From: a virus
Reading direction: 5' to 3' (one strand)
Virus record (IMG/VR): IMGVR_UViG_3300042541_002482
Span: 1-26,446 of that record
DNA length: 26,446 nt
Shown piece after piece: positions 1-26,446 of this stretch; position 1 is the first letter of the stretch, and the number at the start of each line of letters is the position of its first letter. Both the position numbers and the translations under genes were made by a program. The notes beneath the pieces are model-generated. The model made no database searches and had not been told where the DNA came from. It saw only the letters and a list, made by a program, of their open reading frames with translations.

Positions 1-63
1 GTGTTATATCTAATTAAGTTTCCAATCTATCACATAAATAAAAAGATATATAAAGTATATTCT

Positions 64-71
64 TATTTATA
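64..71 (-). promoter_or_regulatory. Possible T4-late-type promoter, leftward
   Basis: The plus strand reads TATTTATA, so the minus strand carries an exact copy of the T4 late promoter box TATAAATA. It points out of the left edge, just beyond the head-completion gene stop, and could serve a gene left of the window. Positions 1-103 hold no ORF that I can support. The region is very AT-rich, so a chance match is possible. Confidence 0.3.
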
Positions 72-103
72 TCCTTATATGAATATAATAATTTTACTAT
101 ACT

Positions 104-631
104 CTATATTCCAAATTTCTTTAAGTGTTGCTCAGTTATGATAATAAACTCATAACCTTTCTTATTACACCAAGAAATCATAGTTTCCCATTTATTCTTA
201 TTCTTATAAGCCATTTTAAGATCGTACTCGAAGTTTTTTAACTTCTTTAGTCCATTTGTAGGTACATTCATTTTACCTTCATTTAAGTCTATTACCATTT
301 GATATTCTTTCATTGGTTTAACTTCCACTACAACTCTTTTTCTACTTCCATCTGGGAGTTGCATTTCATAATAAAAGTCTGGATAATAACAATGTTCTTT
401 TACTCTCATATCACCATTATCAAAGTGAGTCATTTGATATGGAATCTTTAAACACTCTGCACCCCACATTAAGATATTTGAGTTATTATCTAACCAAGTC
501 ATTATTCTTTTTTCCCAAGAGCTTCTAAAATAAACACCACCATTAGTATTTAGTTTCATTACTTTGTTTTTGTTCACTGGGATAAAGTTTCCTTGATTAT
601 AGTTCTTATTATTTGGTTTTGAATTTATCAT
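104..631 (-). CDS. 4: Head completion nuclease-like protein (T4 gp4/gp50 type)
   Basis: 175 residues. The order of motifs fits the T4 gp4 head-completion family, which has a TnsA/restriction-endonuclease-like fold. A serine-rich F-R-S-S-W-E-K-R box lies near residues 35-42, a hydrophobic stretch ending in I-P-Y near 60-65, Y-Y-P-D-F near 82-86, and V-V-V-E-V-K-P near 100-106. The E, D and E-x-K residues in these boxes are the expected nuclease active-site set. In T4 this protein acts after DNA packaging to finish heads before tail joining. The 175 residues compare with about 150 in T4. It is transcribed leftward and divergently from the gene at 664, only 32 bases apart, within the head-gene neighbourhood. 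The start is the first ATG, with no Shine-Dalgarno. Family call is fairly sure; nuclease activity is inferred. Confidence 0.8.
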   Translation of the reverse strand: MINSKPNNKNYNQGNFIPVNKNKVMKLNTNGGVYFRSSWEKRIMTWLDNNSNILMWGAECLKIPYQMTHFDNGDMRVKEHCYYPDFYYEMQLPDGSRKRVVVEVKPMKEYQMVIDLNEGKMNVPTNGLKKLKNFEYDLKMAYKNKNKWETMISWCNKKGYEFIIITEQHLKKFGI

Positions 632-639
632 ATTTTATA

Positions 640-647
640 TATAAATA
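640..647 (+). promoter_or_regulatory. T4-late-type promoter box TATAAATA
   Basis: An exact TATAAATA lies 16 bases before the ATG at 664, in the short divergent gap between the head-completion gene and the gene at 664. In T4 this box sits at about -13 to -6 and is read by the phage late sigma factor gp55. Position and exact match support a late promoter for the gene at 664 and possibly the portal cluster. The T4 mechanism is assumed, because no gp55 homologue is in the window. Confidence 0.5.
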
Positions 648-663
648 AAAAATATTTCTCTTT

Positions 664-1359
664 ATGGCAGAGTTATTAGAACGTGTTAAGTTAAGTTTAC
701 TTTATAATGGTAATGGAATAGTTGAAAACTTTAAAAATAATTCACTTTTCTTTTATGATAGATATAATAAATCAGATAAAGATGTTGAATCTATCAACAT
801 TAAAGATATATATCCAGGTGGCTTTTACTTTTTTCACTATAAAGACGATTCAAATTGGATGAAATATGCTCCAGTATTCATAGTTGATTTTAAAAAATTT
901 GAAGATAAGGTAATTCTATTTGCAGTCAATTTCAACTTTGTACCAATGGAGATAAGAGCTCAGATATTTGATAAGTATATACTACCGGAAGACTTTGAAA
1001 AGAATAACTTCTTAAAAGTAAATTATGAAGGAATGTATAAAGAACTACTAAAATCTGGATTTGAATACTCATTAATGGAGTTTAATGCTGCTCAACTAGT
1101 CTTGGTCCATAGAATTAGCTTAGAATTACTTCCTAGATTTTTATATTCACAACATCCTATTAATAAATATGATCCAAAAAAACTTGTTGAAATATGGCAA
1201 GCTAAACTTGAAGGAAGAAATCAAAGACATAAAGAAATAATTTCTTCTATTATAAGTGAATTTTATGATGTTAATAATGAAATCTCTGATAAGTATAACG
1301 TAATGAGGGATCACATAAAACGTTTACAGACAAGTCTTAACAAGTACGGGAAGAGGTAA
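664..1359 (+). CDS. Conserved phage protein of unknown function
   Basis: 231 residues, soluble, no signal peptide or membrane segment. I do not recognise it securely. Residues about 50-110 carry a pattern P-G-G-F-Y-F-F-H-Y, then A-P-V-F-I-V-D-F, then V-N-F-N-F-V-P-M-E-I-R. This loosely recalls small virion-assembly proteins in T4-like phages that read Y-D-x-F-P-L-V then G-x-N-x-H-Y-L-P-x-x-x-R. The C-terminal 60 residues are charged and helical, with a probable coiled coil. It lies between the head-completion gene and the portal, behind a TATAAATA box, which suggests late expression and a role in head, neck or tail assembly. A gp2-like DNA-end protector or a baseplate component are only guesses. 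Coding status is secure; function is not. Confidence 0.8.
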   Translation: MAELLERVKLSLLYNGNGIVENFKNNSLFFYDRYNKSDKDVESINIKDIYPGGFYFFHYKDDSNWMKYAPVFIVDFKKFEDKVILFAVNFNFVPMEIRAQIFDKYILPEDFEKNNFLKVNYEGMYKELLKSGFEYSLMEFNAAQLVLVHRISLELLPRFLYSQHPINKYDPKKLVEIWQAKLEGRNQRHKEIISSIISEFYDVNNEISDKYNVMRDHIKRLQTSLNKYGKR

Positions 1360-1390
1360 AATATAGAAAAATATGTAAAATATAGAAAAA
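1356..1390 (+). repeat. 16-bp direct repeat between genes
   Basis: Two perfect copies of GTAAAATATAGAAAAA lie at 1356-1371 and 1375-1390, separated by 3 bases. The first copy includes the stop codon of the upstream gene. The pair sits immediately before the small HTH/HNH endonuclease unit, so it may be a duplication made at insertion or a protein-binding site. Confidence 0.6.
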
Positions 1391-1418
1391 GGGGAAACTC
1401 ATTTTTAATATATACTAT

Positions 1419-1568
1419 ATGAAAGCAAAAGATGTAATGGAAAAATATAATATAACCCGAAGAACATTAAGTAATTGGGTTAAGAAAGGTGTAATCGAAG
1501 TGGAACTTACACCAACAGGTAGATATATTTATATTGAAAAAAATAAAAAGTCTAATGAAGAGTTGTAG
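1419..1568 (+). CDS. Small MerR/excisionase-type helix-turn-helix protein
   Basis: 49 residues from ATG 1419 to TAG 1566-1568. The sequence opens M-K-A-K-D-V-M-E-K-Y-N-I-T-R-R-T-L-S-N-W and continues through V-K-K-G-V-I to P-T-G-R-Y-I-Y-I-E. This is the pattern of MerR-like or excisionase helix-turn-helix domains, and is also like the N-terminal DNA-binding part of IS607-type recombinases. Nothing else is attached, so it would be a bare DNA-binding domain. Its last 14 bases overlap the HNH gene whose ATG is at 1555, in the +1 frame, and an A7 run at 1537-1543 lies just upstream of the overlap. I infer either a separate DNA-binding partner of the nuclease, a regulator, or the N-terminus of a frameshift fusion. 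No experiment supports any of these. Confidence 0.6.
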   Translation: MKAKDVMEKYNITRRTLSNWVKKGVIEVELTPTGRYIYIEKNKKSNEEL

Positions 1569-2247
1569 TAAATGTAAGTTAGAAAAAGAATTTATTTCTT
1601 TTCATAAAAGTTCAAGGAATAAATGTGGTTATAGGTCAAATTGTATTTCTTGTGAAAAAGAGTATAAAGAGGTCAATAAAGATAGATATAAAGAATATTC
1701 AAAAAATAGAAGAGATTCAAAAAAACATGAGTTAAAGGAAAAGGCATCTAAGTATTATTTGATAAATAAGGAAAAAATTATATCAAAAAGTAAGGAATAT
1801 TATGAAAATAATAAAGAATCTAAGATAGAGTATCAAAAAGAGTATCAAAAAAATAATAAAGATAAGAGAAATACTTATCTAAGTGAAAGAAGACAGAATG
1901 ATCCTTTGTTTAGACTAATAACAAATGTTAGAAATTTAATATATAATTCATTCTATTATAATGATTATTCAAAAAATTCAAAGACTGAAGAACTATTAGG
2001 ATGTTCTTTTGAAGAATTAAAAGAGTATTTAGAATCTAAGTTTGAGCCTTGGATGAATTGGGATAATAGAGGATTGTATAGTGGTGAGTTTAACTATGGT
2101 TGGGATATAGATCATGTTATACCATTATCAAGTGTAAATAAAGAAGATGAAATAATAAAATTAAATCATTATACTAATTTACAACCACTCTGTAGTAAAA
2201 TAAACAGAGATATAAAGAAAGATAATTTAGAATATGGCGTCATATAA
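1555..2247 (+). CDS. HNH homing endonuclease with N-terminal zinc finger
   Basis: 230 residues from ATG 1555; an in-frame TTG at 1534 would add seven residues, but ATG is more likely. C4, C7, C30 and C33 form a CxxC...CxxC zinc finger. Residues 35-115 are a lysine- and tyrosine-rich helical linker. The HNH fold occupies about residues 183-225, with I-D-H-V-I-P-L-S (H187), then L-N-H-Y-T-N-L-Q-P-L, then N217. This is typical of free-standing phage homing nucleases that cut unoccupied genomes. It overlaps the HTH ORF by 14 bases at its 5' end and the portal gene by 14 bases at its 3' end, so the element is inserted tightly against the portal start. Codon use is strongly A/T-biased, more so than in the portal. 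The target is unknown; an adjacent gene such as the portal is the usual expectation. Confidence 0.85.
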   Translation: MKSCSKCKLEKEFISFHKSSRNKCGYRSNCISCEKEYKEVNKDRYKEYSKNRRDSKKHELKEKASKYYLINKEKIISKSKEYYENNKESKIEYQKEYQKNNKDKRNTYLSERRQNDPLFRLITNVRNLIYNSFYYNDYSKNSKTEELLGCSFEELKEYLESKFEPWMNWDNRGLYSGEFNYGWDIDHVIPLSSVNKEDEIIKLNHYTNLQPLCSKINRDIKKDNLEYGVI

Positions 2248-3997
2248 TAATTTCAGTCAAGAGAATCAAAATAATGTTGGATCAAACTTTGCGGTAAATT
2301 CATCTGGAGTTGAGAATAAAGGTTTATTTAGTAGGATTTTAAGAAACTTATCATCATACGGAATGAATTTTGATGACATGATTGTGAGGAATCAAGTAGG
2401 TATTGGAATAAATGAGGATCCTTATGCGGCTAAAGGAAATTCGATGTACGACTTCTTCTCCCAAAGGGCCGTTGCATCAGTACTAAACAGAAAATCCATT
2501 CCTTATTTAGATAAAGCTTACGCAGATAAAAGAAGAATTTTAAGAGAGTATTCTGTAAAGGATGAAATTAGAGACTTTATAAGTACTATTGCAGATGAGT
2601 GTGTAGTTTATAATGATGAGAAAGACTTTTGTTCTCCTACTGCTCTCCCAACGTCTTATTCACAAGAAATACAAGAGAAGTATCAAGAGTATTTTGAGAA
2701 ACTTTATAACAAGTTTGGTTTCGCTGATAATATCACTGCTTGGAATATGATGAAGGATTTCCTAATTGATGGATATTTGGCATTGGAGATTATTTATGAT
2801 GATAAAAAGAAAAACATTATTGGTTTTAACAGAATTAGACCAGAAACTGTAGTTCCTGCTTATGAACCAGCAATTGGTCACTTATGGATTCAGTTCCCTG
2901 AAGATCCACAATTAAGAAGAATATTTTTAGATTCTCAATTAGTTTATATTTCCTATTCAACTCAAAATGAGTTTTCAGAAACATCTTATATTGAGGGTTT
3001 AATTAAACCTTATAATCAATTAAAAATCTTACAACAAACAAGAATAATGTTTAACATTATTAATGCTACTGTTTATCAAAAGTTTACTATTCCTATTAAA
3101 GGTATGTCTAGACAAAGAGCAGAAGAACAAATTGGTCAATTAATCCATGATTATTCTGAAGAAGTAGAATGGGATGAATCATTAGGTACAATGACTATCA
3201 ATGGTTCTAAACACTTACCTTATAATAAACAAGTTTGGTTCCCTGAAGGAGATGGTGGAACACCAAATATGGAGTTAGTTTCTCCACAAGGTCATAACTT
3301 AAATGATGACTCAATGTTAGATTGGTTTTTTAAAGCTTTAAAAAGAGCCTCAAAGATTCCAATGTCGAGATTTGAAGGCGAAAATGGTGGTGGTAACTTA
3401 ATTACTGATGCTGGAGAGATGACAAGAGATGAGATTAAGTTTCATAACTTTATCAGTAGATTAAGAGCAAACTTCAAAGAATTGATTGTAAAACCATTGA
3501 GATTACAAATGTTGATCGAGTTCCCTGAATTAACAGAGGATGAATTCTTTACAAATGGTGTAGATATAACATTCTTCTCAAATCAAGTATTTGAAGAGTG
3601 GAAAAAATTAAATAACTTAGAAAAGAAAGCTGGTATTGTTGGTACAATGCTTGGGGTAATGAATGGTGATAAACCTTACTTCCATATTGAATGGATTATG
3701 GATAACATTTTCAAATTAACTCCTGAGGAAAAAGCAGAGAACCAAAAATACTGGGATAAAGACGCAATGAATGCCGCAGCTAACGCAACTGGTGAACCAG
3801 GTGCACCATCCGAAGGTGGTGGAGGTGGAATGCCAGAAATGGGTGGTGCCCCAGAAGGTGGTGGTCAAGCCGCACCAGAAGCGGGTGGTGAAGCTCCTGC
3901 ACAAGGTGGTGCTCAGGGTGGTGCACAAGCTGCACCTCAAGCAGCACCTGAACCTCCTGCACCAGAAGCGCCGGGTGGTGGGGAATTTGAGTTCTAA
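2234..3997 (+). CDS. 20: Portal vertex protein (T4 gp20 type)
   Basis: 587 residues, slightly longer than T4 gp20 (about 520). The portal core shows E-Y-S-V-K-D-E-I near 104-111, an I-R-P-E-T-V region, and N-L-I-T-D-A-G-E-M-T-R-D-E-I near 388-401, a hallmark of T4-type portals. The protein forms the dodecameric ring through which DNA is packaged and to which the neck attaches. The last 70 residues are a low-complexity tail almost entirely of Gly, Ala, Pro, Glu and Gln, ending G-E-F-E-F. This tail is GC-richer than anything around it. The ATG at 2234 lies inside the end of the HNH gene. A strong hairpin terminator follows at 4006. Confidence 0.92.
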   Translation: MASYNNFSQENQNNVGSNFAVNSSGVENKGLFSRILRNLSSYGMNFDDMIVRNQVGIGINEDPYAAKGNSMYDFFSQRAVASVLNRKSIPYLDKAYADKRRILREYSVKDEIRDFISTIADECVVYNDEKDFCSPTALPTSYSQEIQEKYQEYFEKLYNKFGFADNITAWNMMKDFLIDGYLALEIIYDDKKKNIIGFNRIRPETVVPAYEPAIGHLWIQFPEDPQLRRIFLDSQLVYISYSTQNEFSETSYIEGLIKPYNQLKILQQTRIMFNIINATVYQKFTIPIKGMSRQRAEEQIGQLIHDYSEEVEWDESLGTMTINGSKHLPYNKQVWFPEGDGGTPNMELVSPQGHNLNDDSMLDWFFKALKRASKIPMSRFEGENGGGNLITDAGEMTRDEIKFHNFISRLRANFKELIVKPLRLQMLIEFPELTEDEFFTNGVDITFFSNQVFEEWKKLNNLEKKAGIVGTMLGVMNGDKPYFHIEWIMDNIFKLTPEEKAENQKYWDKDAMNAAANATGEPGAPSEGGGGGMPEMGGAPEGGGQAAPEAGGEAPAQGGAQGGAQAAPQAAPEPPAPEAPGGGEFEF

Positions 3998-4000
3998 TAT

Positions 4001-4035
4001 AAAAAAATCCTTTCATTTGAAAGGATTATTTTTTT
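4001..4035. terminator. Bidirectional hairpin terminator
   Basis: A 9-bp perfect stem, AATCCTTTC (4006-4014) with GAAAGGATT (4019-4027), has an ATTT loop. It is followed on the plus strand by seven T at 4029-4035 and preceded by seven A (4001-4007), which become the U-tract on the minus strand. It separates the convergent portal gene and the minus-strand orphan, whose stop codon lies inside the stem. Confidence 0.85.
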
Positions 4036-4487
4036 GGAATTATTTTTTCTAATTGTTTATCTCTATGTTCTTGTAAAGAAGTCGGTATCATATTAAAAAA
4101 AAGATGATTACCTATGAGAACTTGCTTTATTGTTAAAAATAGACCATCTTTTAATATGGCTTTAACTATCTCACCATTTTGATTTTCGATACAATGTACT
4201 TTTAATGTTAGTTTTTCAATTTTACTATCATTTAAAATAAATGTCATACCACTTACAGTACAACATATATTTTTCATAGGTACTACATCATCATTACTAT
4301 CAAGTGTAATAAACTTTGAAATGTTATCTATATCAAACTCTATTCTTTTGCCTTGTTCTAGTAGAAGATTTAATTTTATCTCACGATATATTGACTTCCA
4401 CTCTTTATAAGTTGATAAAGCGTCATTATAATCATCTAATTTTACATCATCATCTAAATCAACATCTAAGAAAAAATCCGGTTCCAT
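4026..4487 (-). CDS. Hypothetical protein downstream of RNase R
   Basis: 153 residues, not recognised. The N-terminus is very acidic (eight Asp or Glu within residues 2-19), the middle is mostly beta-prone with alternating hydrophobic residues, and the C-terminus is basic. No signal peptide, membrane segment or metal-binding motif is visible. Its ATG overlaps the RNase R stop by one base (TAATG on the minus strand), so translation is probably coupled. It is the last gene of an operon read from 6770. A partner or regulator of RNase R is a reasonable guess from context only. Confidence 0.75.
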   Translation of the reverse strand: MEPDFFLDVDLDDDVKLDDYNDALSTYKEWKSIYREIKLNLLLEQGKRIEFDIDNISKFITLDSNDDVVPMKNICCTVSGMTFILNDSKIEKLTLKVHCIENQNGEIVKAILKDGLFLTIKQVLIGNHLFFNMIPTSLQEHRDKQLEKIIPKK

Positions 4488-6370
4488 TAAAATAATTCAA
4501 AGTCTATTTGTTTTCTGTCTAAGTCAACTGATTTAACGGTTACTTTTACTTCATCACCTAATCTTATTGATCCACCAGATTTTAAATTAACTGTATAGTT
4601 TTCTGTGTCAACACTATGATTACCATTATATCTAACCATACCTTCACATTTACTTTCAATTAACTCAACATACATACCCCAGTCAGTTACTCCTGATACA
4701 ATTCCATCAAAAACTTGTCCGATTTTATCTTCTAAGTATTCAATTTGTTTGTATTTAATAGAATCTCGTTGAGCTTTTGCTGCTAAGATTTCTCTCTCTG
4801 AACACCATTTAGCCATACCTTCAATTTTTTGAGGACTTCCAGTAGATTTCTTGTTTAAGAAATCCATTAAAACTCTATGAGTTATTAAATCTGGGTATCT
4901 TCTAATTGGAGAAGTAAAGTGAGAATAGTGAGTAAATCCTAATCCATAGTGTCCTGCATTTACTATTGTATAAGTAGCTTTAGACATACATCTTGTGATT
5001 AAAGTTTCAATCATATTTTCTTCTGGTTGATCTTTTATATCAGCAACTAATTGGTTTATAGATTTTTTCAAATTAGTAGTATCTGATGTTAAATCTAAAC
5101 TATAACCAAAGTTTTTACATATTAAGGAAAGTGCTTCCAGCTTTTCAAGATTGGGACTATTGTGTACTCTGTATACATTATGGTATCTAGCATCTGAAAG
5201 AAGTTTTGCAACTAATTTATTTGCTAATAACATATATTCTTCAATCAGTTTATTTGCATCTTTTTGAGTTTTAAAATAAACACCTGTTGGCTTCTTTGTA
5301 GTTTGGTCTAATTGAAATCTTACTTCAATTCCACCCATTTCAATAGAACCATCATTTATTCTTTGTTTTCTCATTTTCTTAGCAATCGAATCTAATAGTA
5401 GTATTTCAGTTTTGAAATCACCGTCTTTACCTTCAATTATTTCTTGAGCTTCTTCATAAGAGTATCTTCTATCTGAATGTATAATAGTTTTTCCAAACCA
5501 TTTATCAAGTATTTGTCCGTCATTGTTTAGTTTAACAATAACAGAGAAACAAAGTTTATCTTCATTAGGTCTTAATGAACATACACCATTACTTAATCTT
5601 TCTGGTAACATTGGTACACATCTATCAACTAGATATACAGATGTTGCTCTTTTAATAGCTTCTTCATCGATTATTCCACCTTCTTTAATATAGTGTGAAA
5701 CATCTGCGATATGAATACCTACTTCAACTGTATTATCATCAATTATATTAACTGAAAGAGCGTCGTCAAAATCTTTGGCGTCAACTGGGTCAATTGTAAA
5801 GGTTGTGGTATTTCTTAAATCTCGTCTGTTACTGATTTCTGATTCGGGAATTGTGAAGTCTATTAATTCCGCTTCGGCTTCTACCATTAAAGGAAAGTTG
5901 TTTGGTAAACCGTACTCATACATAATTGAGTTCATTTCTGCATTATTTTCACCTGAACTACCAAGTATCTCTACTATTTTTGCTTTAGGTGATTTTGTTC
6001 CTGGTTCCCAGTCTATTAATTCGATAAGAACTTTTTGGTCTTGTAATGCGTCGTGTTCTCCTTTTATATAAAAGTCGACTGCAATTTTTTGACTGTCGGG
6101 TACTACAAAGATAAGTCTTTTATTTTCTTTGTTTATTTGTACTTTACCGACAAATTGAGTTCTAAATCTTTCAAGAACTTCGAGAACTTCAGCTTCTAGC
6201 TTATTGTTCTTAGTGATTATTTTCACTTTTACTTTATCACCGTTAAGTGAGTTGAGAGTGTTTCTTTTAAATATAAAGATATTTTTATCTAAAATATTTA
6301 TTGAGGCATTTCCGCTGTTTGCGAAATCGATAGTACCCTCAAAAATACTATCTTCTTTAATTTTATTCAT
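4487..6370 (-). CDS. rnr: RNase R/RNase II family 3'-5' exoribonuclease
   Basis: 627 residues. Order: N-terminal cold-shock-like OB domains (about residues 8-65 and 72-135), the RNB catalytic domain (about 183-505) and a C-terminal S1 domain (about 550-627). The catalytic box I-D-P-V-D-A-K-D-F-D-D-A gives D194, D200, D202 and D203, matching the four metal-binding aspartates of E. coli RNase II in spacing. Downstream are G-I-H-I-A-D-V-S-H-Y near 219-227, R-L-S-N-G-V-C-S-L near 258-266 and T-S-P-I-R-R-Y-P-D-L near 486-495. The active enzyme degrades RNA, including structured RNA, from the 3' end. It lacks the N-terminal HTH and long basic tail of E. coli RNase R (813 residues), but all catalytic parts are present. 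It overlaps the upstream gene by 8 bases and the downstream gene by 1. This is an unusual gene for a phage. Confidence 0.93.
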   Translation of the reverse strand: MNKIKEDSIFEGTIDFANSGNASINILDKNIFIFKRNTLNSLNGDKVKVKIITKNNKLEAEVLEVLERFRTQFVGKVQINKENKRLIFVVPDSQKIAVDFYIKGEHDALQDQKVLIELIDWEPGTKSPKAKIVEILGSSGENNAEMNSIMYEYGLPNNFPLMVEAEAELIDFTIPESEISNRRDLRNTTTFTIDPVDAKDFDDALSVNIIDDNTVEVGIHIADVSHYIKEGGIIDEEAIKRATSVYLVDRCVPMLPERLSNGVCSLRPNEDKLCFSVIVKLNNDGQILDKWFGKTIIHSDRRYSYEEAQEIIEGKDGDFKTEILLLDSIAKKMRKQRINDGSIEMGGIEVRFQLDQTTKKPTGVYFKTQKDANKLIEEYMLLANKLVAKLLSDARYHNVYRVHNSPNLEKLEALSLICKNFGYSLDLTSDTTNLKKSINQLVADIKDQPEENMIETLITRCMSKATYTIVNAGHYGLGFTHYSHFTSPIRRYPDLITHRVLMDFLNKKSTGSPQKIEGMAKWCSEREILAAKAQRDSIKYKQIEYLEDKIGQVFDGIVSGVTDWGMYVELIESKCEGMVRYNGNHSVDTENYTVNLKSGGSIRLGDEVKVTVKSVDLDRKQIDFELF

Positions 6371-6770
6371 TATTTAATTTTTTTTTGTTTTTAGAAATGT
6401 TATCTACTCCATACTTCTCCACCAGTGTTTTCTTCATTTTCTGCAAAACTTTTTCATTCTGTATCGGATAATCTACTCCGAAATTTTTTCTCAATGTTTC
6501 TTTTCTTTTTACTTCAGAACATTTTCTACAATAATAGTCACCCCATTTATTATCATATTTTAAATAGTTCTTATAAATTACTTCTTTTTCAACCCCACAA
6601 GAGTCACATTTACATTTTATTTTGTAATGTGAACCTTTAGGTAATAACTCAACCGGAATTACAATTTCTTCACTTATATATACATCATATCCTAAATCAT
6701 CATAATAGTTGTAATTTGATTCAGTTATTTTAACATTTATCTCTCTTGATAGGATCATAAAAAACCGCAT
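6363..6770 (-). CDS. Zinc-ribbon protein with GVDxP-type repeats; endonuclease-like remnant
   Basis: 135 residues from the first ATG; a second ATG five codons in (6758) is equally possible. Residues about 52-85 hold a four-cysteine zinc ribbon, with C53, C55 and C58 around C-K-C-D-S-C-G-V and a later C-R-K-C pair. Two repeats follow, each of the type K-x-x-x-x-x-x-[KN]-[YF]-G-V-D (N-F-G-V-D-Y-P-I-Q and K-Y-G-V-D-N-I-S-K). This zinc ribbon plus repeat arrangement is common in phage putative homing endonucleases, where a nuclease domain usually follows. Here the protein ends right after the second repeat with a lysine/asparagine-rich tail. I read it as a truncated or domain-lost relative, or as a stand-alone DNA-binding protein. 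It heads the RNase R operon and overlaps that gene by 8 bases. Confidence 0.7.
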   Translation of the reverse strand: MRFFMILSREINVKITESNYNYYDDLGYDVYISEEIVIPVELLPKGSHYKIKCKCDSCGVEKEVIYKNYLKYDNKWGDYYCRKCSEVKRKETLRKNFGVDYPIQNEKVLQKMKKTLVEKYGVDNISKNKKKLNNE

Positions 6771-6817
6771 TTTTTTAAGTATTTATTAAATATACTCTTT
6801 TTCCTCCAAGATTTTTA

Positions 6818-6851
6818 CAAAGATAAAAAATCCATTTGATATACCTGCAAA
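6818..6851 (-). promoter_or_regulatory. Bacteroidota-type promoter for the RNase R operon
   Basis: On the minus strand, TTTG (6851-6848) is followed by a 22-base spacer and TATCTTTG (6825-6818). This fits the Bacteroidota primary-sigma consensus TTTG-N17-23-TAnnTTTG. The predicted start lies about 40 bases before the ATG at 6770. It suggests that host RNA polymerase reads this operon early in infection. Confidence 0.5.
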
Positions 6852-6884
6852 AAAATGAACAAATTTTTTCACTATAAAAAATCC

Positions 6885-6912
6885 ACCTTTAAAATTTTAT
6901 TGATTTTAAGGT
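6885..6912 (+). promoter_or_regulatory. Hairpin in the leader of the protease-scaffold gene
   Basis: ACCTTTAAAAT (6885-6895) can pair with ATTTTAAGGT (6903-6912) with one bulged T, around a 7-base loop. It overlaps the AAGG element shared with the capsid leader. It is not followed by a T-tract, so it is probably not a terminator. Its role is unknown, and it may simply reflect AT-rich sequence. Confidence 0.3.
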
Positions 6913-6956
6913 TAAATATATACCATCGTAATAACTACAAAAAATAATTATTTTAA
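6908..6956 (+). promoter_or_regulatory. Shared leader/promoter element, copy 1 (protease-scaffold)
   Basis: This segment lines up without gaps with 9192-9240 before the capsid gene. Both start AAGG, share T-A-x-A-T-A-T-A in the next nine bases, share A-A-C-T-A about 25 bases after the AAGG, and reach the ATG after exactly the same distance (52 bases from AAGG through ATG). A common late promoter and leader for the two head genes is the simplest reading. Confidence 0.45.
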
Positions 6957-9152
6957 ATGAAACCGGTTTTAATAGTAGAAAATTCAACAAGTTCTTTGAT
7001 TAAGGAAAATTCCTCTAATCAAAAAGACTATGTATTGGGTGGTACTTTTACTGAGTTTGGTGTAAAGAATCGTAATGAGAGAATATATCAAGCTGAGAAA
7101 TTTTTACCATCATTACAAGAAATGAACGAAAGAATGAACAGCTTAGGTGCTGTCTATGGTGAATTCGATCACCCGGATGTCTTTGATACTTCGTTATCAA
7201 GAGCATCACACATTATTACAAAGGCAGAGTTTGTTGCTGAAAAGAACATCGTTGCTGGAGAAATAAAATTACTAAGTACTTACTGGGGTAAAGAAGCGAA
7301 AGCATTAGTTGACGATGGATGTCCAGTTTTTGTATCATCAAGAGCAGCGGGTATAACAGAATCAGATGGTTCAGTATCATTGAAAAAACTTTTTACTTAT
7401 GACATTGTTGCGGATCCAGGATTTGCTTCAGCGAAAATGAGTGTTAGAGTTTTGAATGAGTCATTAGGTTTTTGCCCAGAAGGACAAATCGAAAAAAATA
7501 ACTTTAGGATATATGAATTGTCCGACGAGTCAAAAATAAATGAATTATTCGGTATGAACAAAGATGAATTTGTAACCAAGAAACAACTAAGTGATTATTC
7601 ACAGTATTTGGTTAAAGAGATTGCTTCAACAAAGAATGAAGTAAAAAGTGCTATTTCTAAAGGTAATATGCCTGCTAAGAAATTAGAACAACTATTAGAG
7701 TATTATGAGGAATTAAATAATACTAACACACAAGTTGCTAAATATTTAGATTATTTAGCTGATAAAATACAAGTTGTGGTTAATGAAAATAAATCATTAA
7801 AAGACACTACTACTAAATTGGCTAAACACAATGATTATTTAGCTGAAAACTTAGAAAAGGCAATTAATTACTCAGAATACTTAGCTGAAAACTTAGACAA
7901 AAACATTGAATACTCTGAGTACTTAGCTGAAAACTTAGACAAAAACATTAACTATTCAGAATATATTGCTGAGAACTTAGATAAAAATATCTCTTACTCA
8001 GAATACTTAGCTGAAAACTTAGACAAAAACATTGAGTATTCAGAATACTTAGCAGAGAACTTAGACAAAAATATCGCTTACTCTGAATATATCGCTGAAA
8101 ACTTAGACAAAAATATCGCTTACTCAGAATATATTGCTGAGAATGTTGATAACTCAATTGCTTACTCAGAATACTTAGCAGAACACGTAGAAGGTAACAT
8201 CGCTTACTCAGAATACATTGCTGAGCATTTAGATGATAACATCGCTTACTCAGAATATGTAGCTGAAAGTTTAGATAAATCTATCTCTTATCAAGGAATG
8301 ATCGTTGAAAGATTAAATGGTGGTTTTAAATTAAACGAATCTGCTGAAGAAGAAGAAGCTCAATTTCCAACTTTAAAAGATGCTGGTTTTGAAGAAAACG
8401 AAGACGAATTAGGTGAAGAATTAGAAGGACAAGAAGAAGGTGAAGGTCACGGAGATTTCGCTGAAGAAGCTGAGAAATTCGCAGCAGAAGCTGAAGAGTT
8501 TGCAAAAGATGCTGCTGAATTTGCTGGTCATGAAGGACACGAAGGTGAAGAACATGATGAAGAAGAATTTGGAGGTGAATCACAAGAAGAAGATTTCGGA
8601 GGAGAAGAAGCACCAGAATTTACAGGTGAAGAAGACTCAGAACTTTCTGAATCAATAAATAGATTAATTGAAGAAGCTAAAAAACGTAAAGTTTCTGAAA
8701 GCAGTGATTTGAACTTTTTAAAGTTCTTAAACAAATCACAAGTTGATAGCTTTTATGCACTATCAGACGAAGAACAAGAAAGCGTGAAACTACACATAAA
8801 CGAAAGTAGTTATTTTACACAAAAAGAAGTTCTTACTTTGATTGCTGAGTCATTATCAACAAAAAACGAATCTCTTGAAGAAAGAGTAATCAGATTAATG
8901 CCTGAAAACATGAAGCCAATCTGGGGTCAGTTAAACGAATCTGTGAAGAAATCAGTTTTATCACAAGCTAGATTGTATCCAGAAGACGTATTAAAAACTG
9001 AAAATCAAATCGAGCATTTCTGGGCAACTAGAAATCTTAAAAAGAATGAGTCTGTAACTAAGAAATTAGTATCTCATGAAGCGTTAATTCAAGAAGACAA
9101 ATTGTCAAGTAATGAAATGACTGCAATAATGGAAAGATTCAGAAGCTTATAA
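6957..9152 (+). CDS. 21-22: Fused prohead core protease and scaffold (T4 gp21 + gp22 type)
   Basis: 731 residues. Residues about 1-170 are a T4 gp21-type serine protease (MEROPS U9/S80): G-E-F-D-H-P (H72), F-V-S-S-R-A-A-G (S127/S128) and V-A-D-P-G-F near 151-156. Residues 205-290 are helical, and 291-458 are twelve 14-residue repeats of the form Y-S-E-Y-L-A-E-N-L-D-K-N-I-x, two heptads per unit, so probably a coiled coil. Residues 462-565 are extremely acidic (E, D, G, A), and 565-731 form a helical C-terminus. In T4 the protease and scaffold are separate genes; here they are one polypeptide immediately upstream of the capsid gene. Ten of the repeats contain L-A-E or I-A-E, the T4 protease cleavage consensus, so self-digestion during maturation is likely. 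Additional L-N-E or I-N-E sites occur at 166-168, 459-461, 613-615 and 659-661. Confidence 0.9.
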   Translation: MKPVLIVENSTSSLIKENSSNQKDYVLGGTFTEFGVKNRNERIYQAEKFLPSLQEMNERMNSLGAVYGEFDHPDVFDTSLSRASHIITKAEFVAEKNIVAGEIKLLSTYWGKEAKALVDDGCPVFVSSRAAGITESDGSVSLKKLFTYDIVADPGFASAKMSVRVLNESLGFCPEGQIEKNNFRIYELSDESKINELFGMNKDEFVTKKQLSDYSQYLVKEIASTKNEVKSAISKGNMPAKKLEQLLEYYEELNNTNTQVAKYLDYLADKIQVVVNENKSLKDTTTKLAKHNDYLAENLEKAINYSEYLAENLDKNIEYSEYLAENLDKNINYSEYIAENLDKNISYSEYLAENLDKNIEYSEYLAENLDKNIAYSEYIAENLDKNIAYSEYIAENVDNSIAYSEYLAEHVEGNIAYSEYIAEHLDDNIAYSEYVAESLDKSISYQGMIVERLNGGFKLNESAEEEEAQFPTLKDAGFEENEDELGEELEGQEEGEGHGDFAEEAEKFAAEAEEFAKDAAEFAGHEGHEGEEHDEEEFGGESQEEDFGGEEAPEFTGEEDSELSESINRLIEEAKKRKVSESSDLNFLKFLNKSQVDSFYALSDEEQESVKLHINESSYFTQKEVLTLIAESLSTKNESLEERVIRLMPENMKPIWGQLNESVKKSVLSQARLYPEDVLKTENQIEHFWATRNLKKNESVTKKLVSHEALIQEDKLSSNEMTAIMERFRSL
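7827..8330 (+). repeat. Twelve tandem 42-bp (14-codon) repeats in the scaffold
   Basis: Period 42 bases, encoding 14 residues each. The first unit (starting H-N-D) and the last (starting Y-Q-G) are degenerate; the ten between are close copies that vary mainly at the last residue (E, N, S or A) and L/I/V before A-E. Nucleotide identity between central units is high but broken by synonymous changes, so the protein pattern appears to be under selection rather than the repeat being freshly amplified. Confidence 0.95.
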
Positions 9153-9191
9153 TCTATAAAAAATCCATACTTGCGAAAAACGAGTAAAAAC

Positions 9192-9240
9192 AAGGATATA
9201 TATAGTATTATAAAAAAACTAAAAAAAAAATAAAATTTTT
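9192..9240 (+). promoter_or_regulatory. Shared leader/promoter element, copy 2 (major capsid)
   Basis: Partner of the element at 6908-6956. AAGG at 9192-9195 is followed by A-T-A-T-A-T-A-T-A, then an A-rich stretch containing A-A-C-T-A, and the ATG at 9241. A 12-mer ATAAAAAATCCA lies 24 bases before the AAGG, as it does 22 bases before copy 1. A long A-rich leader without Shine-Dalgarno fits strong translation in Bacteroidota. Confidence 0.45.
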
Positions 9241-10980
9241 ATGTCACACATTAGAATAGATAATCAAAAAGCCATGAAAAAATGGTCTCCAGTGTTGGAA
9301 AACATGGGAGTTACAGGTGATAGAGTAGAATGGATGTCAGAATATGCTGAATTTCACTCAATCAACGAAAATGCGTATGTAAACGCATCAAACGTAACTG
9401 GTATGGGTGGAGTACTTGCTGCTCAACCTGGTTCTTATCCAGGACAAACAATTGGTGGTTCTTTAGCAACTGCTAATACTGTTGGAACAATTGGTTCAGG
9501 AGACGTAGGTCAAAACTTATTACCAGTTGCAATGAAAATTGCTGCTCAAACAATTGGTTTAGACTTAGTAGCTGTTAAACCAACTCCAGGTCCAAAAATC
9601 GACTTATTATATATTGACTTTCAATATGATGCTACTCGTTTAGGCGATGCAGATGAAAGACCACAAGTTTTCAAATTAAATGCAACTAACATCGCTGCAG
9701 TTAACTCAATCATTACTGCAAATATTCCTTCTTATATTACTCAAACTCAAGGTGGTTTATCAGGTGGTAGATTATGGTTTAAAGGAATCAATGCAACTGG
9801 TGTTACTGCATCAGCAGTTTTAACTTCTGAGCCAACACAAAAAACTAACGTAGTTGAATTCTTAGGATTCTCTCGTATTGATGGTTTCCCAATGTTTAGA
9901 GCGTACAGACAATCTAATACTGCTGGTACACAACAACCTTATGGTGTTCAACAAAATGCTTGGGGATTTGATACATTAAGAAATACATTCTCTGCAACTG
10001 CGTCAATGACTTCTCAATTTTCTTTTATTGTATCAACTGCTGTAAGTGGTGGTACTATCGAATTAGTATCTGCTTTAGAAGATCATATTCCTGGTTTCTC
10101 TGCAAACTGGTTTGGACCAACTTCTTCAGCTTCTGGTGCTTATCCAATGGATAGAGCAAATGATGATGATAGTTATTCAGGTGTTATTGGACCAAAAATC
10201 TCTTCTAAAACAGTTGCTGTTGGTACTATCGAAGTATCTTCTGCACTTAGAAGAACTGAGATTGAAGATATTAAAGCTAACACAGGTATGGATATCGTTC
10301 AAAAAATGGAATCAATCCTTGTTAATGAATTATCTCAAACAATCTCTAAACAAATTGTTAATAAAATATTTGAAATGGGTTCATTAAATAGAACTAATGC
10401 TCCTGTTGCAGGTGCAACATTCTCGAATGCTATTACTCTTGCATATGGTTCACAAACAATCTTTGACTTAGATACAACTTATGCTGCTACAAATGGTGTT
10501 GTTGGTGGTGAGACTACTCACGCTGTACAAAGAAAATTGATCACTAAAATTGCTCATGCTTCTAACTATATCGCAACAGAAGGACGTGTTGGACCAGCTC
10601 AATACTTAATCACAAATGGAGGTTTAGCTGCTGCATTACAAGATATTGCTGGTTATACTATCAACCCATTAAAATCAAAAATGAACTCTCAAGGTCAATT
10701 ATACCCAGTAGGTTCAATCGGAGACATCTCTATCTATGTTGATCCATATATGAGATATAACGATAACAGAATCGTTTTAGGAAGAAAAAATAACCCTGAT
10801 CAACCAGGTATTATTTTCGTGCCTTACTTAATGGCTCAGTCAATTAGCATCATCTCTGAAGCTACATTCGCACCAAGAATGTTACTTAGATCAAGATATG
10901 CAGTAACTGAAGTTGGTTGGTACCCACAAAAACAATTCATGACTATTGTAGTTTCTGATACAAGAGGATTACTTAACTAA
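9241..10980 (+). CDS. 23: Major capsid protein (T4 gp23 type)
   Basis: 579 residues, longer than T4 gp23 (521). The N-terminus has the W-S-P-V-L-E box (residues 15-20). Residues about 99-113 read I-G-L-D-L-V-A-V-K-P-T-P-G-P-K, the hallmark at the start of the gp23 fold. The C-terminus contains the P-Y-L-M-A-Q region and a typical R-Y-A-V-T-E-V-G-W-Y-P end. A propeptide is likely: I41-N42-E43 matches the T4 protease consensus L/I-x-E, so mature protein may begin at N44. The protein forms the icosahedral shell after cleavage by the upstream protease. It follows the protease-scaffold gene by 88 bases and ends before a strong terminator. The codon pattern is the most regular of the window, as expected for a highly expressed gene. 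Confidence 0.93.
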   Translation: MSHIRIDNQKAMKKWSPVLENMGVTGDRVEWMSEYAEFHSINENAYVNASNVTGMGGVLAAQPGSYPGQTIGGSLATANTVGTIGSGDVGQNLLPVAMKIAAQTIGLDLVAVKPTPGPKIDLLYIDFQYDATRLGDADERPQVFKLNATNIAAVNSIITANIPSYITQTQGGLSGGRLWFKGINATGVTASAVLTSEPTQKTNVVEFLGFSRIDGFPMFRAYRQSNTAGTQQPYGVQQNAWGFDTLRNTFSATASMTSQFSFIVSTAVSGGTIELVSALEDHIPGFSANWFGPTSSASGAYPMDRANDDDSYSGVIGPKISSKTVAVGTIEVSSALRRTEIEDIKANTGMDIVQKMESILVNELSQTISKQIVNKIFEMGSLNRTNAPVAGATFSNAITLAYGSQTIFDLDTTYAATNGVVGGETTHAVQRKLITKIAHASNYIATEGRVGPAQYLITNGGLAAALQDIAGYTINPLKSKMNSQGQLYPVGSIGDISIYVDPYMRYNDNRIVLGRKNNPDQPGIIFVPYLMAQSISIISEATFAPRMLLRSRYAVTEVGWYPQKQFMTIVVSDTRGLLN

Positions 10981-11000
10981 TCATTAGTTGAAATATTTCA

Positions 11001-11027
11001 AAAAAAGACCCAATTGGGTCTTTTTTT
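11001..11027 (+). terminator. Capsid gene terminator
   Basis: A perfect stem AAAAAAGACCC / GGGTCTTTTTT with an AATT loop ends in seven T. It lies about 20 bases after the capsid stop and ends 7 bases before a TATAAATA box for the next gene. A TTG-initiated reading frame for the next gene would run through this stem, which argues against that start. Confidence 0.88.
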
Positions 11028-11033
11028 GTTTTA

Positions 11034-11041
11034 TATAAATA
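11034..11041 (+). promoter_or_regulatory. T4-late-type promoter box TATAAATA
   Basis: An exact TATAAATA lies directly between the capsid terminator and the ATG at 11053. With T4 spacing, transcription would begin only about 6 bases before the ATG, giving a near-leaderless message, which is tolerable in a host that does not depend on Shine-Dalgarno pairing. Confidence 0.5.
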
Positions 11042-11052
11042 ATATATACATT

Positions 11053-11445
11053 ATGAGATTAAAGAAATATTCACAGTTTAATGAATCTAAGAAAGATAAG
11101 TTTCCAAATATTAAAAAGATGGAAATTGATGGATTTTTAGTACATCTGGGTAAAGATGCAAAGTCTAATGACCATCTAACGTTTAATGTTGCTGATAATG
11201 ACGATATATGGATGCACGTAAAGGGTGTTCCTGGAAGTCATGTTGTTATCGTTGTTAGAGATAATATACCAACTCCTGAGTTAATTAAAAAAGTTGCTGA
11301 AATTACAAAAGATAATAGTAAGTCAAAGGGTACCGGTAATGCTGTTGTGGTGTACTGTAAAAGACGTTTTGTCTCAAAAAGACCAGGTATGAATGATGGT
11401 CAAGTAATGGTTGACTACAAAAATGCACATGAAGTCACTATTTAA
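11053..11445 (+). CDS. Stand-alone NFACT-R (DUF814) domain protein with head-targeting-like N-terminus
   Basis: 130 residues from ATG 11053; an upstream TTG at 11014 is rejected because it lies in the capsid terminator. Residues 25-130 match the NFACT-R domain found at the C-terminus of RqcH/Rqc2/NEMF. They show D-G-F-L-V-H-L-G, then N-D-H-L-T-F, then D-I-W-M-H-V-K-G-V-P-G-S-H-V-V-I (51-66), a P-E-L helix ending N-S-K-S-K, and a C-R-R-F-V-x-K-x-P-G-x-x-x-G-x-V end. In RqcH this domain helps bind stalled 50S subunits and tRNA; the NFACT-N, HhH and coiled-coil parts are missing here. The first residues M-R-L-K-K-Y-S-Q-F-N-E-S resemble the T4 capsid-targeting propeptide, with a possible cut after E11. 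Domain call is firm; role in infection is inferred. Confidence 0.85.
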   Translation: MRLKKYSQFNESKKDKFPNIKKMEIDGFLVHLGKDAKSNDHLTFNVADNDDIWMHVKGVPGSHVVIVVRDNIPTPELIKKVAEITKDNSKSKGTGNAVVVYCKRRFVSKRPGMNDGQVMVDYKNAHEVTI

Positions 11446-11478
11446 TTTTAATATATAAAAAAAATAAAAACATTTTAA

Positions 11479-12861
11479 ATGGCCTTTACAAATGACTATA
11501 AAATGAGATATGAAGATGAAATAAAAATTACTTTTTCTGCAAGGTTAAAAACACTTTTAACTAAGATGGAAGATGATTATGATGATTATATCGCATATGA
11601 ACTAAATTGGATGGCGGATCCTAGATCTAAATACGCAAATGATATGAATATATCAAAATTAGATATATCTGATTCAGATTACTTTTTTGACGCTGTTATT
11701 GGTGGTAAAAGACAATACTTAAAAATAGGTACTTTTTTAAGAAGTTATTTTCCTGGAGTTTACGATGATGAAAGTATTAGAAAATTCTCTACTACTATTG
11801 TTCAATTGAAAAAAGGAGTAAAAGTAACTGTTGCACCAGTAGGAACTAGACTAGAACATCAACCTTTTAAATATAATCCTAAAGATGTACGTTCAACTTT
11901 CTTATCTTTAGTTACAAAGACTTATCCAATGGGTCACGAAACAGAAGTTTTACAGTTCTTACCAGACTTAGAAATAGATAAATTTGGTAATTATTATAAA
12001 ATTATTGCAGGTGATAATACTACAATGTTTAGCTCTCACTTAGATACTGCAGATAGAAAACAAGTTGACACAGTATTATTCTCTAAAATGGAAGATGGTG
12101 ATGAATATATTTATACTGATGGTATGAGTATATTAGGAGCCGATGATAAATCTGGAGTTGCTGTTATGTTATATATGATGGCACATAATATTCCTGGATT
12201 ATATTACTTTTTCATTGGAGAAGAAAGAGGTGGTATTGGATCAAGAGATTTAGCAAGTGAATATGATTCATTTGACTATCTTAAAAATATAAAAAGATGT
12301 ATTTCTTTTGATAGAAGAAAAACTGGTTCAGTTATTACTTCTCAATATGGTAGAGTTTGTTGTTCAAATGAATTTGGTGGTGCTTTATGTAAAGAATATA
12401 ACAAAAGTGGATTAAACTTATCTATTGACCCAACAGGAGTATTTACTGACTCTGCATCATTTATGGATGATATTCCTGAGTGTACTAACGTTTCTGTTGG
12501 ATATAATAACGAACATACTGGTAGAGAAATTCAAAATATGACTTATTTAATTAAATTAGCGGAAGCTTCTTTAAAAGTAAACTGGTCCGAATTACCAACA
12601 GTAAGAAAAGTAGGATTAAATGAAGAAGTATTGAGAAAACATAAACCTTTAATTGACGATATTAAAAAATACGCTTTTGGTTTAGAAGTTAAAACAGTTG
12701 GTTATCAAGATAAAATTTTTATTAAGATAGATACTGATATGTCAGATGTTAAAACAATTTTTGACACTCTTTCACAAGTAAAAGGATTAATGTATAAACA
12801 TAAAAATCCAGACCCATACGTTACATTTGATGACGCATTTATTAAAATAGAACTAAGATAA
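11479..12861 (+). CDS. Zinc metallopeptidase, M20/M28/M42 type (paralogue 1)
   Basis: 460 residues. Metal-site motifs run in order: S-S-H-L-D-T (H187, D189), L-G-A-D-D-K-S-G (D222 as bridging ligand), G-E-E-R-G-G (E248/E249, general base and ligand), S-F-D-R-R (D278) and N-N-E-H-T-G (H346). This is a complete dinuclear zinc aminopeptidase or carboxypeptidase set. An N-terminal extension of about 130 residues has no recognisable domain, and the C-terminal 85 residues are an alpha/beta add-on. No signal peptide, so it is cytoplasmic or virion-borne. It is followed one base later by the acidic gene at 12863 and then by a paralogue at 13500, suggesting an ancient duplication. Substrate is unknown; peptide trimming is the family expectation. 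Confidence 0.85.
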   Translation: MAFTNDYKMRYEDEIKITFSARLKTLLTKMEDDYDDYIAYELNWMADPRSKYANDMNISKLDISDSDYFFDAVIGGKRQYLKIGTFLRSYFPGVYDDESIRKFSTTIVQLKKGVKVTVAPVGTRLEHQPFKYNPKDVRSTFLSLVTKTYPMGHETEVLQFLPDLEIDKFGNYYKIIAGDNTTMFSSHLDTADRKQVDTVLFSKMEDGDEYIYTDGMSILGADDKSGVAVMLYMMAHNIPGLYYFFIGEERGGIGSRDLASEYDSFDYLKNIKRCISFDRRKTGSVITSQYGRVCCSNEFGGALCKEYNKSGLNLSIDPTGVFTDSASFMDDIPECTNVSVGYNNEHTGREIQNMTYLIKLAEASLKVNWSELPTVRKVGLNEEVLRKHKPLIDDIKKYAFGLEVKTVGYQDKIFIKIDTDMSDVKTIFDTLSQVKGLMYKHKNPDPYVTFDDAFIKIELR

Positions 12862-12862
12862 T

Positions 12863-13456
12863 ATGATACAGAAATATAAAAGATTTGTAGAAAGAGTTGA
12901 TGATGAAGCTTGGGAGGGTACTGACCAAGATTGGAATGAAGATTGGGCTGGTGGTAATAGAAAAAAAACTAGTACACCATTACCTTCACGTTTTGATATG
13001 TCTGGAGAGATTGCAGACGATGATGACTTTTACGATAGTGAATACTATGGTGGTATTGGTCATAACTTTGATCATTATGATAATAAAGATGGTAACTTAG
13101 ATAGAGATCCTGATTTATCTGATGAAGATATAGAAGATGATGATATGGCACAGTTAAAATACTTATTAAAAGGTATGTTTAAGAATAAAGGATTCAATAA
13201 TGTTTCTATTACTAATGATAGTTTAGACTTAACTATTAGATGTAATTTATCTCATAGAGAAAGATTAAGTGATTTAGTTAGTTTATTTGATCTAGTAAAT
13301 AAGTTAAAAACTGATATATTACCACAGTATGATTCTGATTATGATACTTGGGAATCTCAAAGAGGACAAGTAATGGAATTTAGTTTTTACTATGATGAAG
13401 GATTAAATGATGATACCGATGAAGATTATGGTGAAGATGATGAGGCACCATTTTAA
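12863..13456 (+). CDS. Acidic protein with head-targeting-like N-terminus
   Basis: 197 residues, very rich in Asp and Glu, not matched to a family I know. It opens M-I-Q-K-Y-K-R-F-V-E-R-V, fitting the K-Y-x-x-F signature shared with three other proteins here and resembling T4 internal-protein propeptides. Residues 15-95 are disordered and acidic. Residues about 96-170 look folded, with L-K-Y-L-L-K-G-M-F and L-S-H-R-E-R-L-S-D-L-V-S-L-F, and the C-terminus is again acidic (ends D-D-E-A-P-F). The ATG follows the first peptidase stop by one base, so the two are surely co-transcribed. It may be a packaged internal head protein or an acidic partner of the peptidases. Confidence 0.8.
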   Translation: MIQKYKRFVERVDDEAWEGTDQDWNEDWAGGNRKKTSTPLPSRFDMSGEIADDDDFYDSEYYGGIGHNFDHYDNKDGNLDRDPDLSDEDIEDDDMAQLKYLLKGMFKNKGFNNVSITNDSLDLTIRCNLSHRERLSDLVSLFDLVNKLKTDILPQYDSDYDTWESQRGQVMEFSFYYDEGLNDDTDEDYGEDDEAPF

Positions 13457-13474
13457 TATTTAAAAATAATTTTG

Positions 13475-13482
13475 TATATTTG
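13475..13482 (+). promoter_or_regulatory. TAnnTTTG box before the second peptidase
   Basis: TATATTTG lies 17 bases before ATG 13500. The stretch from the box through the ATG is nearly the same as that before the NADAR gene (box at 15287-15294), with the common pattern TTTG-A-rich-ATTA-AATTATG. No good TTTG -33 element is present, so this is a partial Bacteroidota-type promoter at best. Confidence 0.35.
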
Positions 13483-13499
13483 TAAAAAATTAAATAATT

Positions 13500-14807
13500 A
13501 TGGCAAAAAATAAAAAATCCTTTTTCTCTAGAAAAGAAGAAAAAAGTATAAATCCTTTAGAAATAAAGGATACTTTTTTGAAATTAACTGAATATACAAT
13601 ACCTTACGGTCATGAGCAAAAACTAGAAAGCTATTTACCTAAAGGCTATAAAAAAGATTCTACAGGTAACTATTATATCGAAGTAGGTAATTCAGAAACA
13701 TTATTTACTACTCACTTAGATACTTATTGTACTAAATATGAGAAAGTTAATCACGTTATTGAAGGTGATATTATTAAAACCGATGGTACTACTATTTTAG
13801 GTGGAGATAATAAATTAGGAATGTCTATTTTATTATACATGATAGCTAAAGGTATACCAGGAACTTATTACTTCTTCTTAGGAGAAGAACCAATTTTAAG
13901 TGGTGGTTTATGGGGTTCGAGAAATGCTTTAAATGCAGATCCTGAGTTCTTCAAAAAGTTTAAAAGAGCAGTTGCTTTTGATAGAAAACAAACAGGTTCT
14001 GTTGTTTTAAGACAAAAAGCAAGATTTTGCTGTTCACATAAATTTGTAGATACTTTAGCAGAAGAATTAACTTCTTTAGGAATTACTTCTAAGGCAGATC
14101 CAAATGCTTATTACACTGATACGGCGACGTTTTTAGACATTATTCCAGAGTGTACTAACATTAGTGCTGGTGGTTGGAATGAACACTATAAAACAGAGTA
14201 TGTTGATATATCATATACCATAAAGGTTGCCGAAGCTGCTTGTAAAATTGATTGGGAAAACTTACCAACTGAAAGAGAAGTAAAATTTTTCCAACCTAAA
14301 TATAATGTTGCACCAAGACACCGTTTTGTTAGTAGATCTGTTGTTAAAGAAGTTAAATCTATTTTAAACAAATATGATTTATTACACACTAATACATTAG
14401 AATATGATACATTTAATACAGATACATTAGTATTTAATACTTGGTTTGAGGATAAAGATATTAAAGTAACTATTTTAGATGATATTTTAATTCAAATCGA
14501 AGGTCAGAAAGAAGCTAGATTTAGTTTTAAAGATGTTAAGAAATTAAATATTTATTTAGGTAACATTTTCGGTATTGACATTAATCCAGAGGATTATAAG
14601 ATGATGATCTTTACTGACGACTCTGTAAGTGTATTAGGAATGCGTTTTAAGAGCTTTGAAGATTATGTTAAATACTTTGATAGTATTAACACAGATGATA
14701 CGTCATATGTCGTTAAAAAAGGTGGTGAACAATATACTGAGTATTATGGTGATGTGATACCAAAAGAATTAGTTATTAAGTGGTTTACTGATAATGTTCT
14801 TGAATAA
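13500..14807 (+). CDS. Zinc metallopeptidase, M20/M28/M42 type (paralogue 2)
   Basis: 435 residues. The metal-site set is intact: T-T-H-L-D-T (H72, D74), L-G-G-D-N-K-L-G (D103), G-E-E-P-I-L (E129/E130), A-F-D-R-K (D161) and W-N-E-H-Y-K (H229). Shared blocks such as P-G-x-Y-Y-F-F-x-G-E-E, I-P-E-C-T-N and x-K-x-A-E-A-x x-K show that it is a paralogue of the gene at 11479. It lacks that gene's 130-residue N-terminal extension and instead carries about 170 extra C-terminal residues with a mixed alpha/beta pattern. The asymmetric extensions suggest the two have divided roles or form a heteromer. It has its own TAnnTTTG box 17 bases upstream and a hairpin terminator after the stop. Confidence 0.85.
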   Translation: MAKNKKSFFSRKEEKSINPLEIKDTFLKLTEYTIPYGHEQKLESYLPKGYKKDSTGNYYIEVGNSETLFTTHLDTYCTKYEKVNHVIEGDIIKTDGTTILGGDNKLGMSILLYMIAKGIPGTYYFFLGEEPILSGGLWGSRNALNADPEFFKKFKRAVAFDRKQTGSVVLRQKARFCCSHKFVDTLAEELTSLGITSKADPNAYYTDTATFLDIIPECTNISAGGWNEHYKTEYVDISYTIKVAEAACKIDWENLPTEREVKFFQPKYNVAPRHRFVSRSVVKEVKSILNKYDLLHTNTLEYDTFNTDTLVFNTWFEDKDIKVTILDDILIQIEGQKEARFSFKDVKKLNIYLGNIFGIDINPEDYKMMIFTDDSVSVLGMRFKSFEDYVKYFDSINTDDTSYVVKKGGEQYTEYYGDVIPKELVIKWFTDNVLE

Positions 14808-14815
14808 TAAAAAAT

Positions 14816-14846
14816 AAAGCCAAAAACTAAACTTTTTGGCTTTTTT
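14816..14846 (+). terminator. Terminator after the second peptidase
   Basis: An 11-bp stem, AAAGCCAAAAA (14816-14826) with TTTTTGGCTTT (14833-14843), has a CTAAAC loop and a T6 tract. It separates the peptidase operon from the tmRNA. Confidence 0.85.
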
Positions 14847-14855
14847 AATCTAATA

Positions 14856-14863
14856 TATAAACA
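14856..14863 (+). promoter_or_regulatory. Near-consensus late promoter before the tmRNA
   Basis: TATAAACA differs from the T4 late box by one base. With T4 spacing it would start transcription at about 14869, five bases before the predicted mature tmRNA 5' end. It sits between a terminator and the RNA, so the tmRNA is probably its own transcription unit. Confidence 0.35.
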
Positions 14864-14873
14864 ATAATAACTT

Positions 14874-15250
14874 GGGGGTGTCATAGAATTGATTTGCGGA
14901 CTAAGGATGATTATGCAAGTATCGGGTGGCCTACAATGACCGATTAATAAATTAGATGGTACATTTTTAAACGGCAACGTTAATCAAGTAGGAACAAGTG
15001 AAGATTTAGTAGCTTGCTTACAAAACAATTTGATCTCTAACAGAGATTTAGTAGTAGCTTAATCAAATAAGACTAATACACCAAAAATTCTACAGCTGTG
15101 GTCACCAGTTTAAAAGTGAAACTTTTTTATTAGTAGTTTGAGACTCAAAAACTAATTATTTTGTAAGCTTTAGAAAAACTTACTAAACTTGTAAACGAAT
15201 AGTTATTTTTAACTGAGAAAGACACGTTGGGCAGTACAACGTCATCTCCA
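14874..15250 (+). ncRNA. ssrA: Transfer-messenger RNA (tmRNA)
   Basis: This non-coding gap of 503 bases, with a terminator at each end, contains a 377-base RNA with tmRNA features. The 5' end GGGGGTG (14874-14880) pairs with CATCTCC (15243-15249) as a 7-bp acceptor stem with two G-U pairs, followed by discriminator A. CCA is not encoded, so it would be added later. A T-arm-like hairpin, ACGTTG/CAACGT with a 7-base loop, directly precedes the acceptor strand. The 3' part CTTACTAAACTTGTA matches the conserved tmRNA segment CTGACTAAGCATGTA in position. An open frame with possible resume codon GGC at 14973 ends at TAA 15060-15062, encoding up to 29 residues ending L-V-V-A, a typical hydrophobic ssrA-tag end. 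The T-loop lacks the usual TTC, so this may be a diverged phage form. It should act with host SmpB to rescue stalled ribosomes. Confidence 0.82.
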
Positions 15251-15255
15251 CAAAT

Positions 15256-15285
15256 AAAAAATCCACTCAATGAGTGGATTTTTTT
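15256..15285 (+). terminator. tmRNA terminator
   Basis: ATCCACT (15261-15267) pairs with AGTGGAT (15273-15279), extended by A/T pairs, with a short loop and a T-tract. It begins a few bases after the tmRNA acceptor end. Confidence 0.85.
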
Positions 15286-15286
15286 A

Positions 15287-15294
15287 TATCTTTG
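15287..15294 (+). promoter_or_regulatory. TAnnTTTG box before the NADAR gene
   Basis: TATCTTTG lies 16 bases before ATG 15311, directly after the tmRNA terminator. It resembles the box and leader of the second peptidase gene. No clear -33 element is present. Confidence 0.35.
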
Positions 15295-15310
15295 AAAAAA
15301 ATTAGAAATT

Positions 15311-15808
15311 ATGATAACAAGATTTGATGGTAGATATGGATTTCTATCAAACTTCTACCCATGTAAAATAGAATACCAAGGTATTACTTATCCTTCAGTT
15401 GAGCACTATTATGTTGCAATGAAGAGTAATAATGATCAAATGATTGATGGTAGATACTATACTGCAGGAGATTTTAGAGAACTAGTTTCTAAGATAACAA
15501 CTGCTGGTAAAGCTAAACAATTAGGAAAAGTAATAAAAGTACGTTCTGATTGGGAAGAAAAACGATTAGGTTTTATGGAGTGGGCACTTCGTGAGAAATT
15601 TAAAATTGAAGAATTAAAAGAAATGTTACTTTCAACTGGTGATATTACTATTATCGAAGGAAATTATTGGCACGATAATTTTTATGGACAGTGTACTTGT
15701 GAGAAATGTGCTGGTAAAGGAAAGAATAACTTAGGTAAACTTCTAATGCAGATTAGAAGTGAGTTAAATGGTACTCAAAGAAAAGGATTAGAATCAATTT
15801 TATTTTAA
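15311..15808 (+). CDS. NADAR family (YbiA/RibX, DUF1768) ADP-ribosyl glycosidase-like protein
   Basis: 165 residues, normal family length. Motifs in order: G-F-L-S-N-F-Y-P (10-17), P-S-V-E-H-Y-Y-V-A-M-K (28-38), W-E-E-K-R-L-G-F-M-E-W-A-L (81-93), T-G-D-I-T-I-I-E-G-N-Y-W-H-D-N-F-Y-G (109-126) and N-N-L-G-K-L-L-M-Q-I-R (139-149), with a C-T-C-E-K-C cluster at 128-133. NADAR proteins are N-glycosidases. Characterised members act on riboflavin intermediates or remove ADP-ribose from guanine bases, and they often sit with toxin or NAD-metabolism genes. In a phage the likely purpose is to undo host ADP-ribosylation defence or to alter NAD metabolites; this is inference. It is a monocistronic unit between two terminators. 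Confidence 0.9.
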   Translation: MITRFDGRYGFLSNFYPCKIEYQGITYPSVEHYYVAMKSNNDQMIDGRYYTAGDFRELVSKITTAGKAKQLGKVIKVRSDWEEKRLGFMEWALREKFKIEELKEMLLSTGDITIIEGNYWHDNFYGQCTCEKCAGKGKNNLGKLLMQIRSELNGTQRKGLESILF

Positions 15809-15811
15809 AAG

Positions 15812-15841
15812 AAAAAGCTTAGATTTCTCTAAGCTTTTTTT
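15812..15841. terminator. Bidirectional terminator
   Basis: AAAAAGCTTAG (15812-15822) pairs with CTAAGCTTTTT (15829-15839) around an ATTTCT loop, with T-tracts on both strands. It lies between the convergent NADAR gene and the minus-strand gene ending at 15843. Confidence 0.85.
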
Positions 15842-15842
15842 A

Positions 15843-16964
15843 TTATCTCCAATCACAATCTTCATATCTTCCACTAGTACTTCTAAGTCTCATAGAATAT
15901 CCTTTTGGTGGGTAAGTAGATAATGTTGCTTTTGTTTTATCTTTTATTTCTTCTGTTTTAAACAAACCAGATTTTAGTGTAGTTTTATTATATACCAAAA
16001 ATTGGAATGTATCTAAGTAAGGCCATTGTTCAATACCATCGGTATTTACACTAATTGATAATACATTATCTTTATCACCATAGTCTGACCAAAGTTTGTA
16101 CTCATTTTCATTTCTGATTTCATCAAACTTAGATGTAACCCATTCGTCACAGATATATTGTTTATCCATTACTTTTTTACCACAATCAGTTGTCCAAAGT
16201 AGTGCTCTACCAACAAACTTATCAAACATTTTGATAGAAATCATTTGAACTTTATCAGGATTATTCACATAAATGTCTAAATAGTCTAGACGATCAGTCA
16301 TACAAGAACCACCTAAGGATGATTTTTGTATTTGATAGTTTTCTTTTTTATATCCTTCTAAAATATCTTTACCAGTCAAGTATTCAACTTTAATATAATC
16401 ACCAGTTTGGTATGATAAATAATCATTATGTATCTTCTCGATTGTTTTATTATCAAATAATGGTTCTGATTTAAACTTTTCAGAGTATTGTTTAGAAAGT
16501 GTATTTAAAAATCTTCCTAATTTAAACTCAGTCACTCTATTTTTTGTAGAGTTTGTCAATTTGATCATACCTTTGTTTTCAGATACTTCAAATTTATCAT
16601 ATTCTGGAAATATATCAATATATTCTAAATTAATACAATTGATTTTCTTGTTGCCAAAAAAAGTAAGTAATTTATCAGATATTTCAAAGGTATCTTTTAG
16701 TTCATCTGATTTAGTAATACCTAAAATTATTACACCATCACTAACTCCACCACCATATTCTGGTCTAAACGCCCAAGAATAATTATATCCAAATCTATTA
16801 GTGGCATATCTACCCGCATGATTTTCATTATTGTGACAAATAAAAAAGTATCCAGTACCATCTTGTGTTTCATATTGAAGTCTACCTTCAATCTGATCTC
16901 CATTGATTGAAACTAGTAATCTACTTCCTGGTTTATATTCAGTTCCTTTATAATTAAGCGTCAT
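15843..16964 (-). CDS. Conserved phage protein with G-R-A-L-L-W motif, function unknown
   Basis: 373 residues, soluble. The N-terminal 60 residues are beta-rich (Y-K-P-G-S-R-L-L-V, then F-I-C-H-N-N-E). The central part has S-S-L-G-G-S-C-M (about 215-222), Y-L-D-I-Y-V-N-N-P-D-K-V, then V-G-R-A-L-L-W-T-T-D-C-G-K-K-V-M-D-K near 252-270. I have seen this S-C-M ... G-R-A-L-x-W ... M-D-x-x-Y pattern in other phage proteins without an assigned function. Conserved Cys and His are few, so a metal site is not evident. It is monocistronic, with a good host-type promoter upstream and a terminator downstream, which suggests early, independent expression. A role in host takeover would fit but is only a guess. 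Confidence 0.82.
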   Translation of the reverse strand: MTLNYKGTEYKPGSRLLVSINGDQIEGRLQYETQDGTGYFFICHNNENHAGRYATNRFGYNYSWAFRPEYGGGVSDGVIILGITKSDELKDTFEISDKLLTFFGNKKINCINLEYIDIFPEYDKFEVSENKGMIKLTNSTKNRVTEFKLGRFLNTLSKQYSEKFKSEPLFDNKTIEKIHNDYLSYQTGDYIKVEYLTGKDILEGYKKENYQIQKSSLGGSCMTDRLDYLDIYVNNPDKVQMISIKMFDKFVGRALLWTTDCGKKVMDKQYICDEWVTSKFDEIRNENEYKLWSDYGDKDNVLSISVNTDGIEQWPYLDTFQFLVYNKTTLKSGLFKTEEIKDKTKATLSTYPPKGYSMRLRSTSGRYEDCDWR

Positions 16965-16987
16965 ATATTATTATTTTTTTAACTCTA

Positions 16988-17018
16988 CAAAAGTAAGAAA
17001 ATAAAATTAAATACCAAA
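16988..17018 (-). promoter_or_regulatory. Bacteroidota-type promoter (TTTG-N19-TACTTTTG)
   Basis: On the minus strand, TTTG (17018-17015), a 19-base spacer and TACTTTTG (16995-16988) match the Bacteroidota primary-sigma consensus TTTG-N17-23-TAnnTTTG exactly in form. It lies 23 bases before the ATG at 16964. This is the clearest host-type promoter of the window. Confidence 0.65.
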
Positions 17019-17029
17019 AATAAATTATG

Positions 17030-17068
17030 AAAATTATCAAAATACTTCGGAGGAAACTTGATAATTTT
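17030..17068 (+). promoter_or_regulatory. 11-bp inverted repeat before the LAGLIDADG gene
   Basis: AAAATTATCAA (17030-17040) and TTGATAATTTT (17058-17068) are perfect inverted repeats around a 17-base loop containing CTTCGGAGGAAAC. The right arm runs into T- and TA-rich sequence, so it could act as a terminator, a translational control hairpin or a binding site. The start codon follows 12 bases later. Confidence 0.6.
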
Positions 17069-17080
17069 TATATATAATAT

Positions 17081-17911
17081 ATGAGAAAACTAAAAGAACT
17101 TACAAAGGAAGAAGAACTAGAAATAGTTCTTAAACGACAAAATGGTATTAAAAGAAAAGATATAGTAAATGAATATGGTATTTCGGATAGACATTATCAA
17201 AAAGTAATTATTGAAAATGGCGGTGAGTTAAATCAAAGAACTAGAAAGTTTAATTTTAACGAAGATTATTTTGAAAAAATAGATACGGAGGATAAGGCAT
17301 ATTTTTTAGGCTTCATAGTTGCAGATGGTAATATAAATAGTAAAACTAATAATATTAAAATTATACAAAAAGAAACAGATATATTATATAAATTTAAAGA
17401 ATGTGTTAATTTTGAAGGTAATATTTTTACTAGAAAAGATGGTAAAATATCAAATATTGGACTTTCTTCTAAAAAAATGAAGGATGATTTATTTAACTTA
17501 GGTATAATAGGTAATAAAACTATGATAGTTAAATATCCTGAAATACCTAGAAATCTGGAAAATCATTTTATGAGAGGATTATTTGATGGTGATGGTTGTA
17601 TATCGATACATAAAAAACGAGATGGATCTAGAGATACCAGTGATAGAGGTCAAGTAAATATATGTTCTGGTAGTAAAGATTTTATAGAGATATATGTTGA
17701 TAAATTAGTAGATTATTGTGGAATAACAAGAAATAAAATTAGGTGTCCTAAAGGAACCTATTATGTAATAGATTGGGGATCATTCAGTGATATAGAGCGT
17801 TTTTATGAATTTTTTTATAAAGATGCCACGATTTATTTAAAAAGAAAAAAAGAAACTTTTGATAAAGCAATCTCTATAAGTAAAACAAAGATAAAATATA
17901 GAAAATCTTAA
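17081..17911 (+). CDS. LAGLIDADG homing endonuclease with N-terminal HTH
   Basis: 276 residues. Residues about 8-50 form a helix-turn-helix of resolvase or transposase type (L-T-K-E-E-E-L-E-I-V ... I-V-N-E-Y-G-I-S). Two dodecapeptide motifs are present: Y-F-L-G-F-I-V-A-D-G (about 74-83) and F-M-R-G-L-F-D-G-D-G (about 162-171), each with its catalytic acidic residue, so this is a monomeric two-motif enzyme. The C-terminus is basic and ends K-Y-R-K-S. It is free-standing, with no visible intron or intein around it, and sits 16 bases upstream of the Dam-type gene. That position suggests insertion beside its target or hitch-hiking. It is more AT-rich than neighbouring structural genes. Confidence 0.9.
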   Translation: MRKLKELTKEEELEIVLKRQNGIKRKDIVNEYGISDRHYQKVIIENGGELNQRTRKFNFNEDYFEKIDTEDKAYFLGFIVADGNINSKTNNIKIIQKETDILYKFKECVNFEGNIFTRKDGKISNIGLSSKKMKDDLFNLGIIGNKTMIVKYPEIPRNLENHFMRGLFDGDGCISIHKKRDGSRDTSDRGQVNICSGSKDFIEIYVDKLVDYCGITRNKIRCPKGTYYVIDWGSFSDIERFYEFFYKDATIYLKRKKETFDKAISISKTKIKYRKS

Positions 17912-17927
17912 AAAAATAATAAAAAAT

Positions 17928-18893
17928 ATGAGCGTCATAAGCTATTTTGGTGGTAAAGCAAACTTTCAATCCTTTATAACACCGAACATTCCAACAGATT
18001 GTAAAACATATGTTGAACCATTTTCTGGTTCATTTGCAATATATTTAGATTCTAATTTAGAATTTACAAATGTCATATTTAATGACAGAAACAGACACCA
18101 AGCAAACTTAATGAAATGTTGTTCTCAACCACAAGATTTCTTAGTAGAGTTAAAAGCATTGTTAGCACCAGGTGGATTACTTCATACAACTGAAACAGAA
18201 GTAGATAAAAAATGGGATTTCTTTAAAGCAATCTACAGAACTTATGTTACTAATGATTTCTTAGATGATATGAACTTTGAGATTGGTGATTTTAAAGTAG
18301 GTGCCATCTACGCATTCTTAATCACTTCAAGTTTTAGTTCAGTTTATCCAAGAGGCGGTGGCTTCACAGGATTCAAGAAAAAAACTAATAAATTAAATCT
18401 ACAAATCTTAATCAATAAACTAGAGAAAAATAAATATACTGAGAGATTACAAAAGATTACAGACTTTCATAATTTAGATTTTGAGGATGTTATTAAAATG
18501 TATGATGCAGAAGATACCTATATGTATTTAGACCCACCTTACGCTCGTTTTAACGACTTAAAAAATGATGATGATGGTAGAAGATTGTTTTGGTATGGAT
18601 GTGATACAGAGAACACCTTTGGGGTTTCTTCACACAGACGTTTATTAGAATTATTAAAGAGTTCTAAAAGTAGATGGTCATTATCATATTACTATTTTCC
18701 TTTATTAGAGGAATTATTACCAAGAGATGAGTATTTTTGGACTTCAAAAGAGTTTCATAGACCATCTGCCGTAATTAAGAATAAAGTAGAGGGTGTTGAG
18801 AAAGAAAAGGGAATTGAATTATTGATTATGAATTATAACCCTGAAACAGGAGAAATGTTAAATATTAAAGAAGAAATAAAAGAGGATTTATAA
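17928..18893 (+). CDS. dam: Dam-type DNA adenine N6-methyltransferase
   Basis: 321 residues. The S-adenosylmethionine-binding motif I is split as F-G-G-K (7-10) and E-P-F-S-G-S (30-35), and the catalytic motif IV is D-P-P-Y (202-205). The order and length match the D12 class (alpha group) of adenine methylases, to which Dam and T4 Dam belong. It probably methylates adenine in phage DNA to block host restriction. The target site cannot be told from sequence. No restriction partner is nearby. Residues 283-321 are charged and end K-E-E-I-K-E-D-L. The stop codon is inside the loop of the following terminator. Confidence 0.92.
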   Translation: MSVISYFGGKANFQSFITPNIPTDCKTYVEPFSGSFAIYLDSNLEFTNVIFNDRNRHQANLMKCCSQPQDFLVELKALLAPGGLLHTTETEVDKKWDFFKAIYRTYVTNDFLDDMNFEIGDFKVGAIYAFLITSSFSSVYPRGGGFTGFKKKTNKLNLQILINKLEKNKYTERLQKITDFHNLDFEDVIKMYDAEDTYMYLDPPYARFNDLKNDDDGRRLFWYGCDTENTFGVSSHRRLLELLKSSKSRWSLSYYYFPLLEELLPRDEYFWTSKEFHRPSAVIKNKVEGVEKEKGIELLIMNYNPETGEMLNIKEEIKEDL

Positions 18894-18906
18894 TCCTCTT
18901 TTTTAT
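18878..18906. terminator. Bidirectional terminator
   Basis: AAAAGAGGATT (18878-18888) pairs with AATCCTCTTTT (18892-18902) around a TAT loop that contains part of the methylase stop codon. T-tracts follow on the plus strand, and A-rich sequence before it would serve the convergent minus-strand operon. Confidence 0.8.
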
Positions 18907-19608
18907 TTATTTACTTAACTTCTCTAAATCATCTTTTTCTTTCTCAGTTAAAGAACTCATACCGAATTTACTTATCTTATCAAGTATATCATCTAATTCT
19001 TTTGGTTCTTGCATATCATCTAGTTTACTTCCTACTTTATCAAAAGCTGCTAAAGTATCATCCTTATCTCTTAGGTGCATTGTTCGAGGATCTAATCCTT
19101 TAAATAATTCTCCTAAATCTTTAAGATCTTTCATAAATTGTCTATCATCTTCTATTTCATCATCAATCTTTTTAATAAATGAAGTCATTTTCTTAGTGGT
19201 ATCTATTGCGTTTTGTAATACTTTATTTGCTTCTTCTTCTTTACCTTCAGGTACTTTGATATTTTCTATTTTTAGTAAATCTAAAATAGAATCTGATAGT
19301 TGATAAACATCAGTACCAGTCCTTGATTTTATTAAATCAGAAAGTGATGTTTTATTTGCCATTTCTTTTTGATTTTTAGTAAAATGGTATTTAATAGTAT
19401 CAAATACTGAGTAATCAAATAGTTCAAACATTTTATTTTCAAAATCATTTTCTACCTTTTTATCTTTGAAAGTAAATGGTATATAAGTACCTTTTATTCT
19501 TTTGATAATGGATTGGATATATCCACTTGTATTAAGTAAAACCTTAAATACAAATTGTGATATTTTGCCTTCGTTTAGAAAGTCTTCATATTTTTTAATT
19601 TTTTTCAT
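18907..19608 (-). CDS. Helical protein with head-targeting-like N-terminus
   Basis: 233 residues, mostly helical and charged. It opens M-K-K-I-K-K-Y-E-D-F-L-N-E-G-K, which fits the K-Y-x-x-F signature and has L11-N12-E13, an exact T4 prohead-protease site, so I predict cleavage after E13. Residues 15-50 carry a moderately hydrophobic helix (V-F-K-V-L-L-N). The C-terminus reads I-L-D-K-I-S-K-F-G-M-S-S-L-T-E-K-E-K, then L-S-K. I associate this motif with the C-terminal tails of Bacteroidota proteins such as some rhomboid-family members (DUF6576-like). It is the last gene of an operon with 19608-20312 and 20315-21079, overlapping the upstream gene by one base. Function is unknown; it may be a packaged head protein. 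Confidence 0.78.
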   Translation of the reverse strand: MKKIKKYEDFLNEGKISQFVFKVLLNTSGYIQSIIKRIKGTYIPFTFKDKKVENDFENKMFELFDYSVFDTIKYHFTKNQKEMANKTSLSDLIKSRTGTDVYQLSDSILDLLKIENIKVPEGKEEEANKVLQNAIDTTKKMTSFIKKIDDEIEDDRQFMKDLKDLGELFKGLDPRTMHLRDKDDTLAAFDKVGSKLDDMQEPKELDDILDKISKFGMSSLTEKEKDDLEKLSK

Positions 19609-20312
19609 TATTGATTTTTTAATTTTCTGTCTAATAATTTGGCAATATTTGATCCAATTAAATAGTGTATATTTTTAATTCCATCGACTTCAACTGTTTC
19701 TATTTCATCCATAAATCTAAATTGGAATTTATACTTATCTACATCATCTGGATCTTCTGTTAAATCTTTATCAATTTTATTTATTGATAATTCAATATCA
19801 TAACTATTGTTTATATTCATTTTAAAATCAAATGTAGTTTTATCACAAGAAACCATTTTAAACTTAGGTTCGTATTCAACCTCAAAAACAGAATATTCTG
19901 TAATTTTAGCTCTTTTCATATAGTAGTTTAAGAACATTGCCGGAGCTTCAATAAAGTCAGAAAGAATTTGTATGTCTTCTCCAAAGTTATTTGATTCAAT
20001 AATATCGTCAATTTTCTTTTTCATATCAACAATATTAGTAAACTCTATTTTATGATAAACACAATTTATATCATATAGATATAGGAAAGAATTATCAATA
20101 ATATTTCTTTTATTTAGATCAGTTTTAAAGATAAATTTAGTGTGTATAATAGATATGTCTTCAGTTGATAAACCGTGTAAGCAAATTACAAGTTTTAAAA
20201 ACTGTTCATCATCAGATTTTTCATATACAGTATCGATTGATGTAACAACACCATCTTCTTGATTAAAAACTTCTTTAAATGCTTCTTCTACTTCTTCTAT
20301 TCTAATGTTCAT
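19608..20312 (-). CDS. Hypothetical protein in nucleotidyltransferase operon
   Basis: 234 residues, not recognised. It looks soluble with alternating beta strands and helices: early acidic helix (E-E-V-E-E-A-F-K-E-V-F), F-L-K-L-V-I-C-L-H-G-L, then a central A-P-A-M-F-L-N-Y-Y-M-K-R near 143-154, and a C-terminal F-Q-F-R-F-M-D-E strand. No metal-binding or catalytic motif stands out, and there is no K-Y-x-x-F N-terminus. The stop overlaps the downstream start by one base, and only two bases separate it from the upstream nucleotidyltransferase gene, so it is co-translated with both. Confidence 0.75.
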   Translation of the reverse strand: MNIRIEEVEEAFKEVFNQEDGVVTSIDTVYEKSDDEQFLKLVICLHGLSTEDISIIHTKFIFKTDLNKRNIIDNSFLYLYDINCVYHKIEFTNIVDMKKKIDDIIESNNFGEDIQILSDFIEAPAMFLNYYMKRAKITEYSVFEVEYEPKFKMVSCDKTTFDFKMNINNSYDIELSINKIDKDLTEDPDDVDKYKFQFRFMDEIETVEVDGIKNIHYLIGSNIAKLLDRKLKNQ

Positions 20313-20314
20313 AA

Positions 20315-21079
20315 TTATTCAAATTGTTTATCATAAGCATATCTTTTAATTTTCATTACTTTTTCGATATACCCATTTCTTCTTAATAGTTTAAATACTA
20401 AATTACCTATTGAGAACTCTCCATCTTCACTATCTAAACCACTTTTTCTGTAGTTTTTAATTTTCTTCCATACTTTATCAATTTTCTCCTCAAAGTATTC
20501 CCATTTATCTTCATCTACTTGTTTTTCCAAGTCATCTATTGCAAACATTATATTTTCGGCCTTTTCCCTTATTTGTTCTTCATCTGGTTCAAAATCTTTC
20601 TTCTCAGGTTTTTTTAACCATTTATTATCCATTAATGAAAAAACACCACCCATTTTACCTACTTTAATGTCATTTTTTAAATCTGATAAATTTTGTATTG
20701 CTACTTCAACCTCATATTTAGATATTGTAATCTCGTGTAATTTATTCCATACTTTTTTTGCAAAATCACAAAGACTTTCTACTAAATCATAGTTTTCATC
20801 AACTTCCATATAATCAATTATTATGTGAATATCAAAATCTGAGTATTTTTCTGACCAGTTATAGTTTGCTAAAGAACCACAAAGTACAACATCTTTAACA
20901 TCCGCATTAATATTAGTTCCTATATAAAAATCTTGTGCAATTCTTAATAAATCTTCTCTTATTTCTTCATCAATCTCAAAATCAGTCCATATTTTAGGAT
21001 TCAATTCATCTTTTAAATGAAATGATTTTACTGGTTCAAAATCAGCTTGTACAAATTCAAAATATTTATCTACTTTCAT
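20315..21079 (-). CDS. Nucleotidyltransferase-fold protein with head-targeting-like N-terminus
   Basis: 254 residues. G-S-L-A-N-Y-N-W-S-E-K-Y-S-D-F-D-I-H-I at 68-86 is the signature of the DNA polymerase beta nucleotidyltransferase superfamily (GS...D-x-D), with D81 and D83 as metal ligands and a third acidic residue probably in E-V-E-V-A near 121-125. Related phage proteins are annotated as predicted nucleotidyltransferases without known targets. Such enzymes add nucleotides to RNA, tRNA, proteins or antibiotics. The N-terminus M-K-V-D-K-Y-F-E-F-V shares K-Y-x-x-F with three other proteins here. The C-terminal half is helical and charged. It begins 10 bases after the tail-fibre stop on the minus strand, so it may be expressed from the fibre transcript. 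Confidence 0.82.
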   Translation of the reverse strand: MKVDKYFEFVQADFEPVKSFHLKDELNPKIWTDFEIDEEIREDLLRIAQDFYIGTNINADVKDVVLCGSLANYNWSEKYSDFDIHIIIDYMEVDENYDLVESLCDFAKKVWNKLHEITISKYEVEVAIQNLSDLKNDIKVGKMGGVFSLMDNKWLKKPEKKDFEPDEEQIREKAENIMFAIDDLEKQVDEDKWEYFEEKIDKVWKKIKNYRKSGLDSEDGEFSIGNLVFKLLRRNGYIEKVMKIKRYAYDKQFE

Positions 21080-21089
21080 ATACTATATA

Positions 21090-24000
21090 TTATAATTCAA
21101 CTACAGAAATACTTATATCTCTTACTCTTGATACACCACCTGTAATTGATGCCAAGCTTATATCAACCCAATATGGTGTATTTAATACCAATCCAGTTTG
21201 TATTGCATTTAATGAGAACGGAACTCTTGTTACTACAGTTGCACCGCCTGATACAACCGCACTCATTTTCACTAATCCACCTTGTGCAGTTCCTGTTGGA
21301 GAAATACCGTTTGTTGGTACAGAACCAGTACCAGTTCTTATTTGCACTTGTGAACCATTATCACCAGTATCATTATCCATATCTCCAGATATAATAATCA
21401 TTATTTTACCACTAATCACTGGAGTTATAGATGCAGATAATCCCATCATTACACCAGTTAATGAAGATGTAGTTGTAGGATCTGTTGGATTTTTCTGTGT
21501 TGTTGCATGTGTAAAAGGTTGTGCTTGCCAAGTAGCTTGTGTTGCAGATACTGCGGTTAAAACTTGTCCAATACTAGGTGCTGTTGCAACAATATAAACA
21601 GGATTAGTTGTTGTTTTTAATCCATTTGCATCAACATAGTTAGTATTATCAATAATTGTTTTATTAGTCAAAGACTGAGTTGAGGTTGTTATATTATTTA
21701 ATATTACTTTATCCCCAAAAGACATAAATCCAGATTGAGTTGTTGTTACTAAAGCATGTAAAGTACCACCTGCTTGGTCACCATGTGAATGTATGTGGTC
21801 TTGTCTTGCAAAGTCTGAACTTGAACCAATCTGATTAGTTGTTCCAATTGTTGATGGAGTACCGGTTGGTATAGTTTGCCAAGTTGCAGCAGTTGCCGAT
21901 ATTGCAATTAAAGTTTGTCCAACACTTGGTCCATCCGCAACTATATAAACAGGATCAGTCGATGTTTTTAAGGCATTTGCTTCAACATAACTACTTGACC
22001 CAGTAATTGTTTTATTTGTTAAAGATTGTGTTAAACTTGTAATATTATCTAATATAAGTTTATCAGCAGAAGACATAAACCCTGATTGAGTTGTAGTTAC
22101 TAAAGCGTGTAAGGAGCCACCTGATTGACTACCGTGTGCGTGAATATGATCTTGTCTTGCAAAAGCATTTGCACTACCAATCTGATTAGTTGTTCCTATT
22201 GTTGATGGTGTTCCAGTTGCTAAAGCATCTGAACCAGCAGGTAAATGTCTAGATGAATGTGATGATATATTGACTGAGTTGATTAAATTAACACCTGTAA
22301 TAGAATTACTACCCATTTGTAAATTACCAGTTAAAGTTCTTGTACCATTTGTTAATAAGTATTGTGGGTGTGAATCAACATTTAAGTTCAACAATGAAGA
22401 GTGATCAGCTGAGGCATTAACTCCAGGTGCTCTAAATCCAATTACTGGTCTTTGATCTCTAATTTCTACTATACTTGAAGTTCCTTGTTGAACTATAATA
22501 CCTGCAATAAGTGCCACTGCATCTGTAAAGTAACTTGGTGGTGTTGGTAAACTGGCTTCTTGTGCATCTAATTGTGTAGAATACTCATTTGTATCATAAA
22601 CCATAAAATACTTTTCATCACCATTATCGCCTATTATATAAAGTGAGTGTTTGGTAAAGTAACTCGCACTTAATCCAATTAATGAGTTAGTACCAGCATA
22701 ATAAGTATTATCTACTGAATTAGTTGTTGAGATTACCCAACCACCTGAACCATTTGGATAATAACTACTGAATGTTATTCCAGTTCCACCTGCGGGTAAA
22801 AACTCATTGGCACCATAGTAGAATGTACCTTGTGATACATCTAACTTAAATGGAGTTGTATTTTCAGTAACAATAGAACCATTTGAATAAATAGCTCCTA
22901 ATCCTTTTCTAAATAATCTAGTTGCATTATTTGCCCAGTGTTCTGCTTGAAGAGGTGATCTCTCAATAAACTCAAATCCAGTTGAATTAGTTCTAACTCT
23001 TCCTAATAATATATTCTCACTTGTTATAGGAATTGTAGGATCTGATGTTAAATAACCATTATTATCAAAGTAAACATAGTGTGTTGAACTTGTTGCAATA
23101 GAAATACTTTGAGTACCCCAAGTTAATTTATTTAATATACCAGGTCCAATAAAAATATTGTCATGGTAATAACCATATCCAGCTGAAACACTAAGTGTTA
23201 ATCCAGAAGTATTTGATAATTCACCACCATAAATAACACCCATAGTTGATGTTTGTGCAATCAATGTTGATACATCAGTTACCACTGTAGGTGAATATCT
23301 GATATTTAATCCTCCAGTAATTGTAAAATCTCCTGATGTTGTATCTTGTACAACAATACTACAATTAGGTGATGCAGTTGAGATAGTATTAGTATCAAAT
23401 GAACCACTTAAACTACCAACTGTATCTGGATGTTCTAAAACTATTTGATTAGTTGTATTTTGACAGGATATTGCAACACCTATTAGTGTTGATCCTAATT
23501 CACCTACTAAACTATAATATTTATTATAGATTCCTGTCTCCCATGCGGTAAAGTTTACTGCATTTAATCTACATTTTGCACCTTTTTCAATTTGTAAGAA
23601 TGTTGTTCCTGATACTATTGTATTTGCATTTGCTTGAACAGAGTTCATTACTATTTCACAATTTTCACCAGATGCTTTTGCAAATGTTGTTGGTCCTGTT
23701 ATCAACATTCCTTGTGAATAACAATGTAAAAGTAGTATTCTTGCCGAGATTGAATTATTATTGTTATAAGCTATAAATCCATTTGTAAAAGAGAATGTGT
23801 CACCATATCTACAGTCAATAACTTGTACAGTTGTTCTATTAGTATCTGCATAACAGATAACTTGATTATAGTTTGATCCAAAAATACAATCTTTTATAAC
23901 GAATGCACTTTGAGCGTCACCTGTTGGTGAGGTATGATAAAAAGCTGCATATCCTGGATCTGTTGCACCAGTTACTAAACAACCCATTACTGTTGAATAA

Positions 24001-25607
24001 TCTGAACCAATAAATATGTTTTGACTTGTAGTTGCTGCAATAATCCTTGTTGATCTATCGTTTCCTACAACATTCACATAAGGTTTCATTGTAATCGTAT
24101 CTTCATAGAAATCACCAGGTCCAACTTGTACCGTATATCTATTATCATTTGTCGCAGTACTTATAGAGTCAACTGCTGCCTTAATTGATGAGAATTGACT
24201 CGGTCCAGTAGCACCTAATTTAACAATAACAATATTGTTATCATTTACGGATAAGTCTAATTGATCTAGTGCATCTTGTGCATTTGTTGCAGTTAGTGTT
24301 GGTCCACCAGGTGTATAACTTACAGAACCTGCTTGTATTCCAATAAAGTTATTAGGTATCCATTGAAAAGAACCAGATCCGTCATTTGACAGTATATAGC
24401 TTGATGTTACACCACCTACTGTATTTAGTAAGTTAGTTGTTATACTATTATCAACAATTACTGCTGAAACAGAAGGACCATTTACTGTCATTGTAGATGA
24501 CATTTGAATAGTTGATGTAGTATTAAATGTTGGTGTATTAAATAAATCTACTAAAATTAATTCTCCATCACCTTGATTATTTAATGCACCTGATCCTTCT
24601 AATATAACCGCACCATTTGCAACAATTACTTTACCATAATTTACCATAGTACCTGCAATTGTTAAATCACCATAAACCCAATATTGTTCATAATCACCAA
24701 CAGTCACTGTTTCTGTAGGTGCAATATAGAAATCTATATTATATGCATCACTTGGAAATGGTTTAGTTAATTGGAAATGTGTTCCATTATAAGATAAACT
24801 ATAAATACTAGTTGTATTAATATCACTTAAAATTAAATCTCTTAGTCCAGAAGTTGTTGCTATTTTAATTTGTTTATATCCTAAACCATTAATACTTAAA
24901 GAAGCACTTCCGATATTTGGTGTAAAAAACTTAGTTAAAAATATCAAATCATTCGTATAAGATGTAAATTGTGGACTAGTTGTAGTTGAATATGTTACTC
25001 CATTTGCACTACTTGGCTCAATATAAAATACATTAGTTATTCTTTCTAATTTCCATTCACCATTTGGGAATGTTCCAATGTATTTATACATTACATTATT
25101 ATTAGAATCATCTCTAACAGTCATTCCATTAGTTGGAACAGTAATGTCCCAAAATCCTTGAGAATTATATTCAACAATAGTTGTACCATCTATTCCAGTC
25201 CATTGAATACCAGTTGGTACAACACTTGAAGTTATACCAAGTAGGTATCTATCACCTACAAAAGGTACTGTAGTAGGTTCTACTGATAAAATAGATATAA
25301 CTGAGTCAACCCATTCTGTAGCTGGATTTGAATCAATGGAAGTTTTAACCCAATTGGCGTTATCTGTTATATCAGTATTCAAGTAACCATATGTAAGTTT
25401 ATATGTTCCATTATTAACACCTTCATTATAAACACTAGCTAACATACCCCATTCTCTTCTTGAAGTAATAATTGCTTGTATTTCACCAAGTGTTTCATAA
25501 GAATGTAAACCACCTTTTATTTCATTACCATATGCTGTTGCAATCGGATCAAATGAATCATTTGGACGAATTGCTGAAGATATTAAAGTTCCTATATTTT
25601 GTGCCAT
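21090..25607 (-). CDS. Large tail fibre/appendage protein with beta-helix domain
   Basis: 1505 residues. Residues 1-95 form an N-terminal module (N-E-I-K-G-G-L-H-S ... R-R-E-W-G-M-L ... Y-G-Y-L-N-T-D) that I recognise from tail appendage proteins of Bacteroidota phages, and it probably docks to the virion. Residues about 465-740 look like a right-handed beta-helix of pectinesterase type (T-V-Q-V-G-P-G-D-F-Y-E-D, V-V-G-N-D-R-S-T-R-I), suited to binding or cutting surface polysaccharide. A D-S-H-P-Q-Y-L-L segment lies near 1076. Two 117-residue repeats cover about 1133-1366, each with D-H-I-H-x-H-G-x-Q, a His cluster that may bind metal as in T4 gp37. The last 140 residues form a beta-rich C-terminal domain, likely the receptor-binding or trimerising tip. 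Thr, Ser, Gly and Asn dominate. No catalytic residues are certain. Confidence 0.88.
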   Translation of the reverse strand: MAQNIGTLISSAIRPNDSFDPIATAYGNEIKGGLHSYETLGEIQAIITSRREWGMLASVYNEGVNNGTYKLTYGYLNTDITDNANWVKTSIDSNPATEWVDSVISILSVEPTTVPFVGDRYLLGITSSVVPTGIQWTGIDGTTIVEYNSQGFWDITVPTNGMTVRDDSNNNVMYKYIGTFPNGEWKLERITNVFYIEPSSANGVTYSTTTSPQFTSYTNDLIFLTKFFTPNIGSASLSINGLGYKQIKIATTSGLRDLILSDINTTSIYSLSYNGTHFQLTKPFPSDAYNIDFYIAPTETVTVGDYEQYWVYGDLTIAGTMVNYGKVIVANGAVILEGSGALNNQGDGELILVDLFNTPTFNTTSTIQMSSTMTVNGPSVSAVIVDNSITTNLLNTVGGVTSSYILSNDGSGSFQWIPNNFIGIQAGSVSYTPGGPTLTATNAQDALDQLDLSVNDNNIVIVKLGATGPSQFSSIKAAVDSISTATNDNRYTVQVGPGDFYEDTITMKPYVNVVGNDRSTRIIAATTSQNIFIGSDYSTVMGCLVTGATDPGYAAFYHTSPTGDAQSAFVIKDCIFGSNYNQVICYADTNRTTVQVIDCRYGDTFSFTNGFIAYNNNNSISARILLLHCYSQGMLITGPTTFAKASGENCEIVMNSVQANANTIVSGTTFLQIEKGAKCRLNAVNFTAWETGIYNKYYSLVGELGSTLIGVAISCQNTTNQIVLEHPDTVGSLSGSFDTNTISTASPNCSIVVQDTTSGDFTITGGLNIRYSPTVVTDVSTLIAQTSTMGVIYGGELSNTSGLTLSVSAGYGYYHDNIFIGPGILNKLTWGTQSISIATSSTHYVYFDNNGYLTSDPTIPITSENILLGRVRTNSTGFEFIERSPLQAEHWANNATRLFRKGLGAIYSNGSIVTENTTPFKLDVSQGTFYYGANEFLPAGGTGITFSSYYPNGSGGWVISTTNSVDNTYYAGTNSLIGLSASYFTKHSLYIIGDNGDEKYFMVYDTNEYSTQLDAQEASLPTPPSYFTDAVALIAGIIVQQGTSSIVEIRDQRPVIGFRAPGVNASADHSSLLNLNVDSHPQYLLTNGTRTLTGNLQMGSNSITGVNLINSVNISSHSSRHLPAGSDALATGTPSTIGTTNQIGSANAFARQDHIHAHGSQSGGSLHALVTTTQSGFMSSADKLILDNITSLTQSLTNKTITGSSSYVEANALKTSTDPVYIVADGPSVGQTLIAISATAATWQTIPTGTPSTIGTTNQIGSSSDFARQDHIHSHGDQAGGTLHALVTTTQSGFMSFGDKVILNNITTSTQSLTNKTIIDNTNYVDANGLKTTTNPVYIVATAPSIGQVLTAVSATQATWQAQPFTHATTQKNPTDPTTTSSLTGVMMGLSASITPVISGKIMIIISGDMDNDTGDNGSQVQIRTGTGSVPTNGISPTGTAQGGLVKMSAVVSGGATVVTRVPFSLNAIQTGLVLNTPYWVDISLASITGGVSRVRDISISVVEL
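21510..22211 (-). repeat. Two 351-bp tandem repeats in the tail fibre
   Basis: The segments 22211-21861 and 21860-21510 encode parallel 117-residue units that begin T-P-S-T-I-G-T-T-N-Q-I-G-S and include D-H-I-H, H-A-L-V-T-T-T-Q-S-G-F-M-S, L-T-N-K-T-I and a P-V-Y-I-V-A block. The nucleotide copies differ at many third positions, so the duplication is not recent. Confidence 0.8.
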
Positions 25608-25625
25608 TTTCTAATTTATTTTTTA

Positions 25626-26446
25626 TTATATGTTTGGTACGAATTTTAAATCGATTTCTAATTCAGAGTATTGTGATGTATTTGATATCCAAACTTCATA
25701 ACTTGAAGTAAGACCATAAACATTTACAAAATTCCAACTTGTTTTAATATTACTAAATGCAGTACTTCTTACCCCATTTACATAAAATCTTGGTGTAGTT
25801 GCATATGGAATAAAACTTGACCAGGCAAATACTAAGTAATTACCACTTGCCAATAAGTTAAAACTTTCTGCAGTAGTTGTATCATCAAATCCTTTAAATA
25901 ACTTTGAACTTTCTAATCCTAAAATAGTTGAACTATTGATAGTTACAGTTGATAATAAACTAGGATCTAATGTAAAATCAGGATAATTTATACCTGAAAG
26001 ATCTAAAGAACCCCAGTATAGTTTATTCATCCATTCATATTCTGCACTAATTGTGTAATTAGTTACACCATCATTAACTGTAAATTGAAATGAGTTTGGT
26101 GTTGATGCTGCTATAGTGCTATATGAACCAGTAACTATTTTACTACCTGCTTGATTACCACCATTTGCTAAAATAGATTGTCCATCTACTGTTATTGTTG
26201 TAATTGTACCTGATCTTTTTTCAACACTCCAATACGTAGTACTATTTGGATTCTGTCCATATTCCTTATTTGATAATGGTAGTGAATTTGTTGCAGAAAA
26301 TAATAATACTGGTTGTACATAAGGGTACAACAAATTATCAAACATTTGTTGAACTGTTTGTTGTGTTGAGAATGTAGTACCTAATGTAATTCCACCAACT
26401 CCAATAGTTGTTGGATTTGAATTTTGAAAATAAGGTGATATTGCGG
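25626..26446 (-). CDS. Tail fibre/appendage protein, 5' end outside the window
   Basis: The frame stays open from the stop at 25626 to the right edge, so the ATG at 26345 is an internal methionine and the true start is beyond 26446. Visible residues before it include S-P-Y-F-Q-N-S-N-P-T-T-I-G-V-G-G-I and G-T-T-F, followed by M-F-D-N-L-L-Y-P-Y-V-Q-P. This G-G-x-x-x-G-x-T-F ... L-L-Y-P-Y pattern recurs as a repeated module in large phage fibre proteins. The 273 or so visible residues are beta-rich, with many Ser, Thr and Asn, and end F-V-P-N-I. It lies 18 bases upstream of the 1505-residue fibre gene in the same direction, so the two are probably one tail-fibre operon. Confidence 0.82.
   Translation of the reverse strand, partial: AISPYFQNSNPTTIGVGGITLGTTFSTQQTVQQMFDNLLYPYVQPVLLFSATNSLPLSNKEYGQNPNSTTYWSVEKRSGTITTITVDGQSILANGGNQAGSKIVTGSYSTIAASTPNSFQFTVNDGVTNYTISAEYEWMNKLYWGSLDLSGINYPDFTLDPSLLSTVTINSSTILGLESSKLFKGFDDTTTAESFNLLASGNYLVFAWSSFIPYATTPRFYVNGVRSTAFSNIKTSWNFVNVYGLTSSYEVWISNTSQYSELEIDLKFVPNI

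Follow-up and report, generated by a model that had tools for sequence, protein, structure and literature searches.

The 26,446-bp stretch of virus DNA analyzed here (IMG/VR record IMGVR_UViG_3300042541_002482; "the window" hereafter) encodes a 731-aa protein that joins a predicted prohead protease to a putative scaffold, within which twelve consecutive 14-residue units each terminate in the motif [L/I/V]-x-E. The conservation of this motif suggests that the scaffold is built to be chopped into short pieces, making room for DNA. The repeat region probably forms a helical prohead core that the fused protease would dice at a 14-residue spacing; the cutting, the formation of a helical bundle and the exit of the peptides are steps that we infer from the sequence.

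A protease-scaffold fusion between portal and capsid genes

The fusion gene is flanked by genes encoding a gp20-like portal protein and a gp23-like major capsid protein (MCP). Predicted features of this region, all on the plus strand, are listed below, with an arrow placed at each candidate cut position.

2234–3997 (+): T4 gp20-like portal protein, 587 aa (Pfam Portal_T4, E 6.3e-59)
6957–9152 (+): prohead protease-scaffold fusion gene, one uninterrupted ORF of 731 aa, conserved from end to end in the family (alignment)
6957–7460 (+): protease domain, aa 1–168 (phrog_207, alignment with T4 gp21, AF2 model and Foldseek match to 5jbl)
6972–6980 (+): candidate N-terminal autocleavage site I-V-E8↓N (E8 37/37, P3 Ile 37/37), aligned with LIE-9 of T4 gp21
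7452–7460 (+): candidate protease-release site L-N-E168↓S (E 37/37, P3 L/I, P1' Ser 37/37), aligned with I-T-E187↓S of T4 gp21
7554–7556 (+): candidate internal start codon Met200 (Met in 93/93 main-clade sequences; A/T-rich upstream)
7779–7787 (+): candidate site V-N-E277↓N, immediately upstream of the array (E 36/37)
7806–8309 (+): array of twelve 14-residue units, aa 284–451, each terminating in [L/I/V]-x-E
8331–8339 (+): candidate site L-N-E461↓S, immediately downstream of the array (E 37/37)
8340–8624 (+): acidic linker whose length varies among relatives (alignment, low-confidence model)
8625–9149 (+): conserved helical C-terminal domain (alignment and low-confidence model), containing candidate sites I-E-E573↓A and I-N-E616↓S
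9241–10980 (+): gp23-like MCP (Pfam Gp23, E 2.7e-28)
9361–9369 (+): candidate MCP propeptide cleavage site I-N-E43↓N, with [I/M/L]-x-E↓N/S in the MCP N-termini examined

The N-terminus of the fusion protein matches head maturation proteases (phrog_207, E 3.8e-28). It scores 16.4 bits against Pfam PF03420 (Peptidase_S77), below the curated cut-off of 27, and thus is a distant member of Peptidase S77 by the Pfam model. The fold in the AF2 model of the domain (pLDDT 77) stops at residue 166, and the best Foldseek matches to this model are T4 gp21 (5jbl A–C), with E-values of 1.1e-5 to 1.5e-5 and a TM score of up to 0.63. H72 and S127/S128 are invariant, and align with H85 and S140, the catalytic His and Ser of T4 gp21. 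The matches, the model and the aligned residues support assignment of the N-terminal part as a T4 gp21-type prohead protease fused to a scaffold, as the earlier note had claimed; cleavage after L/I-x-E is predicted from motif conservation.

Conservation of candidate cut sites outside the array was evaluated in an alignment of 37 sequences. E8 and E168 bracket the modelled protease fold and align with E9 and E187 of T4 gp21; in T4, LIE-9 has been noted as a possible autocleavage site (PMC9026906). The two candidate sites in the C-terminal domain are also conserved. Across the conserved Glu columns outside the repeats, P3 is L/I/V/M in 9/13, compared to 28/148 of the other conserved columns (Fisher p 2.7e-4). 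The pattern [L/I]-x-E↓N/S is common to both protease ends and the MCP. Short ORFs at four loci are truncated MCP paralogs with pieces of the propeptide and N-arm, and the one in LR745206 retains S-I-N-E↓N. We considered such paralogs as extra substrates and rejected them, as they are truncated and I-N-E↓N is retained in some only.

Fusion of the protease to the scaffold poses a stoichiometry problem, to which the candidate Met200 start may be an answer. Judging from its conservation and from the A/T-rich DNA upstream, Met200 could serve as an internal start and give a scaffold-only product without the protease. A parallel is found in T4 gene 21, which has an internal start (PMC9026906).

Several other genes in the window have recognizable domains. 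An RNase II/R-type exoribonuclease (RNB, E 2.1e-107) is encoded on the opposite strand at 4487–6370 (−), between the portal and protease genes. Two peptidase-like proteins are encoded right after the MCP gene (11479–12861 and 13500–14807); the former has a Peptidase_M28 match below threshold, and similar ORFs occur at the equivalent position in many relatives. A small protein with an NFACT-R RNA-binding domain (11014–11445) and a NADAR-domain protein (15311–15808, E 3.4e-24) were also identified. The product of 104–631 (−) has a TnsA-like nuclease fold and matches PHROG head closure families. Finally, a 351-bp repeat is present in two copies at 21586–22219, inside a minus-strand ORF of 1,505 aa.

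The 14-residue array and its conservation

Read in the register that ends at Glu, the units end in LAE (six), IAE (four), VAE (one) and IVE (one), so that 12/12 fit [L/I/V]-x-E. The earlier note had described twelve 14-residue units at 7827–8330, ten of them with L/I-A-E and one with V-A-E. This is the same array in a different register, and the twelfth unit, IVE, is also an L/I-x-E motif. In the DNA, TRF detects a 42-bp period at 7839–8279 (10.5 copies, 77% matches, no indels). The hydrophobic moment in the array has its maximum at 103 degrees per residue, indicative of a two-heptad helical unit, and the full-length model predicts, at low confidence (pLDDT 53.6), an unbroken helix from residue 281 to 453. 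Of the two-heptad coiled-coil unit suggested in the earlier note, the two-heptad helix is supported by both sequence and model. Position 14 (Glu) faces outward, 155 degrees from the hydrophobic face, and position 7 is the equivalent heptad place; Tyr8 and Tyr11 likewise lie on the outer face.

The whole 731-aa protein contains 25 copies of [L/I]-x-E compared to 15.1 expected (p 0.0035). Outside the array, in this protein alone, the excess is not significant (14 compared to 9.8 expected, p 0.085), and the MCP and portal proteins, each taken whole, have no enrichment in the motif. Candidate matches of the helical region to other proteins were rejected: those to PHROGs were weak, of the coiled-coil type and to unrelated tail and unknown families, and a profile search of PDB sequences returned a low-complexity match only.

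Relatives of the fusion protein are encoded on at least 369 candidate IMG/VR stretches. The nearest named records are those of huge phages (LR745206, 634 kb; LR756502, 642 kb; LR756501, 735 kb; LR756504, 636 kb; and LR756500, 462 kb), and the protease-scaffold family includes huge (Mahaphage-type) phages of 462–735 kb. The largest of these huge-phage genomes were previously placed in the Mahaphage clade with Lak phages, with predicted Bacteroidetes hosts (PMC7162821). Comparing repeat counts among related phages, which the earlier note had put forward as a check, reveals arrays of 8–16 units, with exactly 12 in 72/96 distinct arrays. There are 12 units in the 634- and 642-kb genomes, 11 at 636 kb, 13 at 735 kb and 10 in a genome of at least 597 kb. 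Among the few genomes compared, copy number shows no clear relation to genome size, and we did not adopt such a link.

Selection on the motif was examined in 96 distinct arrays comprising 1,147 units, a sample dominated by close relatives. Glu occupies position 14 in 1,140/1,147 units and P3 is L, I or V in all 1,147; Asp does not replace Glu14 in any of the main-clade units. Pairwise codon differences at position 14 (from non-independent pairs) comprise 13,092 synonymous and 119 replacing changes. The resulting replacement/synonymous ratio of 0.009 is the lowest of the 14 positions, compared to 2.17 at position 7 (again pairwise and non-independent), which is the most variable position despite being the heptad equivalent of position 14. 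On a tree built from 72 twelve-unit arrays, parsimony requires one change at position 14, one at Tyr8 and 73 at position 7, along with 69 at P3, all of them among L, I and V. Exposure alone is therefore insufficient to explain the conservation of Glu14, given that position 7 is equally outward. The claim that each unit carries one regularly spaced L/I-x-E motif thus holds, and the motif is under strong selection. Other positions are nearly fixed as well: in units 2–11 on the same tree, Tyr11 has no changes, Glu10 three, Ile6 four, Ala13 four and Asp3 five. The last unit retains I-x-E but has other residues in place of Tyr11, Glu10 and Ala13, and the P1' residue that follows is mostly K or R, unlike at other sites.

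The array is confirmed to be neither a chance occurrence nor a recent artefact, given the 96 distinct arrays in relatives, with thousands of synonymous differences among them and Glu almost never replaced. A shuffled-sequence control on two related genomes yielded no unit comparable to the 14-residue repeat.

A sister clade grouped around the 462-kb phage keeps the 14-residue period and has Glu in 38/55 distinct units, those without it carrying L, K, N, S or V at that place. Position 8 is Tyr or His in 74/76 unit instances. P2 is unconstrained, with at least nine residues (A, V, S, N, K, I, G, D or M), and P3 is still L/I/V, which, together with the frequent Glu, is the pattern expected of an L/I-x-E site. 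That the repeat persists in units that lack Glu shows the 14-residue periodicity to be more basic than the cut site, or to predate it, and the losses of Glu indicate that the site is not required in every unit.

Proposed dicing of the core and alternative explanations

In the mechanism that we propose, the repeat would form a long amphipathic, coiled-coil-like helix that builds the prohead core, each two-heptad unit presenting on its outer face one L/I/V-x-E recognition site of the fused protease. The candidate Met200 start may supply scaffold that lacks the protease. After closure of the shell, the protease would release itself at candidate sites E8 and E168, trim the MCP at I-N-E43↓N and cut the core into peptides of ~14 residues, which would exit the head and leave space for DNA. 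The interpretation in the earlier note is plausible, and part of it is supported. Points against dicing are that sites within a stable helix need local unfolding before they can be cut, that P1' at the last unit is unlike that at other sites, and that units of the sister clade can do without Glu. If the mechanism is correct, the unit of the polymer would also be the unit of cutting, a simple sequence rule for building and then removing the core of a very large head. In T4, the structure of the core and the mechanism that determines size are described as not settled (PMC3012670). A regular repeat with fixed cut spacing would be a tractable system for linking core length, cut spacing and peptide exit, and natural repeat-count variants (8–16 units) are already available for comparison.

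The outward residues could have another role. Tyr8, Tyr11 and Glu14 may form an outer stripe through which core helices pack side by side or bind the MCP or portal, with L/I-x-E as a by-product and cutting confined to the flanking [L/I]-N-E↓S sites. Tyr8 and Tyr11 are on the outward side too, with a conservation close to that of Glu14, Tyr/His8 is retained in the sister clade, and the [L/I]-N-E↓S/N sites at 168, 277 and 461 would be enough to release the core in large pieces. Such a binding stripe stays a live rival because Glu14 is not unique, the positions of Tyr8, Tyr11, Glu10, Ile6, Ala13 and Asp3 being nearly fixed. However, the last unit keeps I-x-E without Tyr11 and Glu10; the sites in the MCP and at the protease flanks have no Tyr stripe, their one common feature being [L/I]-x-E↓N/S; the motif is also enriched in T4 gp22, which has no 14-residue repeat; and Glu14 is never Asp in main-clade units. 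We therefore consider the stripe unlikely, and favor dicing on the basis of the motif kept in the last unit, the P2/P3 pattern of the sister clade, the recurrence of the motif outside the repeat and the MCP site.

Compatible with dicing is the notion that the repeat serves mainly to measure out the length or size of the prohead core, its copy number setting head dimensions and the cut sites being secondary. Copy number is tightly held, most distinct arrays having 12 units, and, according to reviews of T4, it is the core that determines the shape of the head (PMC3012670). A ruler nevertheless leaves the constraint on Glu unexplained and copy number has no clear relation to genome size, so that we rate this role as quite improbable. 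Tandem arrays also homogenize, and the units within one protein are alike, as expected had a recent or conversion-homogenized duplication left units that are similar through common origin and not through selection. Yet the DNA copies match at only 77%, and the codons of position 14 differ overwhelmingly by synonymous changes (in non-independent pairs) while position 7 is free; we give this explanation almost no credence. A broader version of the dicing mechanism, which we find doubtful, is that the unit is a portable assemble-and-destroy module, copies of which on other proteins, such as those of the 735- and 634-kb phages described below, would draw these proteins into the core and release them when the head matures.

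Comparison with known systems and units in other proteins

The protease of T4, gp21, cleaves on the C-terminal side of L/I-x-E and breaks gp22 down into multiple fragments, the majority of which exit the head (PMC9026906). The window resembles T4 in its gene order (portal-protease-scaffold-MCP), in its homologous protease with aligned His and Ser, and in having candidate sites at aligned places at both protease ends. The presumed scaffold part of the fusion, assigned this role by its position between protease and MCP, is rich in L/I-x-E, as is gp22 with 16 [L/I]-x-E in 269 aa compared to 5.8 expected. In T4, however, protease and scaffold are encoded by separate genes, and the sites in gp22 are irregularly spaced (4–41 aa) without a tandem repeat. 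Cutting at all sites would yield 14-aa pieces from the array and irregular pieces of 4–41 aa, averaging ~16, from gp22. Given the dense sites in gp22, the principle of dicing would be common with T4, and it is the regular implementation that differs. Comparing the C-terminal domain with T4-like gp22, hhalign detected no similarity (E-values of 0.26 or worse) with gp22 alignments of one or two sequences.

The domain layout resembles that of P2 gpO, in which an N-terminal protease and a C-terminal scaffold make up a single chain that cleaves itself and the capsid protein (PMC7552001), although no periodic array of cut sites is described there. The fusion also occurs in Lak phages, in their case without the 14-residue repeat. 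One of them (Prevotella phage Lak-A2) encodes a related protease (41% identity) fused to an acidic scaffold, with I-N-E↓S after the protease and 16 [L/I/V]-x-E compared to 8.0 expected (p 0.001); unlike the protein in the window, this fusion lacks the 14-residue repeat. Other gp21 relatives from large phages, phiKZ gp175 and SPN3US gp245, cut after x-x-E, and long propeptides are removed by multiple cleavages in these phages (PMC9026906, PMC10052503). They differ in P3 preference (A-x-E in SPN3US), and their described substrates are propeptides without a tandem repeat. Literature searches among open-licence papers turned up no scaffold described as having periodic cut sites. The earlier note had called such a scaffold new to its author, which is right for the exact 14-residue periodicity and overstated otherwise: dense, irregular sites (T4 gp22) and a protease-scaffold fusion (P2 gpO; PMC7552001) are already known.

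Units of this kind also occur in other proteins of the huge phages. In the 735-kb phage (LR756501, ~620141–620266), a 210-aa protein that has a collagen-like GxSG stretch carries three 14-residue units close to its C-terminus; in the 634-kb phage (LR745206, ~460483–460635), a protein of ~66 aa carries three to four. None of the shuffled ORFs carry units like those in these two proteins. At ~716337 in LR756501, an 80-aa ORF has two weaker units and a 237-aa ORF has one (KYSDYVGETLDASL); their units fall under the 11-bit threshold, and both ORFs end in a likely transmembrane segment.

What the first reader, a model, noticed from the sequence alone, without database searches (positions are those of the whole stretch)
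11053..11445. Stand-alone NFACT-R domain placed directly after the capsid gene and possibly virion-packaged
The protein keeps the W-M-H and P-G-S-H-V core of the RNA-binding NFACT-R domain but lacks the other RqcH parts. With a late-type promoter and a propeptide-like N-terminus it could be injected and reach host ribosomes within the first minutes. It might block host RqcH, protect tRNA, or bind phage RNA in the head.
Basis: partly seen in the sequence, partly recalled or inferred. Interest (0 to 1): 0.75.

Follow-up and report, generated by a model that had tools for sequence, protein, structure and literature searches.

The report
Capsid-tagged phage NFACT-R protein
A family of large phages, probably infecting Bacteroidota, carries right after its capsid gene a small stand-alone copy of the RNA-binding part of a ribosome quality-control protein, with a front-end tag like the one phage T4 uses to load proteins into its head, so it may be injected into the host together with the DNA.

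Summary
Observation confirmed. ORF 11053-11445 is a 130-aa stand-alone NFACT-R domain: Pfam PF05670, 51 bits against a cut-off of 29.8; predicted fold matches RqcH (Z 19.1), FBPS (18.4) and CCDC25 (16.2). It is not a stray: 80 IMG/VR loci and two ~640-kb phages carry it, with the capsid gene directly upstream in 68 of 80 and an M20/M28-like peptidase downstream in 76 of 80. 55 of 56 aligned sequences keep WxHx5GSH. NFACT-N was found in 0 of 13 phage records.

The first ~11 residues are a separable tag of T4 capsid-targeting type: the strict pattern fits 64 of 71 non-fused loci, and all 43 distinct N-termini carry E[SGK]K, a plausible prohead-protease site. The same pattern marks 21 of 217 and 15 of 132 ORFs in two relatives, against 3 of 256 in T4, two of them IPII and IPIII. 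The protease-scaffold gene repeats YSEY[LIV]AE ten times.

Head packaging is well supported by inference; injection, RNA or ribosome binding and any action on host RqcH are untested. The 'late promoter' claim fails as stated. New variant of a known kind.

The parts
11053..11085 (+). Predicted capsid-targeting-like propeptide, residues 1-11 (MRLKKYSQFNE), predicted cleavage after E11
   Evidence: Strict pattern fits 64 of 71 non-fused relatives; E[SGK]K in all 43 distinct N-termini. T4 IPII and IPIII match the same pattern. Low-confidence stretch in the model. Cleavage itself inferred.
11086..11442 (+). Stand-alone NFACT-R domain, predicted mature protein of 119 aa, pI 9.35, 13.3 kDa
   Evidence: Pfam, phmmer, Foldseek and VIA-align, charge and mass
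11007..11027 (+). Intrinsic terminator-like hairpin plus T run between the capsid gene and the NFACT-R gene
   Evidence: Read directly; stems differ between relatives but stay complementary by eye, and a run of at least 5 T is present in all 43 distinct upstream regions
11041..11048 (+). AATATATA element starting 12 bases before the start codon
   Evidence: Shared at -12 to -15 by most of 43 distinct upstream regions; genome-wide 60 of 217 upstream regions against 12 antisense in G003; position peaks at -12
9241..10980 (+). Major capsid protein, Gp23 family
   Evidence: Pfam Gp23 E 2.7e-28, PHROG major head protein
6957..9152 (+). Prohead protease fused to a scaffold-like region
   Evidence: PHROG head maturation protease E 3.8e-28
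7869..8267 (+). Ten YSEY[LIV]AE repeats, 14 residues apart, in the scaffold region; same aromatic-x2-aromatic...E pattern as the N-terminal tags
   Evidence: 10 matches against 0.92 expected after shuffling, maximum 5; conserved in relatives
11479..12861 (+). M20/M28-like peptidase, conserved next gene
   Evidence: PHROG peptidase E 1.7e-62; directly downstream in 76 of 80 loci
12863..13456 (+). Acidic protein of unknown function, also with a tag-like N-terminus (MIQKYKRFVER)
   Evidence: No Pfam or PHROG hit; follows the peptidase in most loci
18907..19608 (-). Second clear tag-bearing protein in the window (MKKIKKYEDFLNEG), DUF6576 at its C-terminus
   Evidence: N-terminus, Pfam DUF6576 E 1.1e-10

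Best explanation
The gene makes a head-internal (ejection) protein. Its first 11 residues act as a capsid-targeting sequence that docks on the aromatic repeats of the prohead scaffold; the prohead protease then cuts after the conserved Glu, leaving a 119-aa basic NFACT-R domain inside the head. It enters the host with the DNA and binds the ligand NFACT-R binds in RqcH, the 50S/tRNA neighbourhood, where, lacking NFACT-N and the coiled coil, it can occupy or protect sites but cannot drive alanine tailing. Shown here: fold, conservation, gene order, tag pattern. Inferred: packaging and cleavage (about 0.7), ejection given packaging (about 0.75), ribosomal RNA or tRNA as ligand (about 0.55).
For: Fold and family. 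WxHx5GSH kept in 55 of 56 sequences and low dN/dS, so the ligand site is maintained. Position beside the capsid gene in 68 of 80 loci and in two ~640-kb phages. Tag pattern in 64 of 71 non-fused loci; T4 calibration, 3 of 256 ORFs hit, two being the known internal proteins IPII and IPIII, internal-Met control 4 of 935. The tag behaves as a module: in the L091-L093 fusion (277 aa) a tag sits at the new N-terminus while INE|SKNKFP is kept before the domain; in L113 (357 aa) MRYIKEYNEYHPNE begins the protein and VME|SKLDRP precedes the domain. Cleavage C-terminal to Glu with Ser preferred at P1' is reported for the SPN3US prohead protease (PMC10052503, passages). The T4 CTS encapsidates and is removed by the maturation protease (PMC7697877, passage). 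NFACT-R lies near the A-site finger of the 50S in RqcH complexes (PMC8012679, passage).
Against: No proteomic or biochemical data. The NFACT-R domain was poorly resolved in the RqcH-50S maps and tRNA selection lies in NFACT-N, so an isolated domain may bind weakly. CCDC25, also a strong fold match, binds DNA. The tag pattern also appears on about a tenth of all ORFs in two relatives, among them a Clp-type AAA ATPase, a ClpP-like protease and a lysozyme, which is more than the T4 precedent and could mean another role. The scaffold repeat could simply be a coiled coil. Some false positives are expected: shuffling gives 2.7 hits in G003 and 1.7 in G004.
Confidence: 0.33

Rival explanations
1. Packaged, but the ligand is DNA: a basic internal protein that binds packaged or incoming phage DNA, as CCDC25 binds DNA and as T4 internal proteins touch DNA through lysines.
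For: CCDC25-DNA complexes are among the best fold matches (8woh, 7eof). Mature pI 9.35, charge about +4.9. T4 internal-protein lysines contact DNA phosphates (PMC3012670, passage).
Against: Sequence is nearer to RqcH (E 3e-15) than to CCDC25 (E 1e-3); most NFACT-R matches listed in Bacteroidota sit in RqcH-length frames.
Confidence: 0.25
2. Not packaged: a cytoplasmic factor made with the head proteins that tunes late phage translation or host ribosome rescue; the N-terminal motif has another role.
For: Relatives carry other translation genes: aminoacyl-tRNA synthetases and an RNB exoribonuclease in G003 and ribosomal protein bS21 in 5 of 13 records. In bS21 phages of Bacteroidetes the head genes and bS21 are expressed late (PMC9723584, abstract passages and section 18).
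Against: Does not explain the variable but always tag-like N-terminus with E[SGK]K in 43 of 43 distinct N-termini, its match to T4 internal proteins, or the cleavage-like site kept inside fusions.
Confidence: 0.25
3. Structural or assembly protein of the head that uses the NFACT-R fold as a protein- or nucleic-acid-binding part and never acts in the host.
For: Fixed place between capsid gene and peptidase.
Against: Maintained RNA/DNA-binding core; outgroups with related capsid and scaffold genes lack it at that place (LR756501, LR756504), so heads of this type can be built without it there.
Confidence: 0.12
4. Chance or misannotation: a spurious ORF or a fragment of host RqcH picked up by assembly.
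For: Some 'phage' records do carry host RqcH: ORFs of 566-570 aa in L037-L039.
Against: Purifying selection, 80 loci in conserved phage context, phage sequences on one side of a branch with SH-aLRT 99 in a quick tree.
Confidence: 0.01

Closest known systems
RqcH / Rqc2 / NEMF (bacterial and eukaryotic ribosome-associated quality control)
   Same: NFACT-R fold and core residues; 35-38% identity in Foldseek alignments to B. subtilis RqcH chains
   Different: No NFACT-N, HhH, coiled coil or M domain; 130 aa instead of ~570; phage head gene cluster; N-terminal tag
CCDC25 (small eukaryotic NFACT-R protein, DNA sensor)
   Same: Small NFACT-R protein, strong fold match (Z 16.2, rmsd 1.5 over 111)
   Different: CCDC25 chains are longer (172-187 residues modelled) with a further C-terminal part; no capsid tag known to me
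Small NFACT-R proteins of algal and giant viruses (prasinoviruses, coccolithoviruses, BFVD entries)
   Same: Virus-borne NFACT-R-like proteins of 105-171 aa in BFVD, TM 0.71-0.80 by query length; prasinovirus NFACT domain reported in PMC11467894 (passages)
   Different: Named ones are viruses of eukaryotes; no head-gene context or tag reported in the passages read
T4 internal proteins IPI-III with capsid-targeting sequence
   Same: Short N-terminal peptide, aromatic-x2-aromatic...Glu in IPII and IPIII
   Different: Bodies unrelated; T4 has few such proteins by the strict pattern (3 of 256), these phages 15-21; scaffold and protease are separate genes in T4 and one gene here
Phage bS21 (Bacteroidetes phages, PMC9723584)
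   Same: Translation-related protein encoded beside head genes in Bacteroidetes phages; virion delivery was suggested there too
   Different: bS21 is a small-subunit ribosomal protein; different family and gene

Membership tests
NFACT-R domain (PF05670) | Score above the curated cut-off | tested here: met
   51.2 bits against 29.8; 6 of 6 relatives also above it
NFACT-R domain (PF05670) | W-x-H-x5-G-S-H core | tested here: met
   55 of 56 aligned sequences, the window protein among them; L119 (same contig as L011) has lost it
NFACT-R domain (PF05670) | Fold | tested here: met
   Foldseek E 3.9e-10 to RqcH, VIA Z 19.1
RqcH / Rqc2 (full protein) | NFACT-N with HhH and coiled coil | tested here: not met
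   130-aa ORF; NFACT_N PF05833 in 0 of 13 phage records, while the same search rings in 11 of 14 control genomes. Records may be fragments.
RqcH / Rqc2 (full protein) | Alanine tailing on the 50S | not testable with these tools
   Needs biochemistry
CCDC25 / Jlp2 type | NFACT-R followed by a C-terminal extension | tested here: not met
   Model ends with the domain's last strand at 126-129 of 130
T4-type internal protein with capsid-targeting sequence | Short N-terminal targeting peptide ending in Glu | tested here: met
   Matches the strict pattern that picks IPII and IPIII in T4; 64 of 71 non-fused relatives
T4-type internal protein with capsid-targeting sequence | Phage encodes a prohead protease and scaffold | tested here: met
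   6957-9152, PHROG head maturation protease
T4-type internal protein with capsid-targeting sequence | Cleaved protein found inside the virion | not testable with these tools
   Needs virion mass spectrometry
T4-type internal protein with capsid-targeting sequence | Late promoter | tested here: inconclusive
   TATAAATA at -19 in the window, but TATAAAT in 10 of 43 distinct upstream regions and TATAAATA not enriched genome-wide

The most novel reading that the evidence does not exclude
These phages load about a tenth of their proteome into the head behind a common capsid-targeting tag, and one of these injected proteins is a ribosome quality-control domain that reaches host 50S subunits before any phage gene is expressed and blocks or redirects RqcH-mediated rescue, which would be a virion-delivered ribosome quality-control factor.
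Probability: 0.17. Interest if true: 0.88.

Novelty: new variant of a known kind. Interest (0 to 1): 0.62.

Why it matters
I know of no settled function for stand-alone NFACT-R in bacteria or phages, and four literature searches listed no paper that describes it in phages. Conservation beside the capsid gene and a capsid-targeting-like tag make a testable prediction: a piece of the ribosome quality-control machinery rides in the virion. The tag pattern also gives a list of 36 candidate head-internal proteins in two contigs (21 and 15), mostly without a family match, that could guide searches for injected counter-defence or takeover proteins in very large phages.

Tried and rejected
Rejected: RqcH membership (NFACT-N absent). 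Rejected: late promoter TATAAATA as a general signal. Rejected as family members: 'phage' hits H3, H9 and H10, which are full-length host RqcH of 566-570 aa; H11 is a 435-codon FbpA-type CDS in a Helicobacter phage record; H4-H8 and H12-H20 were not opened. Led nowhere: the first genome-contig scan found no relative; PHROGs has no family for the protein; PADLOC none; no tRNA or Rfam match in the window; fusion partners matched no family clearly; the CCDC25 literature search gave nothing usable; no virion proteomics of Tenacibaculum PTm1 found. Ancestry of the phage clade is unresolved: the quick tree joins it weakly (support 38) to two long bacterial branches (the careful search did not finish). 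L011/L119, the allele that lost the PGSH motif, groups with L104/L113 at support 88 on a long branch; I do not claim recombination.

Results against the reading: the strict tag pattern misses T4 IPI and Alt and 7 of 71 non-fused loci; bS21 was absent in 8 of 13 records; of 21 tag-bearing ORFs in G003 only 5 have the AATATATA element within 15 bases, against 23 of 196 others. The loci were found with two peptide patterns, one of which (E[SG]KK[DE]KF) overlaps the tag; 25 of 80 loci lack that pattern, and the 21 non-fused ones among them still carry E[SGK]K. For one search I gave 84 of the 111 G003 ORFs of 150 aa or more outside the strict pattern; the 27 left out were mainly ones whose N-terminus looks tag-like by eye, so that set was picked by hand. 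For some searches I gave 35 of 36 tagged ORFs, one crossing a piece boundary. For the tree, 28 of the phage sequences at hand and all 80 bacterial loci.

Full report
What is there. The ORF at 11053-11445 codes for 130 residues. It scores 51.2 bits for Pfam NFACT-R_1, cut-off 29.8; its best solved-structure relatives by sequence are B. subtilis RqcH, S. suis FBPS and human CCDC25. A model built on an alignment of 56 phage sequences, the window's included, has pLDDT 83.6 and pTM 0.73, with residues 1-14 under 50. Foldseek and VIA-align match it to RqcH (E 3.9e-10, Z 19.1), FBPS (Z 18.4) and CCDC25 (Z 16.2). In a library of viral models there are eight confident matches; two are named, both from giant viruses, and six have no name in the tool's tables.

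It is a phage gene family. A first scan gave 12 IMG/VR loci and a profile scan 80; two ~640-kb metagenomic phages also have it. Among the 80, the capsid gene is the ORF directly upstream in 68, another ORF in 11, and one locus ends there; the M20/M28-like peptidase is directly downstream in 76; 69 are solo proteins of 127-140 aa, 9 are longer fusions and 2 are short. Contigs reach 476,236 bases. The other phage-collection hits that I opened are host RqcH of 566-570 aa, or an FbpA-type gene, in such records. Capsid relatives point to phages of Bacteroidota: Prevotella Lak phages, Tenacibaculum PTm1, Chryseobacterium MA9V and Flavobacterium MaF61, at 24-30% identity, besides one Sphingomonas phage. 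Outgroups LR756501 and LR756504, with capsid proteins at 52-53% identity, do not have it beside the capsid gene.

Selection. dN/dS is 0.04-0.22 between the window and nine relatives; the capsid gene gives 0.37-0.51 in six comparisons. One allele, L011, gives 0.52 and, on the same contig, L119 has lost the PGSH motif, although it still scores 55.8 bits. So the gene is normally under strong constraint but can degenerate or change.

Against bacteria. Bacterial best matches are 32-45% identical; 76 of 80 have at least 305 open codons upstream of the match, that is, RqcH-like proteins. Of 247 Bacteroidota genomes, 187 have an NFACT-R match, the listed ones mostly in frames of about 490-660 aa. A published survey found rqcH in 404 of 1,956 FCB-group genomes (PMC11633108, section 5 read); the difference is probably method, and I did not resolve it. 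In a quick tree of 108 sequences the 28 phage rows lie on one side of a branch (SH-aLRT 99, length 1.78), with no resolved bacterial parent.

The N-terminal tag. The window protein begins MRLKKYSQFNE|SKK. Relatives begin MIKKFNSFNESKK, MRNLSTFKRFLNEGKK, MKHINNFKLYLESKK, MKYLKYFESKK and so on. The letters vary, the pattern does not: basic start, aromatic, two residues, aromatic, Glu, then S/G/K and K. The strict pattern fits 64 of 71 non-fused loci, 37 of 43 distinct N-termini, and E[SGK]K is in all 43. As one search pattern overlapped the tag, the 25 loci lacking that pattern matter: the 21 non-fused among them also keep E[SGK]K. As a yardstick, the same strict pattern hits 3 of 256 T4 ORFs: IPII, IPIII and gp61.1; IPI and Alt are missed. 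In relative G003 it hits 21 of 217 (shuffle mean 2.7, maximum 9; internal Met 9 of 913) and in G004 15 of 132 (1.7, maximum 6; 6 of 472). So these phages seem to have many tagged proteins. Of 35 tagged ORFs scanned, few match Pfam: the two NFACT-R, and among others an AAA/Clp ATPase, a ClpP-like protease, a lysozyme and an HNH protein. Eighty-four hand-picked G003 ORFs outside the pattern include portal, capsid protein, topoisomerase, aminoacyl-tRNA synthetases, adenylosuccinate synthetase and an RNB exonuclease.

Scaffold. The protease gene 6957-9152 carries ten YSEY[LIV]AE repeats, 14 residues apart; shuffling gives 0.92 on average. The repeat is conserved in relatives (11 of 12 loci shown there, L103 being cut off before the scaffold) and in the outgroups LR756501 and LR756504. 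The aromatic spacing equals the a-d spacing of a coiled coil (my inference), so a tag helix could dock among the repeats.

Fusions. In L091-L093 a tag (MKNIITFKKYFES) heads a 277-aa protein and INE|SKNKFP stands before the NFACT-R part; in L113 MRYIKEYNEYHPNE heads 357 aa and VME|SKLDRP stands before it. In L060, L065, L075 and L120 a ~110-aa stretch precedes an internal Met that starts the usual tag; in LR756502 that codon is ATT. These favour a cleavage site, or an internal start, right before the domain. Prohead proteases cut after Glu: A-X-E with P1' Ser preferred in SPN3US (PMC10052503, passages).

Upstream region. All 43 distinct capsid-to-NFACT-R intergenic regions hold a run of T after a hairpin whose stem letters differ but stay paired by eye, and most an AATATATA starting 12-15 bases before the start codon. 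The element is enriched upstream of genes (60 of 217 in G003, 12 antisense, Markov mean 7.1) with a peak at -12. A fixed distance to the start codon suggests a translation signal rather than a -10 box; I did not test this.

Mechanism. Best reading: a head-internal protein, trimmed and ejected, whose NFACT-R domain engages the 50S/tRNA neighbourhood. Shown: fold, conservation, context, tag pattern. Inferred: packaging, cleavage, ejection, ligand, effect. NFACT-R lies near the A-site finger in RqcH complexes but was poorly resolved (PMC8012679, passage), and tRNA choice lies in NFACT-N (PMC8373112, passages), so a direct block of RqcH is a guess. DNA binding in the CCDC25 manner is the main rival.

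Known or new. Virus-borne NFACT domains are known in prasinoviruses and coccolithoviruses (PMC11467894, passages). Searches for NFACT-R with phage, DUF814 with phage, RqcH with huge phages and RqcH with phage listed no paper that describes a phage NFACT-R protein; of the listed papers I opened only PMC8012679 (passages) and PMC11633108 (passages and section 5). The paper that defined the NFACT families (Burroughs and Aravind 2014, cited in passages I read) is not held under the DOI I recalled, so it may mention stand-alone NFACT-R that I could not check.

Noticed in passing
G003 and G004 (loci L020-L034): About a tenth of ORFs (21 of 217, 15 of 132) begin with a T4-capsid-targeting-like peptide, far above T4 itself.
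   Followed up: partly
window 11041-11048 and upstream of many genes in G003, G004: AATATATA element peaking at -12 from the start codon, enriched on the sense strand; perhaps a translation-start signal of these phages.
   Followed up: partly
window 4487-6370: Phage-encoded RNase R-like exoribonuclease (RNB, cold shock and S1 domains) beside the head genes.
   Followed up: no
window 15311-15808: NADAR-family protein (Pfam E 3.4e-24), also matching a PADLOC candidate model, conserved in many relatives.
   Followed up: no
window 11479-14807: Two M20/M28-like peptidase genes (PHROG 4191), the first next to NFACT-R in 76 of 80 loci; role unknown.
   Followed up: partly
L011 / L119: NFACT-R allele only 59% identical to the window while the other matched neighbours are 79-96%, with the PGSH core lost but the tag kept.
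   Followed up: partly
L113 3320-5364: A complete 357-aa NFACT-R fusion overlaps an endonuclease-like ORF that ends with a second copy of the NFACT-R C-terminus, as if a homing gene sat in a duplicate.
   Followed up: no
L035 near 11980: In LR756502 the tag's start codon position reads ATT after an AAGGAG, in frame with an upstream ORF: non-ATG start or fusion.
   Followed up: no
L037, L038, L039: Phage-collection records that carry complete host RqcH genes (566-570 aa), pointing to host sequence in those records.
   Followed up: yes
G003 (L020-L028): Several aminoacyl-tRNA synthetases, a NusA-type protein, malate:quinone oxidoreductase and adenylosuccinate synthetase in one phage contig.
   Followed up: no
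T4 18966-19130 (L210): T4 gp61.1 starts MKTFKEFIKED and fits the strict tag pattern; it may be an unrecognised internal protein.
   Followed up: no
L071, L079, L097, L106: A ~210-230-aa MSRPY... protein gene sits between capsid gene and NFACT-R in some relatives; possibly a head decoration protein, no clear family match for L106.
   Followed up: no
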